From Armatimonadetes bacterium Uphvl-Ar1 (GTDB lineage: Bacteria > Armatimonadota > Fimbriimonadia > Fimbriimonadales > Fimbriimonadaceae): a DNA stretch of 64,000 nt. The notes under the pieces were generated by a model. That model made no database searches and was not told the DNA's origin. It was given only the letters and a program-made list of their open reading frames with translations. Below, one piece after another: positions 1 to 64,000 of this stretch. The translations under genes were made by a program, and so were the position numbers. The stretch covers positions 2,294,001 through 2,358,000 of the forward strand of contig CP021423.1 in assembly GCA_002162075.1 (NCBI GenBank). Reading direction: 5' to 3'. Positions within the stretch are counted from its first letter, which is position 1; each line of letters begins with the position of its first letter.

Positions 1-882
1 CTTATTAAATACCGGCATGATCATGTCGTACCGGCTGACCTCGGTGACAATCGTCGCCTTGTTCATCCAGTTCCGAACCATCTCGTCCCGATCCGCCGGA
101 TCGTAAGCCTGACCCGTTACATACGGCAAAGCTGGCCCGCCACCAAGGAGGTTGCGCGCCAAAGGATCCGTAAAGACTGGATCATCAAAAAGCGGCCCAC
201 TCGTATTGGGATCAGCATCCCGGTCAAGATCAATGAAAAAGCTGGAATTCACAACCCGCGTCGGGACGCCCGCAATCGTCTGATAAACGTACGGCTCAAC
301 TTCCGCACGCATCAGTACATAAAGATTGTCCTGTTGTGAGTTTGCCGGAAGCCAGCGACCCCCGCCCGGTCGGTTGTATTGGACCCAAGGGTTGTTATAA
401 GGTGCAAAAGGATCGCGCCGCGCGATGAAGTACCGCACAATCGTCGTCCCCGGAACACCCGGAATCTGCATCTGACCTTTACTGGTCTCCAAGGTCGGGT
501 CAACTTTCCCCGTATCTGGATCAATAAATCCTGTTCCAACCCGGCTCGCTGGGTCACCCTGCGCTGGAGCTTGAATGTCGAGTTTCACATAGCTCATCGG
601 CAAAGCAACTTGTGCCCCCGTCGAATCCGGCAAAGTCACATAAAGCACACCTTTTTGGCCCGCATTGTCTCGAACGCCTGCACTGTTAGAAACCTCCCGC
701 TCAATCTGCGAAACCACTCGCCGCGCCACGTCTTGCGCATTCGCAAATCCCTGGGCCGCTCGCGTGATGTTGAAACTCTGAACGACCGGGATGATGATCA
801 GCCCCAGCAAAATACTGGTGATCGCGATCACCACGATCAACTCAATCAGCGTAAACGCTCGTTTCATCACTCGCTTGGCCAT
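1..882 (-). CDS. Prepilin-type N-terminal signal protein, partial at the left edge
   Basis: The start codon at 880-882 gives [20 protein letters not shown], a class III (type IV pilin-like) signal with cleavage expected before the F of FTLIE and the glutamate at mature position 5. One hydrophobic helix follows, then a long soluble region. The frame stays open for 294 codons to position 1, so the C-terminus lies outside the window. A GGAGG ribosome site lies just upstream, inside the end of the preceding gene, and the ATG overlaps that gene's TAA as TAATG, so translation is probably coupled. It is the last visible gene of the pilus cluster. The family says exported minor pseudopilin or related surface protein; the exact role cannot be read from the sequence. 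Confidence 0.8.
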   Translation of the reverse strand, partial: MAKRVMKRAFTLIELIVVIAITSILLGLIIIPVVQSFNITRAAQGFANAQDVARRVVSQIEREVSNSAGVRDNAGQKGVLYVTLPDSTGAQVALPMSYVKLDIQAPAQGDPASRVGTGFIDPDTGKVDPTLETSKGQMQIPGVPGTTIVRYFIARRDPFAPYNNPWVQYNRPGGGRWLPANSQQDNLYVLMRAEVEPYVYQTIAGVPTRVVNSSFFIDLDRDADPNTSGPLFDDPVFTDPLARNLLGGGPALPYVTGQAYDPADRDEMVRNWMNKATIVTEVSRYDMIMPVFNK

Positions 883-2960
883 TAGTAGTTTCCTCCCGCA
901 TCAAAGGTCTCGGTCGTCGTCGTGTTGTATCGCTCAATCCACCGACGCAAGTTGTCAAAATTCGTTGTCGTCGATCCACCCAAAGTAAACGTATCCGGGT
1001 TGTAGAACGAACGCACCTTAATCGAAGCCCCGTTCACTCGCCGAACCGCATATCCGTTCCGACTAGAATCGAAGGTGTTGCCGCCAGGAATCTCAGCATA
1101 AGCAACTGAAACCCCCGCGAACTGCTCAACCCCACTGATCTTCAAATCCCGATCTCGCACCACCGGAGCAGATGGGCCCGCAAGCCAAAGTTCACCAATC
1201 GTCACCTTCTGACCACGATCAATCAGCGGGAAGTAAAGCCGGTTCGGTTGACCCCAACCTGCACTCGCCCCTTCGTAGCACTGACCCGCCACCAACTGGT
1301 TCGGCGCACTCGGATAAACCACGTTGTATGATGCTGATGCCTTCAAGACTTGAGTCGCGAGTTCGCTACTCGGGATGTACATCCCCCGAACTGAACGGCC
1401 CGCCAATTCAACCGGACCAGAGTCCGTGAACCCTTGGAACGTTCCATCTGGCAACGCAATCCGACCAGTAATTGCAAATCCATCCGACGTGTCCGTGTCG
1501 CGGAACTGCACATTGCCGTTCGATTTGTCCACAAAGTACGGACTTCCCGTCGCTTGGTCATTCCCCAGGATAAAACCACCGGTCTGCAAGTCCATCAAGA
1601 CAAAATCTTGCTGAGCCAGCGGCCCGGCCAGAGTCGGAACTTGCATGAACACATCTGTCGCAAGACCAATCCCACCAAAATTCGTACCGTCTGCCGACGA
1701 ACCACTGCCCGGCTTGATCGAGTTCACCAAAAGCTTGACGTTCGGGCTGAATGTGCCCGCAACTGGACGAGGAATCGAGAAGTCGTCCTGCATGATCCGC
1801 CAATCGTAAACCGAATAATCCACACGCGCCACCAGCGGAGTCGAGTTACCATCAATGTCACTCACCCGATAATTCGCACCTGCTGGATTCAACATCAACG
1901 TTCCATAAGCGTGATTCCAAGGGATAAATTGGTAAGGATCATCCTGATTGAATGTGCCGGTAGAAGGAACTTCGCTAAAAATTCGCTGAACCCGCAAACT
2001 GCCGATCTCAACGCCGCGATAGCCCGCGACCGTAAACCCACCCGCCGCAACCAGCTCCGGAATCGAAATCACCGAATAATTGCCTTGCGTCGCAAAGTAA
2101 GGGTTGCCCGGGGCAGCTGTGAAAATCGCTTCAACAACTCGCTGATTGACTCCATCGTTGAAGATAAAACTCATCGACACGCGGTATGCATGGGGAATCA
2201 AAGTCGCCGCAACCGTATCTTGCAAAGCACCCACGACGATCTGATCTTGATTCAAAAACGCCGCCGGAACTTCTGCCGGATTCGTCGCATCTTCACCTGC
2301 GTTGAAGTAGAACACATCCGTGTCATACAGGGCAGCCGCCGTATCCGGAATTTGATCATCCAGATTGGCTGTTGCGCGGCGCAAGTCATTGCCGTAAACC
2401 TGCAACACTTGACCCGCCGAACGGTTCGCCCCAGCATCGTGCAGATAGAAAATCGGCGCAAACATCAATTGCATCCGGCTACCCCGAATTCCATTCACAA
2501 ACGTTGGTTGTGAAATGGGACGACCTTCCCCGATAATCCGCGTGATTTTATTTGGCCCCGTGAGCTTAGACCAGTGACCAACCGGATTCCCAGCTACGAT
2601 CACCTGACCGCTTGCATCAACTTCACCGACATTGGATACCGGATCAACCGGCGGCGTCAGTGAATTCGGATCGGTTTGAGAAAGGATGAAAACCGTACCC
2701 GCCGCATTGAAAGTTCCGGCAACAATTCTCTCTGGCAACTGCGCCGACTGACCCAGCACCTGCTGAACCTTTGCTCGCGCCAAAGAAATCGCTTGCGTTT
2801 GCGCCCGATTCGTTCGCAAAACCTGCAATCCCGGAGGGAACACTTGCACTACCGCAAGAATCCCCACCAAGAACACCACGATCACAGTCAAAACCTCGAT
2901 CAAAGAGGCTCCCTTCACTGTGCGTCGATTCATTTTCACTCGTACCATGTCCTTTCTCAA
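882..2960 (-). CDS. Large pseudopilin-like protein (prepilin N-terminal signal)
   Basis: This 692-residue protein has the pilin-like signal VKGASLIEVLTVIVVF near residue 16, with a glycine before the cleavage site and Glu at +5, then one hydrophobic helix and about 640 residues rich in Gly, Asn, Asp and Thr that look extracytoplasmic. It is far longer than a major pilin (about 150 residues), so a minor pseudopilin, tip adhesin or large surface protein is more likely. The start is uncertain: the longest frame begins with TTG at 2960, while ATG at 2948 or 2933 would leave a more usual leader peptide. It lies between two other prepilin-signal genes and overlaps the next one by the TAATG junction. 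Confidence 0.75.
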   Translation of the reverse strand: MRKDMVRVKMNRRTVKGASLIEVLTVIVVFLVGILAVVQVFPPGLQVLRTNRAQTQAISLARAKVQQVLGQSAQLPERIVAGTFNAAGTVFILSQTDPNSLTPPVDPVSNVGEVDASGQVIVAGNPVGHWSKLTGPNKITRIIGEGRPISQPTFVNGIRGSRMQLMFAPIFYLHDAGANRSAGQVLQVYGNDLRRATANLDDQIPDTAAALYDTDVFYFNAGEDATNPAEVPAAFLNQDQIVVGALQDTVAATLIPHAYRVSMSFIFNDGVNQRVVEAIFTAAPGNPYFATQGNYSVISIPELVAAGGFTVAGYRGVEIGSLRVQRIFSEVPSTGTFNQDDPYQFIPWNHAYGTLMLNPAGANYRVSDIDGNSTPLVARVDYSVYDWRIMQDDFSIPRPVAGTFSPNVKLLVNSIKPGSGSSADGTNFGGIGLATDVFMQVPTLAGPLAQQDFVLMDLQTGGFILGNDQATGSPYFVDKSNGNVQFRDTDTSDGFAITGRIALPDGTFQGFTDSGPVELAGRSVRGMYIPSSELATQVLKASASYNVVYPSAPNQLVAGQCYEGASAGWGQPNRLYFPLIDRGQKVTIGELWLAGPSAPVVRDRDLKISGVEQFAGVSVAYAEIPGGNTFDSSRNGYAVRRVNGASIKVRSFYNPDTFTLGGSTTTNFDNLRRWIERYNTTTTETFDAGGNY

Positions 2961-3015
2961 ATCAATCTCAATTCGTTTCGTCCGTCAGTCCGGCTCGCTG
3001 CCACTCCGAGGCGAT

Positions 3016-3930
3016 TTAATTCGCCTTCTGTCGCCAAGCTCGGTCAAAAAGCTGCTTACTATCCCAAGGCCGCGCGGCACCGCTCAGCAAGAGAACAATG
3101 TCTCGTCGAACCGCACCCGGAACGCCTGGAGTCGTGTATTCGCGGAAATTGCTGTTCCACGTCACCACCGTTTCATCGGGCGGATTGGTATAGCCGAGCT
3201 GACGCGGGTCATCATTCTCATTCCCACTACCAAAGCCGGCCCCAGATCCAATGGCAAAGTTCGTCCAGAAACGCGTGTACCGCAACTCATTTCGAGTTCC
3301 GCCACCCGCCACCGGCACGCTCGCCACGTCATATCCCGAAATTGAATAGAACAACCGCGCCCTCGGATCAGTTGGATCGTTCAAAGTCACACCACCGCAT
3401 CGCGCCCCCGCGGCAATCGCATTGATCGAAGGATCCCAACAAACTGCACCATCAGCTGGCCCAAAAGCCTGCCTGACGCCTGCAACGTCGTCTGTCGCTG
3501 TGATCGCACCATCTCCGTTCAAGTCAAGTTGAGCGCCGTTGCCTATCGCCGTCGCATCCGGCTCTGGGAATACTGCATTGACCGTTGCCGTCGAACTCGC
3601 CCGGACATACGAAGGAGTCATCGCCGAAAGCGGAACCCGCTTCGGTGCCAAAAATCCTTTCAACTCGCTCGCCGGAATCACATTCCCCGCGTTCGGGCCA
3701 CTGGCATAAAGGGTCACATAACCCAAGAGTGCCGGAGGATATGCCCCCTGATCCTCCCGGTACAAAGCCAACGCGGATCGAAGCGAATTCATGTTCGCAA
3801 TGTCTTGGCTTCGGTAAGAATTGTCCTTCACCCGTGAAAACACAGGCACGATAATCGCCGACAAAATTGCAATGATCGCAATAACTGTCAGCAACTCAAG
3901 TAATGTAAATGCGCGTTGGCCGTTCCTCAT
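3016..3930 (-). CDS. Pseudopilin, GspG/PulG-like
   Basis: This 304-residue protein starts MRNGQRAFTLLELLTVIAII, a canonical type IV prepilin leader (short basic leader, cleavage before F, Glu at +5). The following SRVKDNSYRSQDIANMNSLRSALALYREDQGAYPP stretch has the helix and 'YR.DQG.YP' pattern common in GspG-like pseudopilins. The ATG at 3928-3930 has GGAG about seven bases upstream. The C-terminal 200 residues are not recognisable beyond being Gly/Asn-rich. It sits 57 bases downstream of the prepilin peptidase gene, its likely processing enzyme, and reads in the same direction. Confidence 0.8.
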   Translation of the reverse strand: MRNGQRAFTLLELLTVIAIIAILSAIIVPVFSRVKDNSYRSQDIANMNSLRSALALYREDQGAYPPALLGYVTLYASGPNAGNVIPASELKGFLAPKRVPLSAMTPSYVRASSTATVNAVFPEPDATAIGNGAQLDLNGDGAITATDDVAGVRQAFGPADGAVCWDPSINAIAAGARCGGVTLNDPTDPRARLFYSISGYDVASVPVAGGGTRNELRYTRFWTNFAIGSGAGFGSGNENDDPRQLGYTNPPDETVVTWNSNFREYTTPGVPGAVRRDIVLLLSGAARPWDSKQLFDRAWRQKAN

Positions 3931-3987
3931 GGCGTACTCCGGTCTGTCTTGTGTGACTCAACCTGATTTCCCTTTGTTCCGTTGTCC

Positions 3988-5055
3988 TCATTCAAGCCCC
4001 AAAGATTGGATGTACTGATCCAGCCAACCATAAAGCACCGGCGCGAACAAAATCACCGCCAATGCTCCGGCCGCCAAATAAGGGCCAAACGGAATCATCG
4101 TATGTTCTACCTCAGGCTCCTCCTCAAACTCTTCCATTGAGTAAGGATTCTCCCCAAACCACCATTCGTACACCCGAGGCCAAATCAATCCAAAAATATC
4201 CATGAGTAAAACATATCCCAACCCGCACTTAAGAAGCGACCCAATACTCTCTGGCTCATAATGCTCCTCCTCCGCTTCAACTGGCGCTGGCTTTCTGCGC
4301 ATCAAGGCAACCTGCAATCCCCCAATCACCGCCCCCAAAGCCACCGCCATCGCAAAACTCATCCCCGCTCCAATCGGCAACAGAACCGCCCCAATTCCCC
4401 GCGCCATCTTGATGTCACCATGCCCCATGGCATCTTTTCGGAACATCACGCGCCCCAAAAATGCAATTCCCCACAATACTCCCACACCTGTTAATGCCCC
4501 CGAAATCGAACTCGGCATCCCCCACAACCATGCTTCCGGTAACCCAAAAAACACCATCGCAATGTTCATTCCCACCCCAACCACAAACATAAACGCGTTG
4601 ATTTGGTCTGGAATGATGTAATGCGCCAAATCCGTAAAGATAGCGGCAACCAATGCCGCCGCAAAAAGACAGAATCCCACCGCATTGATCACGTTGAGCG
4701 GACTATAAAGTCCCGCCGGCTGCAAAACTAACTGCTGATACCAAATCACCCCGAATAATCCCCCCGTGATCAGTTCAACAATAAAGTACCGAGCCCCAAT
4801 CTTATTCTTCCCACATTGACACCTCCCCTTCTGAAAAGCCCAACTCAAGAGCGGCACCAATTCCGCCGGAGTCAACTGCTTGTCACAACTCGGACAATAG
4901 CTATTCTTGGGTTTATAAATCGAAATCCCCCGCGGCATTCGATAGATCACCACGTTTAAAAAACTGCCAATCGCTGCGCCAAACCAAAACCCAACGATCC
5001 AAGTCCAAGCGGGGAACACTCTCTTTACTTCCTTGGCATCCGTGCCAATCCGCAA
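3988..5055 (-). CDS. pilD: Prepilin peptidase (A24 family, PilD/GspO)
   Basis: Bifunctional membrane aspartyl protease that cleaves and N-methylates prepilins. Visible features are an N-terminal membrane segment with GSFLNVVIYRMPRG, a cysteine domain (CPSC then CQC, spaced one residue tighter than the usual second CxxC), several further membrane helices, and the catalytic aspartates in FTDLAHYIIPD and the GHGDIKM motif. At 355 residues it is longer than typical (about 260-290); the extra length is an acidic stretch (EEFEEEPEVEHT) and a last membrane helix at the C-terminus. The listed TTG start at 5055 has a weak ribosome site; GTG at 5019, preceded by AAGGA, is an attractive alternative. It is separated from pilC by a terminator-like hairpin. 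Confidence 0.9.
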   Translation of the reverse strand: MRIGTDAKEVKRVFPAWTWIVGFWFGAAIGSFLNVVIYRMPRGISIYKPKNSYCPSCDKQLTPAELVPLLSWAFQKGRCQCGKNKIGARYFIVELITGGLFGVIWYQQLVLQPAGLYSPLNVINAVGFCLFAAALVAAIFTDLAHYIIPDQINAFMFVVGVGMNIAMVFFGLPEAWLWGMPSSISGALTGVGVLWGIAFLGRVMFRKDAMGHGDIKMARGIGAVLLPIGAGMSFAMAVALGAVIGGLQVALMRRKPAPVEAEEEHYEPESIGSLLKCGLGYVLLMDIFGLIWPRVYEWWFGENPYSMEEFEEEPEVEHTMIPFGPYLAAGALAVILFAPVLYGWLDQYIQSLGLE

Positions 5056-5086
5056 GATACCAGGTTCACTCCAGTTCGGACCACCT

Positions 5087-5129
5087 CAAACAAAACAAAG
5101 TGGGTTGAGCAATTATGCTCAACCCACTC
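5087..5129 (-). terminator. Rho-independent terminator after pilC
   Basis: A 12-base stem, AGTGGGTTGAGC paired with GCTCAACCCACT around a six-base loop, is followed on the minus strand by TTTGTTTTGTTT. It lies just past the pilC stop and before pilD, so it should end or attenuate the pilB-pilT-pilC transcript. Confidence 0.75.
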
Positions 5130-5149
5130 TGATAATCAACTGACGACAA

Positions 5150-6382
5150 TTATTCTTCTGCGCCGCCGCTCGAAAGACCCTCAACAACCTTCAAAAGTGG
5201 TGCAAACATCGCAAAAACAATGAATCCAACGACCACCCCAAGGAAGACAATCAAGATCGGCTCAAGAGCAGATGTCAATGACTGCAATGTCGCCTCAACT
5301 TCTGCTTCATAGAAGTCCGCAATCTTCTGGAGCATGTAGTCAAGCGAACCTGACTCTTCACCAACTCCGATCATGTGAACAACCATCGGCGGGAACAAGC
5401 GACTCGCTTCCAAAGGATCGCCAATCCGATCCCCTTCTCGAATCCGTGCTCGAGCATCCAAAACCGCATCCGACATGATCGAGTTGCCGACCGTGCCCGC
5501 AACCGTTTCCATCGCCTGCAAAATCGGAACCCCGGAGGTCAAAAGCGTACCCATCGTCCGGCTAAACCGCGCCATGCACACCTTCAGGTGAAGCGGGCCA
5601 AAAACTGGAATCTTCAATTTAATTCGGTCAACAACCCGGCGACCAAACCGAGTCGATGAGAACAGCTTGAATCCAGCATAAATCGCCGCACCCACGATCA
5701 AAAAGATGTGCCAGTTCACAACCATGTTGTCCGACAAATCCATCAAGAACTTCGTCGCCGCCGGAAACTCACTATCCTTCAATCCAAGGTCCTTAAAGAT
5801 GTCCGTGAACTGAGGAACAACGACAACCATCAACAGGACAACAATCCCAACCGCCGCCAAAACAACGATCAACGGATATGTCAAAGCGGCCTTGACCTTA
5901 CGCCGAAGGTTGACGTCCGATTCCAAGAACTGAGAAAGTCGCTGTAAAGCCTCTTCCAAGACCCCGCCAATTTCACCCGCACGAATCAAACCAATAAACA
6001 GGTTGTTGAACGTCCGTGGGTGACGCTGCATCGCTCGGCTCAAGGATTCACCACCCTCAACCCGCTCGCCAATGTCGATTAGAATCTTTTTCAGCTTCGG
6101 ATCCTCGGTCTGACGGCTCAAAACGTCCAGACAACGAACCAAGGAAACCCCCGCGTCTACCATCGTCGAAAACTGACGACAGAAGAGCGACAACTTAATC
6201 AGCTTGACTTTTCCGTAAGAACGGGCCTTCTTCAGGTTCCCTTTCTTAATCATTGTCACTTCGACAATTTCAAGGCCCTGCTCCTGGAAACGGGCCCTCA
6301 AATTCTCTTCAGATTCAGCTTCCGCCGTTCCCTTCTGAAGTCCGCCGCTGGGATCGCGGAATGTGTAGCTGTAGACTGACAT
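5150..6382 (-). CDS. pilC: Type IV pilus inner-membrane platform protein PilC (GspF family)
   Basis: This 410-residue protein is full length for the family. It has a short N-terminal domain and two copies of the T2SSF cytoplasmic helical domain (about residues 75-195 and 275-395), the first with the family motif FxRQFSTMVDAGVSLV and the second with FSRTMGTLLTSGVPI. Three hydrophobic segments (about 165-195, 220-240, 380-402) place it in the inner membrane, where it couples the PilB and PilT motors to the pilus fibre. GGAGG lies ten bases before the ATG. It starts seven bases after pilT ends, so the two are co-transcribed. Confidence 0.93.
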   Translation of the reverse strand: MSVYSYTFRDPSGGLQKGTAEAESEENLRARFQEQGLEIVEVTMIKKGNLKKARSYGKVKLIKLSLFCRQFSTMVDAGVSLVRCLDVLSRQTEDPKLKKILIDIGERVEGGESLSRAMQRHPRTFNNLFIGLIRAGEIGGVLEEALQRLSQFLESDVNLRRKVKAALTYPLIVVLAAVGIVVLLMVVVVPQFTDIFKDLGLKDSEFPAATKFLMDLSDNMVVNWHIFLIVGAAIYAGFKLFSSTRFGRRVVDRIKLKIPVFGPLHLKVCMARFSRTMGTLLTSGVPILQAMETVAGTVGNSIMSDAVLDARARIREGDRIGDPLEASRLFPPMVVHMIGVGEESGSLDYMLQKIADFYEAEVEATLQSLTSALEPILIVFLGVVVGFIVFAMFAPLLKVVEGLSSGGAEE

Positions 6383-6389
6383 GGTTCAT

Positions 6390-7664
6390 TTACCTCCGTG
6401 GCGGGCCGCCTGACTCGCCTTGACCGCCTGGGCCGCCCAGGTTAATCATCTTCTTCAATTCCTCAACGTTCTGACAACGCGACATTGCGTCCTCAAGCGT
6501 AATCAAGCCTTTCATATATTGGTCGCGCAAGCACTGATCCATACTCATCATCCCATGAGCATGACCCGTCTGAATCATAGACGGAATCTGGTGCGACTTA
6601 TTTTCCCGGATCAAGTTTCGGATCGCCGGGGTGGCGATCATGATCTCATTCGTCGGAATCCGACCCGGCCCACTCGCCCTCGGAAGCAATTGTTGAGAAA
6701 TAATCGCAATCAAGTTGTTCGATAGCTGAACCCGAATCTGCTCTTGCTGACCCGGAGGGAAAACGTCAATAATTCGGTCAATGGATTCTGCCGCGTTATT
6801 CGTGTGGAGCGTGGCAAAAACCAAGTGCCCCGTTTCCGCCGCCGTAATCGCCAGCTGAATTGTTTCGCGGTCGCGCATTTCACCAACGAGCAAGATATCC
6901 GGGTCTTCCCGCAAACTGGCCCGGAGCGCATTGCTAAAGCTCAAAGTGTCCTGACCCAACTCACGCTGGTTAATCACGCAACTCTTGTGCACGTGCAAAT
7001 ATTCGATTGGGTCTTCAATCGTAATAATGTGGTGCGCGAAGTTCATGTTGATATGGTTGATCATCGCCGCAAGCGATGTCGACTTGCCCGAACCCGTCGG
7101 ACCCGTCACCAACACCAAACCACGTGGCTTTTCTGAAAGCGTCTTCAAGAGCGGCGGAAGATTCAACTGTTCAACCGTCGGGATTGAACTTGAAATCAAA
7201 CGGAACGCCGCAGCCACACTTCCACGGTCACGGTACATATTCACCCGGAATCGGGCTCGAACCGGACCCTTACCCTGCTCACGGAGGTGCGGAGGATTCG
7301 GCAATGCATAGGAGAAGTCAAGCTCTTTCGTCTGCTCAAACTTCGTCACATTGTCGTCAGAAATAATTTCATAAAGCATCCGCTGGCAAACCTGAGGCGT
7401 TGCTTTTTCATAGTTCAAACGCTTTAATCCACCATCTTCCCGAATCACCGGCTCGCTGTCCACACAAAGGTGAAGGTCAGAGCAGTTCCGATCAACCATG
7501 ATGTGCAACAGCTCATCAATGTGCAAATCGTCCATTCCGCGCGGCGCACCAACCTTTTTCTCCTCACCGCGAGGCGGCTCGCCCATTGACGGTGGGGCCC
7601 CCGCAGGCGGGGTCATCGCCGGCGGCGGAGTCATTCCAGATTGCATTGAAGGATTGTTTTCCAT
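6390..7664 (-). CDS. pilT: Twitching motility retraction ATPase PilT
   Basis: Hexameric retraction ATPase of type IV pili. After a proline-rich, probably disordered N-terminal tail of about 45 residues, the protein has the PAS-like N-domain (HIDELLHIMVDRNCSDLHL), Walker A GPTGSGKST at about 188-196, an Asp box in ITIEDPIEY, Walker B LLVGEMRD and the His box ATLHTNNA. The C-terminal region contains the PilT-type motif AIRNLIRE used in retraction. At 424 residues it is longer than usual (about 350) because of the tail and a short Gly-rich C-terminus. The gene lies between pilB and pilC. The ribosome site is weak. Confidence 0.95.
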   Translation of the reverse strand: MENNPSMQSGMTPPPAMTPPAGAPPSMGEPPRGEEKKVGAPRGMDDLHIDELLHIMVDRNCSDLHLCVDSEPVIREDGGLKRLNYEKATPQVCQRMLYEIISDDNVTKFEQTKELDFSYALPNPPHLREQGKGPVRARFRVNMYRDRGSVAAAFRLISSSIPTVEQLNLPPLLKTLSEKPRGLVLVTGPTGSGKSTSLAAMINHINMNFAHHIITIEDPIEYLHVHKSCVINQRELGQDTLSFSNALRASLREDPDILLVGEMRDRETIQLAITAAETGHLVFATLHTNNAAESIDRIIDVFPPGQQEQIRVQLSNNLIAIISQQLLPRASGPGRIPTNEIMIATPAIRNLIRENKSHQIPSMIQTGHAHGMMSMDQCLRDQYMKGLITLEDAMSRCQNVEELKKMINLGGPGGQGESGGPPRR

Positions 7665-7729
7665 GTGTTACTTATTTTTCGTTTGACGTCGTGTTAATTC
7701 AAATTTGTTCAATTGCGTTCCGACCAATT

Positions 7730-9517
7730 TTAGAAACCAGCCGTGAAGACAACGCGCATGACTTCGTCCGGAGTCGTCTGACCAAGCAGAACCTTCTCCA
7801 AACCGTCTTCGCGCAACTCTTTCATACCATTCGCTTTCGCTGCCGCTTTAATGTCGTTGAGCGGAGAACGCCGGACAACCATTTCCGCAATCTCTCCGTT
7901 CATCACCATCAATTCGTGGAAACCTGTCCGACCCTTAAAGCCTGTCATTCGGTTGTCCTCGTGCGGAATACCCCGGTAAAGCGTCACAAGCGCCTCTGGA
8001 TCCTTCACTTGGAATCCAAATCGGCGCAAGTCAATTTCGCGAACCTCATACGGCTCCTTGTTATTCGGGTCAATGCGTCGTCCAAGCCGTTGGGCCAAAA
8101 CGCCAACCACAGTTGCCGAAATCAAATAAGGCTCAACCCCCATGTCAATCATCCGGAGAGTAGCCGAAGGAGCATCGTTCGTGTGAAGCGTGGACAAAAC
8201 CAAGTGACCCGTAAGCGAAGCTTCAATTGCAATTTCCGCTGTTTCAAGGTCCCGCATTTCACCAACCATGATAATGTCAGGGTCTTGTCGAAGGAATGCC
8301 CGCAGAGCTGTACCAAAGGTCAAACCAGCCTTCTTGTTCACCTGAACCTGGGCCAAACCGCCAAGCTGATACTCAACCGGGTCTTCAACCGTGATAATGT
8401 TGCGCTCAACACTGTTGAGCATGTTCAAAACCGAATACTGCGTGGTCGTCTTTCCGGAACCTGTCGGACCCGTACAAAGGAACATCCCGTTCGGCTGAGA
8501 AATCAATTCTTCGATTTCGGCCTGGTTCGCTTCGGTAAAGCCCAGCTTGGAAAGGCCAATCATCGCGTTGCCCTTATCCAAAATCCGCATAACGATCTTT
8601 TCACCAAACGGTGTCGGGATCGAGCTGACCCGCAAGTCAAATTCCTTACCCTGGTGCCGAACTTCAATCCGACCGTCCTGTGGAACCCGCCGCTCGGCGA
8701 TATTCATTTCCGCCATGATCTTCAAGCGGCTGATCATCGGTGCCTGAAGGTTCTTCGGAACCGTCATCGCCTCCATCAAAACCCCGTCAATTCGGTACCG
8801 AACCCGGACGTTGCGCTCTTGAGGCTCAACGTGGATGTCCGAAGCGCGGTCAATAATCCCGGTTTGAATAACGGCGTTTGCCAGCTTGATGATCGGTGCC
8901 TGGTCTGCCAGTTCTGCTCCGTCATCCTCGCCTTTTTCCGCCGGCATCGCCCCCATGTCCGCATCACGCGTCACCTGGGCCTGGGCGACCAATGCCGAAA
9001 TCCCAGTCGCGTTGTCCCGCTTCTCTTGCGCCGCCGTCTTTGTTGCCCCGTTCTTCGGAGCCTCTGCTGCCGCACTCTCACCCGCTCCGTAATACTTTTT
9101 GATTGCGTCCTCAATCGCCCCCGGAACCGCAACCGCTGGCTTAACAATGCAACCACTCGCGAACCGAACCGCATCAATCGCTTCCAAGTTGTTCGGATTG
9201 CTCATCGCGACCCAAAGCATCGTTCCATCTTTTCGTACCGGAACAACATTGTGCTGTTTCGCAATTCGATCCGGAACAACGTTGACGGCACTACTTTCCA
9301 GCGCAACGTTGTCCAGGTCAACAAATGGGAATCCTGCTTCCTGCGCCTGAGCCTCCGTGACCTCGCGCTCACCCACCATCCCCAAATCCACAAGAATCTT
9401 CCCCAAATTCGGATTCTTGGTCTGCTCTTGCACCTTCATCGCTTCATCAAGCTGGTCAGGTTTCAAGTACCCCTTGTCAACAAGGTACTTGGCCATCGGT
9501 TTGCGTTCAATTGCCAT
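7730..9517 (-). CDS. pilB: Type IV pilus extension ATPase PilB (GspE family)
   Basis: Cytoplasmic hexameric ATPase that powers pilus assembly. The 595 residues contain a MshEN/GspE-N domain (residues 1-145), a linker, then the GspE core: ASDIHVEP, RVPQDGR, Walker A GPTGSGKTTT (350-359), Asp box ITVEDPVEYQ, Walker B IIMVGEMRD and the His box STLHTND. The zinc-binding subdomain that normally has four cysteines instead reads RRIDPNNKEPY (about 481-491) and GIPHEDNRMTGFKGR (516-530), so all four are missing. GAGGA lies nine bases upstream of the ATG. It heads the pilB-pilT-pilC unit. Confidence 0.94.
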   Translation of the reverse strand: MAIERKPMAKYLVDKGYLKPDQLDEAMKVQEQTKNPNLGKILVDLGMVGEREVTEAQAQEAGFPFVDLDNVALESSAVNVVPDRIAKQHNVVPVRKDGTMLWVAMSNPNNLEAIDAVRFASGCIVKPAVAVPGAIEDAIKKYYGAGESAAAEAPKNGATKTAAQEKRDNATGISALVAQAQVTRDADMGAMPAEKGEDDGAELADQAPIIKLANAVIQTGIIDRASDIHVEPQERNVRVRYRIDGVLMEAMTVPKNLQAPMISRLKIMAEMNIAERRVPQDGRIEVRHQGKEFDLRVSSIPTPFGEKIVMRILDKGNAMIGLSKLGFTEANQAEIEELISQPNGMFLCTGPTGSGKTTTQYSVLNMLNSVERNIITVEDPVEYQLGGLAQVQVNKKAGLTFGTALRAFLRQDPDIIMVGEMRDLETAEIAIEASLTGHLVLSTLHTNDAPSATLRMIDMGVEPYLISATVVGVLAQRLGRRIDPNNKEPYEVREIDLRRFGFQVKDPEALVTLYRGIPHEDNRMTGFKGRTGFHELMVMNGEIAEMVVRRSPLNDIKAAAKANGMKELREDGLEKVLLGQTTPDEVMRVVFTAGF

Positions 9518-9763
9518 TCGTTTCGTGTCCTCGGTCCACGTGCCCGTGAAATCTAATAACCGCGACTGCTCGTACTTCAGTCGCCGTCATCAACTGCCCG
9601 CTCGCTCCACCGCTCATTCCCAAAACTGCGGAACTCTCAGGCACATCCCCTATTTTATTCACAAAACGACCTGAATAAGAAAGGGGCAACCGTACTTTCT
9701 TGACTCTTTCTCTGGGTCTTAACGTTCGCCCACCCCCCGGAACCCCCCATAATTGAAGCTGTT
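9518..9763 (-). other. Divergent intergenic region and pilB leader
   Basis: This 246-base region separates pilB (minus) from argS (plus). The only clear structure is a six-base-pair hairpin at 9562-9584 (GCGACT/AGTCGC on the minus strand), inside the probable pilB leader. A CTGAGA hexamer near 9628 recalls a thiamine-riboswitch element, but the rest of that aptamer is absent. No open reading frame here looks coding. Confidence 0.3.
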
Positions 9764-12233
9764 TTGGTACGCGACGCCCTCATTCAGCTCATTTCAAAAG
9801 CCATTGATGAATTGGTGGAAAAACAAGTAATTGACCCTTCAATCAAGTCAATACCCATCGAAATTGAGCCGCCGAAGCAAGCCGACCATGGCGATTTCGC
9901 CACAAACTTCTGTCTCGTCGCCTCCAAAACTGCCCGAACCAACCCCCGCGCCCTCGCCGAAACCCTCCTCCCCGCCATCCTCGACGCTCAACTTTCCCTC
10001 CCCAAGATTGGGGAGGGTCAGGGCGGGGTTGACCAAGAACAACCTTGTAGCAACAGTGAAACCAGTGATTCTCGCCCCCCCTCCCCTCGGGGGAGGGATT
10101 AAGGGAGGGGAAGGGATGGGGCACAAACTCCCAAGCATCCTCCGGCAGACCCCTTGGTCCTGAGCACCCCCCCATCCTCTCCGCCGAAATCGCCGGTCCC
10201 GGCTTCATCAATTTCCGCCTCAACCCCGCCTGGGCCGCACAATTCCTGACCGATGTCCTCGAAAACCCCGGCGACTTCTACAAACCCAAGAACGACAACC
10301 CCCAAAAAATCAACGTCGAATTCGTCTCCGTCAACCCCAACGGCCCGATTACTATCGGCTCCGGCCGCGGCGCTGCCTTCGGCTCCGCTCTCTGCAATGT
10401 CCTCGAAGCCGCCGGAAACACCGTCCACCGCGAGTACTACATCAACGACGGCGTCAACTCCGAACAAATGCGCCTCTTCGCCGAATCGGTCAAAGCCATT
10501 ATCGAGGGCCGCCCCGTCCCCGACAACGGCTACAAAGGCGACTATGTCCAAGATGTTGCTGTTTATCTTCAATATTGGCATGAAGAAATTCCTGAACTAA
10601 ACACATATTTTCGACCGTGGACATACTCTTCCGAATTAAGACACATTGAAGAAACTGATTGGCCTGAGAGCAAACGCTACTTAATTAATAGGAGACGAAC
10701 TGTTATCAATGAAGTATTGCGCTTTGCGGAGCAAAAGTCGCTCGCTATAGCAGACTTACCAGTCTCGCTGTATCAAGAATTGGCTCAGTCAGCAATGACA
10801 CACATTCAAGGTAATGCTCTAACTAGGTTTAATGTTGAATTCGACACCTGGTTCTCCGAACAATCCCTCCACGATTCCGGCGTTGTCGAACAAGAACTCC
10901 AACACCTCCTCACAACCCAAGTAGCCGACGACGAGCTCACGCGCACCAAAGTCGTTTTCGCCAAAGGCGGACAAATCAAAGAAGTCCTCAAAGAAGCACA
11001 ACCCAACGACGAAGAAAAAACCAATGATGAGGAAGTTCCCCCCCCAAGCCTGGGGGGGGCAGGGGAGGGGTTGAAATTCAACTTTCGGGTGGCAACGGAG
11101 AAACCAGTGATTCCGATTCCCCCCTCCCCGCTGGGGAGGGACTCAGGGAGGGGCAAGAAACAAAAACCATCTGGCTCCGATCAACCAAGTTCGGCGACGA
11201 CCAAGACCGCGTCCTCAAACGCGCCGACGGTCGCCTCACCTATATCGCCAGCGACGTCGCCTACCACAAAGACAAATTCAACCGCCCCACCAACGCCGAC
11301 AAGCTCATCACCGTTCTCGGACCCGACCACCACGGCTACATCGCTCGACTCACCGCCGTTGTCGCCGCCATGTTCAGCGACCAAGTCACTCCCCTCGACA
11401 ACCCCGAACCCCTCACCGAGCACGAAGCCCTCATCTACTCCTCCGTCGAAGAGCGCAACCAGTGCCAAGCCGCCCTCGCTTGGGCAAAAGACCACCTCGA
11501 AGTCCAAATCTTCCAAATCGTCCGCTTCCTCAAAGACGGCAAACCCGCCCCCATGCGCAAACGCGACGGCAACATTTACGCTCTCATCGACCTGATCAAC
11601 GAAATTGGCGAAACCCTCAAACCCGACGGCATAACCGAAGAAAAACAACAAGCTGGCTCCGACGTCGCCCGGTTCTTCTACCTTATGCGTCACCACGACA
11701 CCGCGATGGATTTCGATCTCGAACTCGCCACCAAGCAGTCCGACGAAAACCCCGTGTTCTATGTCCAATACGCCCACGCCCGCATCTGCAGCGTGATCGA
11801 TAAAGCCAGCGCAAGTCTCCCCCTCTCTGCGTCAGTGGAGAGGGGGCCGGGGGGTGAGGTCATCGAAAGCCCCCACTCCGCTTCAATGGAGATAGGGTTG
11901 GGGCTGAGGTCACGCGCCCTCCACCTGCTACAACACCCTAAAGAACTCGCCCTGATCCTCAAAATCTGCGACCTCCAAAACGAAGTCGCCCGCACCGCCG
12001 AGGATTACAGCGTCAACCGACTCACCACCTACGCCATCGAACTGGCGCGAACCTACCACAGCTTTTACGATTCCTGCCGCGTGATCCAACCCGATCAGCC
12101 CGAGCTGAGCCATGCCCGCCTTGCTCTCTGCGAAGCCACCCGAACCGCTCTCCGGGCCGCCCTCGAACTCTTGGGTGTCTCCGCCCCAACGCGCATGGAA
12201 AGAAATTCTCCGATAGCCGAACATCATTCATAA
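9764..12233 (+). CDS. argS: Arginyl-tRNA synthetase, split over three frames
   Basis: Class I enzyme charging tRNA-Arg. The N-terminal ADHGDFATNF domain (frame of 9764) runs to about 10075. The catalytic core (PGFINFRL, NPNGPITIGSGRGAAFG, GYKGDYVQD, FDTWFSEQSL) is in the frame of 10174-11040. The rest (FGDDQDRVLKR, GPDHHGYIARL, MRKRDGNIYALIDL, FDLELATKQSDENP and the anticodon-binding domain ending LGVSAPTRM) is in the frame of 11163-12233. Each switch equals loss of one base and falls in or next to C/G runs of a repeat doublet (about 10075-10093 and 11038-11059). A third doublet at 11816-11912 is read through in frame. The HIGH signature is altered to TIGS, and 10555-10840 is AT-rich with rare codons. 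The TTG start is uncertain. Either a functional gene with read or assembly indels at the repeats, or a decaying copy. Confidence 0.85.
9995..10110 (+). repeat. Palindromic G-rich repeat doublet 1, inside argS
   Basis: Two copies of the repeat (9995-10030 and 10075-10110) in the same orientation, 44 bases apart. Each is CCCTCCCC, short loop, GGGGAGGG, then a second G-rich block (AGGGCGGGG or AGGGAGGGG). They fall between the N-terminal domain and the GPGFINF region, a natural loop. The apparent frameshift lies in the second copy. The stretch between the copies shares GAAACCAGTGATT with doublet 2. Confidence 0.85.
11038..11153 (+). repeat. Palindromic G-rich repeat doublet 2, inside argS
   Basis: Copies at 11038-11073 and 11117-11153, same orientation and spacing (43 bases) as doublet 1. 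The first copy has degenerated to eight Cs and eight Gs, which makes the reading frame hard to trust; the switch to the third argS frame happens somewhere between 11028 and 11165. Confidence 0.85.
11816..11912 (+). repeat. Palindromic repeat doublet 3 (variant type), inside argS
   Basis: Copies at 11816-11861 and about 11869-11912 belong to a variant with CCCCTCTC...GGAGAGGGGG and a GGGTGAGGTCA-like tail. They are translated in frame, as LPLSASVERGPGGEVIES followed by a second similar stretch, between QYAHARICSVIDKAS and LHLLQHPKEL of the anticodon-binding region. Confidence 0.75.
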
Positions 12234-12354
12234 CACAACCAATTTCCGCCAAAGAAAATTTCAATCATATCGAACGAATGGGAACCTCTAGGCTGTATGA
12301 TTATATTGAGCCAAGATGATGTCTTTGCTCACCTCATTGGACAACTAAGTACAA

Positions 12355-13179
12355 ATGAAACGAACTGCATTCACCCTCATTGAATTGCTCGTGGTTATTG
12401 CGATCATCGCAATCCTTGCCGCAATCCTCTTCCCCGTTTTCGCCAAGGCCAAAGAAGCCGCTAAGAAAACCAACGACCTCTCCCAATTCCGGCAGCATGC
12501 TACGGCAAACCTGATCTACGCCTCGGACTACGATGACAACTTCATCGTCGTTCCAGCATCGTTCGAAGGCGGCGGCCTCCGCGGACCCCACTGGGCCGAC
12601 CGAATGCAACCGTACATCAAAAACCGACAAATGATGGCGGACGCCTCCAACACCCAAACGCTCTACCTTGACAACGGCTACTGGCGCCCAGGCGCAACCA
12701 GTGCAACCGACACAACTTCGCCGACTTACCGAGTCACTTACCACTACAATCACTTGATCTCACAAAGTGATGATCCTGCCGGTAATCCGAACTCAGTTTC
12801 CCAAACGGCGATCCCGCTCGTTGCCGAAACCGTATTGATGGGCCCTAGCGCAAACTGGTACAGCTGGAGCACTTGCCGAATCAACGGAAATACAGTTGAC
12901 CTCCACTGGAACGTATCCAACGGAACCGCATTTGCGTGGGGCTATGAGTTCTGGGGTGGTATCGAAGGCGGAGGCTACTCCGGTGGCGCTAACTTCGCCT
13001 TCGCCGACGGACACGGCAAGTACTCCAAGCTCGTCAAGGGCGGGGACGCAGTAGCCGGAACGGGGGCAAACAACCTCTATGCCGCTTACTTCGTTGGAGC
13101 AAAAACCCGACCTGAAGTGAGTACAACTGGTGTCTGTCCCGCAGGTCGTGGAAGCAATGATGCCGGAGTCGGATTCTGA
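12355..13179 (+). CDS. Prepilin-signal protein with C-terminal DGH motif (DUF1559-like)
   Basis: This 274-residue protein begins [20 protein letters not shown], a textbook prepilin leader followed by the [18 protein letters not shown] helix typical of DUF1559/'H-X9-DG' proteins that are expanded in Planctomycetes and Armatimonadota. Near the C-terminus is [14 protein letters not shown], matching the family's FADGH motif. It should be processed by the prepilin peptidase and displayed on the surface or in a pseudopilus; no specific function is known. No clear ribosome site is visible. A small lipoprotein gene starts four bases after its stop, so they are probably one transcript. Confidence 0.8.
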
Positions 13180-13183
13180 TCAA

Positions 13184-13342
13184 ATGAAGAGGCTGATCCT
13201 ATTGACTACCAGCTTGGCGATCGTCCTTACCCTCATAGGGTGCGCCAACGAAGGCAACGCTGCCGACGGACGCGCCGTGAAAGAAGGCGACTACCAAGGT
13301 GCCCCCGGTGGTGCCACTTCGAGCAAAACCGAAGGCGAATAA
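13184..13342 (+). CDS. Small lipoprotein of unknown function
   Basis: A 52-residue protein, MKRLILLTTSLAIVLTLIGC followed by a short Gly/Ala/Glu-rich tail. The signal peptide ends in the lipobox LIGC, so it is expected to be lipidated and membrane-anchored, with only about 33 mature residues. The ATG at 13184 was chosen because it gives a proper signal peptide; a longer frame from 13130 overlaps the upstream gene and adds an implausible leader. It follows the prepilin-like gene by four bases. No family is recognised. Confidence 0.65.
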   Translation: MKRLILLTTSLAIVLTLIGCANEGNAADGRAVKEGDYQGAPGGATSSKTEGE

Positions 13343-13353
13343 CTATAACAAAA

Positions 13354-13391
13354 ATGCAGACCCCTGCACAAATCCGTGCAGGGGTCTGCAT
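13354..13391. terminator. Strong hairpin between convergent genes
   Basis: A perfect 16-base-pair stem (ATGCAGACCCCTGCAC and its complement) with a six-base loop. On the minus strand it is followed by a run of five Ts, making a good terminator for the PEP-CTERM gene at 13406-14029; it may also stop the plus-strand lipoprotein transcript. Confidence 0.75.
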
Positions 13392-13405
13392 GTGAGGAAT
13401 GCTTC

Positions 13406-14029
13406 TTAGATTCGCTTCTTGCGAGCCGCAACCAAAGCCGCAATCCCACTCAGAACAAGCATCGTCGCTGGCTCCGGAACCGATTCCGTAACCTTGCCCG
13501 AACCCGCTTGACCCGGCGTATTCTGAATATGCATCAAAGCGCGCAAAGGCGTACCGCCAACTGAAAACTCATCGAAATCAAGTGCATCGAGCCCCGTACC
13601 CGTCAACCGGATCGTTACTGAATCTCCCGGCAATAACCGACCCGCCCCACTTCCCGCATTAGTCGTCTTGAAGTCAATCGAGAAATCAAAAGTCCTTCCG
13701 GTATCCGTCGCTTGCCCAAAGCTTGAACCGTTGAAAGTAGCGACCTTGCCCCCAATTGCATTCGCCGAAACTCCAGTAACGGACGCATCCACATTCAATC
13801 TGAGCAAACTAATGAACTGGCCAGCCTGACTCCCTGAATTGTGGGTAACCACCAAATCAACCGTATTCGCCGCAACATCTGTGAAAACTGCATTCGCCCA
13901 AGGAGCTGTCCCGCCCGGTGTATCACTGGAAACCACCGTGTTGAGGTCAAAAGTCAAAGTTGCCGCAACCGCTTGACTCGTCAAGGCCAATGCACCCACC
14001 ATGGTGCCAATCATCAATCGTATATTCAT
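13406..14029 (-). CDS. PEP-CTERM sorting domain protein
   Basis: This 207-residue secreted protein has an N-terminal signal peptide (MNIRLMIGTMVGALALTSQAVA, cleavage likely after AVA) and a C-terminal VPEPATM motif, hydrophobic helix and RKKR tail: the PEP-CTERM signal recognised by exosortase. The middle is a beta-rich region without a recognised domain, containing FDFSIDFKT. The ATG at 14029 has GAGGAG five to seven bases upstream; a longer frame from 14149 lacks a sensible N-terminus. The protein is expected to be exported and possibly attached to exopolysaccharide or the outer envelope. The exosortase gene is not in this window. Confidence 0.85.
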   Translation of the reverse strand: MNIRLMIGTMVGALALTSQAVAATLTFDLNTVVSSDTPGGTAPWANAVFTDVAANTVDLVVTHNSGSQAGQFISLLRLNVDASVTGVSANAIGGKVATFNGSSFGQATDTGRTFDFSIDFKTTNAGSGAGRLLPGDSVTIRLTGTGLDALDFDEFSVGGTPLRALMHIQNTPGQAGSGKVTESVPEPATMLVLSGIAALVAARKKRI

Positions 14030-14184
14030 TGCACTCCTCTCAAACCAATCAGGTCCGTATGTTGCCTTCGCAACCTTCCCAAACTGTATTACGGTGGGAC
14101 AACATAAACCGCTTCTGTGGGCCAATCCGGCAATAAAATCCCGTAACAATACTGTGAATATTCATGAAATTGACGCTAGAAGCT

Positions 14185-14422
14185 GTCATTTCCCTCCCCA
14201 AGTTGGGGAGGGTCAGGGAGGGGTTGAACGCGAAGAACCCTACTTCCCCAAATCCATGTCCGAACTATGCCCCGGGAACAACTTCGCCGAAGGATCAATC
14301 ATCGTCATTTCCCTCCCCAAGTTGGGGAGTGTCAGGGAGGGGTTGAACGCGAAGAACCCTACTTCCCTAAATCCATATCCGAACTATGCCCCGGGAACAA
14401 CTTCGCCGAAGGATCAATCATC
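14185..14422 (+). repeat. Tandem 119-base duplication carrying the G-rich palindrome
   Basis: Two direct copies (14185-14303 and 14304-14422) each contain one palindromic repeat (CCCTCCCCAAGTTGGGGAGG-like, at 14190-14226 and 14309-14345) and a stretch encoding the last residues of the neighbouring reductase. The right copy holds the real end of that gene (stop at 14359-14361); the left copy is a non-coding duplicate of the tail. Differences are few, so the duplication looks recent. This explains most of the 328-base gap 14030-14358; nothing else was seen there. Confidence 0.9.
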
Positions 14423-15348
14423 GTCTTCGCTATACAAACCGCCGTCGCCGCTTCTCCAACCCCCGTCGCAATCAGCTTCAACTTCCCGTCAAACGAACAC
14501 ACATCCCCCACCGCAAATACCCCCGGCAAATTGGTCTGATACAGATGATCCACAACAATCTGATTCTTCTCAATTGTCAATCCCCAATCCTTGAGCGGCC
14601 CCAGCGAGGACTTAAACCCAATATTCACGATCAACGCATCACACTCGACCTCGCGCCGTTCCTTGGTCTGAGAATTTTCCAAAGTAACCCCTGTCAAAAC
14701 CCCGTTCCCGTGCAACTCCACAACCTGAGACCACAAACAAATCTCTGCATCCGTTGCCTTGAGTTGGTTTACTGTCTCATCATGCGCGCGGAACCGATCA
14801 TTCCGGTGCACCAACTTCATCGAAGCTGCATCCGGGTGCAACGCGACTGCCCAATCAAAAGCCGAATCCCCGCCCCCCACCACAACGCACCGCTTACCCT
14901 TAAAAATCCCTTTATCCCGAACCCCATAGCTCAAACCTTTCCCCTCAAATTCTTCTTCCCGATCAACTCCGATCTTCGTCGGTGAAAACGCCCCCGCCCC
15001 CGCACTGATGACCACCGTCTTCGTCGGCCACTCCGTGCCATCTCCCGTAATCACGCACCAATCATCCCCCTTTCGCTCTAAAGTCTCCGCAACCCGCCCC
15101 AAAACAATATCTGGCCCAAACCGCCCCGCCTGTTCGACCAAATTAGCCGCCAAATCCTTCGCCAATACTTCCGGGAAGCCCGGCATATCGTAAACATATT
15201 TCTCCGGATACAAAGCCGTCAACTGCCCACCCAAATCTGGCAGGGAGTCAATAATCCGAACCTTCATTCCCCGCAATCCCGCATAAAACGCCCCAAACAA
15301 TCCCACCGGCCCCCCACCAATAATCGTCACGTCTACCGTCTCTGCCAT
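14359..15348 (-). CDS. Ferredoxin/flavodoxin-NADP+ reductase, thioredoxin-reductase-like (YumC type)
   Basis: FAD- and NADPH-binding oxidoreductase of 329 residues. It shows the FAD Rossmann motif IIGGGPVGLFGAFYAG at the N-terminus, PDLGGQLTALYPEKYVYDMPGFP, the second nucleotide-binding motif VVGGGDSAFDWAV, and the C-terminal FAVGDVCSFDGKLKLIATG segment. The redox-active CxxC of true thioredoxin reductases is missing, as expected for the YumC-type ferredoxin-NADP reductase group. The start ATG at 15348 has AGGGG upstream; the longer frame to 15402 is unlikely. The 3' end lies inside a recent tandem duplication. It probably supplies reduced ferredoxin or flavodoxin; no partner gene is adjacent. 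Confidence 0.88.
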   Translation of the reverse strand: MAETVDVTIIGGGPVGLFGAFYAGLRGMKVRIIDSLPDLGGQLTALYPEKYVYDMPGFPEVLAKDLAANLVEQAGRFGPDIVLGRVAETLERKGDDWCVITGDGTEWPTKTVVISAGAGAFSPTKIGVDREEEFEGKGLSYGVRDKGIFKGKRCVVVGGGDSAFDWAVALHPDAASMKLVHRNDRFRAHDETVNQLKATDAEICLWSQVVELHGNGVLTGVTLENSQTKERREVECDALIVNIGFKSSLGPLKDWGLTIEKNQIVVDHLYQTNLPGVFAVGDVCSFDGKLKLIATGVGEAATAVCIAKTMIDPSAKLFPGHSSDMDLGK

Positions 15349-15370
15349 CACAGCCCCTATTGTGAAGAAA

Positions 15371-15392
15371 GGCCGGGGCATCCACCCCGACC
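15371..15392 (-). terminator. Probable terminator upstream of the reductase gene
   Basis: GGCCGGGG and CCCCGACC form an eight-base stem with one mismatch. On the minus strand it is followed by TTTCTTC. It would end the transcript of the disrupted PEP-CTERM gene before the reductase starts. Confidence 0.5.
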
Positions 15393-15420
15393 TCCACTCC
15401 ATAAGGCCCCCTTAGGAACC

Positions 15421-16125
15421 CTATTTTCTTTGCTTACGAAGAAAAGCTGCAAGGCCCGCTGCTGCCAAAACCGTCATCGTAGCCGGTTCCGGAACCGCTT
15501 CAACACCAAAGTAGTAGGTTTGAACATCACTGGTCACCAGGTCACCGCCAATAAGCCCCTGGGCAAACAGGTCAACTTCCCAAATCCCCGTACCCGTAAA
15601 GGCAAAGTTGTAATGTGCATGCCCACCAACTGGAACCGGAAGAACATCTGCCGCCGAAATCCCACCAAACGTTGACATTCTCACCGTGGGGCTACCGAAC
15701 GAATCGGTGTTGTAGATCGAGAAGTGACCCGTGCCACTCCCTGGTCGAACTGCGCTCAGGAACAAATTCACCGCATTGCCATCGAACACGTTGGGTTCAA
15801 TCTCTTCGCCCGCAACTCCAAGAAAAACGAGATTATTGTTCTGCGATTGCGGCAGAATCCAGACGTCATTGCCTGCACCCGCTCCCAAGAAGTTCCAAGT
15901 TGCACCGCCCGGCTGAGCCACCCGAGCATCAGGGCCAACAAAGACCAAAGTATCGTCTGCTTCCAGTTCTACATCATTGTCTTCATCGTGCAAATGCAAA
16001 TCCCAAACTCCGCCTTCATAGCCAACACCAATGTCCGCGTGCTCTGTCGTCAAGATCGTGCTAAAGCCAAACGCCTAACCCGCAACCATACTCGCTAGAG
16101 CAACCATCAATAAGTTTCGTTTCAT
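15421..16125 (-). pseudogene. Choice-of-anchor M domain / PEP-CTERM protein with a premature TAG
   Basis: From the well-placed ATG at 16125 (AGGAAAGGACT just upstream) the frame reads MKRNLLMVALASMVAG, then TAG at 16075-16077, then AFGFSTILTTEHADIGVGYEGG. The stop sits inside the signal peptide; a single C-to-T change from CAG would explain it. Downstream the frame is intact for about 218 codons. It encodes the pattern HADIGVGYEGGVWDLHLHDE, WNFLGAGAGNDVWILPQSQ and GGHAHYNFAFTGTG, which matches the choice-of-anchor M (surface-anchored protein) domain, and ends with VPEPATM plus hydrophobic helix and RKQRK (PEP-CTERM). A TTG at 16053 could restart translation but without a signal peptide. Likely a recently inactivated surface protein, or a sequence error. 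Confidence 0.8.
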
Positions 16126-16173
16126 AGTCCTTTCCTGTTTTAATCTTGCAGAGGGTCTCCGCAAGAAAATCGT

Positions 16174-16890
16174 TTAATCTGTCGGCGGTTTGGCAAAGTC
16201 TGTCTGCGAATCTGCAAACCCTTTGACTTTGCCCGCTGGCCAACTCTTGACGTGGGTGTCGGCAAAAAGATAGTTCGCCGTCCCTTCTGTCCGTCCTACA
16301 AAACCGCTTCCCACACCCTGACGGAATCGATCAGGCTGAATATCCGCCAAAATCCTCCGCCAAGTGAGTGTCGGATTGCCGGTAAACCATCCCCGAGAGT
16401 GCGTGTGGTCTTGCTGCCAGCTCGCTCCCTGCCGATCACTAATGATGAAAGTCGTAATTGTATCGGTCGGTCGCGGAAGTTGATCCAAATTCGTGATCGC
16501 CCCTGGGCCAGGAACAACAATCCACTCGTTGAGCGTGTAACTTGTTCCCCCCAATAACCTGCGACGATTCGCATTCGGATCAACCGGACAAATGCGAATC
16601 TCATCAACCTTGCCCGTATAAGGCTTCAATTGATTGATCCAGGAACCAGAAGAATCCGTCGGCGACGTATGTGATGATGTGGGAAACTCCCCATCATAAT
16701 CATCTGCATACAGAGTCAGCGCTAACCCAATCTGACGCATGTTGCTCATACACTGGGTTTTCTTCGCCGCAACTTTTGCCGAAGCAAAAACCGGGAACAA
16801 AATTGCCGCCAAAATCGCGATGATTGCAATCACGACCAGCAACTCAATCAAAGTAAAACCCGAAGTCCCCCTTCTCCTTAATGCAATCAT
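16174..16890 (-). CDS. Prepilin-signal protein with FADTH motif (DUF1559-like)
   Basis: This 238-residue protein starts [20 protein letters not shown]: a prepilin leader cleaved after Gly, followed by the [40 protein letters not shown] pattern of the DUF1559/H-X9-DG group. The C-terminal [19 protein letters not shown] corresponds to the family's FADGH motif. The ATG at 16890 is preferred to a frame start at 16938, which would add an unusual Cys/Tyr-rich leader. No Shine-Dalgarno is visible. It is divergent from the related gene at 17009, and the space between carries repeated ATTGC motifs. Confidence 0.8.
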
Positions 16891-16993
16891 ATTGCAATAA
16901 TACACAGTAAACGCAACAGAATTGCAGTAATAGAGCAACTTTATTTCAAAAACGGGACCTTACTGGAACAATATTGCGTTAACATTGCATTAA
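16891..16993. promoter_or_regulatory. Four ATTGCNNTAA motifs in a divergent promoter region
   Basis: ATTGCAATAA (16891-16900), ATTGCAGTAA (16921-16930), ATTGCGTTAA (16973-16982) and ATTGCATTAA (16984-16993) lie between two divergent prepilin-like genes. The start-to-start distances are 30, 52 and 11 bases; 30 and 11 are close to whole helical turns. This looks like a multi-site operator, but the binding protein is unknown. Confidence 0.4.
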
Positions 16994-17008
16994 ACTAGAG
17001 CCACCTCA

Positions 17009-17671
17009 ATGAAAACTCGAGCATTCACCCTCATCGAACTCCTGGTCGTGATTGCCATCATCGCGATCCTCGCCGCGATCCTTTTCCCCGTTTTTGCCAA
17101 AGCCAAAGAAGCCGCCAAGAAAACCCAAGACCTCAGCAACATCAAGCAGATCGGAACCGCAATTCAGCTTTACGCTGCCGACTACGATGATCGAAGCATG
17201 GAAAAGAACGAGCCCGAAGACTACGATTGGTTCGAACCCCTCTACCCTTACGTCAAGAACCGCCAAATATTCCGGTCTCCCGCCCTCAACTCCACCCCGG
17301 ATGAACTGCCGACTGACTACCTCATCAATGGCGTTTTTGCCCACAGTGTTTCTTTGACCCAATTCAGCGACATCGCTGGTCAAGTCATGATCGCCCTCCG
17401 CACCCAAGAAACTGAAGATTCCGATTACCACCCGTGGCCCTCCGACGACGTTTCATGGGATGATCCAACCCAATATTTCGGCGATGAAGGAGATGGGCCA
17501 GAAAATTGGTTTGAAGAGCGAATTTTCCAAACCGCGTTCTCTGAAGGAGCAAACTACGGATTCGGCGACTCCCACGCCAAGTTCCATCGATTCTCCCAAA
17601 CACTCGCCAACCGCCCCTACCCGGGCATGCACAACGTGGATCGCTTCATTCCCGCGTACGAGCGCGACTAA
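17009..17671 (+). CDS. Prepilin-signal protein with FGDSH motif (DUF1559-like)
   Basis: A 220-residue protein with leader [20 protein letters not shown] and the helix [19 protein letters not shown], nearly identical at its N-terminus to the protein at 12355. The mature part is acidic ([19 protein letters not shown]) and near the C-terminus has [15 protein letters not shown], a variant of the FADGH motif. Expected to be a surface or pseudopilus component processed by the prepilin peptidase. It lies 69 bases before mnmG in the same direction but probably has its own divergent promoter with the gene at 16174. Confidence 0.8.
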
Positions 17672-17739
17672 CGAAGCCACTCTCGAATGTCCCAGTAAAT
17701 GCGATCGCCGAGCTCCGACCAGGAAAGGGGCACGGAGAG

Positions 17740-19686
17740 GTGATCGCAAACTGTCACAATATCAGAGCAGTGCAAAACTTTGACGTCATCGTTGTCGGTG
17801 CCGGACACGCCGGAATTGAAGCCGCTCTCGCCTCTGCGAGAATCGGCGTCAGCACTCTGTGCGTGACTCTCCGTGCCGACAGAATCGGCCATCTCCCGTG
17901 CAACTGCAGCATTGGTGGCCCCGCTAAAGGGCATATTGCTCGCGAAGTCGATGCCCTTGGCGGACAAATGGCCGTCACAACCGACTACACCCTAACCCAC
18001 AACCGCCGGGTCGGAACCGGAAAGGGCCCCGCCGTTCAAACCCTCCGCGCCCAAGTCTGCAAGAACGCCTACCCCGAATTCATGCAAAGGGTCTTCAAGG
18101 ACCAAACAAACCTCACACTTCTCGAGGGTCAAGTCCTCACGGTAGTCACCCAGGGCGAAACAATCACGGGAGTCGAAGTTCTCCCCAACGGAACCGATCA
18201 GTCCATAATCATCAATTGCCGATCCGTCGTTATTACCACCGGTACGTTCCTCAATGGCCTTTGCCACGAAGGCAAAACCAAGACCGTCGCTGCCCGTCAA
18301 GGAGACCAAGCAGTCTCAAATCTTTCTGATTTCCTCCGTGACCTAGGAATTCGCCAACGCAGGTTCAAAACTGGTACCACACCCAGAATTGCACTGAGCA
18401 GTCTAGATTTATCCAAGACCCTCGTCATGCCTTCCGAGCCCGAGGCCGGGCCAATGTCGTTCCTCCATGACAAAACGTTTGAGACTCAGCCCCTTCTCCC
18501 TACCTGGCAAACCCACACATCGCGAGTGACCCACGACATCCTCCGCGACCGCCTGGGTGAATCTGCAATGTTCAGCGGCCAAATCGAAGGTGTCGGACCA
18601 CGCTACTGCCCATCCATTGAAGACAAAGTCGTGCGATTCGCTGGCAAAGATTCCCACCCTATTTTCCTCGAACAAGAAATGTGGAACGATGAGTCCATAT
18701 ATGTCCAAGGATTTAGCAGTTCGATGCCCGGCGAAGTTCAACTCGCCGCTCTCCGAACAATTCCTGGCCTCGAAAACGTGCATATGATCCGCCCAGGTTA
18801 CGCCGTTGAATACGACATGGCGGATCCCCTCCAGCTCCGCCCGACCCTCATGTCCAAACTTCTCCCCGGACTCTTCCTTGCCGGGCAGATCAATGGAACG
18901 TCCGGCTACGAAGAAGCCGCCGGACAAGGCATCGTTGCCGGAATCAATGCCGCCCGTTTTGCGACCGATCAGTCAGAAATCATTTTCCCTCGCAACAACA
19001 GCTTCATCGGTGTAATGATCGATGACCTCGTCACGAAAGGCGTAGATGACCCCTACCGAATGCTCACCGCCCGAGCCGAACACCGACTCTTCCTCCGCCA
19101 CGACAACGCCGACCAACGCCTTACCCCCCTCAGTTCAGAAATTGGACTTGCCAGTCCAGAACGCCAGGATCGCCTGGACCGCAAGCTCCAACTCCTTTCC
19201 CAAACGCGTGTCGAACTTGATTCAACCTATATCTTCGAGGCAGAAAACCCGCGCCTCGAAAAGTACGAAATCGGCATCATTAAGAACAAAGCTACACTTT
19301 TCGACATCCTCAAACGACCAAATATGTCCCTCGCTCATCTCGAACGAGTAACCAATGACCTCAACATCCCGACCCCCATCCTTACCCAGACCCCCGATAA
19401 CCGTCTCCGCCACGAAGTCCGCGAGCAAATCGAAATCCAATCCGTTTACGACGGCTACCTCAAGCGCCAGCTTGAAGAAATCGAAGCCGCCGAGAAGCTC
19501 GAAAGCCTAGTGATCCCCCTTAACTTTGACTATGGCAGCATCAAGAGCCTGAGCTTTGAAAGTACCGAGAAACTCACAAGAATCCAACCCGCTACGATCG
19601 GACAAGCCGGACGCATCCCCGGCGTCCGACCTTCCGATATCGCTCTCCTGATCGGGCACTTGCGGCAGCGGGCCGCCGCCCGATAA
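17740..19686 (+). CDS. mnmG: tRNA uridine-5-carboxymethylaminomethyl modification enzyme MnmG (GidA)
   Basis: FAD enzyme that, with MnmE, modifies the wobble uridine of certain tRNAs. The 648-residue product has the dinucleotide motif [16 protein letters not shown], the family signature [35 protein letters not shown], and the C-terminal helical domain with [25 protein letters not shown] and [12 protein letters not shown]. The listed start is GTG at 17740, with GGAGAG almost touching it; GTG at 17770 (giving [15 protein letters not shown]) would fit the usual N-terminus better. It stands alone between a prepilin-like gene and convergent genes. Confidence 0.95.
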
Positions 19687-19691
19687 CCTCT

Positions 19692-19784
19692 TCAACTACC
19701 AAGCAGCCGAAACACCAAAAAGATCACACTTGCTCCAACCAAGAAGCCGAAGAAAAGCTTTTGCACAACTGTTTTTGATCCCAT
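19692..19784 (-). CDS. Possible 30-residue single-pass membrane peptide
   Basis: ATG at 19784 opens MGSKTVVQKLFFGFLVGASVIFLVFRLLGS, a basic N-terminus followed by one hydrophobic helix. There is no Shine-Dalgarno, but an inverted repeat and AT-rich sequence lie just upstream. It fits the gap between mnmG and the AlkD-like gene and would have no known family. It may be chance. Confidence 0.25.
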   Translation of the reverse strand: MGSKTVVQKLFFGFLVGASVIFLVFRLLGS

Positions 19785-19792
19785 AAAAATAT

Positions 19793-19807
19793 ATTACAAT
19801 ATGTAAT
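19793..19807. promoter_or_regulatory. Inverted repeat ATTACA-N3-TGTAAT
   Basis: Six-base arms around a three-base spacer, in an AT-rich stretch between mnmG and the convergent operon. It has the shape of a small operator upstream of the possible micro-ORF, or may be part of a transcription end. Confidence 0.3.
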
Positions 19808-19822
19808 AACTTTCGAGTTCCA

Positions 19823-20541
19823 CTATTCTGAAAGAGATCGCATTGCTCGCTTCGCTATCCGATCAGCAACCCCAAGTTCACCCCAATCCGCAACCAGTCC
19901 ACGAACCCACTCTGGCTGGCTCTTCCCCGCATCGTTCAGCCAATTCGCAACCGAATCCTGAACATACCGCGACCCATCTTCCCGCAAAGGCTCCAAAATG
20001 GGCAACCCTCGCCAAGGCTCCAACTTCAAAGCCGGAATATGCGCACACCACACCCCTCTGGGCCGAGTCACTTCACTCGCAAACCGCCGGATATTGGGAT
20101 CAGAATCAAAGGACCAATTAGTCAGTTTTTCAATCGCTAGGTCAAGCTCACCAATCACCCGCCCTCGAGCCGCCAACCAAACCCATTCCCGAACACCAAA
20201 ATGGGGATCAGCCGCAAACGGCTTCAAATCCTGCAACACCCCAATCAAATCCCCACCAACCGCTACCCGAGCGTAACAAGCCCACCCCGAACGGTATCCG
20301 ACTGGTGATCTCGAAACTCCGCCCACCGCTCTCCCATCGCCGATCCTGCCGCCGCCATGCGCCCGGTCACTCCGCCAGCCGCTAAGCCATCACATTCCCC
20401 GCCGATAACCGCCATCCAGAGAGCCGAGAAGTCCATTGCCAAAGTCTCGGAAAGGTTAACCGTTTCATCCTGGCCCGAATTCAAATTCGCCAAGACATCA
20501 GCCGGAACTAACTTGGGAGAACTCGCCCCGGTTCGCTGCAT
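19823..20541 (-). CDS. DNA alkylation repair-like HEAT protein (AlkD-like), frameshifted
   Basis: Two overlapping frames together make one protein of about 238 residues. The first (from ATG at 20541) runs to RDHQSDTVRG; the second continues GWACYARVAVGGDL, PFAADPHFGVREWVWLAARG, RRFASEVTRPRGVWCAHIPALK and YVQDSVANWLNDAGKSQPEWV. These are hallmarks of AlkD-like HEAT-repeat DNA-binding proteins. The join needs one extra G in the run of four at 20285-20288. Its ATG overlaps the stop of the phytase-like gene as TAATG, so it is the third gene of that operon. Either a real inactivation or a homopolymer read error; the intact protein pattern on both sides favours the latter or a very recent event. 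Confidence 0.75.
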
Positions 20542-21706
20542 TACCGAACCGTAATCCGGCCTGCAATGTCTCGCCAGTCGAAAATCAAAAAGCGCTTGTT
20601 GATTGAGTCCATCATCACCACAATTCCCTCAGGAAAATCTGGCCCCAAATCACGATTGACCGCCTCCATCCCATCGGTCGAATCCGCCGGCGTTTCAATC
20701 ACCCGCAAAGCCTTATTAGACCAGTCAGTCTCGCTGGTTCGACTTCGTGAATAGACAAAAATTCGAGATTTCTTTTCAATCTGATCAACACTGAGAAGGA
20801 ATCCCTCGCCCTCACCCGTTTCATAAATCGCCAATCCTTCCCGATCCCCGACGTACTTATCGCGTCCAAAAAACGCCAACTCCGCCCCGCCCTTCGCCGG
20901 GTCAGCCCAATACTTCCGAATCCCTGCGAGCTCATCGGAGTAGTAAACGATCCCCATCGCATCATCAACCACGATCGCTTCAATTTCCCCCTCTCCTTCC
21001 TTCGTCAGACCAGAGAAATTCCCAAACCGTCGCACCAATTTCAGGTCAATCTTCCCGGCATTCGCAACAAGGCGATACTGAGCCAAGTAATTCGTTTTCC
21101 CTCCCGATTTCGGCGCAACAATCGCATACATCTCCCCCTCTCCCTCTCGATAAAGTGAAATCCCCATGGGCTCCCGAGCGTCTCCCTCTGCTTCACCCAA
21201 GATTGCCGTATTGCCTCCCACATCAGTCAATTTCCCGCTCGATTGGTCAATCGCGAAAATCCGCAACTTACCGGCCTTCCGCTCGGTCAATACCGCCAAA
21301 TCAACTTTCTTATCCCCTAATTGGAAGTCATAGTCAACATCAACATTGTTGGGCCGGTCAATCGGCGTCACTTTCTCAACTATCTTTCCATCCAATCCAA
21401 AAACGTACAGCCCCCCTTCTCCTCAATCTTATCCGTACCCAGAATCAAACTTTTCGCCGGATCAATCCGATTCACCCAAATCGCTGGATCGTCGGCATCA
21501 TTTGGCACTGATTCCGAAGCCCGGACTGGTTTGAGTTCTTGGACAGTCGTCGCAGTCGCCCCCCGACCGCCATTTGTTCCCGCTGAATTGAATCGCGTCC
21601 CCGGTTGATTGTCCAAAGCGGAACTTCCTGTCCCCGCACAACTCGCAAGCACCCATCCCGCCAGTACAAATGTCACGATACGCATGACCCAAGAGTTTGC
21701 CGCCAT
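20541..21706 (-). CDS. Phytase-like beta-propeller lipoprotein, frameshifted
   Basis: The N-terminal frame (ATG at 21706, AAGGA seven bases upstream) has a signal peptide ending in the lipobox VLASC, then VPNDADDPAIWVNRIDPAKSL and ILGTDK, typical of 3-phytase beta-propellers. The second frame continues (L)DGKIVEKVTPIDRPNNVDVDYDF, GISLYREGEGEMYAIV, GEIEAIVVDDAMGIVYYSDE and GDREGLAIYETGEGEGFLL. The switch lies in a run of six Gs (minus strand, 21411-21416), again equal to one missing base. The intact protein would be about 388 residues, an outer-membrane or periplasmic lipoprotein releasing phosphate from phytate or related esters. It follows the proteasome-like gene by 21 bases. Confidence 0.8.
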
Positions 21707-21727
21707 CACCAATTCCTTAATGCTATC

Positions 21728-22420
21728 TTAATCGATTGACCCGCTGATCCGAGCAAACTTCCTCGTCCATTTTGGGTCACGCCTCATAATTGCCGCTTCA
21801 AAAATCAACTCGGGTAACTCTCCCGCTTTGGCCTTGCTCCCATCCGGATCCATTCCCTTGACGACCGCTTCTCGCAATTGGGCCAGAGCATCCTCTTGTT
21901 TCGCAACCGCAAAGTCAACCCCCGCAACCGCATCGACCATGGCTTTAACCGCCTCATCCGACCCCGCAAGGAAGAACTTATCACGCCAAACCCGGTAATC
22001 CCCATCGTAATCAATCATGAACACTTTATCGTGCTCAATTGAATCCCCCAATTCTGCAAAAAGTGATCGAACCACCATGGGCGAACTTTGCATGTCACCA
22101 AAAGCCCGTTTAATCGGCTGGCTCAAATGGGTCGCAACCCGCTGAATGGTCACATCATCCTCGCTGCGCCGATACCCTTCCTGATGGCAAAACTCCACCG
22201 CCGCCACTCGGACCGCTTCTATATCACTCTGAATCCCAATTGCCGAATACGCAATCCGATCATAAACCTCAAAGATCTTGCTTGACTGGTACCGAAAAGT
22301 CGCCATCAATATTCCATCCGGAATCGAAGCAACCGCGACCGGAATTCCCCCCTCCAATCGCGACTCGACATACCGCGCTCGATGCCCAATGTTCTCCTGC
22401 CAATCGTAAGGTGTAACCAT
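21728..22420 (-). CDS. prcA: Proteasome alpha subunit-like protein
   Basis: This 230-residue protein resembles bacterial proteasome alpha subunits. It has the opening MVTPYDWQENIGHRARYVES, then GIPVAVASIPDGILM, KIFEVYDRIAYSAIGIQSDIEAVRVAAVEFCHQEG and a segment YRRSEDDVTIQRVATHLSQPIKRAFG, followed by LFAELG and the strand pair DKVFMIDYDGDYRVW. These correspond to the alpha-subunit strands and helices in order. Alpha subunits form the gated outer ring and are not catalytic, consistent with no N-terminal threonine. AGGA lies nine bases before the ATG. It heads an operon with the phytase-like and AlkD-like genes; no beta subunit, Mpa/ARC ATPase, Pup or PafA is in the window. Function as part of a true proteasome is inferred. 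Confidence 0.8.
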   Translation of the reverse strand: MVTPYDWQENIGHRARYVESRLEGGIPVAVASIPDGILMATFRYQSSKIFEVYDRIAYSAIGIQSDIEAVRVAAVEFCHQEGYRRSEDDVTIQRVATHLSQPIKRAFGDMQSSPMVVRSLFAELGDSIEHDKVFMIDYDGDYRVWRDKFFLAGSDEAVKAMVDAVAGVDFAVAKQEDALAQLREAVVKGMDPDGSKAKAGELPELIFEAAIMRRDPKWTRKFARISGSID

Positions 22421-22496
22421 TCCGTCTCTATCCTACTCCGATCAAACAGTTTCGTTGCCGTATTCAGCCTCAAAGCCCGGCTAGTAGCATAAGCAC

Positions 22497-22538
22497 CCAC
22501 CCTCCCCAATCAAATGGGGAGGGATTTAGGGAGGGGTT
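22497..22538 (+). repeat. Palindromic G-rich repeat, intergenic
   Basis: CCCTCCCC, ten-base loop (AATCAAAT core), GGGGAGGG, then AGGGAGGGGTT. Four G runs fit a G-quadruplex pattern. It sits in the 257-base divergent gap between the proteasome-like gene and asnS, where nothing else was recognised. Confidence 0.85.
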
Positions 22539-22677
22539 AAAAAGTGAAGTTGGAACTAGGATAACGGCTGATCAGATTCAAAACGATGTTAAAAAATGAA
22601 TTCTAGATGACAATAAGAGTGAAGGCACCTTGGACCAAGTCTGCCTCCTTCATCCCAAGTAAACTCATACCCATCGC

Positions 22678-24081
22678 ATGAACTACCGAAGGCAGTACCT
22701 CAAAGACCTCTTTCAAATGACCCCCGGACAAACCGTCGAAGCTTACGGTTGGGTCAAAACTCGCCGCGACAGCAAAGGCGTTTCCTTCGTCCAGCTCAGC
22801 GACGGTTCATGCTTCAACGACTTCCAAATCGTGATTGAAGCCGGCACCATTCCTGAGGAGACCCTCAAGCAAATCACCACTGGTTCCTGTGTGATGTTTG
22901 CCGGAGACCTTGTCGAAAGCCCCGGCCAAGGTCAATCCGTCGAGCTCAAAGCCACTGCGGTCACCATTTACGGTCAAGCCGATCCCACAACCTACCCCCT
23001 CCAAAAGAAAGGCGCATCCCTAGAATTCCTCCGCGAAATCGCCCACCTCCGGGTTCGCGGCAATACATTCGGAGCCGTCATGCGCGTTCGCAATCAAGCC
23101 GCCCAAGCGGTTCACAACTTCTTCGATTCACGCGGATTCAACTGGATTCACACCCCCATCATCACCGCCTCCGATGCCGAAGGCGCCGGCGCAATGTTCG
23201 CCGTCAGCACCCTCCTCGAAGCCGAACATGGCCCCGAAGGCCCTCAATTCCGCCTCAAAGACACCGACCCCGCCAACGACTTCTTCGGCAAACCCGCCTT
23301 CCTCACCGTCTCCGGCCAGCTCAACGTCGAAACTCATGCCCTCGGTCTCACGAATTGCTACACCTTCGGCCCCACTTTCCGCGCCGAAAACAGCCACTCC
23401 GTGCGCCACCTCAGCGAATTCTGGATGATCGAACCCGAAATGGCCTTCTGCGACATCCACGGCGACATGGATTGCGCTGAAGAATTCGTCAAAGAAATCA
23501 TTCAGCACGTCCTCGATACATGCGCCGATGACCTGAATTTCTTCAATCAACGCATTGAGCCCACTCTCTTGGAAACGCTGAACCACGTCGCCGAATCCCC
23601 GTTCGAGCGCATCACCTACACCGATGCCATCAACATGCTCGTCAATTCCGGCGAAACCTTCGAATTCCCTGTCGAATGGGGCAGCGATCTCCAATCCGAG
23701 CACGAACGCTGGATCACGGAAAAGAAAATCGGCCGCCCCACCATCGTTACCGACTACCCCAAAGACATCAAAGCCTTCTACATGTACCGCAACGACGACA
23801 ACAAAACCGTCCGCGCCATGGATGTCCTCGTCCCCCGAATCGGCGAACTCATCGGCGGCTCCCAACGGGAAGACCGACTTGATGTTCTCGAAGCCCGCAT
23901 TGATGAACTTGGCCTCCCCAAAGAAGCCTATTGGTGGTACCTCGACCTCCGTAAGTTCGGCTCCGCCCCCCACGCTGGCTTCGGCCTCGGCTTCGAACGC
24001 CTCATCATGTACCTCACCGGCATGAAGAACATCCGCGACGTCATCCCCTTCCACCGCGCTCCGGGCTCCGCTGACTTCTGA
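22678..24081 (+). CDS. asnS: Asparaginyl-tRNA synthetase
   Basis: Class II enzyme charging tRNA-Asn. The 467 residues comprise an N-terminal OB-fold anticodon domain ([25 protein letters not shown]), a class II motif 2 region ([24 protein letters not shown]), [16 protein letters not shown] and the motif 3 region [22 protein letters not shown], ending [11 protein letters not shown]. The latter segments are those that mark AsnRS rather than AspRS. No clear Shine-Dalgarno is visible before the ATG. It reads with strongly C-ending codons like the other plus-strand genes here. Confidence 0.96.
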
Positions 24082-24271
24082 TCTCTTCAGATTTGGTGAG
24101 TACAACTCCAAGGCTTGAGCAGGAATAGACTTCACTGAGGAGGCACCTTGGGTTGTTCAAAGCTCTCATCTCAAACAGCATGTCTTTCGCGGGTTGGAGC
24201 AAAAGGTTTGAAAACCTGACCACTCCAACTCCTGCCCCGACCGGTATCCTCCCCAGAACAAACCAAACCGG

Positions 24272-26298
24272 ATGCCCCAACTCCCCCGACTCGATCCCCG
24301 CATCACTGCCGAACTCAAACGGCAACGCAAAACCATTCTCAAGGGCCTCGCCTGCGTTATCATCACATCCCTCCTCACCATCGCCACCCTCCGACTCACC
24401 CTCACCGCCCTCACCGCCATCGAAGATGCCGCCGTCACCCGAATCTCCCAAGAATCCCTCAAACTCACCGAGAAACAAGCCGCCCCCATCGCCGAAGCCC
24501 TCCAAGCCGACAACAAGGAACTCAGCGAAGCCATCGAGCGCGCCCGAAAAACCAGCAACAACCTCGACCTCACCCCGGCTCAAATTGAAGAGGTCGCGGC
24601 AAAAACCAACCTCAACCCCGCAGCCCTTTCCCAAGAAATCCAAAAAACCAAACAACAACTCCAAAACCAAGAATCTAAAGATCAAATCAAGCTCCGGCAA
24701 GACAACGCCCTGCGCACCCTCGCCATCGCCTGTCTCGGCGTCGTCCTCCTTTTTGCCCTCAAGTACGTCTTCACCCGAGGTCAGGTCTACTACCTTAGCA
24801 AAGCCTCCAACCGCCTCGCCACCGACCTCCGCCAACGCCTCTTCGAAAAACTCATGCGGCTCCCCGTCGCGTACTTCAACAACAAGCGCACCGGCGAAAT
24901 CCAATCCATCGTCAGCAACGATGTCGGCGTCTACCAATCCGCCGTCATGGTTATCCGCGACTCGATTGATGGCCCGATCAAAGCCATCGGAGCCCTTGCA
25001 TTTGTGTTCTACATGCAGCCCGTACTCGGCGCAATCGCTCTCCTCTTCGTCCCGCTCCTTGCCTTCGTCGTCAACCGGACGGGCAAGCGCATCAAGTCCG
25101 CTCAAACCGAAATCCAAGAGAACCTCGCCAGCGTTACCGCCCTCAGTCAAGAAGCCTTAAGTGGCGCCAGAATCATCAAGTCCTTCTCCGCCGAGGAGCA
25201 CATGCGTGGCATCTTCGACGAATCCGCCGAACGACAATATGAATCTCAATTAACCGGAGCGCGGCGAATTGCTTCTCTCCGCCCGACCGTTGAACTGCTG
25301 GGCGCCGTCGCCATCGCGATCATCATGTACGTCTGCGGCCACCTCGCCAAAGCCGATATCCTCGCCATTGCCGACATAATCGTCATCGTCCAAGCCCTCG
25401 ATATTGTCAACCAAGGCTTCAAATCCATCACAAACGTCAGCAGTACGTATAACCAAGTCCAAGCCGCCGTTGACCGCATCCACGTCCAAATCCTCGATAT
25501 CCCTGACGAGCGCGAAGAATCCCCCAACGCCCAAACTATCGAAAACCCCATCGGCAAGATTGAATTCCAGAACGTGACCTTCAACTACCCCGATGGCACA
25601 GCCGCTCTCAAAGACGTCTCCTTCACCCTCAACCCCGGCGAATCCCTGGCCCTCGTCGGTCCCTCTGGCTCCGGAAAATCAACCATCGCCGATCTCGTCC
25701 TTCGTTTCTATGAACCCACATCCGGTCAAATAACGTTCGACGGAATCCCCTACCAAGACCTCAAGGTCAATTGGCTCCGCGCCCAATTCGGCGTTGTCCC
25801 CCAGCAAACGTTCCTCTTCGCTGGCACAATCCGCGATAACCTCAAACTCGGGCGGATCGAAGCCACTGACCAAGAACTCGAACAAGCCATCGCGATGGCA
25901 AATGCCAAGCCATTTATCGAAAACTCACCCGAAGGGCTCGAAACCGCCCTCGGCGAGCGCGGAGTGAGGCTCAGCGGTGGCGAACTTCAACGCCTCGCTA
26001 TCGCACGCGCCCTTGTCAAAATCCAAAAGTTCTTATCCTCGATGAAGCTACTTCCAACCTCGACCCAATGAGCGAAAAAGTCGTCACCGCCGCCATCGAA
26101 GAAGTCATGGAGCAACGCACAACTCTCTTCATCGCCCACCGTCTGACGACAGCTGCCCGAGCTACAAAAATACTCGTGATTCGCCGGGGCGAAGTTCTCG
26201 AAACCGGCACTCACGACGCCCTCATCGCTGCCAACGGCCCATACGCAACAATGTACGAAGCCTTCACCAGCGGCATCATGTCTGACACATTCGACTAA
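24272..26298 (+). CDS. ABC exporter, fused permease and ATPase (MsbA-like), frameshifted near the end
   Basis: About 675 residues. A first membrane helix (about 26-46) is followed by an unusually long (about 120-residue), Gln/Lys/Glu-rich, coiled-coil-like region before the second helix; then the exporter core (YFNNKRTGEIQSIVSNDV, FSAEEHMRGIF). The nucleotide-binding domain has Walker A GPSGSGKST, Q-loop VPQQTFLFAGTIRDNL and signature LSGGELQR. The frame then breaks: adding one A to the run at 26018-26021 restores VKNPKVLILDEATSNLDPMSEKVV and the rest (FIAHRLTTAARATKILVIRRGE) to the stop at 26298. It probably exports lipid or a hydrophobic compound. The break is most simply a homopolymer indel. 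Confidence 0.85.
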
Positions 26299-26364
26299 AA
26301 GCAAATAGTCATGCCCACCCTGAAAAACACCGCAACACCATGCTCAAATCAATGCTCCTCCCCT

Positions 26365-26404
26365 TCCCCTCCCCAATGAAATGGGGAGGGGAAGGGGAGG
26401 GGTT
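26365..26404 (+). repeat. Palindromic G-rich repeat, intergenic
   Basis: CCCCTCCCC, AATGAAAT loop, then GGGGAGGGGAAGGGGAGGGG: four runs of four Gs, the strongest G-quadruplex pattern in the window. It lies between two plus-strand ABC genes. Confidence 0.88.
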
Positions 26405-26440
26405 AAGAGAGGCACTACCATAACAAGCCATTAATCGAGA

Positions 26441-27196
26441 ATGCTCAACGTTCGAAACCTCACCGCCGAAATCAATCCCTACTTCACCCTCGGCCCGATT
26501 TCGTTTTCCGCCCAACCCAACCAAATTGTCACGATCCTCGGCGAAAACGGCTCCGGAAAAACATCTTGCCTCCGATCCATACTCGGCGAAACACCCACCT
26601 CCGGAACAGCCACTCTCGGCAACCTCGACCTCCTTCACACAACGCCTGCCGAGCGCGCCAAGGTCGTCGCTCTAGTCCCTCAAATCGAACAAGTCCCATT
26701 CCATTTCACCGTCAAAGAGACCGTACTCATGGGATGCCTTCCCCACAGCACTCACCGCGAAGAATCACCCGCTGACCACTCAAGAGCAGGCGAGGCCCTA
26801 GAAACTCTCCAAATTTCTCACCTTCAATCCCGGTTCATCCACGAACTGAGCGGCGGAGAACGCCAAAAAACTCTGATTGCCCGGGCAATCGCTCAAAATC
26901 CAACCCTGCTTCTCCTCGACGAACCAACCGCCCATGTTGACCTCAAAACTCGACAAAATCTCCTCGAAACCCTTCAAACGATCAGTCAAAATAGAATAAT
27001 CATACTGACCACCCACGACATAGCCTTTGGCACCCAAATCGCAGATTCAGTAGTTGCCTTCAAAAACGGCGAACAGGCCCTCACGCAAACCCAAACCACC
27101 CTAGATGCCCAAAGCCTCTCAAACCTATTCAGTGTCGAAATCGAAATCACTAAAAACAAAATGACCGGGCGAACTTATGCTCGCCCGGTCAACTAA
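26441..27196 (+). CDS. ABC transporter ATP-binding protein (FecE/BtuD-like)
   Basis: A 251-residue stand-alone ATPase: Walker A GENGSGKTS, Q-loop LVPQIEQVPFHFTVKETVLMG (the spacing and 'F.V.E.V.MG' are typical of iron-siderophore, haem or cobalamin importers), signature ELSGGERQK, Walker B LLLLDEPTAHVD and switch His TTHD. The expected permease and binding protein are not adjacent, so the substrate is unknown. The last ten codons are part of a perfect hairpin that serves as terminator for the convergent gene. Confidence 0.85.
   Translation: MLNVRNLTAEINPYFTLGPISFSAQPNQIVTILGENGSGKTSCLRSILGETPTSGTATLGNLDLLHTTPAERAKVVALVPQIEQVPFHFTVKETVLMGCLPHSTHREESPADHSRAGEALETLQISHLQSRFIHELSGGERQKTLIARAIAQNPTLLLLDEPTAHVDLKTRQNLLETLQTISQNRIIILTTHDIAFGTQIADSVVAFKNGEQALTQTQTTLDAQSLSNLFSVEIEITKNKMTGRTYARPVN
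27163..27190 (-). terminator. Terminator hairpin overlapping the end of the ABC ATPase gene
   Basis: GACCGGGCGA pairs with TCGCCCGGTC around an eight-base loop; on the minus strand ATTTTGTTTTTAG follows. It should terminate the minus-strand gene 27204-27580 while also being read as the last codons of the plus-strand ATPase. Confidence 0.75.
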
Positions 27197-27203
27197 ACGA
27201 ATT

Positions 27204-27580
27204 CTAAAATCCGCGTTCTTCTTTAACTTCTTCTGCTTTCTGCTTGACAATGTTCTCGTCGTTATCCCACTGCGATGACGTGGATGTCTCATTATATTGA
27301 GGAACGTACGTTTGCTGTTTTGGCTTGAACAAAGCCGTCTTAGCCGGAATCCCGTCGGTTGGCATGTCCTCTCCCTCTTGGCCACCTCGCCGACTCCGAA
27401 CTTGGTTGGCCAACTGGGTCTTCGTATCGTTTCAGAAACTGATGGTCTGTTCTCAGCCTGCTTCGGTGCCTCGGGCAAAAGCGGCTTTGTCAAAAAGTTT
27501 GTGGCGTTCAAAAAGAACGCGAGTCCAATAACGAGGGTGAGAACCACCCCCCACATCGCTCCAGATTTTCTTGTCTTCAT
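27204..27580 (-). CDS. Short membrane-anchored protein of unknown function, frameshifted
   Basis: The ATG at 27580 gives MKTRKSGAMWGVVLTLVIGLAFF, one membrane helix, then EAPKQAENRPSVSE. After this the original frame becomes Arg/Cys-rich and unlike protein. If one A is added at the run 27430-27432 (T on the plus strand), the frame continues NDTKTQLANQVRSRRGGQEGEDMP and a polar tail ending KAEEVKEERGF, which looks genuine. The intact product would be about 125 residues with a cytoplasmic or periplasmic disordered tail. No family is recognised. It is convergent with the ABC ATPase and divergent from the glycosyltransferase gene. Confidence 0.55.
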
Positions 27581-27668
27581 TGTCCTGGTTCCTTAAATGA
27601 TTTCAACGTTAGACGGTATTGTAATCGTTCCCGGTCGCATAAAACGGGCCATTCCAACTAAATCCCCT

Positions 27669-28730
27669 ATGTCCAAGCCCATCATCGCCATTGATGCCTC
27701 CCTCATCGGCACCCAAAACACCGGCGACACAAGCTACTGGCGAGGACTTCTTTACGGACTCTCCCTAATAGAAACCAACGCCGAATTTCACCTCTTTGCC
27801 CCCGATCAAGCTCCCCTCAATTACGACCTCCATCCCAAATTCACCTGGCACCACATCCCGGCAAAAAATCGTCGGCTGTGGAACCTCAAAGCGTTCCCCC
27901 AAGCCGCCGCTGAAATCAAGGCAAATGTCCTCCACACGCAATACAACGTCAGTCCGTTCGCCCAAACCCCCGCCATCACAACAATCCACGACGTCAGCTT
28001 CTTCGTCAACCCCGATTGGTACAAGCTTAAAGATCGTATTCTCCTCACCACCCAAATCCCCAAAACAATCGCCCGAGCGAAAAAAGTCCTGACCGTTTCC
28101 GAAACTTCTCACCAAGAAATAATTTATCATATTCCTCAGGCTGAACCAAAAACGATCGTCACCTACAACGCCCTCGGCCCAAACTTTCAACCTCAACCAA
28201 AAGAACAAGCCCGATCCCAGCTCAACATCGGACAACCGTTTGTGTTTTGCATCACTTCGGCATGGGCTAGGAAGAACACGTCCCTCGCCGCGCAAGCCTT
28301 CCAATTTTCGCAGCTCGCCAACACCCACCGCCTTGTCACCTGTGGTCCGGGCGACCCTATCCTTCCCAATTCAACCCATCTCGGCTACGTGGATGACCTC
28401 ACAATGAGGAATCTCTATGCCGCCGCCGATTGCTTCCTCCTCCCTTCACTCCATGAAGGATTCGGCATTCCCCTTTTAGAGGCCTTCGCCTCCCAAACCC
28501 CGGTCATCACCGGAACAGGCGGAGCAATTCCTGAGGTTGCCGCCGGCTGCGCCACAATCTGCCCCGACTACAATCCCCAAACATGGGCAGAAGCCCTCAA
28601 TTCTCTCAACGACGATTCCGGTAAATTACAAAGCATGATTGAGCGCGGATTAAGAAGGGTCAACGACTTCTCCTGGAAAAAGACCGCCGAGCTCACAATG
28701 GAAGCCTACGATGAGGTCTTTCGTGGATAA
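27669..28730 (+). CDS. Glycosyltransferase family 4 (GT-B)
   Basis: This 353-residue protein starts MSKPIIAIDASLIGTQNTGD and has the two Rossmann halves of GT-B enzymes: an acceptor half with QYNVSPFAQTPAITTIHDVSFF and a donor half with ITSAWARKNTSLAAQAF, LGYVDDLTMRNLYAAADCFLLPS and the E-x7-E motif in HEGFGIPLLEAFASQTPVI. It probably adds a sugar to a surface polysaccharide or lipid; the donor is unknown. The ATG at 27669 is preferred over the longer frame from 27597. It overlaps the Trm112-like gene by 20 bases and heads a tight run of genes to 31271. Confidence 0.88.
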   Translation: MSKPIIAIDASLIGTQNTGDTSYWRGLLYGLSLIETNAEFHLFAPDQAPLNYDLHPKFTWHHIPAKNRRLWNLKAFPQAAAEIKANVLHTQYNVSPFAQTPAITTIHDVSFFVNPDWYKLKDRILLTTQIPKTIARAKKVLTVSETSHQEIIYHIPQAEPKTIVTYNALGPNFQPQPKEQARSQLNIGQPFVFCITSAWARKNTSLAAQAFQFSQLANTHRLVTCGPGDPILPNSTHLGYVDDLTMRNLYAAADCFLLPSLHEGFGIPLLEAFASQTPVITGTGGAIPEVAAGCATICPDYNPQTWAEALNSLNDDSGKLQSMIERGLRRVNDFSWKKTAELTMEAYDEVFRG

Positions 28731-28917
28731 CGATTTTCTCAGCCAAATCGTGGCTTGTCCCGCTTGCGAAACTCGGCCAAAACTGACCAAATCAAAAAGC
28801 CACTTCACCTGCTCCAATTGTCTCCGCGAATACCCCATCATCGACGGAATTCCTCACCTCGTCATTAAGGAAGGCTTAACCCCAAGCCCAACAAAGACCG
28901 ACAAAACATCATCATGA
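28711..28917 (+). CDS. Trm112-like zinc-ribbon protein
   Basis: A 68-residue protein with [10 protein letters not shown] and [18 protein letters not shown]: two CxxC pairs and the YPIIDGIP segment that define the Trm112/UPF0434 (YcaR) family. These small proteins are structural partners of methyltransferases or act in envelope biogenesis loci. It overlaps the end of the glycosyltransferase gene by 20 bases and its TGA overlaps the aroQ ATG as ATGA, so it is translationally coupled on both sides. Confidence 0.8.
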
Positions 28918-29354
28918 AAATCCTCGTCCTCCACGGCCCCAATCTCAACCTCACTGGCTTCCGAGAACCCGAACTGTACGGCAAAAAACCTCTCGCCGAA
29001 ATTGACGACGAAATCCAAGCTTCAGCCAAAGAACTCGGTGTAGAAGTCCGAATTCTTCAATCCAACCATGAAGGCGTCCTCATCGACACCATTCAGGAAA
29101 ACCGAAAGTGGGCCGACGCAATCGTCATCAACCCCGGCGCATTCACCCACTACAGTATCGCTCTCCGTGATGCCCTTGCCTCTGTTCGCTCGCCAGTCGT
29201 CGAAGTTCATCTCAGCAACGTCCATGCTCGCGAGGAATTCCGCCGAGAATCCGTCATTGCTCCCGTCACCGTCGGTCAAATCACTGGACTCGGCTCCATC
29301 GGCTATAGCCTCGCTCTCCGTGCCCTCGTCAATCTCGAAAATCCGTCCGCATAA
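28914..29354 (+). CDS. aroQ: 3-Dehydroquinate dehydratase, type II
   Basis: Shikimate pathway enzyme that dehydrates 3-dehydroquinate. At 146 residues it has the usual length and all landmarks: [17 protein letters not shown] (catalytic Tyr region), [30 protein letters not shown] and [19 protein letters not shown], then [11 protein letters not shown]. It is co-transcribed with the upstream glycosyltransferase and Trm112-like genes and is followed after 21 bases by a Xaa-Pro peptidase, an aroQ-pepQ neighbourhood known in Firmicutes and other phyla. Confidence 0.95.
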
Positions 29355-29375
29355 ATCACTCATCCAGAAATTTCA

Positions 29376-30440
29376 ATGAGCAGTCTCAATCGCCTTCGCC
29401 AAGCTATGGAGCAAGCCTCCATCCCCGCCCTCCTCGTGACCGATAACGTGAATCTCCGGTGGCTCACCGGATTCACCGGCTCCAGCGGGATTGCCCTCGT
29501 CACCCAAAACCATGCCGGCTTTGTGACCGATGCTCGTTACGATCTTTGGTCCCGGTCAGAAGTCACCGACCACGAAATCACAATTTACCAACGCCCGCGC
29601 ACACTGGACGATCTCATCGCAGAAGTGGCAACTAAATTCCAAGCCCAAGAAATTGCGTTTGAAGGCTCAACCTCCTATTCCGCTTGGAAAGCCCGGACAG
29701 AAAAGCTCAGTGACTTCACATGGATCGAATCCCCCGACCTCATCCGCGATCTTCGCAAAGTCAAAACCGCAGACGAAGTCAACCGCATCCGAGCCGCCTG
29801 CAAACTCGCCGATGCCTGCATGGAAAACGTCGTCCGCATGATCCAACCCGGAATCACAGAATACGACATCAGCCTCGATATCGAGTTCTTCTACCGCCGA
29901 AACGGTGCCGAAATCGCCTTTGATCCCATCGTCGCAAGCGGACCCAATTCCGCGCGGCCCCATGCAACTCCATCCGAACGCAAACTCGAAATCGGCGACT
30001 TCGTAACCATCGACTGCGGCGGAAAACTCGACGGCTACTGCAGCGACATCACCCGAACGTTCGTCGTCGGTAAAGCCTCCGATCGCCACCAAGAGATTTA
30101 TAACCAAGTTCTCAAATCCGAAATCGCCTGTTGCGCCGCCCTCAAGCCAGGGGCCAACGGCAAGGAAATCGATGCCCTTGCTCGGGAAATCCTGGATGAA
30201 ATTGACCTCAATCAATACTTCACCCACGGACTCGGACATGGACTCGGGCTCGATGTGCACGATCCCGGGGGACTCAGTTCAACGGTCGATCAATCCATCG
30301 AGCCAGGAATGGTCTTCACCGTCGAACCGGGTGTCTACATCGAAGGATTTGGCGGTCTCCGCATCGAAGATGACGTCCTCGTCACCGACGGCGACCCCGA
30401 AATCCTCACCCTCTTCCCCAAAGAATTGATGATTCTCTAA
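29376..30440 (+). CDS. Xaa-Pro aminopeptidase/dipeptidase (M24 family)
   Basis: Cytosolic metallopeptidase of 354 residues. The N-terminal creatinase-like domain (VNLRWLTGFTGSSGIALV) precedes the pita-bread catalytic domain with the five metal ligands: Asp in FVTIDCGG, Asp in YCSDITRTF, His in FTHGLGHGLGLDVHD, Glu in FTVEPGVYI and Glu in GGLRIEDDVLV. It cleaves the bond before proline in short peptides. It follows aroQ closely and ends directly against the next start (TAAATG). Confidence 0.93.
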   Translation: MSSLNRLRQAMEQASIPALLVTDNVNLRWLTGFTGSSGIALVTQNHAGFVTDARYDLWSRSEVTDHEITIYQRPRTLDDLIAEVATKFQAQEIAFEGSTSYSAWKARTEKLSDFTWIESPDLIRDLRKVKTADEVNRIRAACKLADACMENVVRMIQPGITEYDISLDIEFFYRRNGAEIAFDPIVASGPNSARPHATPSERKLEIGDFVTIDCGGKLDGYCSDITRTFVVGKASDRHQEIYNQVLKSEIACCAALKPGANGKEIDALAREILDEIDLNQYFTHGLGHGLGLDVHDPGGLSSTVDQSIEPGMVFTVEPGVYIEGFGGLRIEDDVLVTDGDPEILTLFPKELMIL

Positions 30441-31271
30441 ATGGCCACGCCCCTCGCCGTCCTCGACCGAATCCAGCTCCGCGCCAAGGCAAAGAGCCTG
30501 AGCATCGAAATTCAGTCCGGCGAGCTGATCGCCATCATGGGCCCGGCGGGCGGGGGCAAGTCCCACCTCTTGGAAGTCATCGCCGGGGCCGCCAAACCCG
30601 CTGACGGCAAATTCACTTCAGAAGTCACAATCCACTTCTGCGGCGACCCTATCTTTCCTCGCCGGGCAACTCCCTTGTCCCTCGCGCGGTCCGCTCAATC
30701 CACAAAAGATAACCAGCGCACCATCATTGTCCTCAATGCCCTCGGCCTGACCGATGTACGCGAGCAACCCGTCGTCCGGCTGAGCCAGTCCCAGATGATC
30801 GCCTGTACCCTCATCGAAGGGCTCATCCCCGAATCCGGCATCACCCTCATTGATGGCCTCCTCGATCTCCTCGACCCGTGGATCCTTGACCGCACACTTC
30901 GGGTGATATTGGACGACCTCGAACTCGGTAAGTCCTACCTGTTCGCCACACATCAGCCCCCTCTCGCCGAGCAGGCCGACCAACTCATCCTCGTCAAAGA
31001 GCAGTCCATGGTCTTTGCCGGCTCCATTTCCGAACTCATCGCCCGCACCAAACCCGCCGAATTCATCATCGAATGCGACGACAACTCAACCGTCGCTGCA
31101 CTCGTCGAACCGTTCGCGATCAGCATCAAGAAATCCCCCGGTCGGATTGTATTCACTACTCACCGTGGCCAATCCCTCGCCGCCAAACTCCTCACCCACG
31201 GATACGGCCCCATCCGCACCATCACGGTCAAACAACCGACCCTCGCCGACGCCCTCAAAACGCTTATTTGA
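30441..31271 (+). CDS. Degenerate ABC-type ATPase
   Basis: A 276-residue protein with an ABC fold outline: Walker A GPAGGGKSH at about residues 34-42, a signature position reading RLSQSQMIACTL in place of LSGGQ, a Walker B region GITLIDGLLDLLDP in which the catalytic Glu after the Asp is Gly, and a switch His in FATHQPP. The C-terminal about 75 residues (EFIIECDDNSTVAALVE...) resemble the regulatory tail of ABC-2 type ATPases. Loss of both the signature and catalytic Glu suggests weak or no ATP hydrolysis. It abuts the peptidase gene; no permease is near. Confidence 0.7.
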   Translation: MATPLAVLDRIQLRAKAKSLSIEIQSGELIAIMGPAGGGKSHLLEVIAGAAKPADGKFTSEVTIHFCGDPIFPRRATPLSLARSAQSTKDNQRTIIVLNALGLTDVREQPVVRLSQSQMIACTLIEGLIPESGITLIDGLLDLLDPWILDRTLRVILDDLELGKSYLFATHQPPLAEQADQLILVKEQSMVFAGSISELIARTKPAEFIIECDDNSTVAALVEPFAISIKKSPGRIVFTTHRGQSLAAKLLTHGYGPIRTITVKQPTLADALKTLI

Positions 31272-31310
31272 GCAGCGTTGAGTCGTCATTCCGGTGTATG
31301 CCTTCTCGAT

Positions 31311-31352
31311 TCCCCCTCTCCGTTTTAATGGAGAGGAGGTCAGGGGGTGAGG
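31311..31352 (+). repeat. Palindromic repeat, variant type
   Basis: TCCCCCTCTCC, TTTTAAT loop, GGAGAGGAGGTCAGGGGGTG and AGGT. It resembles the variant repeats inside argS (11816-11912) and lies between two convergent genes. Confidence 0.75.
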
Positions 31353-31365
31353 TGATCATTCCTCC

Positions 31366-33201
31366 TCATCGTACAACCCGCGCGTCACCCTGACGCAAAG
31401 TCACCCCCACCGCATCAAACCACTCCAACAACGGAATCGCAAACTTCCGACTCGTCTCAAAAAACTCCTTAAACTCCGCCGCCGAAAACCGCTTTCCCGC
31501 ATACTCCGCCAGGAGCCGTTCCCGCAACTGCCGCAAGATCGCCTCTGAATAGTAAATCCCCTCCTCCACCCGGACCAATTCACCCGCATCAACCCCCACC
31601 CGCAATATCTCTTCCACCGCTTGCTTCGGCACATTCAATCCATCCGCAATCACATGCGCCGCCGCCGGGCTCACTCCACCCGAATCCAAAACCACCTTCA
31701 CCCGATCCAGCAAACTCCGTTGCCGCGCTGAAAGCTCCGGACGATGCTCGGCCGAGGCAATGTTCGTCCCATCCCCCCGCATCACCCCGTCGTGAATCCA
31801 GTACGAAACAAGCCGATCCAGGGCTTTCCCCCGCCACGGAACATCGGCAAGTTTTGCCACCTGTTCCCGAGGCAAAAGCGACTTCGCTGGGTTCTGCCGA
31901 TGCAACTCGTTTAGGGCCACCACGAACCGATCTGTCGCCGACCGAAAGTTCTCACCCGTAAACCAAAGCCCTGCAAATCCCAAAATCTCACCCGCATTCT
32001 TCGACCGCTCAATCTCATCTCCGATCGTCTGCACACTCTCCCCCAACAACCGCGCAATCTCACCCGACATTATCCCAAGCGGAGCCGAATGAACCACCTG
32101 CACCAAATCACTTCCGCTTCTTGCTGCCGCTTCTCCCGCAAAGGCATTTTTCCTCCGCTTTCTTGCCTCCGGAATCAAAACTTTCCCTCCTCCCAATACT
32201 CGCACGGGCGAATAGCTCCGCACAATCATTGGCTGATCCTTTGCCACCACAGTCACCCGTTCACAACGAAACTGCTCAAGTGTCGGATCGTGATCGTTGT
32301 GGAAGACCTTCCCAATCACTTCGTCCGCCCCAATACTAATCCGAATACGCGAGCCATGCTTGGGCTTCTCCACCCAGTCAATGCGCCCATCAAAAAGCTC
32401 CGTCGCAAAACAACCCCCCGCCTCTGACACGACATACCCCCTCTCCATTTCGTCCAGATCAACCCCCGCCAAATTGAGCGCGACTCTCATCCCCGCCACA
32501 ACTTCCCCCGCCGACTGACCGTGAGAGTGCATTCCCTTCGCCCTTGTTTTCTCGCCAGACGGCAACACAACACATGGCTCCCCAACTTTCAATTGACCCC
32601 GCGCCAGAGTTCCCGTCACAACTGTTCCGTGCCCTGGCCTCGAAAACACTCGATCCACCGGCAGATACCACTTCCCGGCCTTTTCAACCCCTTTCTCACC
32701 CAAGAGCCTGCCTAACTCACCCTTCAATTCTTCCAATCCCGCACCCGTTATAGCGGATACCGGCACAATCCGCGCCCCCTCAAACCGCGATCCCTCCAGC
32801 AATTCTCGCACTTGCATAGAGGCTAATTCCACCGTATCTTCGTCCGCCAAATCGGATCGAGTCAAGGCCACCACCAGCTTATCAACTGGCAACAGCTTAA
32901 CAACAGCAAAATGTTCAACTGTCTGCGGCATTACCCCCTGGTCAGCCGCCACACACAGCAGAACTACATCCATCCCCAATGCCCCGACGAGCATATTCCC
33001 AATGAACCGCTCATGCCCCGGCACATCCACAATCGAAATCTTCCCAATCCCCGGTAACTCGATCGCCGCAAACCCAATATCAATCGTTAAACCGCGTTTC
33101 TTTTCTTCCGGGAGCCGATCCGTATCAACCCCCGTCAAAGCTTTGATCAAGGTCGTCTTGCCATGATCAACGTGCCCCGCCGTACCGATTAACTGCGCCA
33201 T
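31366..33201 (-). CDS. selB: Selenocysteine-specific elongation factor SelB
   Basis: GTPase that carries Sec-tRNA to UGA codons with a SECIS hairpin. The 611 residues start [24 protein letters not shown], with [35 protein letters not shown], then EF-Tu-like domains with [16 protein letters not shown], and a C-terminal part of winged helices (about 400-611, e.g. [26 protein letters not shown], the usual SelB ending). This implies that the organism uses selenocysteine, although no other sel gene or obvious selenoprotein is visible here. AGG lies five to six bases upstream of the ATG. It follows the asparaginase-like gene by six bases. Confidence 0.94.
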
Positions 33202-33207
33202 TCAAAC

Positions 33208-34089
33208 CTACACAATCCCGTGGTACTCCCGGTAAGTGATGTTCTCACCTTCCGCAATATACATTTCATACTGACCGTGAGTAATTGCCGCACCATAATT
33301 CCCCATCCGATCAAGGGCCAAGACAACACACTGATATTCCCTCGACTTCGGCACACGTTTGATAAGGAACTCGACGACATCCTGGCACGCCTCTTCCGCC
33401 GCAGCCCCTTTTCGCATGAGCTCGACAACTTTTGAACTCGCCGATACTCGCCAAAGTGCCTCGCCCAGCCCCGTTGCCCCGGCGCATCCTGCTTCGTCAT
33501 CCGCATAGATTCCCGCTCCAACAATCGGAGAATCTCCAACTCGACCTGGCCTCTTAAATGGCATCCCACTCGTCGAACTCGCCGCTACGAATTTCCCATT
33601 CTCCCGCGCCAACATCGTCACCGTATCACAAGGTGGCTGATCCTCCACCGAGTGAACGTATGCCATTGCCGATTGTTTGTTATCCAAGAAATCCTGATAA
33701 CGTCTGCGCGCTTCGTCGGTCATCAAATCCTGAGGAACCATCCCTTGCTCAATCCCAAACCGCCGGGCCTGGTCGCCCGCAAGCATCACGTGATCAGTAC
33801 GCTCCATAACCATCCGAGCCAAGCTCACCATTGGCAACAAATCTTGAACCGCACACACCGCCCCTGCAGAAAGACCCTCACCAACCATCACACTCGCATC
33901 AAGTTCCAAAACCCCTTCGGAATTTGGCAAACTCCCTTTGCCAATGGCAATGAAGTCTGGATCAGCCTCTGCAACCGTCAACCCGGCCTCCAAGCAATCC
34001 AATAGCCCACCCCCCGCCAAACTGTTCGCAACCGCCGCCTCTATCGCCGCTTTGCCCGGTCTTTTCCACGTTGAAAGGATCGTTCTCAC
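33208..34089 (-). CDS. N4-glycosylasparaginase / isoaspartyl peptidase family (Ntn hydrolase)
   Basis: This 293-residue protein has the features of the asparaginase-2 family: an N-terminal alpha chain (AAIEAAVANSLAGGGLLDCLEAG, LPNSEGVLELDASVMVG), then the predicted autocleavage site before Thr in PPCDTVTMLARENGKFVAASSTSGMPFKRPGRVGDSPIVGAG. The segment matches the glycosylasparaginase pattern (DT...G..AA.TSTSG...K..GRVGDSPI.GAG), so the precursor should split into two chains. It may cleave glycosylated or isomerised asparagine. GTG start with AGGA nine bases upstream. It forms an operon with selB. Confidence 0.88.
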   Translation of the reverse strand: MRTILSTWKRPGKAAIEAAVANSLAGGGLLDCLEAGLTVAEADPDFIAIGKGSLPNSEGVLELDASVMVGEGLSAGAVCAVQDLLPMVSLARMVMERTDHVMLAGDQARRFGIEQGMVPQDLMTDEARRRYQDFLDNKQSAMAYVHSVEDQPPCDTVTMLARENGKFVAASSTSGMPFKRPGRVGDSPIVGAGIYADDEAGCAGATGLGEALWRVSASSKVVELMRKGAAAEEACQDVVEFLIKRVPKSREYQCVVLALDRMGNYGAAITHGQYEMYIAEGENITYREYHGIV

Positions 34090-34194
34090 AAGCTCAATCC
34101 TACCTATTCAGATTCATCCTGGTCAGTCCTTGCGTTTTCACAATTTGAACCAATAATTTGACCAGCGATTCCTCATCATCGCGAGTGCAAATCC

Positions 34195-35583
34195 ATGTCA
34201 AATCCCAACTCAATTGAATCCAGCAATTCAATTGAGCTATCGGTTCAAAGAATTGCCGATGCGCAGGAACTCCGGAAAAGCCGGGTTAAGTCTTCAATCA
34301 CCTCAAGTATTGTCTCAAAGGTATTCGGAGCACTCACCCCCTTACTCGTCATTCCGCTAGCTCAAACTCATCTCGTCGATAGTTATCCCGCATATATCGC
34401 CCTCATGAGCTTGGTGACCCTGATCAACACCTTCAACTTAGGTTTCGGCCCTGCCGTTACCTTCAAAGTCGCGAAGTTTGCGATCGAGCCAAACCACTCA
34501 GAAGAAAGACGACTCTATGCTTCATCATATTTTGCCTGCCTTGCCAGCAGTTCAATCCTCGCGTTAGCATTGCTCCTCATTGCCCCCTTTGCCCCGATGG
34601 AGGCAATTTTTGGCGCGAACCTCTCAAGGCACGAAGATAGCCTCCGCATCGGACTATTCATCCTTGCCGGACTAACCCTTCTTTCCACATTCCAGAACGC
34701 AGCCATTAACATGTACAAGGGCTACATGGAAGTCCATAAGATCAGACTCGCCATGGCGACAAGCTATCTTTTGGCCGCTATCCTCGCCCCAATTGTGATC
34801 CTCTCAACGAAATCTGTAGTCTGGACATTTGCCGTGATGACGGCAACGCCTGCATTGGCTCAAACCACCCTCTTGATCAAACTGCTTTATCAAGATCGCC
34901 AATACCTCAGGCATTCCTTAGCCGAATGTGATCGAGCTGAAGCAGTCCAAATCTTTCGTGACAACATGGCCCAGACTGGGTCATCCATAGGCGCCCTTTT
35001 CGCTCGGCAAATCCCCATCATTGCCGCCGGATTTCTTGCGAGTTCCCAAGTGGTCGTTGGTCAAGCTGGAACGTTCCTCATCTGGATGAGCGTGATTGTG
35101 AGCATTTCACAAATGATCATTGAATCCACTTCGATCACAGTCAGCAACGCATATCAAGAACACGACTGGAACTACATCGACCGAACCACCGCAAAACTCC
35201 GAAAACTCCTCCTCATTGCCGCCCCCACTGGACTCGTTATCGCAGGAACTCTCGGGCCACTCGTACTTAATCTTGTCAGCCGAGGCGATTATCGAGTTGG
35301 CCCAATCGAATGCCTATTCCTCGGCGGCGCTATCATCGCGGCCACATTTATGACTTGGTGGCAATACTACGCAATTGCACTCGGTATGTTCAAAGCGGCA
35401 TCCATCGGCGGACTCATCCAGGCCATCGTCGTCCTTCTGATTCTTGTCCCAATCTCACAGTTCAATGGGTTCATCCTAGAAGGAACCGCCATCATCGTCG
35501 CCGATACGGCTTGCGGGCTATACCTTCTCAAAGCTTTCCGTGACAAACGTGCCGCCTGCCTTTCTGCCGGAAAGCCCGTCTAG
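34195..35583 (+). CDS. Polysaccharide flippase-like membrane protein (MOP superfamily)
   Basis: A 462-residue protein with about 12 hydrophobic segments and a hydrophilic N-terminus of about 35 residues, the architecture of Wzx/MurJ-type oligosaccharide flippases: KVFGALTPLLVIPLAQTHLVDSYPAYIALMSLVTL near the start, then repeated helix pairs to the C-terminus. It probably moves lipid-linked sugars across the inner membrane. It is not in a polysaccharide cluster. Its TAG stop shares the palindrome CTAG with the stop of the convergent gene. Confidence 0.8.
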   Translation: MSNPNSIESSNSIELSVQRIADAQELRKSRVKSSITSSIVSKVFGALTPLLVIPLAQTHLVDSYPAYIALMSLVTLINTFNLGFGPAVTFKVAKFAIEPNHSEERRLYASSYFACLASSSILALALLLIAPFAPMEAIFGANLSRHEDSLRIGLFILAGLTLLSTFQNAAINMYKGYMEVHKIRLAMATSYLLAAILAPIVILSTKSVVWTFAVMTATPALAQTTLLIKLLYQDRQYLRHSLAECDRAEAVQIFRDNMAQTGSSIGALFARQIPIIAAGFLASSQVVVGQAGTFLIWMSVIVSISQMIIESTSITVSNAYQEHDWNYIDRTTAKLRKLLLIAAPTGLVIAGTLGPLVLNLVSRGDYRVGPIECLFLGGAIIAATFMTWWQYYAIALGMFKAASIGGLIQAIVVLLILVPISQFNGFILEGTAIIVADTACGLYLLKAFRDKRAACLSAGKPV

Positions 35584-35999
35584 TCTTTACCAATCGCCGC
35601 CCTCGCCTTAAACAAAGGTTCATTCCCAACCGGCGTCAAACTTGTCGCCAAATCATCCATCAAATCCCGCGCTTCTGCCTCAAATACAAAAGTCCCCGTA
35701 ACATCTCCTTGCCAGATGTTCTCCACAACCCACTTGGGTACCGGCATATAGACAATTCTTTCTTCCGGCTCAATTGACACACTCAATATAACTGCCGACC
35801 CATTCCGATCTTGAAACAGAAACTCGTAAACAATTCGGTCGGGGGAAAAAGTCGTCGTCCCCATCTGCACTTCCCCTTTCTCCCGGCCAGATCGCAGCAC
35901 TTCCGCATCAAATTTGCCAAAGGGCGGCCCGTCACCTCGTCGCAGAGCCTCGTAAATCTCCCGTTTTTGTTGCGCCGCGACTACCGCCAATTTCTTCAT
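35580..35999 (-). CDS. Conserved-looking protein of unknown function
   Basis: A 139-residue acidic soluble protein from ATG at 35999 (MKKLAVVAAQQKREIYEALRR); a TTG at 36023 is a less likely start. It has no signal peptide or membrane helix, and a middle section of alternating hydrophobic strands (RIVYEFLFQDRNGSAVILSVSI, EERIVYMPVPKWVVENIWQGDV) with a C-terminal helix. No family is recognised. It lies between the flippase (convergent, four-base stop overlap) and the flagellin leader (divergent). Confidence 0.6.
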   Translation of the reverse strand: MKKLAVVAAQQKREIYEALRRGDGPPFGKFDAEVLRSGREKGEVQMGTTTFSPDRIVYEFLFQDRNGSAVILSVSIEPEERIVYMPVPKWVVENIWQGDVTGTFVFEAEARDLMDDLATSLTPVGNEPLFKARAAIGKD

Positions 36000-36115
36000 C
36001 ACATCCCAGTCTACGCAACTCAAATCCCCTTTAACACCCCCGCAAAATAACTAGCTAGTAAATCCGCCAGTCTTTTTTCACCCCAGTAATTCTGCCAGCG
36101 TGGCTCCCTCCCAGA

Positions 36116-36188
36116 CCTGGCAAATATCTCCCCAGGCGAGCGGTCAGGATGACCAACCGGAAACGGGACGCCAATCCACTCTTGGATT
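36116..36188 (+). promoter_or_regulatory. Structured 5' leader of the flagellin gene
   Basis: Four hairpins follow one another: CCTGG/CCAGG (36116-36136), GGTCA-GGA-TGACC (36142-36154), CCG-GAAA-CGG with a GNRA tetraloop (36157-36166) and AATCCA/TGGATT (36173-36188). They end 16 bases before the ATG. The GGA-loop hairpin is of the kind bound by CsrA, and the tetraloop plus GGGACGC segment recalls part of a c-di-GMP-I aptamer, but the 3' half of that aptamer is missing. A regulatory leader is likely; its type is open. Confidence 0.45.
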
Positions 36189-36204
36189 CACGGAAGAAAA
36201 CAAC

Positions 36205-37599
36205 ATGTCATTTCGAATCAACACCAACGTCAATGCAATGAACGCACTCCGCAACCTCGGTTCCACCGGGATGGAGATCAACAAAGCCACGACTCGACTC
36301 GCTACGGGTCTCCGCATCAATAGCGGTGCTGACGACCCAAGTGGATTGATCGCCTCAGAAAGCTACCGAGCGCAGCTCAGTAGCATGGATCAAGCCCTGC
36401 GAAACAACCAGGACGCTATGAACTTCGCCAAAACCGCCGAGGGTGGTCTTGATGAAGTCAACCGACTTCTCCGCGATGCTCGTTCACTCGCCGTTGCCAA
36501 CGGTAATGGAACGCTTGACGATACGCAAAAGCAAGCTAACCAAACTCAGTTGAACAGTATCATGTCCTCCATCGACCGAATTGCCGGTAACACTGCATTT
36601 GGTTCCAAGAAATTGTTGAATGGAACGGCTGGTACCCAATCCAGCGTCATCAAGTCCGCTGACGTCAGCAAAGTGAGCTTCACCGGTCAGTTCAATGGTG
36701 CCGCAATTGCCAACGACGGTGCAGTTGACATCAACGTGACAACTGCTGGTCAACGAGCAACTGCACTCGGTACCGTTGCCTATGCAACTGGTGCAACCGA
36801 AGTCGCAAGTGCCGGTTCGTTTACGGTCAATGGAACCCAATTCACGGTTTCAGCCGGTACGACTCGAGATCAATTGATCCAATCAATCAACGACAAGTCC
36901 TCCGAAACAGGCGTTACCGCCGAAGTCGGTGCGGGTAACGTCGTGAGCTTCAGCTCAATCGAGTATGGTGCAGATGCCAACGTTACAGTCGTCGACGCAA
37001 ACGGATTGCTCGTCACTGGTGGTGGTTCACTCACCGACAGCGGTGTGGATGCAGAAGCAACTGTTACATTCGATGGTGCAACTGTTACTTTCGACAGCGG
37101 TAAAGGTCTCAACCTCAAAGACGCTGACGGTAACAGCATCTCGCTGACTGCTGGTGGAAACGTCGCTGGTGCAAACACAGGTGTTGGATATGTCAAACGA
37201 GGATCGTCTGACTTCCAAATCGGTGCAAACGCTGGTCAAACCGCAAGCCTCTCCCTCGGTAACTTCAGTGCTGGTGCATTGGGTCTCAACTCAACGTCCA
37301 CCAACATCACCGGAACCGACATGAGCACGGCATTGGGTGCAATCGACAGCGCAATCGCATCTGTCGCCGACAGTCGAGGTCGGATCGGTTCGTTCATGAA
37401 GAACACACTCGAATCGAACGTCCGGAGCCTCGGAATTGCTCGAGAAAACCTCGCTGCAACCGAAAGCACAATCCGAGAAATCGATGTTGCTGCAGAAATG
37501 ACCAACTACACCAAGTTGCAAATTCTCCAACAATCCGGTATCTCGATGCTTGCTCAAGCCAACTCCGGCCCGCAAGCCGTCCTCTCCCTCCTCCGATAG
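36205..37599 (+). CDS. fliC: Flagellin
   Basis: This 464-residue flagellin has the conserved D0/D1 ends: MSFRINTNVNAMNALRNLG, RLATGLRINSGADDPSGLIASE, FAKTAEGGLDEVNRLLRDARSLA at the N-terminus, and GRIGSFMKNTLESNVRSLGIARENLAATESTIREIDVAAEMTNYTKLQILQQSG...AQANSGPQAVLSLLR at the C-terminus. The centre (about 145-385) is a Thr/Ser/Gly/Ala/Val-rich variable domain, a natural surface for O-glycosylation. The ATG at 36205 follows GGAAG; the longer frame from 36100 covers the structured leader. Codon choice is less C-biased than in neighbouring plus-strand genes, as expected for a highly expressed gene. No other flagellar gene is in the window. Confidence 0.96.
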   Translation: MSFRINTNVNAMNALRNLGSTGMEINKATTRLATGLRINSGADDPSGLIASESYRAQLSSMDQALRNNQDAMNFAKTAEGGLDEVNRLLRDARSLAVANGNGTLDDTQKQANQTQLNSIMSSIDRIAGNTAFGSKKLLNGTAGTQSSVIKSADVSKVSFTGQFNGAAIANDGAVDINVTTAGQRATALGTVAYATGATEVASAGSFTVNGTQFTVSAGTTRDQLIQSINDKSSETGVTAEVGAGNVVSFSSIEYGADANVTVVDANGLLVTGGGSLTDSGVDAEATVTFDGATVTFDSGKGLNLKDADGNSISLTAGGNVAGANTGVGYVKRGSSDFQIGANAGQTASLSLGNFSAGALGLNSTSTNITGTDMSTALGAIDSAIASVADSRGRIGSFMKNTLESNVRSLGIARENLAATESTIREIDVAAEMTNYTKLQILQQSGISMLAQANSGPQAVLSLLR

Positions 37600-37622
37600 T
37601 CCGGACGAGAGTAAGACACCAA

Positions 37623-37651
37623 GAAGGGCTCCCACGAGGTGGGAGCCCTTC
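37623..37651. terminator. Hairpin between flagellin and the GT41 gene
   Basis: A perfect 13-base-pair stem (GAAGGGCTCCCAC and complement) with a three-base loop lies 24 bases after the flagellin stop and 23 bases before the convergent gene's stop. T tracts are weak on both sides, but its position suits a bidirectional terminator. Confidence 0.65.
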
Positions 37652-37673
37652 TCACGTTTCACACTAATCAATC

Positions 37674-39881
37674 TTAGAGTTGATCTTCAAGAACATCTAC
37701 AAAGTCACGGAATAACTCTGTGGTGTCACAAATCGGGCTCAAAATCACCTGCTTCCGCAAAGCACTCCGCATCTTCTCCAGCCCTTCGACCGAATGGGTC
37801 CAGCGCACCGCCGAAGCAATGTAGTCCTCAACATTCTGGCAAATCCAATCCTGATGTCCAACCGCGTTGAGAATGGACCGTACCGGACCACTCGTAAAGC
37901 TATCTTGAGCCATCGTCACAACCGGTACTCCCATCCAAAGCGATTCCAAGGTTGTCATCATCCCCGTCGCTGGGAACGAATCCAAACACAAGTCAACCTG
38001 ATTAAAGCTCGCATAATGCGCCACCCGAGTCGTGTTCTGGCGGAACACAATCCGATCCGTATCAATATCCATCGCCTTAAACCAAGCCAGATACTGACGC
38101 CGCAAACTCCCACTCGCCAAAGTCCGACTCTTCATCATGAGTCGAGAACCCTGTGTCTGCCGCAAAATCTCCGCCCATGTCTCGATGACCTGCTTGTTCA
38201 GCTTCCGAGTCCGGCAAAAACTTCCAAATGTAAACGGTTCGCCCTTAGAGACCGGTGGCACCGAAAGCGGAGTTTCAACTTCCGGCTGAACAAACCCAAA
38301 AATTGTCCTTGGGAGCCGCAAGACCTTTTCCGTAAACCATTCATCGCTGCCAGATGGCAAGTATTGACCATCCGCGACGAACGCATCCATCGCCCCAACT
38401 CCCGATGTCGTCAAAGCCGTTGGAACCGTAACCTGCATTGGAGCCGCATGGTTCACAATCGCACCAAGTCGTCCACCCGATCCATGACCAGTCAAGTCAA
38501 CTAAACAATCAATCTTATCTTCTTGAATAATTGCCGTCGCTGTCAAGTCATCAACACCAACGAGTGACCTCAAATGTGTGCACAGATTCCGAATTCGCTC
38601 CTGATGACCACCTTTTGAAGCGTCGTTGGAATATACAAAAACCTCGCATCGCCCCGGATGACGCCCCGCCAATAGGGCCTCCAACCAATATCCCTCTGGA
38701 GTCTCCTCGACCCGACCAATCAAAAAGCCCAATCGCCGAATTTGAGTCGGTCGTGCCGCCGCCCCAAATTCTGAAAATGCATAACTCCGTGACCAATTTT
38801 CCGCCGCATTCTTCACCGCTTCCGGTCCCGCAATCGCGCTACAGCTCAACGCATGGACAATATTGCTAGAAGCTTTCCGGTAGCCGGGCTTGATTTCAAT
38901 TGCTCGGGTAAAGCACTTCACGGCCTCTTCCACCATGCTCGAATCTAAGTAGACCAAGCCCAAGCCGTTATGAGCCTCAGCAATCGAGTCATCCGCATAA
39001 ATTGCCCGTTGCAAACTCTGCATGGCCTCATCAAGCCGACCGAGGCGCCGCAAAGCCTCTCCTCGATTACAGTGGGCCGAAGCTAAACTGTCGTCAAGCT
39101 GAGTCGCTTGAATACAGGCTTCGAGTGCTTGCGCTGGCTTGCCAAGGTCAAGAAAAACGCGACCCATGTTCGAATATGCTTCCGCATGGCGCGGATCAAG
39201 TCGAATCGCAGTCCGGAACGTCTCCTCTGCGTGGGAAATCTGCCCCAAAGCCGCCAGAGACTTACCCAAAACGTTGTACGCCGGAACGTAATTCTTGTTG
39301 ATCATCAAAGCCGAGTGGCAAGCCGACATCGCTTCTTCAAATTCACCCAACTTGTAATGACATTTAGCCAGCTCGGTATACGCCTGAGCATGTGAAGGAT
39401 CAAATCCGACTGCCTTTCGGAAATATTGCGCCGCATTCATCCACTCTTTGAGCGAAGCATAGAGCTGGGCGAGATGATAATGAGTATCACTCAGCGATGG
39501 ATTCAAATCTAACGCTCGGTGGAATGCATCCATCGCCTCTTCTGGCTTCCCTGCGCCCGTGAGTGCCGAACCCAGATTCGACCAAGCCTCCGCATATTCA
39601 GGATGAGCCGATGTCAATCGCTGAAGAAGGCTAACCGCCTCCTCATATTCCTTATGACCCAAGCGAACCGTCGAGAGTAAAAATAAAGCATCAGGATTTT
39701 CCGGATCCGTTGCCAATACCTTTTCATATATTGGCTCTGCCATATGGAGCCTGTGTTCACGCTGATGCGACAATCCTTCCTGAATCTGAACAGTAAATGG
39801 TGAACCAACCGTTCGGAGCGTGTACTCTTTCGTCAAGTCACGCGCAGATCGATCAGCTGTCTTCCTCAGGAACCTATTCAT
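37674..39881 (-). CDS. TPR protein with O-GlcNAc transferase-like domain (GT41, SPINDLY family)
   Basis: This 735-residue protein has about nine TPR repeats (residues about 45-345, e.g. AEAWSNLGSALTGAGKPEEAMDAFHRALDLNPS and AEAYSNMGRVFLDLGKPAQALEACIQA), followed by a C-terminal GT41 domain. The latter has GFLIGRVEETPEGYW, IDCLVDLTGHGSGGRLGAIVNHAAPMQVTV, FTFGSFCRTRKLNKQVIETWAEIL, and LDSFPATGMMTTLESLWMGVPVVTM, matching the OGT/SPY pattern for UDP-sugar binding. It transfers a sugar to Ser/Thr of proteins. ATG at 39881 with GGAG five bases upstream is preferred to the TTG at 39902. It is convergent with flagellin, its most likely substrate (inference). Confidence 0.9.
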   Translation of the reverse strand: MNRFLRKTADRSARDLTKEYTLRTVGSPFTVQIQEGLSHQREHRLHMAEPIYEKVLATDPENPDALFLLSTVRLGHKEYEEAVSLLQRLTSAHPEYAEAWSNLGSALTGAGKPEEAMDAFHRALDLNPSLSDTHYHLAQLYASLKEWMNAAQYFRKAVGFDPSHAQAYTELAKCHYKLGEFEEAMSACHSALMINKNYVPAYNVLGKSLAALGQISHAEETFRTAIRLDPRHAEAYSNMGRVFLDLGKPAQALEACIQATQLDDSLASAHCNRGEALRRLGRLDEAMQSLQRAIYADDSIAEAHNGLGLVYLDSSMVEEAVKCFTRAIEIKPGYRKASSNIVHALSCSAIAGPEAVKNAAENWSRSYAFSEFGAAARPTQIRRLGFLIGRVEETPEGYWLEALLAGRHPGRCEVFVYSNDASKGGHQERIRNLCTHLRSLVGVDDLTATAIIQEDKIDCLVDLTGHGSGGRLGAIVNHAAPMQVTVPTALTTSGVGAMDAFVADGQYLPSGSDEWFTEKVLRLPRTIFGFVQPEVETPLSVPPVSKGEPFTFGSFCRTRKLNKQVIETWAEILRQTQGSRLMMKSRTLASGSLRRQYLAWFKAMDIDTDRIVFRQNTTRVAHYASFNQVDLCLDSFPATGMMTTLESLWMGVPVVTMAQDSFTSGPVRSILNAVGHQDWICQNVEDYIASAVRWTHSVEGLEKMRSALRKQVILSPICDTTELFRDFVDVLEDQL

Positions 39882-40002
39882 GAACACTCCGGACAAGTTC
39901 AATCCTCTTGCCCAGTATTTCTATCGGGGACTACTTGAGGTTTTTGCAGTCAAAATCTAAAAAATTCATCCGCATTTTTACTGGGGTCACCTGATCAAAA
40001 TC

Positions 40003-40599
40003 TCAACGTACAATTTTCTCAGCAATCTTACTAATCCACTCCTTCCGCAATCGAGAATTGCCCCAGTGTGTAGCCTTGACCCGGGGTTCCACCTGAAGAC
40101 GCACCAACTTTCCCCCTACTTCCGCATCAACCGCCACCCACCCCCCCAAACCCAAAAGAGAATGGATATTTGCCCGCTTACCCACCCCTTTGATCGCCGA
40201 ATAAGGCAAGGATACGTGATGAACCTCCCCAAAAAACTCCAGCTCTTCATCCCGAAACACTAAGAATCCTAAATCCTCGTGCGGGTCAAGTAATCCGTAC
40301 TTCCCGGGGCGACTGAACCCGGCAAAAAATCGCTCAGACTTGTCGTACTCGTACTCATCCTTGAAACGCATCTCGATGGCATGGCGCAACCCCCGATTGC
40401 CGAACAACCCCAGAAAATTCACCCCCATCCACCCGACTACAAAAAAGGCTAGCCCGAGCAAAATCCCCTTCGGGGTGACGCCAAATCGAACGATCTCCTG
40501 GACCGATAACCCCAAAAGCGGAAACGAAAGCAGAACCGGAATCAAATTTCCCGGAATTTGCCGCCCCAAACTCCAAACCCGCTTCCGTTCCGAAGGCAT
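40003..40599 (-). CDS. Membrane protein of unknown function
   Basis: A 198-residue protein with two membrane helices (IPVLLSFPLLGLSVQEIV and ILLGLAFFVVGWMGVNFLGLF) near the N-terminus, and a soluble C-terminal part of strands (LGFLVFRDEELEFFGEVHHVSLPYSAIKGV, WVAVDAEVGGKLVRLQVEPR) that resembles a PH-like bacterial domain in layout. The C-terminus is basic (RKEWISKIAEKIVR). No specific family can be named. It is divergent from the AddB-like gene, with starts only 15 bases apart, so promoters must overlap the coding regions. Confidence 0.6.
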   Translation of the reverse strand: MPSERKRVWSLGRQIPGNLIPVLLSFPLLGLSVQEIVRFGVTPKGILLGLAFFVVGWMGVNFLGLFGNRGLRHAIEMRFKDEYEYDKSERFFAGFSRPGKYGLLDPHEDLGFLVFRDEELEFFGEVHHVSLPYSAIKGVGKRANIHSLLGLGGWVAVDAEVGGKLVRLQVEPRVKATHWGNSRLRKEWISKIAEKIVR

Positions 40600-40614
40600 A
40601 ATGATTATTCAACT

Positions 40615-43497
40615 ATGGCAGATCGAAGACCTCAGGTGGTCATCGTGCCTCCCGGAGGCGCGGGCCTCCGTGCCGCCCTCAATAAACTTGTAACTCACGA
40701 AACTGTCGTCACCGCCCTTGAGGACAGTGCCCTCCACAGCGCTAAGCAAATGCTCGGTGACCGAGAAGTCGAAGAATATCTTCCCTTTGGCTCATGCGTG
40801 GGCAGATTCGCCGCCATGTGCGGAGATACTGGCTTTCCGCGCCTCACCGGCCCCCAAAGCTTTCATCTCATCCAACGCTCTGCCAGCGAACTTCATTTCG
40901 ACAACGTACTGTCCGCCGCCGCCTTCTCTCTCGGACTCGCCAAAAACCTCGCCCGAACCCTGACCGAACTGCGCTACCACGGATTCCGCCCCGATGATCT
41001 CCGCCAATCCGCCGAAAAAACCACCGATCCCATCTCCGCCGAGCGGTTCAATTCCCTCGCCGAACTAATCGAAATTTACGAAGCCCAATGTCACACCCAT
41101 GGCCGAGAATTTGCATCCGAGAGAGCCGAATTTTGCATCAGCCAAAACGAACCTCGCCATTTCACTTTTCGACATCTCATCGTCCTCATTTCCGGCGATC
41201 GCAGCCCCATATATGACCAGTGGATTCAATGGGTTGCCTCACAGGGCATTCGAGTGGACTGCATCATCGCAGCGTGGCCAGGCGAAAATTCTCCCTTTCA
41301 GTACGAACTCAGTTGGGCAGATCAACTTGGAGAAGTGACTGACTGGACAGCCGAGCTTTCCCAAAACGAAATCTGGACACAACATCTATTCCATCGTCCG
41401 TCTCGTCAAATTCCAGATTGCCCCGTCACCGCAACTCACTTCACAATGGGCGATATGCTCAGCGAATGCGAATGGATCGTGCGGGAGATTCAATCACTTC
41501 TCCGAGCCGGAACTGAGCCCGGTCAAATTGGCATCTTCATTCGGGGAGCCACCGATACCATTCCCCTCCTGAACACCGCCGCAGAACGGTTCGGCCTCCC
41601 CCTCACCGGGACTCGTTCCGCCCCCCTGCACTCCAATGGGTTTGTTGCCGCCACTCTCGAACTCCTCCGTGCTTTCGCCAGCCCGGATATCCGCAATCTC
41701 CGATTTGCATTTGGCAATAGCTATTTCGGGATTCCTTCTCAAGACTACGACGACCTCGTCAAATCTCTTTACGCGATCCAAGCCAACAATCCCGAACCTT
41801 GGAGCGAACTCATTGAAGTCCTTGCAGAGAACCCGGAATATAAATGGATCAACCACCTTTTGGAATGGCGCAAAAATGCATCTGAATCCCCAAAAACCCT
41901 CAGCTACTGGGCTGAGATTATCCACACCATTTGGTCAGAAACGCCAATTCTGGACAACGCAATCTCAGGGCCAACCACCGCGATTCGACGAGACCAACAT
42001 GCCTGGACCGTCATGCAACGCACACTCCGCGACGCCGCTTTATCTTACAACAACGATTTCACCATTGACTTACCCCACTTCGTTTCCCTCGCTGAAACAA
42101 TATGGAAAGAAGAAGTCGTAATCTGGGAAGCCGACCCCGGACATATCCGCCTGTGTACCAACCCCAACCAATTGGTCGGATTTGAGCACGTTTTCTGCCT
42201 CCAAATGCTCGAAGGAACTCTCCCACGCCGCCGACGCCAAGATCCCGTACTTGACGATTTCGACCGCCAAATCCTCAATGAATCATTCCCCGACCACCCA
42301 ACCCTTCCTTATTCGACTATTACTTCCGCTCGCGAACGCGCCCTCTTCACCACTCTAGCTGCGTCCGCTCAACAAACCATCACCTTCTCCCATGCCGATG
42401 CCGGCGAGGAACGCGACAACATCGCCACTTTCTACTTGGAAGAAGTGAAATCTCTCATCCCCACACGCTCCCACACATTCAAGAGATCAGAACTTACACC
42501 CCCTGCGCCTGACTGCCAAACCTGGCCCGACCGAACGCTACGCGATGCTTTAGATTCCCCCCGCACGGAATTCACACCTCCTGAACTCACAACCGAAGTC
42601 GGTCAAGCCGTCGCCCGACCAGACTTCACCAAAGCTATCTCGATTCAGCAACTCGCTCAAGCCGCCGCCTGCCCATTCCGATCAGTTTTCAACCATCAGG
42701 TGACATACAAAGCTCCCGACCGGAGCCTTCCTATCGCCATCATGAGAACACTTCCAAAAAAAGCTCAACTGATCCACCAACCTTCCGCAACTGCCGCCCG
42801 AGAAACCCTCATGGCCCTCGCCAAGTCGGAGCTCGAAGAACATCTTCACCGTCTCGACGAATGGGAGCAAATCCTCTACCAAGACACAATTGATCGAGTC
42901 GTTCAGGGCTGGATCACGCGTGAATTCGAATCCCGCCAACTCTTAAACCTAGAGTCTTATCAAAAGGTTGATAACTTCGTTCCTCGTTCTGAACTCAAAG
43001 GCGACCCCAACATTCAACTCAAGTTTCACCTGGATGCTCTCTACCAAAAAGGACCGAACAAAATCGGATTCCTCTACAGCGGATACATCCCTCGCTACCT
43101 TTCCAACAAAGACGATATCGAAAACGCTCTCTTGTCAACGCTCATGCTCTACGCTCTCGACCGTCAAAACCAAGACAACGTTGCCGTTCTCGTAGATTCG
43201 CTCGAAGGGGATCGTGCCCTCCTGACCAAAAAAGCAAAAATTGACTGGCTCGCCAGCTCAACTTACGGCACTTCGATTTTCCACTCGCCCCTCGAATCCA
43301 AAAATCCCGAATACCAGTCCTCATCAATTCTTGACTCTCTGCAATCCGAAATCAAGCGGGCCCAAACCGCAATCCGCCAAGCCACCGCCATCCCCCAAAA
43401 TGGCGACCACTGCGCCCGTTGTTCACTCGGCGACCTCTGCCGTACCCACAACGAATTCGGTGAAATCCAGTCCATATTCGATGAGGCTCAGCCATGA
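40615..43497 (+). CDS. addB: AddB-like recombination protein with probable inactive nuclease
   Basis: A 960-residue protein similar in layout to AddB/RexB. It has a degenerate UvrD-like helicase region (FGSCVGRFAAMC, IGIFIRGATDTIPLLNTAAERFGLP, EHVFCLQMLEGTLPRRRRQDPVLDD, SARERALFTTLAAS) and a C-terminal PD-(D/E)XK-type domain with the Fe-S cysteine pattern: AACPF (about residue 685) and CARCSLGDLC near the end. In the nuclease core, the usual first Asp survives in FHLDALY, but the D-x-K motif is replaced by IGFLYSGY, so the nuclease looks dead. ATG at 40615 is chosen over 40558. Its stop overlaps the helicase ATG as ATGA. Confidence 0.8.
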   Translation: MADRRPQVVIVPPGGAGLRAALNKLVTHETVVTALEDSALHSAKQMLGDREVEEYLPFGSCVGRFAAMCGDTGFPRLTGPQSFHLIQRSASELHFDNVLSAAAFSLGLAKNLARTLTELRYHGFRPDDLRQSAEKTTDPISAERFNSLAELIEIYEAQCHTHGREFASERAEFCISQNEPRHFTFRHLIVLISGDRSPIYDQWIQWVASQGIRVDCIIAAWPGENSPFQYELSWADQLGEVTDWTAELSQNEIWTQHLFHRPSRQIPDCPVTATHFTMGDMLSECEWIVREIQSLLRAGTEPGQIGIFIRGATDTIPLLNTAAERFGLPLTGTRSAPLHSNGFVAATLELLRAFASPDIRNLRFAFGNSYFGIPSQDYDDLVKSLYAIQANNPEPWSELIEVLAENPEYKWINHLLEWRKNASESPKTLSYWAEIIHTIWSETPILDNAISGPTTAIRRDQHAWTVMQRTLRDAALSYNNDFTIDLPHFVSLAETIWKEEVVIWEADPGHIRLCTNPNQLVGFEHVFCLQMLEGTLPRRRRQDPVLDDFDRQILNESFPDHPTLPYSTITSARERALFTTLAASAQQTITFSHADAGEERDNIATFYLEEVKSLIPTRSHTFKRSELTPPAPDCQTWPDRTLRDALDSPRTEFTPPELTTEVGQAVARPDFTKAISIQQLAQAAACPFRSVFNHQVTYKAPDRSLPIAIMRTLPKKAQLIHQPSATAARETLMALAKSELEEHLHRLDEWEQILYQDTIDRVVQGWITREFESRQLLNLESYQKVDNFVPRSELKGDPNIQLKFHLDALYQKGPNKIGFLYSGYIPRYLSNKDDIENALLSTLMLYALDRQNQDNVAVLVDSLEGDRALLTKKAKIDWLASSTYGTSIFHSPLESKNPEYQSSSILDSLQSEIKRAQTAIRQATAIPQNGDHCARCSLGDLCRTHNEFGEIQSIFDEAQP

Positions 43498-45746
43498 GCC
43501 ACACTTGGAATCCTCAGCAGTCTCAAGCAATAGCCAGCCCTCTCAACCATTTGGTGATTGTCGCGAGTGCGGGAGCAGGGAAAACTGAAGTCATCGTCCA
43601 GCGATACCTCAGGTACGTCACCGAGCATGGATTTTCACCCAGCCAAATCCTCGCCGTCACCTACACATACCGCGCCGCCGCAAGCATGAAGCAGCGCATT
43701 TGCCGCATCCTCCGCGATCGTGAACTTTACGATGCTGCCCAAGAAGCTGAAACCGGCCCGATCCAAACCATTCACAGCTTTTATGAACGCATACTCCGCG
43801 AGAATTCCGTATGGTCAGGTCTCAACCCAGATTTTGAAATCGTCTCAGAATCAGAAGCCGATCGCCTCTGGGATCTCTCACTCCGATTAGCCCTCACCCA
43901 ACCCGAAGCTGATCAGCCCGAAGTCAAAAAATACCGCCAGCAAACTGCCGGAAAGCGCCGCTGGAAAGGCATTCTCGACCTCGATACCCTCCTTCGCTCC
44001 CAAGTCGTCCACGACATCATCCAGCCCGCGAGAAGTCAAGGGCTGACTCACCTAGAACTAGAGGAGTCGTTCACTACGATTGAGCAAGTCAACCTAATGG
44101 TTGCCAGAATCATGAATGATCCTGCCTGGCCAACCGACCCAACTCTGACCATAGGAGCCAAAGCCCAGCACTACCCCAAGCCTTCAAAAGAACACCTCGT
44201 CGGTAACCAGCTAGATGTCGAAGTCGATCTCTTCCTCGGTCTCATGCGCCTCGCTGTTCAAACGTGGCAAAACTACGAGACCGAACTTGCCAAGAGAAGT
44301 CAACTCGATTTCTCAATGCTGGAGCAGCGCGCCCTCAACCTCTTGGATGAAAATCCCACGCTTGCGTCAAGAATTCGCCAACAGTTCCAGGTCATCCTTC
44401 TTGATGAATCTCAAGACGCAAATCACAACCAATTCCGGTTCCTCAAGTCGCTCAGTCTCAACCACTCCCTCAGCGTAGGCGATCAAAAGCAATCCATCTA
44501 CGGTTTCCGTGGCTCCGCCCTCCAAGAATTTGAACGACAAATTGACGAGAACACAATCAAACTCGAACTGAATTACCGCTCCCAACCTGGCATCATCAAT
44601 TTCGTCAACCACCTCTTCCACAACCAGTGGGGCAACCAATACGACCCGATGAACCCCGGAAAGCACGCGCCGACCAATCCCCTTGATTTCAATGGAGTCG
44701 AACTCCTCGAATCGGAGTCCGCGACCGCGGCATCCCGAACTGCGAACTTCGTCCACCAAATGATCAAAGAAGGGACAAGGCTTCAAGACATCGTGATCCT
44801 GACCCAAGGCCGACGCGCCTTGGGACAAATCCAATCCCTGCTCACCGCAAAAGAAATCCCCACCGAAGCCGCTGGCACCACCGATTCCCTCTTCACGCGA
44901 ATGGAAGCTCGCGACATGGCCAATCTCCTCACTTGCTGCGTCCACCCCACCAGTGATTACTACCTCGCCTGCCTCTTGCATAGTCCCTATGTTGGCCTCA
45001 GTCTTGACTCCATCATTCTTCTTGGCCAATCTCAAAATATCTTCGACCACTTGGCTGAATTTGAATACCCTCTCGATTCTGACAAATCCAAGATTCAAGA
45101 ATTTCTGAGTTGGTTCACTGAAATCCGCGCTTTTTGCGACCGATTCAGCGCCTACGAAATTATCAATCAAGCCCTCAAGCGCTCTCCCTATCTCGCCAAC
45201 CTTGGCTCCAAAACCGGAGGTGAACAAAATATCGCCAATGCCCGAAAACTGCTCGTGCTTGCAACCAGAAATCCCGAACTCACCCCCCTCCAACTCGCCG
45301 ACCGCTTCCGGCATCTCCAAGCCGTCGCTCAGCGCGAACCCCTCGCCCCTCTCCACGATCCTGACGCCGAAGTTGTCCGCCTCATGACAATCCACAAATC
45401 AAAGGGGCTAGAATTCCCCAACGTCATCGTCCATGGTCACGACCTAAACGACTTCAAACGAAGCCAGGACATCATTACCGACTTTCGTAACCAATCCGCT
45501 TTCACCAAATTCAAGGGCAAAAATGTGATTCACGATCAGCTCAAAGATCGTCTCCACCAAGCCGAAATGGCCGAGAAGATGCGGCTCCTGTATGTTGCCT
45601 GCACTCGCGCAGAATCCCGCCTGATTCTCGGCATTCGCCCACCGAATTCGAAGGCAAAGAACAGTCTCCTCACCCAACTCCTCCTTAAGCCCCTTCCCCG
45701 GAGCGATTACGCACAACACAACGTCCGGCTCCACCCCGCTCCTTAA
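43494..45746 (+). CDS. addA: UvrD/Rep-family helicase, AddA-like without nuclease domain
   Basis: A 750-residue superfamily 1 helicase: N-terminal WNPQQSQAIASPLNHLVIVASAGAGKTEVI (Q motif and Walker A), TYTYRAAASMKQRI, HSFYERILREN, ILLDESQDANHNQFRFLKSL (motif II, DESQD), GDQKQSIYGFRGS, LNYRSQPGI, TIHKSKGLEFPNVIVHG and LLYVACTRAESRLILG (motif VI). The protein ends about 40 residues after motif VI, whereas AddA proteins carry a further nuclease domain of several hundred residues. With the AddB-like partner upstream this makes a two-subunit double-strand-end helicase that seems to lack nuclease activity. Confidence 0.88.
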   Translation: MSHTWNPQQSQAIASPLNHLVIVASAGAGKTEVIVQRYLRYVTEHGFSPSQILAVTYTYRAAASMKQRICRILRDRELYDAAQEAETGPIQTIHSFYERILRENSVWSGLNPDFEIVSESEADRLWDLSLRLALTQPEADQPEVKKYRQQTAGKRRWKGILDLDTLLRSQVVHDIIQPARSQGLTHLELEESFTTIEQVNLMVARIMNDPAWPTDPTLTIGAKAQHYPKPSKEHLVGNQLDVEVDLFLGLMRLAVQTWQNYETELAKRSQLDFSMLEQRALNLLDENPTLASRIRQQFQVILLDESQDANHNQFRFLKSLSLNHSLSVGDQKQSIYGFRGSALQEFERQIDENTIKLELNYRSQPGIINFVNHLFHNQWGNQYDPMNPGKHAPTNPLDFNGVELLESESATAASRTANFVHQMIKEGTRLQDIVILTQGRRALGQIQSLLTAKEIPTEAAGTTDSLFTRMEARDMANLLTCCVHPTSDYYLACLLHSPYVGLSLDSIILLGQSQNIFDHLAEFEYPLDSDKSKIQEFLSWFTEIRAFCDRFSAYEIINQALKRSPYLANLGSKTGGEQNIANARKLLVLATRNPELTPLQLADRFRHLQAVAQREPLAPLHDPDAEVVRLMTIHKSKGLEFPNVIVHGHDLNDFKRSQDIITDFRNQSAFTKFKGKNVIHDQLKDRLHQAEMAEKMRLLYVACTRAESRLILGIRPPNSKAKNSLLTQLLLKPLPRSDYAQHNVRLHPAP

Positions 45747-45763
45747 TCGGTAAACTCCCATTA

Positions 45764-46639
45764 ATGCCAGTTCGCATTGATCAATTCCAGGTTGCGTGTC
45801 TTCAAACCAAACCGATCAAAGGTGACCTGAGCGGCACACTTAACCATTTGGCTGAATCTATTCGCCAAGCCGCCGAAGAAGGCGCCGACCTTGTCGTCCT
45901 GCCCGAATCCGCCCCCACCGGATATGTATTGGAAGGCGGAGTCAACTCTCTCGCTCTCACTCCCCAACTGCTTACAGATCACCTCAGTCAACGCCTCCAA
46001 AACCTCCCCAAAGTGCTTGACATAGCTATCGGCTATTTCGAGTCAAGCTCCATGCGACCCTACAATTCTGCCGCCTACATCACATTAGAAAATAACCAGG
46101 CCACCCTCCTCCACAACTACCGAAAGTTCTTCCTCCCCACATACGGAGTCTTCGATGAACACCGATTCCACGAGCCAGGTGCCGAACTGGGCATTGTTGA
46201 AACCCGATTCGGAAGGATCGGTCTGCTCATCTGTGAAGACATATGGCATTCAATCCTCCCCACTCTTCTCACCGTTGCCGGAGCCGAGCTTATCGTCGTC
46301 CACTCCGCCAGCCCCGCCCGAGAGTTTCAATCGGACAAACCCGGCAACTTAATCCGATATGACAACATGATCCAAAGCCTCTGCGCCGAGCACGGCGTTT
46401 TCTGCGCCATGGCCATGCTCGCCGGATTTGAGGGCGGCAAAGGCCTGACCGGCGGCTCCCAAATCGTTAGCCCCCTGGGAGATTGCCTCGTCCAAGCCAA
46501 AAACTTCGGCGAACAAATCATCATTGCCGAGGTTGACCTCCGGCTCGTCGAGCAAGCTCGATCAAATACTCCCCTCGCCGCTGATCTCAAAGAACGCTGG
46601 CGCGACATCGTCCGTCTCGCCGCCCAACTGGATAAATAG
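45764..46639 (+). CDS. Nitrilase-superfamily carbon-nitrogen hydrolase
   Basis: This 291-residue protein has the Glu-Lys-Cys triad: Glu in VVLPESAPTGY, Lys in YRKFFLPTYGVFDEHR, Cys in IGLLICEDIWH. The KFFLPTYGVFDEHRFHEPG segment and LICEDIWHS are closest to the glutaminase domain of NAD+ synthetase and to related amidases. At this length it is a free-standing amidohydrolase, without a synthetase domain. It begins 17 bases after the helicase gene and may be co-transcribed with it by read-through; the substrate is unknown. Confidence 0.85.
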   Translation: MPVRIDQFQVACLQTKPIKGDLSGTLNHLAESIRQAAEEGADLVVLPESAPTGYVLEGGVNSLALTPQLLTDHLSQRLQNLPKVLDIAIGYFESSSMRPYNSAAYITLENNQATLLHNYRKFFLPTYGVFDEHRFHEPGAELGIVETRFGRIGLLICEDIWHSILPTLLTVAGAELIVVHSASPAREFQSDKPGNLIRYDNMIQSLCAEHGVFCAMAMLAGFEGGKGLTGGSQIVSPLGDCLVQAKNFGEQIIIAEVDLRLVEQARSNTPLAADLKERWRDIVRLAAQLDK

Positions 46640-46642
46640 AAA

Positions 46643-46667
46643 TCCCCCGGCTCGCAGAGCCAGGGGA
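46643..46667 (-). terminator. Terminator after rplA
   Basis: CCCCCGGCTC-GCA-GAGCCAGGGG forms a stem of about ten pairs with one bulge or mismatch. On the minus strand ATTTCTATTTATC follows, so it should end the rplA transcript. Confidence 0.6.
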
Positions 46668-46690
46668 TATGTCAATTCAAGAAAGCCGGA

Positions 46691-47416
46691 TTAGTGACCG
46701 GAGTCTTTGCCTGCTTGAATAGGATCCAACTTGAATCCTGGACCCATCGTGCTGCTCATCGTCAATGTTTGCAAGAACCGGCCCTTACTGCTGCTCGGCT
46801 TAGCCTTGATGACCGCATCCAGCAACGTGACCACGTTTTCCTTCAACTGTTCGTTGCTAAAGCTGACCTTCCCAACCGGAACATGAACCACACCCGCCTT
46901 GTCAATTCGATACTCAACCCGCGCTGCAGATTTAATTTCTTTGACCGCTTGACCAACCGCATTGGTCACCGTGCCATTCTTCTTGTTCGGAGTCTTGGGG
47001 CCAAGGAAGCGACCAATTTTCCCGATCTGCGGAGCCATATCGTCGGAAGCAACCATGACATCAAAGTCCTTCCAACCATCTTGGATTTTCTTGATCAAAT
47101 CTTCGTCACCAATGAAATCGGCGCCAGCTGCTTCAGCTTCCTTTGCCGCATCACCTTTCGCCAAAACCGCAACCGTTTTCTTCTTACCAGTACCGTGCGG
47201 CAAATTAGTGATGCCCCGCACGTTTTGGTCGCTCTTGCGAGAATCAATCCCAAGCTTGATCGCAATGTCAACCGTCTCGTCAAACTTTGCGCTCGCCTTA
47301 CTTTTCACTGCCGCGATTGCATCTTCAATCGTGTGCATCGTGTCAAGGTCCAGACCTTTCGTGAGTTCCAAATAGCGCTGAGAATGCGCATTCTTCTTTT
47401 TAACTTTATTAGCCAT
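46691..47416 (-). CDS. rplA: 50S ribosomal protein L1
   Basis: Primary 23S rRNA-binding protein of the L1 stalk, 241 residues. Visible features include KFDETVDIAIKLGIDSRKSDQNVRGITNLPHGTGK, VLAKGDAAKEAEAAGADFIGDEDLIKKIQ, MAPQIGKIGRFLGPKTPNKKNGTV and FSNEQLKENVVTLLDAVIKAKPSSSKGRFLQTLTMSSTMGPG. The start is ATG at 47416 with a strong GGAGG nine bases upstream; the longer frame to 47533 runs through the regulatory leader. Unusually, no rplK (L11) precedes it: the next gene upstream is a divergent dehydrogenase, so rplA is transcribed alone, probably with autoregulation by L1. Confidence 0.96.
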   Translation of the reverse strand: MANKVKKKNAHSQRYLELTKGLDLDTMHTIEDAIAAVKSKASAKFDETVDIAIKLGIDSRKSDQNVRGITNLPHGTGKKKTVAVLAKGDAAKEAEAAGADFIGDEDLIKKIQDGWKDFDVMVASDDMAPQIGKIGRFLGPKTPNKKNGTVTNAVGQAVKEIKSAARVEYRIDKAGVVHVPVGKVSFSNEQLKENVVTLLDAVIKAKPSSSKGRFLQTLTMSSTMGPGFKLDPIQAGKDSGH

Positions 47417-47425
47417 GTCAGCCTC

Positions 47426-47463
47426 CGTGGTTCTTAAATCGGCTAGCGCACCAGCCTCCCACG
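47426..47463 (-). promoter_or_regulatory. L1-binding autoregulatory mRNA site
   Basis: On the minus strand, just before the rplA ribosome site, the leader reads CGTGG, then GAGGCT, a short loop, AGCCGA, an eight-base unpaired stretch and CCACG. The outer CGTGG/CCACG and inner GGCT/AGCC helices with GA on both sides reproduce the known L1 target in rRNA and in L1-operon mRNA. L1 binding here would block the adjoining GGAGG. Confidence 0.7.
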
Positions 47464-47627
47464 CTCGCGAATAGTACCCGTCCGCCAGATGCCCATCTCG
47501 GGTCCCGTAATTCGCCCTACACAACCGAGCCATCCCCCTAACCCGGTAGGTAACCTACTGCCGTCACAAACGTAAGCCGCCCGCACCCCTTGGCATGCAA
47601 CGGCGCACCCTCAAGGAACACAACTTT

Positions 47628-48803
47628 ATGCAAAACACTTACGCCATCCTCGGCTCCGGAATGCAAGGCACAGCTGCCGCCTACGATCTCGCTAAATTCG
47701 CCGAAGATCCCAAGATCATCATGGGCGACATGAGCCTCGAACAAGCCGAAAAGGCCGCCGCCCGTGTCAACAGACTCACCGGCAAAGATGTCTGCTCCGC
47801 CGCCCAAGTTGACGCCCTGAACCCAGATTCGCTGCGAACTTTCCTCCACGAAGCGGATATCGTCATTTCTTGTGTGCCCTATTGGATGCACCCCCAAATC
47901 GCAAAAATCGCGATTGAAACCATCACCGACATGGTTGATCTCGGCGGAAACACCGATATCACCATGCAAACCTTGGAGCTTGATGCCCAAGCCAAAGATG
48001 CCGAAATCACCCTCGTCCCCGACACTGGACTCGCCCCTGGATTGGTGAACAACGTCGGACTCTATCTCATCGAGAACATGGACAAATGTGATTCCGCGAA
48101 AATGTACTGCGGTGTCTTGCCCCAAAATCCCAAGCCCCCATTCAACTACAAACTCACCTTTAACGTCGAGGGCTTAGTTACCGAGTACGACTACGAAGCC
48201 ATCGTCCTTCGAGAAGGCCAAATCGAAAAAGTCCCCACCCTCACAGAGCTCGAAGACCTTCACATCGACCAGCTCGGCGATATGGAAGCTTTTGTTACGT
48301 CCGGTGGAACATCAACCGCGCCGTACACCTTGCAAGGCAAAGTAACCAACTACGAATACAAAACGATTCGATTCCCCGGTCACTGCGAACGGATGAAAAT
48401 CTTCAAAGATTTCGGATTCTGGAACGAGAGCAAGGTCAACGTTCGCGGCACTGAAGTCGTCCCCAAAGATGTCTTCAACACCGTATTCGGCCCAGAACTG
48501 GATAAATTCGTCGACCAGGATCTCTGCGCCGTCCGTGGCGTCGGCATCGGAACCACCAACGGCGAACCCACTCGCATCCAAGTCGACATCTTCGACAAGC
48601 AAGATCCCGAAACCGGATTCACATCCATGGAGCGATTGACCGGGTTCAGCACATCAATCATCGCACAAGAAGTTGTCAACGGTCGCGTCGCCAAAGGTGC
48701 CGTCCGATACGAAAATGCCATGACCGGAACCGACTTCCTCGCTGCCCTTCACAAGCGCGGGATCGACATCCGAATCAAGAAAACCATCGAACACGTTTTC
48801 TAA
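47628..48803 (+). CDS. Saccharopine dehydrogenase-family oxidoreductase (lysine 6-dehydrogenase-like)
   Basis: This 391-residue NAD(P)-dependent enzyme begins MQNTYAILGSGMQGTAAAYDLAKF, a Rossmann motif. It continues with the family segments ADIVISCVPYWMHPQIAKIAIE, MVDLGGNTDI and LVPDTGLAPGLVNNVGLYLIE, the last diagnostic of the saccharopine/homospermidine dehydrogenase group. The C-terminal domain has TLQGKVTNYEYKTIRFPGHCERMKIFKDFGF. It may act on lysine or a related amino acid. ATG at 47628 with AAGGA upstream is preferred to 47595. A strong terminator follows. Confidence 0.85.
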   Translation: MQNTYAILGSGMQGTAAAYDLAKFAEDPKIIMGDMSLEQAEKAAARVNRLTGKDVCSAAQVDALNPDSLRTFLHEADIVISCVPYWMHPQIAKIAIETITDMVDLGGNTDITMQTLELDAQAKDAEITLVPDTGLAPGLVNNVGLYLIENMDKCDSAKMYCGVLPQNPKPPFNYKLTFNVEGLVTEYDYEAIVLREGQIEKVPTLTELEDLHIDQLGDMEAFVTSGGTSTAPYTLQGKVTNYEYKTIRFPGHCERMKIFKDFGFWNESKVNVRGTEVVPKDVFNTVFGPELDKFVDQDLCAVRGVGIGTTNGEPTRIQVDIFDKQDPETGFTSMERLTGFSTSIIAQEVVNGRVAKGAVRYENAMTGTDFLAALHKRGIDIRIKKTIEHVF

Positions 48804-48823
48804 GCTTCTTCAGTAAAAACTTG

Positions 48824-48858
48824 AATTCGAGGATCATTTTATGATCCTCGAATTTTTT
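48824..48858 (+). terminator. Rho-independent terminator
   Basis: A perfect 14-base-pair stem (AATTCGAGGATCAT and complement), three-base loop and a tail of four Ts directly after the dehydrogenase gene. Confidence 0.9.
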
Positions 48859-48898
48859 GTGAACCATATGATCCGTTCCGTCGTTTATACTCGCAGTT

Positions 48899-49270
48899 AT
48901 GAAGCTCGCTCTCGTTTTGATCGCCAGTACCGCCGTCCTCGGTGTAGGCATCCTCACCCCCGCCCAAGCCCAAACCAAAGAAGTCAGCTTCAAGAAGGAC
49001 GTCACCCCCGTCCTCAAAAAGTATTGCTACAACTGTCACGCGGGCGAAAAATCCAGCCACGGGCTCAAAGTCGATAACTACGACAACATCATGAAGGGCT
49101 CCAAGTACTCGAAAGTAGTGAAGCCAGAAAAGAGTGCCGAAAGTGTCATCATCCGATCCGTCAAAAACCAACCCGGAGGAACAAAAATGCCTCCCGGACG
49201 ACGTTCTGTCTCAGAATCAGAAATCAAAATTATCGCCGATTGGATTGACCAAGGCGCAAAGAACAACTAA
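48899..49270 (+). CDS. Periplasmic c-type cytochrome (planctomycete type)
   Basis: A 123-residue protein with a signal peptide (MKLALVLIASTAVLGVGILTPAQA) and a single haem site CYNCH in SFKKDVTPVLKKYCYNCHAG, a distal Met in TKMPPGRR, and the ending IKIIADWIDQGAKNN. The pattern is that of the small cytochrome domains attached to DUF1549/DUF1553 proteins in Planctomycetes. It probably shuttles electrons in the periplasm. The next gene encodes a related cytochrome, suggesting tandem duplication. Confidence 0.88.
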   Translation: MKLALVLIASTAVLGVGILTPAQAQTKEVSFKKDVTPVLKKYCYNCHAGEKSSHGLKVDNYDNIMKGSKYSKVVKPEKSAESVIIRSVKNQPGGTKMPPGRRSVSESEIKIIADWIDQGAKNN

Positions 49271-49301
49271 AATCCATAACGATTCGGATAAACTGCCGCA
49301 C

Positions 49302-49739
49302 ATGAAACGTGTGGCAGTTCCCGTTTTGGCCCTTGGCATTTTCTTGATCGCTTGCTCATCCCAAACCCCTGAGCCAGAACCATCAACCCCCAAAGCCGAA
49401 CAGTCCGCTGAATCCACCCAAGAGCCCCGCGTCGAACCCGGTCTTCAAACCGTCACCGTCTCATTTAAAGAAGACATCAACCCTCTAATCCAAGCGAACT
49501 GTCTCGGTTGCCATAGCGGCCCAAAGGCTAAAGAAGGCATAGACATGTCCTCCTATGAACTCCTGACCACCTCCGGAGAGCACGGCGCGATCATAAAGCC
49601 CGGCGATTCATCCAGCAGCCTCATGATCAAAGCCATGACTGGCGACGGTGTTGACATCATGCCCCCCGCCGGAAAACTCCCCGACGACAAGATCGAACTC
49701 GTTGCTCAATGGATCGACGCCGGTGCGAAAAACGACTAG
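49302..49739 (+). CDS. c-type cytochrome lipoprotein (planctomycete type)
   Basis: A 145-residue protein from ATG at 49302. The signal peptide ends in the lipobox LIAC, so the protein is membrane-tethered. A Pro/Glu-rich linker (EPEPSTPKAEQSAESTQEP) leads to a cytochrome domain: VSFKEDINPLIQANCLGCHSG, IMPPAGKLPDD and IELVAQWIDAGAKND. It is clearly paralogous to the preceding cytochrome. The longer frame from 49134 overlaps that gene and is rejected. Confidence 0.87.
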   Translation: MKRVAVPVLALGIFLIACSSQTPEPEPSTPKAEQSAESTQEPRVEPGLQTVTVSFKEDINPLIQANCLGCHSGPKAKEGIDMSSYELLTTSGEHGAIIKPGDSSSSLMIKAMTGDGVDIMPPAGKLPDDKIELVAQWIDAGAKND

Positions 49740-49812
49740 GTCAGCCCCCTAGGCCACTGCCGAACCAATCCAACCCAAACGAGTAGAATCCATTAGGTTC
49801 AAACCGACCTCC

Positions 49813-51609
49813 ATGGATCAATCGCACATCCGGAACTTCTGCATCATTGCTCACATCGATCACGGCAAATCAACCCTTGCCGACCGGATCCTTGAGTTCT
49901 GCGGAGCCGTGCGAGGAACCGCCCAAGAGCAAATGCTCGACACCATGGAACTCGAACGCGAGCGCGGAATCACCATCAAGATGACCGCCGTGCGCATGGA
50001 GTACACCGCCAAAAACGGCGAAACCTATCAATTTAATCTCATCGATACGCCCGGCCACGTTGATTTCACTTACGAAGTATCTCGCGCCCTCGATGCTTGC
50101 GAAGGCGCAATTCTGATCGTAGACGCCACCCAAGGGGTCGAAGCCCAAACCATCGCCAACGCGAACATGGCGATGACCCAAAATCTCACCATCGTCCCCG
50201 TGATCAACAAGATGGATCTGCCCCACGCCGATCCCGAGATGGCCCGAGACGAAATCGAAAACACCCTCATGATTGATGGCTCCGAAGCCATCCCTTGCTC
50301 CGCAAAGACCGGACTCGGCATCCAAGACATTCTCGAAGCCGTCGTCGAACGGGTTCCCGCCCCAAAAGGCGACGCCAACGCCCCCCTCCGAGCCCTCATC
50401 TTTGATAGCCACTTCGACACCTACCAAGGCGCCGTTGCTTACTGCCGTGTCATGGATGGATCAGTCAAACCCGGCGACAAAATCCAAATGATGTCTACCG
50501 GCAAAACCTTCGATGTGGACGAGGTTGGCGTCTTCCGCCCCCGGCTCGAACGTGGACTCGATCTCAACTGCGGTGAAGTCGGATTCATCACTGCCGCCAT
50601 CAAGACCATCGGCGATGCAAGCGTCGGCGACACCATCACCAACGGAGTCACCCCCGCCACTCAAGCCCTCCCTGGCTACCGCAAAGCCAAATCAATGGTC
50701 TACTGCGGACTCTATCCCACCGATTCCGATCAATACGAAGACCTCCGCGACGCGATCCAAAAACTTCAGCTCAACGACGCTTCCCTAGAATACGAACCCG
50801 AAACATCCGCCGCCCTCGGATTCGGATTCCGCTGCGGATTCCTTGGCCTCCTCCACATGGATATCATGCGCGAGCGATTGGAACGAGAATTCGATCTCGA
50901 CCTTATCCTCACCGCCCCCAGCGTGGATTACCACGTCTACAAAACTGACGGCGAAGTCCTCTACATCTCAAATCCCAGCGAACTCCCCCCAAGCAACCAC
51001 ATCGCCAGCATCGAAGAACCCGTCGTCACCAGCGTCATCATGGTGCCCAACGATTACGTCGGTCCTGTCATGAACCTCTGCCAAGAGCGGCGCGGCGTCT
51101 ACCGCAAAACCGAGTACCTCACCCCCACCCGGGCCATGCTGACCTACACCCTCCCCCTCGGCGAAATCCTCCTCGATTTCTTCGACAAACTCAAATCTTC
51201 CACCAAAGGCTACGCGAGCTTCGATTACGAATTCGCCGGCTACGAACAAAGTGACCTCGTCAAAGTGGACATCCTCCTCAATGGCGATCCCGTTGACGCC
51301 CTCAGTTTCATCGTCAACCGCTCATTCAGCTACCAACGCGGAAAAGCCATCGTCGAACAACTCCGTAAAGTCGTCCCCCGGCAGCAGTTCGAAGTCAAAA
51401 TTCAAGCCGCTATCGGGGCCAAGATCATCTCCGCCGACGTCATCAAACCGTTCCGCAAAAACGTCATCGCCAAGTGCTACGGCGGCGACGTCAGCCGCAA
51501 ACGCAAACTCCTGGAAAAACAAAAGAAAGGGAAAAAGCGCATGAAGAACATCGGCAGCATCGAAGTCCCCCAAGAAGCCTTCCTCAGCGTCCTTAAAGTC
51601 GCTGAGTAA
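49813..51609 (+). CDS. lepA: Elongation factor 4 (LepA)
   Basis: Ribosome-associated GTPase of 598 residues, normal for the family. The G domain has [33 protein letters not shown] and [10 protein letters not shown]; later segments include [28 protein letters not shown] and the C-terminal domain RVIS-equivalent [42 protein letters not shown], unique to LepA. No clear ribosome site before the ATG. It stands alone; a G-rich repeat follows its stop. Confidence 0.97.
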
Positions 51610-51630
51610 GTTAGATGTAGGTTGCTTCAT

Positions 51631-51668
51631 TCCCTCCCCAAGTTTGGGGAGGGATTAAGGGTGGGGTT
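51631..51668 (+). repeat. Palindromic G-rich repeat, intergenic
   Basis: CCCTCCCC, AAGTTT loop, GGGGAGGGATTAAGGGTGGGG and TT. Four G runs fit a G-quadruplex pattern. It lies 22 bases after lepA. Confidence 0.88.
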
Positions 51669-51800
51669 GTCCATTGAGCAAACGGTTAGAGAAGTCATCT
51701 TGACAACCTCGCAAAAGTACCAGTTTCCCCCGCAAATCCCCCACCCTTAACACAACCACAACCCTCTCTGATATACTTGGGCCTGAGGTTTAAAATTCAC

Positions 51801-52496
51801 ATGCGTAGAGGAACATTGGTGCTTCTCGCGGGTGTACTGGCTGGCAGTGCTCACGCGATTTTGATTGACGATTTCACCTCCGGTTTCGCCGGAGCCACGA
51901 CCACAACGGGTGCTTACTACAACACCGTCTCCGCCAACTCTATCGGCGGTCACCGGTTTGTAAACCACATCTTCAACTCGAATCCACTCAACCGACCCAT
52001 CGCAACCGATGTCAATGCGGCCGCCCCCGGCAACATGTTCATCGAAGCGGGATCAGGTGTGAATGGTCAAGCAACACTCGCATGGGGTGGAGCCCTAACC
52101 GTTCCGGCATCAGGAGCCGGCAACGTCTTCGCAAATGACTTTGTCGGACTGAGTTCCGTCAATTTCTCAAACGAAGCTGGACTTCGGGTTGATTACATCA
52201 ACAACGATCAGGGATCAACTGGCCTCTTCCTGCAAATTTTTGACAACACACTTGCTTCGAGTTTTTCAACTCTCCAAAATGCTGCTGTCGGAAATGGAAG
52301 CATTTTCTTTAACTTTGCATCCCTGACTGGAACAGCGAATCTTGCCAACGTGCGACTCATCGTCCTTGGAACAGGTCTGCCCAACGGCAACGATATCACC
52401 CTCACCCGGGTTGAAACCGAAGCCATCCCCGAGCCGGCAACCCTCGCCGTCCTCGGACTCGCCGCTGCCGCCATCGCCCGCCGCAAACGCAAATAA
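51801..52496 (+). CDS. PEP-CTERM sorting domain protein
   Basis: A 231-residue secreted protein: signal peptide MRRGTLVLLAGVLAGSAHA, a beta-rich middle (FNSNPLNRPIATDVNAAAPGNMFIEAGSG, FSNEAGLRVDYINNDQGSTGLFLQIFDN) and a C-terminal IPEPATLAVLGLAAAAIARRKRK exosortase signal. The ATG at 51801 gives the signal peptide; an upstream frame start at 51777 is unlikely. The core domain is not recognised. A strong terminator follows. Confidence 0.85.
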   Translation: MRRGTLVLLAGVLAGSAHAILIDDFTSGFAGATTTTGAYYNTVSANSIGGHRFVNHIFNSNPLNRPIATDVNAAAPGNMFIEAGSGVNGQATLAWGGALTVPASGAGNVFANDFVGLSSVNFSNEAGLRVDYINNDQGSTGLFLQIFDNTLASSFSTLQNAAVGNGSIFFNFASLTGTANLANVRLIVLGTGLPNGNDITLTRVETEAIPEPATLAVLGLAAAAIARRKRK

Positions 52497-52509
52497 AAGC
52501 CAACAGAAC

Positions 52510-52547
52510 AAAACCCCCGATGACCAACTCGGCAACGGGGGTTTTTT
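52510..52547 (+). terminator. Rho-independent terminator
   Basis: AAAACCCCCG pairs with CGGGGGTTTT and is followed by further Ts (six in all), 13 bases after the PEP-CTERM gene. Confidence 0.88.
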
Positions 52548-52672
52548 AGTACCAAAATGTCCCCTTCGTCAGAGAGTAAGCAAAGGGCAAAGAACCTATA
52601 CTTACCGTGAATATTCTTTATCCCCACTTCTACCCTTCATCTGGCGGCCCAAACCGAGTATCCTCTGTAAAA

Positions 52673-54109
52673 ATGCCCAACTTTCCCATGATCATCCAAG
52701 GCGGCATGGGCGTCGCCGTCAGCAACTACACCCTTGCCCGAGCAGTAGGCAAAACAGGCAACATGGGTGTCATCTCCGGAACCGGAGTGGATGCGGTTCT
52801 CTCACGCCGACTTCAAATGGGTGATCCCACCGGCGAACTCAAAGACGCTTTTGCAGCATTCCCCCTGCAAGACATGGCCAAACGGGTCTGGGACAAATAC
52901 TTCCGCGCCGACCGCGACCCCAGCAAACCGTTTCTCTCCCGACCCCTCCCCAACAACGAACCCGGCAAAGCATGGTTCGAACTCGCCATCGTCGCCAATT
53001 TCGTTGAAGTCTGGCTCGCCAAACGCGATCACTCCGCCCCTATCGGCATCAATCTTCTCGAAAAAATCCAAATCCCCCACCTCGCTTCGCTCTTCGGAGC
53101 CATGCTCGCCGAAGTTGATTTCGTCCTCATGGGTGCCGGAATCCCCCGTCAAATCCCCGCCGCCCTCGATTCTTTGGCGGAAATGAAGGAAACCAAATAC
53201 CGCATCAACGTGGATGACAATCCCGACAACGAAGCCTTTTATCACACCTTTGACCCCAAAGCCATTGCCGAATGGGGCATCAGCAAACTCAAGCGACCCA
53301 AATTTCTCGCCATCATCAGCAGCAACATCCTCGCTCTGCAGATGGTCAAGAAATGCACCCCGCCTGTTGACGGTCTCATCGTTGAATTCCCCCTCGCCGG
53401 AGGGCACAACGCTCCTCCACGCGGCCCCATGGTTCTCGACGAAAACAACGAACCCATTTACGGCCCCAAAGACGAAGTTGATCTCGCCCAAATCGCCGAA
53501 CTCGGCGTCCCCTTCTGGCTCGCCGGAGCCTATGGTCAACCCGAACGACTCAACGAAGCTCTCGAAGCCGGAGCGTGTGGCATCCAAGTCGGAACTGCCT
53601 TCGCGTTCTGCAACGAAAGCGGTATCGAACCCACCCTCAAACAGCAAATTATCAACGACGTCAAGGCGGGCAACATGAGCGTCCACACCAACGCCTCGGC
53701 ATCTCCCACCGGATTCCCCTTCAAAGTCGCCCAAGTCAAAGGCACTCTCAGCGAAATCTCCACCTACAAAAAGCGAAATCGAATCTGCGACCTCGGCTAT
53801 CTCCGCACTCCTTACCGCAAAGACGACGGCACCCTCGGCTACCGGTGCCCCTCCGAACCCGTCGAGGATTACCTCAAAAAAGGCGGCAAACTCGAAGAAA
53901 CCGTCGGCCGAATGTGCGTCTGCAACGGCCTCTATGGCACCATCGGAATGCCCCAAATCCGCAAAGATGGCGCGATCGAACCAACCCTGGTCACATCCGG
54001 AAACGACCTGATCAAGATCACCGACTTCCTCCCCGGAGACAAAACAAGCTATTCTGCTGCCGACGTCGTCACTCATCTTCTGAGCAAACTCCCCGTCAAG
54101 GTTTCATAG
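52673..54109 (+). CDS. Nitronate monooxygenase-like flavoprotein
   Basis: This 478-residue protein has the TIM-barrel FMN fold of the 2-nitropropane dioxygenase family: MIIQGGMGVAVSNYTLARAVGKTGNMGVISGTG at the N-terminus, LIVEFPLAGGHNAPPRG (the GGH segment near the active site) and EALEAGACGIQVGTAFAF (phosphate binding). It is longer than the usual about 320-360 residues; the C-terminal part holds conserved-looking cysteines (NRICDLGYLRTPYR, RMCVCNGLYGT). It could oxidise nitronates or act as an enoyl-reductase-like protein; the substrate is not clear. The ATG at 52673 gives the usual N-terminus. Confidence 0.82.
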   Translation: MPNFPMIIQGGMGVAVSNYTLARAVGKTGNMGVISGTGVDAVLSRRLQMGDPTGELKDAFAAFPLQDMAKRVWDKYFRADRDPSKPFLSRPLPNNEPGKAWFELAIVANFVEVWLAKRDHSAPIGINLLEKIQIPHLASLFGAMLAEVDFVLMGAGIPRQIPAALDSLAEMKETKYRINVDDNPDNEAFYHTFDPKAIAEWGISKLKRPKFLAIISSNILALQMVKKCTPPVDGLIVEFPLAGGHNAPPRGPMVLDENNEPIYGPKDEVDLAQIAELGVPFWLAGAYGQPERLNEALEAGACGIQVGTAFAFCNESGIEPTLKQQIINDVKAGNMSVHTNASASPTGFPFKVAQVKGTLSEISTYKKRNRICDLGYLRTPYRKDDGTLGYRCPSEPVEDYLKKGGKLEETVGRMCVCNGLYGTIGMPQIRKDGAIEPTLVTSGNDLIKITDFLPGDKTSYSAADVVTHLLSKLPVKVS

Positions 54110-54124
54110 GCAAATTGGTCGCGT

Positions 54125-54862
54125 ATGGAACTTGAAGACGAGCTTCTTGACCAAAGAAAGGAGTTCCGTTCCGAGCCTGATGAAGTTACAAGAGCCCGCT
54201 GGATACAAGTCGCAGTGGCTCTTTGCCTTTGCTTTGTTCCCGCTTGGCTGTCAAATGTTTATAACGCGACCAACTACTATCCCTCAACCCCCTTTGACAA
54301 TAGCTTTGCCTCAATAATCGCCAATTTTCCAACCGCAATCGCCCTCCTTTACATTGCTTACAACGGTAAGTGGACAGCCGCTCAATTCGGACTTGATCGA
54401 CTAAAATGGCAGCACTTTGGATTCGGAGTAGCAACGTGCTTCTTTGCGTTAATCGCCGAATTTTTTGCTCGAACACTCCAGTTCATCGTCCTGTCAAAGT
54501 TCCTGCCTCAACCTGATGGCAACGACCTTTTCAATCCCGGAATCTTCCCAATTCTTCCTGGATTGGTCTTAAGCCTCGTACTCAACTCGTTGGTCGAAGA
54601 GATCAGCTTTCGCGGATTTATCGATACTCACCTACCAATACTTCTCAATTCTCCCGTCTTTGGAATCGTAATCTCTGCCGCTCTCTTTTCAAGCTATCAC
54701 ATCTATCAAGGATGGGCCTCGCTCTTCCCAATCTTCATCTTTGGTATTTCAATGGCCATCAGTCGCAAAGTATTTGAATCAATCTGGCCCGCAATAATCG
54801 GCCATACCTTGTGTAACCTAATGATCTACATGGGCTGGCTGAACTTCCTACTAAAACACTAA
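54125..54862 (+). CDS. CPBP-family intramembrane metalloprotease
   Basis: A 245-residue protein with about seven hydrophobic segments and the three CPBP (Abi/CAAX protease-like) motifs: EEISFRG (EExxxR), FSSYH (FxxxH) and HTLCN (HxxxN). These ligate zinc and form the active site within the membrane. The substrate is unknown; roles include prenyl-protein-like processing and bacteriocin self-immunity. It follows the nitronate monooxygenase-like gene by 15 bases and its stop overlaps that of the convergent methyltransferase by four bases. Confidence 0.88.
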   Translation: MELEDELLDQRKEFRSEPDEVTRARWIQVAVALCLCFVPAWLSNVYNATNYYPSTPFDNSFASIIANFPTAIALLYIAYNGKWTAAQFGLDRLKWQHFGFGVATCFFALIAEFFARTLQFIVLSKFLPQPDGNDLFNPGIFPILPGLVLSLVLNSLVEEISFRGFIDTHLPILLNSPVFGIVISAALFSSYHIYQGWASLFPIFIFGISMAISRKVFESIWPAIIGHTLCNLMIYMGWLNFLLKH

Positions 54863-55992
54863 CCCCCAACCGCTGCCGACCAACCCACCTCGTCCGTCCC
54901 TCGGTACCGACTCGTCGCAACCGAAGCCCCCCGAACCCGTTTCCCTGCAAGCCAACCCGCGACATGCTCCCCAACCCGCCTCGCAAACTCCACCGGCACC
55001 GCGTTCCCCACCTGCCGATACTGATCCGCCACCTTCCCACACACAACCCAGTCATCCGGAAAAGTCTGAATCCTCATATACTCCTGAACACTCAAAGGGC
55101 GCAGCTCTTCGGGATGCCCCAAAAGCGTTGCCGGCATATTCGGCAACGTCAGTAGAGTCGGCGATGGCTTATCCCATGCCAATCGTCGCAAGAATCCTGT
55201 GCGCCCACCACCACTCAAAAACGCCCCTCCCATCGCCGCTTCCGCCATTTCGGGTGCGAGCGCGCGCCAATTTTCCCCCGGCCCAACGAACGGAAGAAAC
55301 GGCACTACCCGACTTCGAAGCGGCACAAATTCATGCTGATCCGCAAGTCCCGCCAGAGCCTCGCGCAGAGTCACAACTCCTGGAACCGTCGGCACAGGCG
55401 GCATCACCCGACCATCCCGCTCCGCTACAATCACCAACCGTTCCCGCACCTGAGGCACTCCATACAAACTCGTGTCATAAAGTCGAAAACTGACTCCGTA
55501 CCCTGCCCGTTCAAATCGCCCCAAAATCTCCTTCAACGCCCCACCCCGCTCCTCCGCATCACTCAAAGATGGGAAGCCCGCCCCCCTTTCTTCATGCGGA
55601 CGGTGAACAAGCGGCGCACTGAGCAACCCCCGAACGTTCTCAATCAGCACCACCCGGGGACGCAAATCTAACGCCAACTCTACAAAGTGCAAAAACACAT
55701 TCCCCCGCTCGTCGTTCAATCCTTGCCGTTTCCCCGCCGTCGAAAACGCCTGGCAGGGCGGACCCCCCACCACCGCATCCAGCTCACCCACGCCAATTCC
55801 CAGTTCTTGACAAACTCGGAAAGCCGAAAGCTCCCGAACATCCCCCTCAAACAACCGTAACCCTGGACGATTCGCTCGAATCGTCGCGCATGCTTGTTTG
55901 TCAATCTCGCTCACGCCCACGCACTGCCAACCAGCCCGCTCTAAGCCCAAGTCGAGTCCGAGTGCCCCCGAAAAGAGGCTCAGGTATCTCAT
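54859..55992 (-). CDS. DNA (cytosine-5) methyltransferase
   Basis: A 377-residue m5C methyltransferase with the ordered motifs: I LFSGALGLDLGLERAG, IV GGPPCQAFSTAGKRQG (catalytic Cys), VI LIENVRG, VIII VRERLVIVAER, a target-recognition region (about 225-290), IX RRLAWDKPSPTLLTLP and X YRQVGNAVP. No restriction endonuclease gene is adjacent, so it may be an orphan regulatory enzyme or a remnant of a restriction system. The minus-strand coding is G- and GC-rich, as in other minus genes here. Recognition site unknown. Confidence 0.92.
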   Translation of the reverse strand: MRYLSLFSGALGLDLGLERAGWQCVGVSEIDKQACATIRANRPGLRLFEGDVRELSAFRVCQELGIGVGELDAVVGGPPCQAFSTAGKRQGLNDERGNVFLHFVELALDLRPRVVLIENVRGLLSAPLVHRPHEERGAGFPSLSDAEERGGALKEILGRFERAGYGVSFRLYDTSLYGVPQVRERLVIVAERDGRVMPPVPTVPGVVTLREALAGLADQHEFVPLRSRVVPFLPFVGPGENWRALAPEMAEAAMGGAFLSGGGRTGFLRRLAWDKPSPTLLTLPNMPATLLGHPEELRPLSVQEYMRIQTFPDDWVVCGKVADQYRQVGNAVPVEFARRVGEHVAGWLAGKRVRGASVATSRYRGTDEVGWSAAVGG

Positions 55993-56150
55993 CCGTGATC
56001 CAAGTTCAAACCCGCCATCCTAGCGGGGAAACAGCCCAATCGCCGTTACCTCCATAGTTTTCCACATCCCTCATTAAAATTGCTAGCCCCGCAAGATATC
56101 TGCAATGACATATAGCGATCCGGCGCACTTTGACCGCCATGAGCGGGTTC

Positions 56151-56186
56151 ACCCCTCCCCAGATGGGGAGGGGAAGGGGTGGGGTG
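56151..56186 (+). repeat. Palindromic G-rich repeat, intergenic
   Basis: ACCCCTCCCC, AGAT loop, GGGGAGGGGAAGGGGTGGGG and TGA. Four runs of four Gs. It lies in the 270-base divergent gap between the methyltransferase and ftsY, where nothing else was recognised. Confidence 0.88.
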
Positions 56187-56262
56187 AAAGGCGAAACTAG
56201 CTAAACACCAGATTCGACTAACACCAAGACCACCCGCTCTACCCTGCCATACTCAAAACAAG

Positions 56263-57132
56263 ATGTTTAAGGGATTCATGAACAACGTCGACCGACTCCT
56301 CGGGCGCGGCGTCATTGATGAAGACCTCTACGAAGAACTCGAGGAAGCCCTCCTCGCCGCCGATACCAGCATCACCACCACAACCGAAATCCTCAACGAG
56401 CTCCGCCAATCTGTCCGCGAAGAAAAAGTCAAAACCCCCGAAGCCATTAAAGAACGACTCAAAGAGTCAATTCGCGCCCGATTCTCCCAACCCGGAGAAT
56501 CTCTCCTCTTCCGCAATTTCCCTCCCTGCGTCTATCTCTTTGTCGGGGTAAATGGTGTCGGCAAAACCACGTCCATCGGCAAACTCGCCACTCGCCTCAC
56601 CAAAGAGGGCCGAAAAGTCATCCTCGCAACCGGCGATACATTTCGCGCCGCCGCCATCGAACAACTCGAAATCTGGGCTGAGCGATCCGGAGCCGATATT
56701 GTCAAGGGCCAACCCGGATCTGATCCCGCTGCCGTCATTTTTGATGCCATCCAAGCCGCAAAAGCCCGGGGTGCCGACTACGTCCTCGCCGATACCGCCG
56801 GTCGCCAGCACAATAAAGCCAACCTGATGAACGAACTGGCCAAAATCGCAAAAGTCGTCGAAAAAGGCATTGGACGCAAAGCCGACGAAACCCTCCTTGT
56901 CCTGGATGCCAATACAGGCCAAAACGCCATCCGTCAAGCTGAGGAATTCTCTGCCGCAACGGGTGTCACCGGCCTCGTTCTCACTAAGCTCGATGGCACC
57001 GCTCGAGGTGGCGCCCTCATCGGCATTTATGATAAATTCGGAATCCCGATCAAGCTCATCGGTGTCGGCGAAAAAGCCGAAGACCTCCAGGATTTCAACC
57101 CGGAGGCCTTCGCCAACAACATGTTTAATTAG
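56263..57132 (+). CDS. ftsY: Signal recognition particle receptor FtsY
   Basis: SRP receptor GTPase of 289 residues consisting of the NG domains only, with no acidic membrane A domain. Features: N-domain helices ([19 protein letters not shown]), P-loop [67 protein letters not shown] and the C-terminal [22 protein letters not shown]. It docks ribosome-SRP complexes at the membrane. Its stop overlaps that of the convergent DUF1232 gene by four bases. Confidence 0.96.
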
Positions 57133-57404
57133 TAGCTGTTTGGAATCTGCGGCTCACGCGCCACCACATCAACAACCTGCGGCTTCGCTCCTTGCGTGCG
57201 CATCGCTCGCTTATGCTTCATAAAGCCAAGCACCGCAAATGCCAAGAACATCGGCACCGCAACCGCATCGTCAACCCAACCCAACAAGATGATCACATCC
57301 GGGATCAAGTCAATTGGTGAAGCCCCATAAACCACCGCCGCCAGGATATTCAATATCCCCGCCCACGGAATGGTTGACTTCGCTACTGCTGGAATTTTTT
57401 CCAT
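57129..57404 (-). CDS. DUF1232 (YkvA-like) membrane protein
   Basis: A 91-residue protein with two hydrophobic segments flanking the family motif YGASPIDLIPDVIILLGWVDDAVAVPMF, and a basic polar C-terminus. The SPIDLIPD...GWxDD signature defines DUF1232. Function unknown. GGA lies six bases upstream of the ATG. Confidence 0.88.
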   Translation of the reverse strand: MEKIPAVAKSTIPWAGILNILAAVVYGASPIDLIPDVIILLGWVDDAVAVPMFLAFAVLGFMKHKRAMRTQGAKPQVVDVVAREPQIPNSY

Positions 57405-57469
57405 CGTTATCCGTTTGACGACAAATGAAGTCCGGGGGTTGAGATCAACTAGGACCCTACTAATGCCTC

Positions 57470-57490
57470 ATCCCGGACTTGATCCGGGAT
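57470..57490. repeat. Palindrome of a type common in alphaproteobacterial genomes
   Basis: ATCCCGGA-CTTGA-TCCGGGAT, an eight-base-pair stem. It lies in the short gap between the tyrS end and the DUF1232 start. The CCCGGACTTGATCCGGG core is familiar from dispersed repeats of Rhizobiales and related groups. It lacks a T tract, so it is not an obvious terminator. Confidence 0.5.
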
Positions 57491-57538
57491 CCATATCTGA
57501 TTCTAAATTTGACCCTAATTGTCTGCAAAAATGAATTC

Positions 57539-58753
57539 CTATTTCACGACCAATTTCACAAACAGCTTCTTCCCAACCCGAAGAATTTTCCCGTCCAGTT
57601 CTGCCGCCCCAAAAGAGGCAGCCAAATCAGCCACTCTCTCACCATCCAACGAAACCGCTCCCGCCTGAATCAGCTTCTTCGCTGACCCGCGTGAATCCGC
57701 CCCGCCCACCAGAGTCACCAAGTAAGCCACCGGTAAACCTCCACCGAATCCGCCACCCGAAAACGCCTCCCGATCAATCACAAACTCCGGCGCATCCGTC
57801 ACCTGCTTTTTCTGACTAAACGTCTCCACAAAGAACTGCTCCGCCGCATTCGCATCCTCGACCGAATGGTAGAGAGCAACAATCTCTTTGGCCAAACGCA
57901 CCTTGGCATCGCGGGGATTTTTCCCCGGTTCAACCATTGCCCGCGCTTCATCCATCGGCACATCCGTACAAAGCTCAAACCAATTCAAAATCAACTCATC
58001 CGGAATCGACATCGTTTTTCCAAACATATCATTCGGTGTATCCACAACGCTCACATAATTCCCCAAACTCTGCGACATCTTCTCCTTACCATCTGTCCCC
58101 ACTAAAAGCGGTGACAGAATCACCACCTGCGGATCAAGACCGTACTGCTCCATCAAAGTCCGCCCCACCAAATTGTTGAACATCTGGTCATTTCCCCCAA
58201 GCTCGACGTCTGCCTTGAGTTCAACTGAGTCCATCCCCTGACACAACGGATACAAAATTTCGTGCATCGCAATCGGCTGGTGCGCTTCCCACCGTTTGGT
58301 GAAATCATCTCGTTCCATGATCCTTGCAACCGTGTATCGGGAGCAGAGCCGAATCACATCCTCAAAACTCATTTTCCCCAGCCAATCCTTGTTGTAATAA
58401 ATCTCCGTGAGTTCAGGATCAAGAATCTTGTAAATCTGGCTTGAAACCGCATCCACGTTCGCCTGAACTTCCTCCCGGGTCAACTGTTTGCGGGTCTTAC
58501 TCTTCCCGCTTGGGTCACCAATCATCGCCGTAAAGTCCCCGATGATCAAACACGCCGTATGCCCCAACTTCTGAAAATCCCGGAGCTTTCGCAAAACCAC
58601 GCCCCATCCGAGCGTCACATGCGCCGCCGTCGGGTCAACCCCCAGCTTCACCCGGAGCTTCTTTCCGCTCGCCAATTTTGTCCGCAGATCATCCTCGCCA
58701 TAGATATCCGTCGTCCCCCGGCGCAATATCGCAATCTGCTCGTCAATCGTCAT
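57539..58753 (-). CDS. tyrS: Tyrosyl-tRNA synthetase
   Basis: Class I enzyme of 404 residues, TyrZ-like. It has LRVKLGVDPTAAHVTLGWGVVLRKLRDFQKLGH, IGDFTAMIGDPSGKSKTR, HEILYPLCQGMDSVELKADVELGGNDQMFN, the KMSKS loop as KEKMSQSLGNYVSV and a C-terminal S4-like domain (KKLIQAGAVSLDGERV...GKILRVGKKLFVKLV). The HIGH motif reads TLGW, so both histidines are substituted. The length and remaining motifs are normal and the frame is intact. It is preceded by two DUF1800 genes in the same direction. Confidence 0.95.
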   Translation of the reverse strand: MTIDEQIAILRRGTTDIYGEDDLRTKLASGKKLRVKLGVDPTAAHVTLGWGVVLRKLRDFQKLGHTACLIIGDFTAMIGDPSGKSKTRKQLTREEVQANVDAVSSQIYKILDPELTEIYYNKDWLGKMSFEDVIRLCSRYTVARIMERDDFTKRWEAHQPIAMHEILYPLCQGMDSVELKADVELGGNDQMFNNLVGRTLMEQYGLDPQVVILSPLLVGTDGKEKMSQSLGNYVSVVDTPNDMFGKTMSIPDELILNWFELCTDVPMDEARAMVEPGKNPRDAKVRLAKEIVALYHSVEDANAAEQFFVETFSQKKQVTDAPEFVIDREAFSGGGFGGGLPVAYLVTLVGGADSRGSAKKLIQAGAVSLDGERVADLAASFGAAELDGKILRVGKKLFVKLVVK

Positions 58754-58796
58754 CAGAAAGCCAAGTCTACCGCCCCAAAATGAACCTGAGTCAGAC

Positions 58797-60239
58797 TCAC
58801 ATAAACTGGAATTCAGGGGTCGCAGAAATAAGTTTGCTCACCGCACCGCAAGTCGTGTTCGCATTCCGCTGAGTCACTCGACCGCCGCTCACTTTCCTCG
58901 CCGCCGCGGTGAGTTGCTCGACTTTTTCAGCCGGAAGTTGACAATCCAATGCCTTGACTAGATTCTGAACCAAGCTCTCTGGTCGTCCATCTGCACCAAA
59001 AGTCGTGAAGTTCGGCAAAGCCCGGGCATATCGAGTGAACAACTCTTCCCCATAGTCCATACGTGCAACCATGGTCGAAGTGGAAATCCATTCAACTCCA
59101 TAACCCCAACCCGCAACGTCCGGCGGAAACATCAAGTCCATCCCCATGATCGAAGTCGCTCGGCGAATCTCAAAACCCGCCACCACGATCCCTCTCCGCT
59201 TCCGCTCAGTTTCTTCCCCATTCGCGGAGACATCACCCGCCGCTTCAAAAGCCCGGATCATTGCGGCCCCCATTCCAATCTCGCGCGCCATCGGAATCGT
59301 GAAATCATACGGATTCTTGAGAATTGTCCGCCGCACCCGCTCGGCTTTGAATTCATCCGAAAGCATGATCGCCTTCACCAATTCCTTGACATTCAAATTG
59401 CTCTTACGAAAGATTTGGGCAAACTTTTCAATCGTCGCTTTACTCGGGTTTGGCTCTACAAACCATTTGAGCATCTTTTCCGTCAGGTATTGCGCCGTTC
59501 GCGGATTGGAAACCAACATCCCGACAACATCCTCACCCGACCATTCCCCACTATTGCCAAAAATAACCTTAGTGCCATCGTCGTGTTTCGGCGCATCCAA
59601 ATAGAACTCCGTCTGCGGTCCAGGAACTTGCTGGCGAGTTGGCACCAAACGATTCCCTCTTCGCTGAGCATATGTCCAACCCGTGAACGAACGCGCTGCT
59701 TCCTGAATATCTTTCTCCGTATAGTTCCCCACCCCCAGAGTAAATAACTCCATAATCTCCCGCGCAAAATTCTCATTAGCTTTCCCCTTAACATTCTCGA
59801 TATTGTCCAGCCAATAGAGCATCGCCGGATCTTTGCTGACCGCCATCAAAAGTTCACCAAAATAACCCAACCCCTGATCACGCAACAAGTGTAAATGCCG
59901 CAGCATCGTCGATCCATTGCTCACTTTCTGCGCACTGGTCGCAAAGTGATCATGCCAAAACATCGCCATCTTATAAACAAGCGGCCGGTTGGTCACAAGC
60001 TGTTCGGCGTACCAAACCGCCTGAGCCCGTTGCGGCGCCCCAACTACGTTTCCATCGTTGTTCTGCAAAAATTCAATTCCAAAAGTAACCGGCTCGTCGT
60101 GATCCGCGCTCTTTAACAGCCGATCAACTGCTTTCTCATATCCTCCCCGTCCGTAAAACTCAACCTCTGCTTCGCTCGCCCCCAGACCAAACCGGCGAAG
60201 CAAGTGCTTCACTAACTCCACTTCTTCCCGTGATTGCAT
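58797..60239 (-). CDS. DUF1800 family protein
   Basis: A 480-residue protein with the DUF1800 hallmarks: HLLRRFGLGASEAEVEFYGRGG near the start, MAMFWHDHFATSAQKVSNGSTML, MLYWLDNIENVKGKANENFAREIMELFTLGVGNYTEKDIQEAARSFTGW, and PPDVAGWGYGVEWISTSTM. Members are secreted or cytoplasmic proteins of unknown function usually paired with DUF1501. ATG at 60239 is preferred, with AAGGAGGAG upstream; a frame from 60272 is longer. It is a paralogue of the gene directly upstream. Confidence 0.88.
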   Translation of the reverse strand: MQSREEVELVKHLLRRFGLGASEAEVEFYGRGGYEKAVDRLLKSADHDEPVTFGIEFLQNNDGNVVGAPQRAQAVWYAEQLVTNRPLVYKMAMFWHDHFATSAQKVSNGSTMLRHLHLLRDQGLGYFGELLMAVSKDPAMLYWLDNIENVKGKANENFAREIMELFTLGVGNYTEKDIQEAARSFTGWTYAQRRGNRLVPTRQQVPGPQTEFYLDAPKHDDGTKVIFGNSGEWSGEDVVGMLVSNPRTAQYLTEKMLKWFVEPNPSKATIEKFAQIFRKSNLNVKELVKAIMLSDEFKAERVRRTILKNPYDFTIPMAREIGMGAAMIRAFEAAGDVSANGEETERKRRGIVVAGFEIRRATSIMGMDLMFPPDVAGWGYGVEWISTSTMVARMDYGEELFTRYARALPNFTTFGADGRPESLVQNLVKALDCQLPAEKVEQLTAAARKVSGGRVTQRNANTTCGAVSKLISATPEFQFM

Positions 60240-60286
60240 AAAAATCATCTCCTCCTTCTGAATTGACGGCAAACTTTCAGAATTGT

Positions 60287-61723
60287 TTACATAAATTGAA
60301 ACTCTGGCGTACTAAATAACAACTTGGCGACCTCAACCGCAACCTGAGACCCGTTTGTTCGAGAAACTCGACCTCCGTTCAAGATGCGGTCGGCTCCCGC
60401 CACTAAAGTGTCAACTTTCTCTTGCGGCAATCGCGCATCAAACACGCTCAACATCTTGGAAACCACTTCCCGACTCGTCGCTCCAATTGGAGCAATAACC
60501 GGAACCGTCACGAGCGATGTTCCTCTCCCCCCAAATACCTTTTCGCTCCATTTGATCCGCTCCACCATCGTCGCCGTACTCACCCACTGCAATTGGGTCG
60601 GCCATCCTGCAACGTCTGGCGGAAGGAGTAAGGCCATCCCCATCGCTTCGGTCGATTTATGTGTTTCCCGAGCAACCAGCAACCGCGCTCGAGTCGTAAT
60701 CCCCGAAGTATGCGTGTAATCCTTGATCGCCGGAGCCAAAGACGCCCCCACCCCTAACTGACGCATCGTAGGAATACAAAAATCAATCGGATTCTTGACA
60801 ATCGTCCGCTCTGCTTTAGATGAGTAGAACTCCTCGTCCATCATAATCCCACGAAGAGCAACTTTTATATCCAATCCACTCCTCAAAAATGCCGTTGCAT
60901 GCTTTTCAATCAGGGATTTCTCCGGTTTAGCATAAGCAAAAAACTCCCACATTTTCTCCGTCAAATAGAATGCCGTCCGCGACATCCCACAGAGCTCTTT
61001 GATAATCCCATCTCCATTCCAATTCGCCTTTTTCCCAAAGAAAGTCTTCTCCTCGTTGTCGTGGCTCCGCTCGTCAAGAACATAAACCGAATTCAACCGA
61101 GGAACTTGTCCCCGATTCGGGAGCACTCGACTATTGGTATTGAACTGAAACCCATAACTCCAACCCGTAAAAGCTCTCGCTGCTTCCTGAATGTCCTCTT
61201 CCGTATAGTGGTCAACGCCCAAAGTAAAGAGTTCCATCACTTCCCGCGCAAAGTTCTCGTTAGCACGCCCCCTGACATTCTCAATATTGTCCAACCAATA
61301 CAGCATCGCCGGATCTTTACTGACCGAAAGGAGCAAATCTTCAAATTTCCCCAATGCCCCCTCCCACAATGTATTCCAGTGCTTATACATCGCCGGGCCA
61401 TTGCTCACTTTCTCACTACTGGTCGCAAAGTGATCGTGCCAAAAAACCGTCATCTTCGCTTGAAGAGGACGATTCGTCGTTAAAAGCCAAGCATAAAGCA
61501 TCGTCTGGGTTTGAATAGGATTCGGTGGCATGCGCCCCTCTTGATCCTTCAAAAACTCCTCCGTATATCTAACCGGCTCGTCAATCGATTCACATGCCAA
61601 TAACCGGTCAACAGCATTTCGCCACCCACCGGCGCCGTAATACTCAACCTCGGCCTCACTAGCCCCCAAACCAAATCTACGCAACAAATGAGCTGTGCGG
61701 TCGCGATCACTGATTAATGCCAT
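60287..61723 (-). CDS. DUF1800 family protein
   Basis: A 478-residue paralogue of the preceding entry, sharing HLLRRFGLGASEAEVEYYGAGGW, MTVFWHDHFATSSEKVSNGPAMYK, MLYWLDNIENVRGRANENFAREVMELFTLGVDHYTEEDIQEAARAFTGW and PPDVAGWPTQLQWVSTATM. The two genes lie in tandem, 47 bases apart, and clearly arose by duplication. The start is uncertain (ATG at 61723 without a clear ribosome site). The DUF1501 partner usual for this family is not in the window. Confidence 0.88.
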   Translation of the reverse strand: MALISDRDRTAHLLRRFGLGASEAEVEYYGAGGWRNAVDRLLACESIDEPVRYTEEFLKDQEGRMPPNPIQTQTMLYAWLLTTNRPLQAKMTVFWHDHFATSSEKVSNGPAMYKHWNTLWEGALGKFEDLLLSVSKDPAMLYWLDNIENVRGRANENFAREVMELFTLGVDHYTEEDIQEAARAFTGWSYGFQFNTNSRVLPNRGQVPRLNSVYVLDERSHDNEEKTFFGKKANWNGDGIIKELCGMSRTAFYLTEKMWEFFAYAKPEKSLIEKHATAFLRSGLDIKVALRGIMMDEEFYSSKAERTIVKNPIDFCIPTMRQLGVGASLAPAIKDYTHTSGITTRARLLVARETHKSTEAMGMALLLPPDVAGWPTQLQWVSTATMVERIKWSEKVFGGRGTSLVTVPVIAPIGATSREVVSKMLSVFDARLPQEKVDTLVAGADRILNGGRVSRTNGSQVAVEVAKLLFSTPEFQFM

Positions 61724-61773
61724 GCCACGCAAGAACGCAATTTCGAGCCGCAATGTTCAACCACAAAATAAAA

Positions 61774-61804
61774 GCTGGTCAATTTCACAAAGAAATTGAC
61801 CAGC
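61774..61804 (-). terminator. Terminator after the small unknown gene
   Basis: A 13-base-pair stem (GCTGGTCAATTTC and complement, five-base loop) is followed on the minus strand by TTTTATTTTG. It ends the transcript of the gene 61834-62028 before the DUF1800 pair. Confidence 0.85.
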
Positions 61805-61833
61805 ACAATGAAATTCTTCAGCCAATCAGTCGC

Positions 61834-62028
61834 TTAGACTTCAGGCACATCCATCGACTTGAAAGTCGCTTCATTCACAAATTTGAACAAAGTGCTTCCG
61901 TTGTAAGTCGCCTTGAGAGCGTAGCGCACCTGCTCGCCGTTCTTTGTCTTGCGAATCATTTTGGTCTTGCGGATGTCCCCTTCCGGAACGTCAACGTGAG
62001 ATCGGGTTTTCAGATCGTAGAATTGCAT
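61834..62028 (-). CDS. Small basic protein of unknown function (DUF5679-like without cysteines)
   Basis: A 64-residue protein, MQFYDLKTRSHVDVPEGDIRKTKMIRKTKNGEQVRYALKATYNGSTLFKFV and a short tail. GGAAGGAAG directly precedes the ATG, and a strong terminator follows, so it is probably a well-expressed monocistronic gene. The layout (Y.LKTR...V....I...KNG..YA.K......LFK.V) recalls DUF5679 zinc ribbons with their cysteines replaced; this is a guess. The longer frame to 62091 is unlikely. Confidence 0.65.
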   Translation of the reverse strand: MQFYDLKTRSHVDVPEGDIRKTKMIRKTKNGEQVRYALKATYNGSTLFKFVNEATFKSMDVPEV

Positions 62029-62237
62029 TTCTTCCTTCCAAACCAATTTTTGAACTTGGGTTGTTTCTCTTCGGACGAAAAATTGAATCAAAGCGATTCG
62101 GCATTTTTCAGCCCAAAGTGAGCGTAGTTTGAACTAAGGTGAACCTAACGTGCAAGACATAAACCAAAAAAAAGCCCGGAATCATCAAAATTCCCCGAAA
62201 AACGTTCAAAATTAGCCTAATTCCGCCCTGAATTCCC

Positions 62238-62672
62238 ATGAATCACGACTTCATTGACCGAATAAAAGCCTCTGGTCTCCGGCTCACCCAGCCCAGAATC
62301 GACATCATCAATGCCCTCAAACTCATTGACCGACCAATTGGTGTCTACCAACTTCACGAAAAAATGACGTCCTCCGGGTCAAAAGTCAACGTCGTCAGCA
62401 TCTATCGCACCCTCGCTGCGTTCCAAGAACTCGGCATTGTCCATTACATCCCCAGCCAGCAAGGATTCATGTTGTGCACTGCCACTTGCCAGGACGACCA
62501 ACAGACCGAACACCTCGTCTGCGACGAATGTGGGAGCGTGACTGAGCTGCCCATGCCCACTTGCGCAACCAATGACCTCCAAGAGCAAGCTGACGCCCGT
62601 GGATTCCACACACGCCGCATCCGGGTTGAAGTCGCCGGAACCTGTCAAGATTGCACCACTGCAAAAAATTAA
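62238..62672 (+). CDS. Fur-family transcriptional regulator
   Basis: A 144-residue metal-dependent repressor: winged-helix DNA-binding domain (LRLTQPRIDIINALKLIDRPIGVYQLHEKM, VNVVSIYRTLAAFQELGIVH) and a dimerisation domain with two CxxC pairs, CDEC and CQDC, for structural zinc. The usual His-rich HHH segment of iron Fur is reduced to TEHLVCDECG, so the sensed metal (Fe, Zn or peroxide via PerR-type chemistry) cannot be assigned. The gene stands alone; no clear Fur box was recognised in the AT-rich 209-base upstream gap. Confidence 0.92.
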   Translation: MNHDFIDRIKASGLRLTQPRIDIINALKLIDRPIGVYQLHEKMTSSGSKVNVVSIYRTLAAFQELGIVHYIPSQQGFMLCTATCQDDQQTEHLVCDECGSVTELPMPTCATNDLQEQADARGFHTRRIRVEVAGTCQDCTTAKN

Positions 62673-62694
62673 GGGCCGGGGAAAACCCCGGCCC
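62673..62694. terminator. Terminator between convergent genes
   Basis: GGGCCGGGG-AAAA-CCCCGGCCC, a perfect nine-base-pair stem. On the minus strand TTAATTTTTTG follows, so it terminates the htrA transcript; it may also act on the plus strand. Confidence 0.8.
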
Positions 62695-62718
62695 CTAGAC
62701 CGCAAGCACAAAATCGAA

Positions 62719-64000
62719 CTAGCGAATCCGCCGAGTTTGAGTCAAACGTGACATCTTTCCATCTTCGAATCGCTCCAGAACCACGGTGACTCGGTCGCCC
62801 CAGTTCACGTCCTCCAGAATCGTTCGCAAATCGCCGACTTTCGTGACCGCTTCGCCGTTCAACTCAACCAGCAAGTCGCCTTGCTTCGCCCCGACTTGGG
62901 CACCGAAGCTATTCTCATCAATGGACATCACGACAACACCCTTTGATTCTGCCGGCAATTTGAACTGACTCCGAAGCGTGGCATCAACTTCGCGAACACC
63001 AAGACCAAGCCGGACCGGCCCATCTGGCATCTGGGGAGCCTGACCCTGGTCGCCAAATAATCGGTCAAACGGAAACTCTTGCATATTGCCCTGTCCTGGC
63101 TGACCCATCATGCCAAGTTGCTGAGGCTGCTCTGGCTCCGCCAACTTCAAAGATGTCTGCTTTCGAACACCATCTCGAATGTAGCCAACTTGGACAGACT
63201 GGCCTGGCGATGCTTCGTACAGCTTGATTCGCAAAGCGAGCTCGGTCGGAACTTCTTTCCCATTTAAACTCACAATCACGTCTTTTGCGACCAAACCCGC
63301 CTCAGCGGCTGGGGTCCCCGCTACAACATCGTCAATCATTGCCCCACCCGGAGCCTTAAACTCAGTTTTTTCAATCGGCTTCAATTCACGAATGAACGCA
63401 CCCAGCACACCACGATCAAACTTTCCTGTTTCGATCAACTCATCCGCAACCGCACGAACAACATTGCTCGGAATGGAGAAACCAATCCCCGCACTTGCCG
63501 CCGTCGTCGAAACAATCGTGGAATTCACCCCGATTACTTCGCCATGGATGTTGAGCAGCGGTCCACCACTGTTGCCAGGATTGATCGAAGCATCGGTCTG
63601 GATCAAACCTGAATACCCTCGCGCCGTCATCGAGTTCGGATCATTTACCGTACTTCCCCGACCAAGCGCACTGACGTGCCCCACCGTAACTGTATCATCC
63701 AACCCGAATGGAGAACCAACGGCAATCGTGAATTGACCAACCCGCACCAAATTACTGTCAGCAAGCGGAAGTGCCGTCAAACCATCAGCGTCTATCTTGA
63801 CAACCGCCAAGTCAATTTGAGCATCTCCACTCTTGATCACTTTGCCCGGAACAGTTCGACCGTCGGGTAAGGCAACTTGAACGGTGTCTGAATTTCCAAC
63901 GACATGGTCGTTTGTCACGATCCATCCATCCGTTCGATAAACAAATCCTGAACCGCTGGCGCCTTGTCCGCTCTGAATACTCACAACCCCTAGCGATGCC
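62719..64000 (-). CDS. HtrA/DegP-like serine protease, N-terminus beyond the right edge
   Basis: The frame is open to position 64000 and begins inside the protease domain (ASLGVVSIQSGQGASGSGF). The triad is visible: His in VTNDHVVG, Asp in QIDLAVVKI and Ser in NPGNSGGPLL. Two PDZ domains follow: one with IDDVVAGTPAAEAGLVAKDVIVSLNGKEV, a second after a Gln/Gly/Pro-rich linker with MSIDENSFGAQVGAKQGDLLVELNGEAV. This is the DegP layout of an envelope quality-control protease; the signal peptide or membrane anchor must lie upstream of the window. About 427 residues are present. A GTG at 63984 is internal, not the start. Confidence 0.93.
   Translation of the reverse strand, partial: ASLGVVSIQSGQGASGSGFVYRTDGWIVTNDHVVGNSDTVQVALPDGRTVPGKVIKSGDAQIDLAVVKIDADGLTALPLADSNLVRVGQFTIAVGSPFGLDDTVTVGHVSALGRGSTVNDPNSMTARGYSGLIQTDASINPGNSGGPLLNIHGEVIGVNSTIVSTTAASAGIGFSIPSNVVRAVADELIETGKFDRGVLGAFIRELKPIEKTEFKAPGGAMIDDVVAGTPAAEAGLVAKDVIVSLNGKEVPTELALRIKLYEASPGQSVQVGYIRDGVRKQTSLKLAEPEQPQQLGMMGQPGQGNMQEFPFDRLFGDQGQAPQMPDGPVRLGLGVREVDATLRSQFKLPAESKGVVVMSIDENSFGAQVGAKQGDLLVELNGEAVTKVGDLRTILEDVNWGDRVTVVLERFEDGKMSRLTQTRRIR

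What the first reader, a model, noticed from the sequence alone, without database searches (positions are those of the whole stretch)
9995..11912. Three repeat doublets inserted inside argS, two at loops of the enzyme
Each insertion carries two repeat copies in the same orientation, 43-44 bases apart in the first two and about 7 in the third. The first two share the spacer segment GAAACCAGTGATT, so they are copies of one composite element. Doublet 3 is translated without a frame change. This resembles the Rickettsia palindromic elements that enter reading frames, but I know of no such description for this phylum. It suggests a mobile element that tolerates or prefers coding DNA.
Basis: partly seen in the sequence, partly recalled or inferred. 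Interest (0 to 1): 0.7.

Follow-up and report, generated by a model that had tools for sequence, protein, structure and literature searches.

The report
Fork-oriented palindromic repeats inside argS
Short GC-rich palindromic repeats of a known class have been inserted several times into tolerant spots of an essential tRNA-synthetase gene in a Fimbriimonadaceae bacterium, and across its chromosome every detected copy of four unrelated repeat families points the same way relative to replication, which suggests that they enter DNA at the replication fork.

Summary
The six repeat copies in argS are real, in three pairs. Pairs 1-2 are one family (A), pair 3 another (B). Both have the layout of class II intrastrand-triplex motifs (BoxC/PIT/TM), known from >260 bacterial genomes. 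The shared 'spacer' is probably a decayed third repeat (family D). Relatives carry different repeats at the same three length-variable positions of an otherwise intact argS, so these are recurrent insertions into tolerant sites. The two frame breaks at pairs 1 and 2 fall in C7 and C8/G8 runs. Three other window genes show one-base homopolymer-type deletions against a 90%-identical relative, so the breaks are probably assembly errors; in-frame decoration is the likely truth. REPs inside genes, tRNA synthetases included, are already published for other bacteria. The unexpected result is polarity: 79 of 79 copies of four unrelated palindrome families (A 21, B 29, C 22, D 7) lie in one orientation per replichore, although genes are unbiased (48% leading) and the E. 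coli TM repeats show none (10/23). G001, the nearest relative, agrees (30/30); congener G003 only weakly (26/40). Best reading: miniature elements inserted as single-stranded DNA at the fork. Insertion mechanism and agent are inferred, not shown. Known repeat kind, new behaviour.

The parts
9764..10077 (+). argS fragment 1 (N-terminal domain), frame 2
   Evidence: translation; Pfam Arg_tRNA_synt_N E 7.8e-14
9994..10030 (+). repeat copy 1 of pair 1, family A (CCCTCCCC-AAGATT-GGGGAGGG-TC-AGGGCGGGGTT)
10045..10070 (+). spacer of pair 1, probable decayed family D palindrome (..GTGAAACCAGTGATT)
10072..10112 (+). repeat copy 2 of pair 1, family A
10075..10081 (+). C7 run at the first argS frame break; probable one-base assembly deletion
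10078..11045 (+). argS fragment 2 (catalytic domain), frame 1
10551..10839 (+). AT-rich hypervariable in-frame segment of argS, not part of the repeats
   Evidence: no DNA homology to G001 although flanks are ~90% identical
11037..11073 (+). repeat copy 1 of pair 2, family A variant with C8/G8 stem
11038..11059 (+). C8 and G8 runs at the second argS frame break
11086..11112 (+). spacer of pair 2, probable decayed family D palindrome (GGTGGCAACGGAGAAACCAGTGATTC)
11115..11156 (+). repeat copy 2 of pair 2, family A
11046..12233 (+). argS fragment 3 (catalytic C-terminal part and DALR anticodon domain), frame 0
11816..11861 (+). repeat copy 1 of pair 3, family B, in frame
11870..11914 (+). repeat copy 2 of pair 3, family B (degenerate), in frame
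14189..14228 (+). intergenic family A copy
14308..14347 (+). intergenic family A copy, 119 bp after the previous one (duplicated unit)
22496..22537 (+). intergenic family A copy absent from G001
26360..26402 (+). intergenic family A-like copy absent from G001
31310..31353 (+). intergenic family B copy
51629..51668 (+). intergenic family A copy; G001 holds a different element at the same place
56152..56184 (+). intergenic family A-like copy

Best explanation
The argS pairs are insertions of short non-autonomous palindromic repeats. Families A and B have the class II intrastrand-triplex layout (pyrimidine stem, loop, purine stem, short loop, mirrored purine third strand) of BoxC/PIT/TM motifs; a decayed GTGG-type palindrome (D) seems to lie between the two copies of pairs 1 and 2. 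They sit at three length-variable positions of ArgRS that tolerate extra residues, and are translated in frame; the two frame breaks in this assembly are probably one-base deletions in long C/G runs. Genome-wide, families A-D enter in one fixed orientation relative to fork movement. The written strand (purine-rich for A/B; tag-bearing 5' end for C/D) always lies on the C-rich strand, that is the leading-strand template. Inferred step: the elements insert as single-stranded DNA at the replication fork. A Y1 (RAYT-type) enzyme is the candidate for D; the agent for A-C is unknown. Shown: repeats, recurrence at the same sites, intact argS in relatives, polarity. Inferred: ssDNA insertion, translation of the inserts, assembly error.
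For: Repeats and coordinates. Whole-genome hits on one strand per arm: A, B, C, D; summed 79/79 distinct copies in 53 clusters, none mixed, P about 3e-13 for two or fewer runs. Switch points (0.994-1.276 and 2.561-2.728 Mb) contain the GC-skew switches at ~1.12-1.15 and ~2.69-2.70 Mb; dnaA at 2.912 Mb is nearer the latter. Genes unbiased: 48% of coding on the leading strand. Hairpin energies nearly equal on both strands. G001: 30/30 agree with local skew, no mixed contig runs apart from one single switch. Copies absent from G001 in the window keep the same polarity. Relatives: 19 full-length argS and one contig-cut copy are each one open frame with different inserts at the same sites. Frame-break artefact: three other window genes have one-base deletions against G001, none the reverse. 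RAYT-type genes flanked by D. Triplex layout and the E. coli contrast: PMC4666352.
Against: No target-site duplication or clean empty site was found. Neither Y1 gene of this genome is flanked by A or B copies, and G001 has A/B copies but no Y1_Tnp match. For D, whose tag end is known, the GTGG strand lies on the leading-strand template, opposite to the simplest IS608-type expectation for the active strand. Polarity is weak in G003 (26/40) and mixed in G004. GC-skew origin and dnaA are 0.21 Mb apart. Assembly error at the argS frame breaks is inferred; no reads were seen.
Confidence: 0.58

Rival explanations
1. Insertion is random in orientation, but copies in the other orientation are lost: a purine strand able to form a triplex or G-quadruplex stalls or is deleted when it is the lagging-strand template, so only the tolerated orientation survives.
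For: All 12 tested A sequences have a four-run G-quadruplex pattern on the written strand only. A/B have the triplex layout; PIT elements block polymerase in vitro and TM loci are unstable (PMC4666352).
Against: Families C (22/22) and D (7/7) have neither G4 pattern nor triplex layout and show the same polarity. B lacks the G4 pattern. E. coli TM repeats of the same class show no bias (10/23).
Confidence: 0.25
2. The repeats are selected polar signals of chromosome biology (segregation or recombination signals such as KOPS or Chi), placed by selection in one orientation.
For: Strict polarity with switches at the skew switches. GGGGAGGG contains the E. coli KOPS core GGGNAGGG (own knowledge).
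Against: The KOPS-like core is in the palindrome, hence on both strands. Only about 80 copies of four unrelated sequences, none enriched near the terminus. Some copies lie inside genes and sites differ between close relatives.
Confidence: 0.08
3. The argS breaks are real: the gene is split, or the RNA is spliced or frameshifted at the hairpins, or the gene is decaying.
For: Two frame changes exactly within pairs 1 and 2. Slippery C/G runs could allow slippage.
Against: No other ArgRS catalytic domain was found in the genome by Pfam (but that search also missed the argS here), and the protein query found one place only. Relatives' argS are open. Other genes in the window show the same type of one-base deletion outside any repeat.
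Confidence: 0.09

Closest known systems
Class II G/C-rich intrastrand triplex motif (TM; BoxC; PIT element), Holder et al. 2015, PMC4666352
   Same: Same anatomy: pyrimidine stem, short loop, purine stem, 1-6 nt loop, mirrored purine third strand. Family B is very close to E. coli CCCTCTCCC-GGGAGAGGG-GGGTGAGGG.
   Different: E. coli copies are always intergenic and have no strand bias; here copies lie in reading frames and all follow the replichore.
GTAG/CGTC-tagged REPs and RAYT transposases, Di Nocera et al. 2013, PMC3733652
   Same: Families D (GTGG tag, flanks Y1/RAYT-type genes) and C (GTC tag as in CGTC REPs) match. That paper reports REPs within genes, tRNA synthetases included, often as dimers at one or two sites.
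   Different: A and B carry no GTAG or CGTC tag. Complete replichore polarity is not mentioned there (word search).
Rickettsia palindromic elements (RPE)
   Same: Palindromic repeats inserted into reading frames and apparently translated.
   Different: RPE-1-type elements are longer and described from rickettsiae (own knowledge). No sequence comparison with RPE was made here.
IS200/IS605 single-strand transposition (IS608, ISDra2), PMC6006769
   Same: Works like it: orientation tied to replication, hairpin-bearing ends, Y1 transposase.
   Different: No tnpA between A/B copies; no Y1 hit in G001; sign for D opposite to the simple expectation; no target motif identified.

Membership tests
Class II intrastrand triplex motif (TM/BoxC/PIT) | Pyrimidine stem - loop - complementary purine stem - short loop - mirrored purine third strand | tested here: met
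   A: CCCTCCCC..GGGGAGGG..GGGNGGGG; B: CCCCTCTCC..GGAGAGGGG..GGGGTGAGG
Class II intrastrand triplex motif (TM/BoxC/PIT) | Folds as a triplex in solution | not testable with these tools
   needs CD/NMR
Class II intrastrand triplex motif (TM/BoxC/PIT) | Intergenic, no strand bias (as reported for E. coli; a description, not a definition) | tested here: not met
   in-frame copies; A+B 50/50 polarised
RAYT-associated REP (GTAG superfamily) | GTAG/GTGG tag next to the palindrome | tested here: not met
   not met for A and B; met for D (GGTGGCA...)
RAYT-associated REP (GTAG superfamily) | Copies flank a Y1/RAYT gene | tested here: inconclusive
   D copies flank L010 (both sides) and adjoin L168 and L171; A/B do not closely flank any Y1 gene seen
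CGTC-tagged REP | CGTC at one end | tested here: inconclusive
   Family C begins GTCATTCCGGG; base before GTC not scored; A/B lack it
Rickettsia palindromic element | Sequence match to an RPE family | not tested
   no RPE sequence compared
IS200/IS605-type ssDNA transposition | Orientation fixed relative to replication | tested here: met
   79/79 in G000, 30/30 in G001; G003 only 26/40
IS200/IS605-type ssDNA transposition | Y1 transposase acting on these ends | tested here: inconclusive
   Y1 genes present in G000, G003, G004, G007; none found in G001, G002, G005, G006

The most novel reading that the evidence does not exclude
Several unrelated families of small palindromic repeats are inserted as single-stranded DNA at replication forks by a shared host-level route that needs no dedicated transposase, producing complete replichore polarity and repeated in-frame decoration of proteins at tolerant sites.
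Probability: 0.3. Interest if true: 0.82.

Novelty: new variant of a known kind. Interest (0 to 1): 0.58.

Why it matters
How REP and triplex-type repeats spread is an open question; no transposition of TM/BoxC elements has been shown to my knowledge. A genome in which every detected copy of four unrelated families obeys replication direction, with gene orientation ruled out and the hairpin energies equal on both strands, gives a direct handle on the mechanism: it points to the fork as entry point. It also shows triplex-type repeats being built into an essential enzyme, with turnover between close relatives.

Tried and rejected
Composite element with a fixed spacer: rejected; GAAACCAGTGATT was found only in these two argS spacers among the held G000 loci and looks like a decayed D palindrome. 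Rfam: no relevant match. Gene orientation as the cause of polarity: rejected (48% leading). Hairpin stability difference between strands: rejected. G-quadruplex selection alone: does not cover B, C, D. A/B mobilised by the resident Y1 genes: not supported by flanks. Clean empty sites or target duplications against G001: none recognisable. AlphaFold model of G001 argS with two sequences: unusable, mean pLDDT 34. Pfam tRNA-synt_1d search for argS failed on the genus because this ArgRS is divergent; a protein query worked.

Full report
What was checked. The window lies at 2,294,001-2,358,000 of a single-contig 2.985 Mb genome. argS is on the + strand, 9764-12233, in three reading frames: frame 2 to about 10077, frame 1 to about 11045, frame 0 to the stop. 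Pfam finds the N-terminal domain, weak catalytic matches and the DALR anticodon domain in these pieces. The four copies of pairs 1 and 2 share the plan CCCTCCCC-loop-GGGGAGGG-loop-AGGGNGGGG (family A; the first copy of pair 2 has C8/G8 stems). The two copies of pair 3 share CCCCTCTCC-loop-GGAGAGGGG-loop-GGGGTGAGG (family B), the second copy degenerate.

Recurrent insertion in argS. A protein search brought argS from 79 of 85 genomes of the GTDB family. Twenty were read: each is one open frame (one is cut by a contig end), 515-896 aa. The three repeat sites are length-variable in the alignment. At site 2, G001 has an A and a B element, G007, G003 and G004 an A-like element; at site 3, G001 has one A element, G003 a B-type one and G007 none recognisable; at site 1, G001 and G007 carry other palindromes resembling family C and CATCCC..GGGAT types. 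So the same tolerant points receive different repeats in different species. The shared spacer of pairs 1 and 2 resembles family D (GGTGGCACTGGT..ACCAGTG): clean copies lie beside argS in G003 and G004, and the same family flanks a Y1 transposase gene in this genome.

Frame breaks. The overlap of open frames at pair 1 contains a C7 run, at pair 2 a C8 and a G8 run; four of the five C/G runs of 7 or more in the window are in argS. Each break needs one added base. Against the syntenic 70 kb of G001 (about 90% DNA identity) three other window genes have one-base deletions at short runs (positions near 20,287, 21,409 and 26,027), while none of the window's open genes is broken in G001. Assembly deletion is therefore the simplest explanation, but no reads were available. 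Pair 3 is in frame without any correction.

Other genes. In-frame A, B, C or D copies also occur in an NFACT protein (three tandem copies, L071), two FHA-domain proteins (L068, L069; the latter with several palindrome types in one linker), a purple-acid-phosphatase-like protein (L067) and an APH-like kinase (L070). Most sampled copies are not in long open frames: of 33 sampled A/B copies, 11 have 60 or more open codons on both sides. All non-argS copies in the window are intergenic. The elements tolerate coding DNA; preference is not shown.

Replication polarity. Pattern searches of the genome gave A at 23 rows (21 distinct), B at 29, C (GTCATTCCGGG..CCCGGAATC) at 22 and D at 7 places. All copies from 0.018 to 0.994 Mb are on the minus strand, all from 1.276 to 2.561 Mb on the plus strand, all from 2.728 to 2.937 Mb on the minus strand. 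That is 79 of 79 distinct copies in 53 clusters of 5 kb, none mixed; chance of at most two runs on the circle about 3e-13. GC skew is strong (about +/-0.25) and changes sign at about 1.12-1.15 and 2.69-2.70 Mb (in one search the signs printed for minus-strand rows were flipped by my script, as the loci turned out not to be reoriented). dnaA lies at 2.912 Mb, nearer the minus-to-plus switch, so the G-rich strand is taken as leading. The written strand of every family lies on the C-rich strand. Coding sequence is 48% leading, so gene orientation is not the cause. Hairpin energies on the two strands differ by at most about 0.5 kcal/mol on average. G-quadruplex patterns occur in A only. In G001, 30 of 30 copies in sampled stretches agree with local skew and no contig mixes orientations except one single switch. 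In G003, with weaker skew, 26 of 40 agree; G004 is mostly polarised with exceptions. In Omnitrophota loci 10 of 13 agree. Copies present in the window and absent from G001 (22496, 26360) have the same orientation, so independent insertions, and not only inheritance, are polarised.

Comparison with the literature. Holder et al. (PMC4666352) describe TM/BoxC motifs with this layout in more than 260 genomes; in E. coli they are always intergenic without strand bias, and scoring their Table 1 by replichore gives 10 of 23 (oriC and dif positions from my own knowledge). Di Nocera et al. (PMC3733652) report intragenic REPs, dimers, and tRNA-synthetase genes among the targets. Y1 transposases act on the lagging-strand template (PMC6006769). 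I found no paper in the held library that reports complete replichore polarity of REP-like repeats; this is a limited search.

Mechanism. The simplest account of shared polarity in four unrelated families is insertion coupled to the fork, as single-stranded DNA. For D a Y1 enzyme is at hand; for A, B and C no enzyme is identified, and G001 has no Y1_Tnp match. The sign is not the one the simplest IS608 model predicts for D. Strand-specific loss is the main rival and would need separate reasons for C and D.

Noticed in passing
window 10551-10839 and argS of G001, G003, G004, G007, G056: An AT-rich in-frame segment of argS between GYKGDY and FDTWFSE has no recognisable homology between close relatives (about 40 aa in most, up to 256 aa in G004) although flanks are nearly identical: a hypervariable cassette in an essential enzyme.
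   Followed up: partly
window about 10341-10380 and argS of 20 relatives: All 21 ArgRS sequences read T[IV]GS where class I synthetases have HIGH (NPNGPITIGSGRG versus NPTGPLHIGHARG in 3fnr), and MRKRDGN stands where MSKRAGN is expected; Pfam tRNA-synt_1d misses the genus.
   Followed up: partly
G000 chromosome, e.g. L095, L108; window: GC skew of about 0.25 per strand is far above the typical 2.5% quoted in the SkewDB abstract (PMC8941118), and is much weaker in the congener G003.
   Followed up: no
window near 20287, 21409 and 26027: Three genes with one-base deletions relative to G001, probable assembly errors.
   Followed up: yes
L067, L068, L069, L070, L071: Five other genes of this genome with in-frame palindromic repeats, including an NFACT (RqcH-type) protein with three tandem copies.
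   Followed up: partly
window 54125-54862: A 245-aa gene present here and absent from the syntenic place in G001.
   Followed up: no
L009 (G000 about 447.8 kb): A 140-aa IS200-like Y1 transposase gene next to two copies of another palindrome, GACCCCTCCGGGGTCAGGGTG.
   Followed up: no
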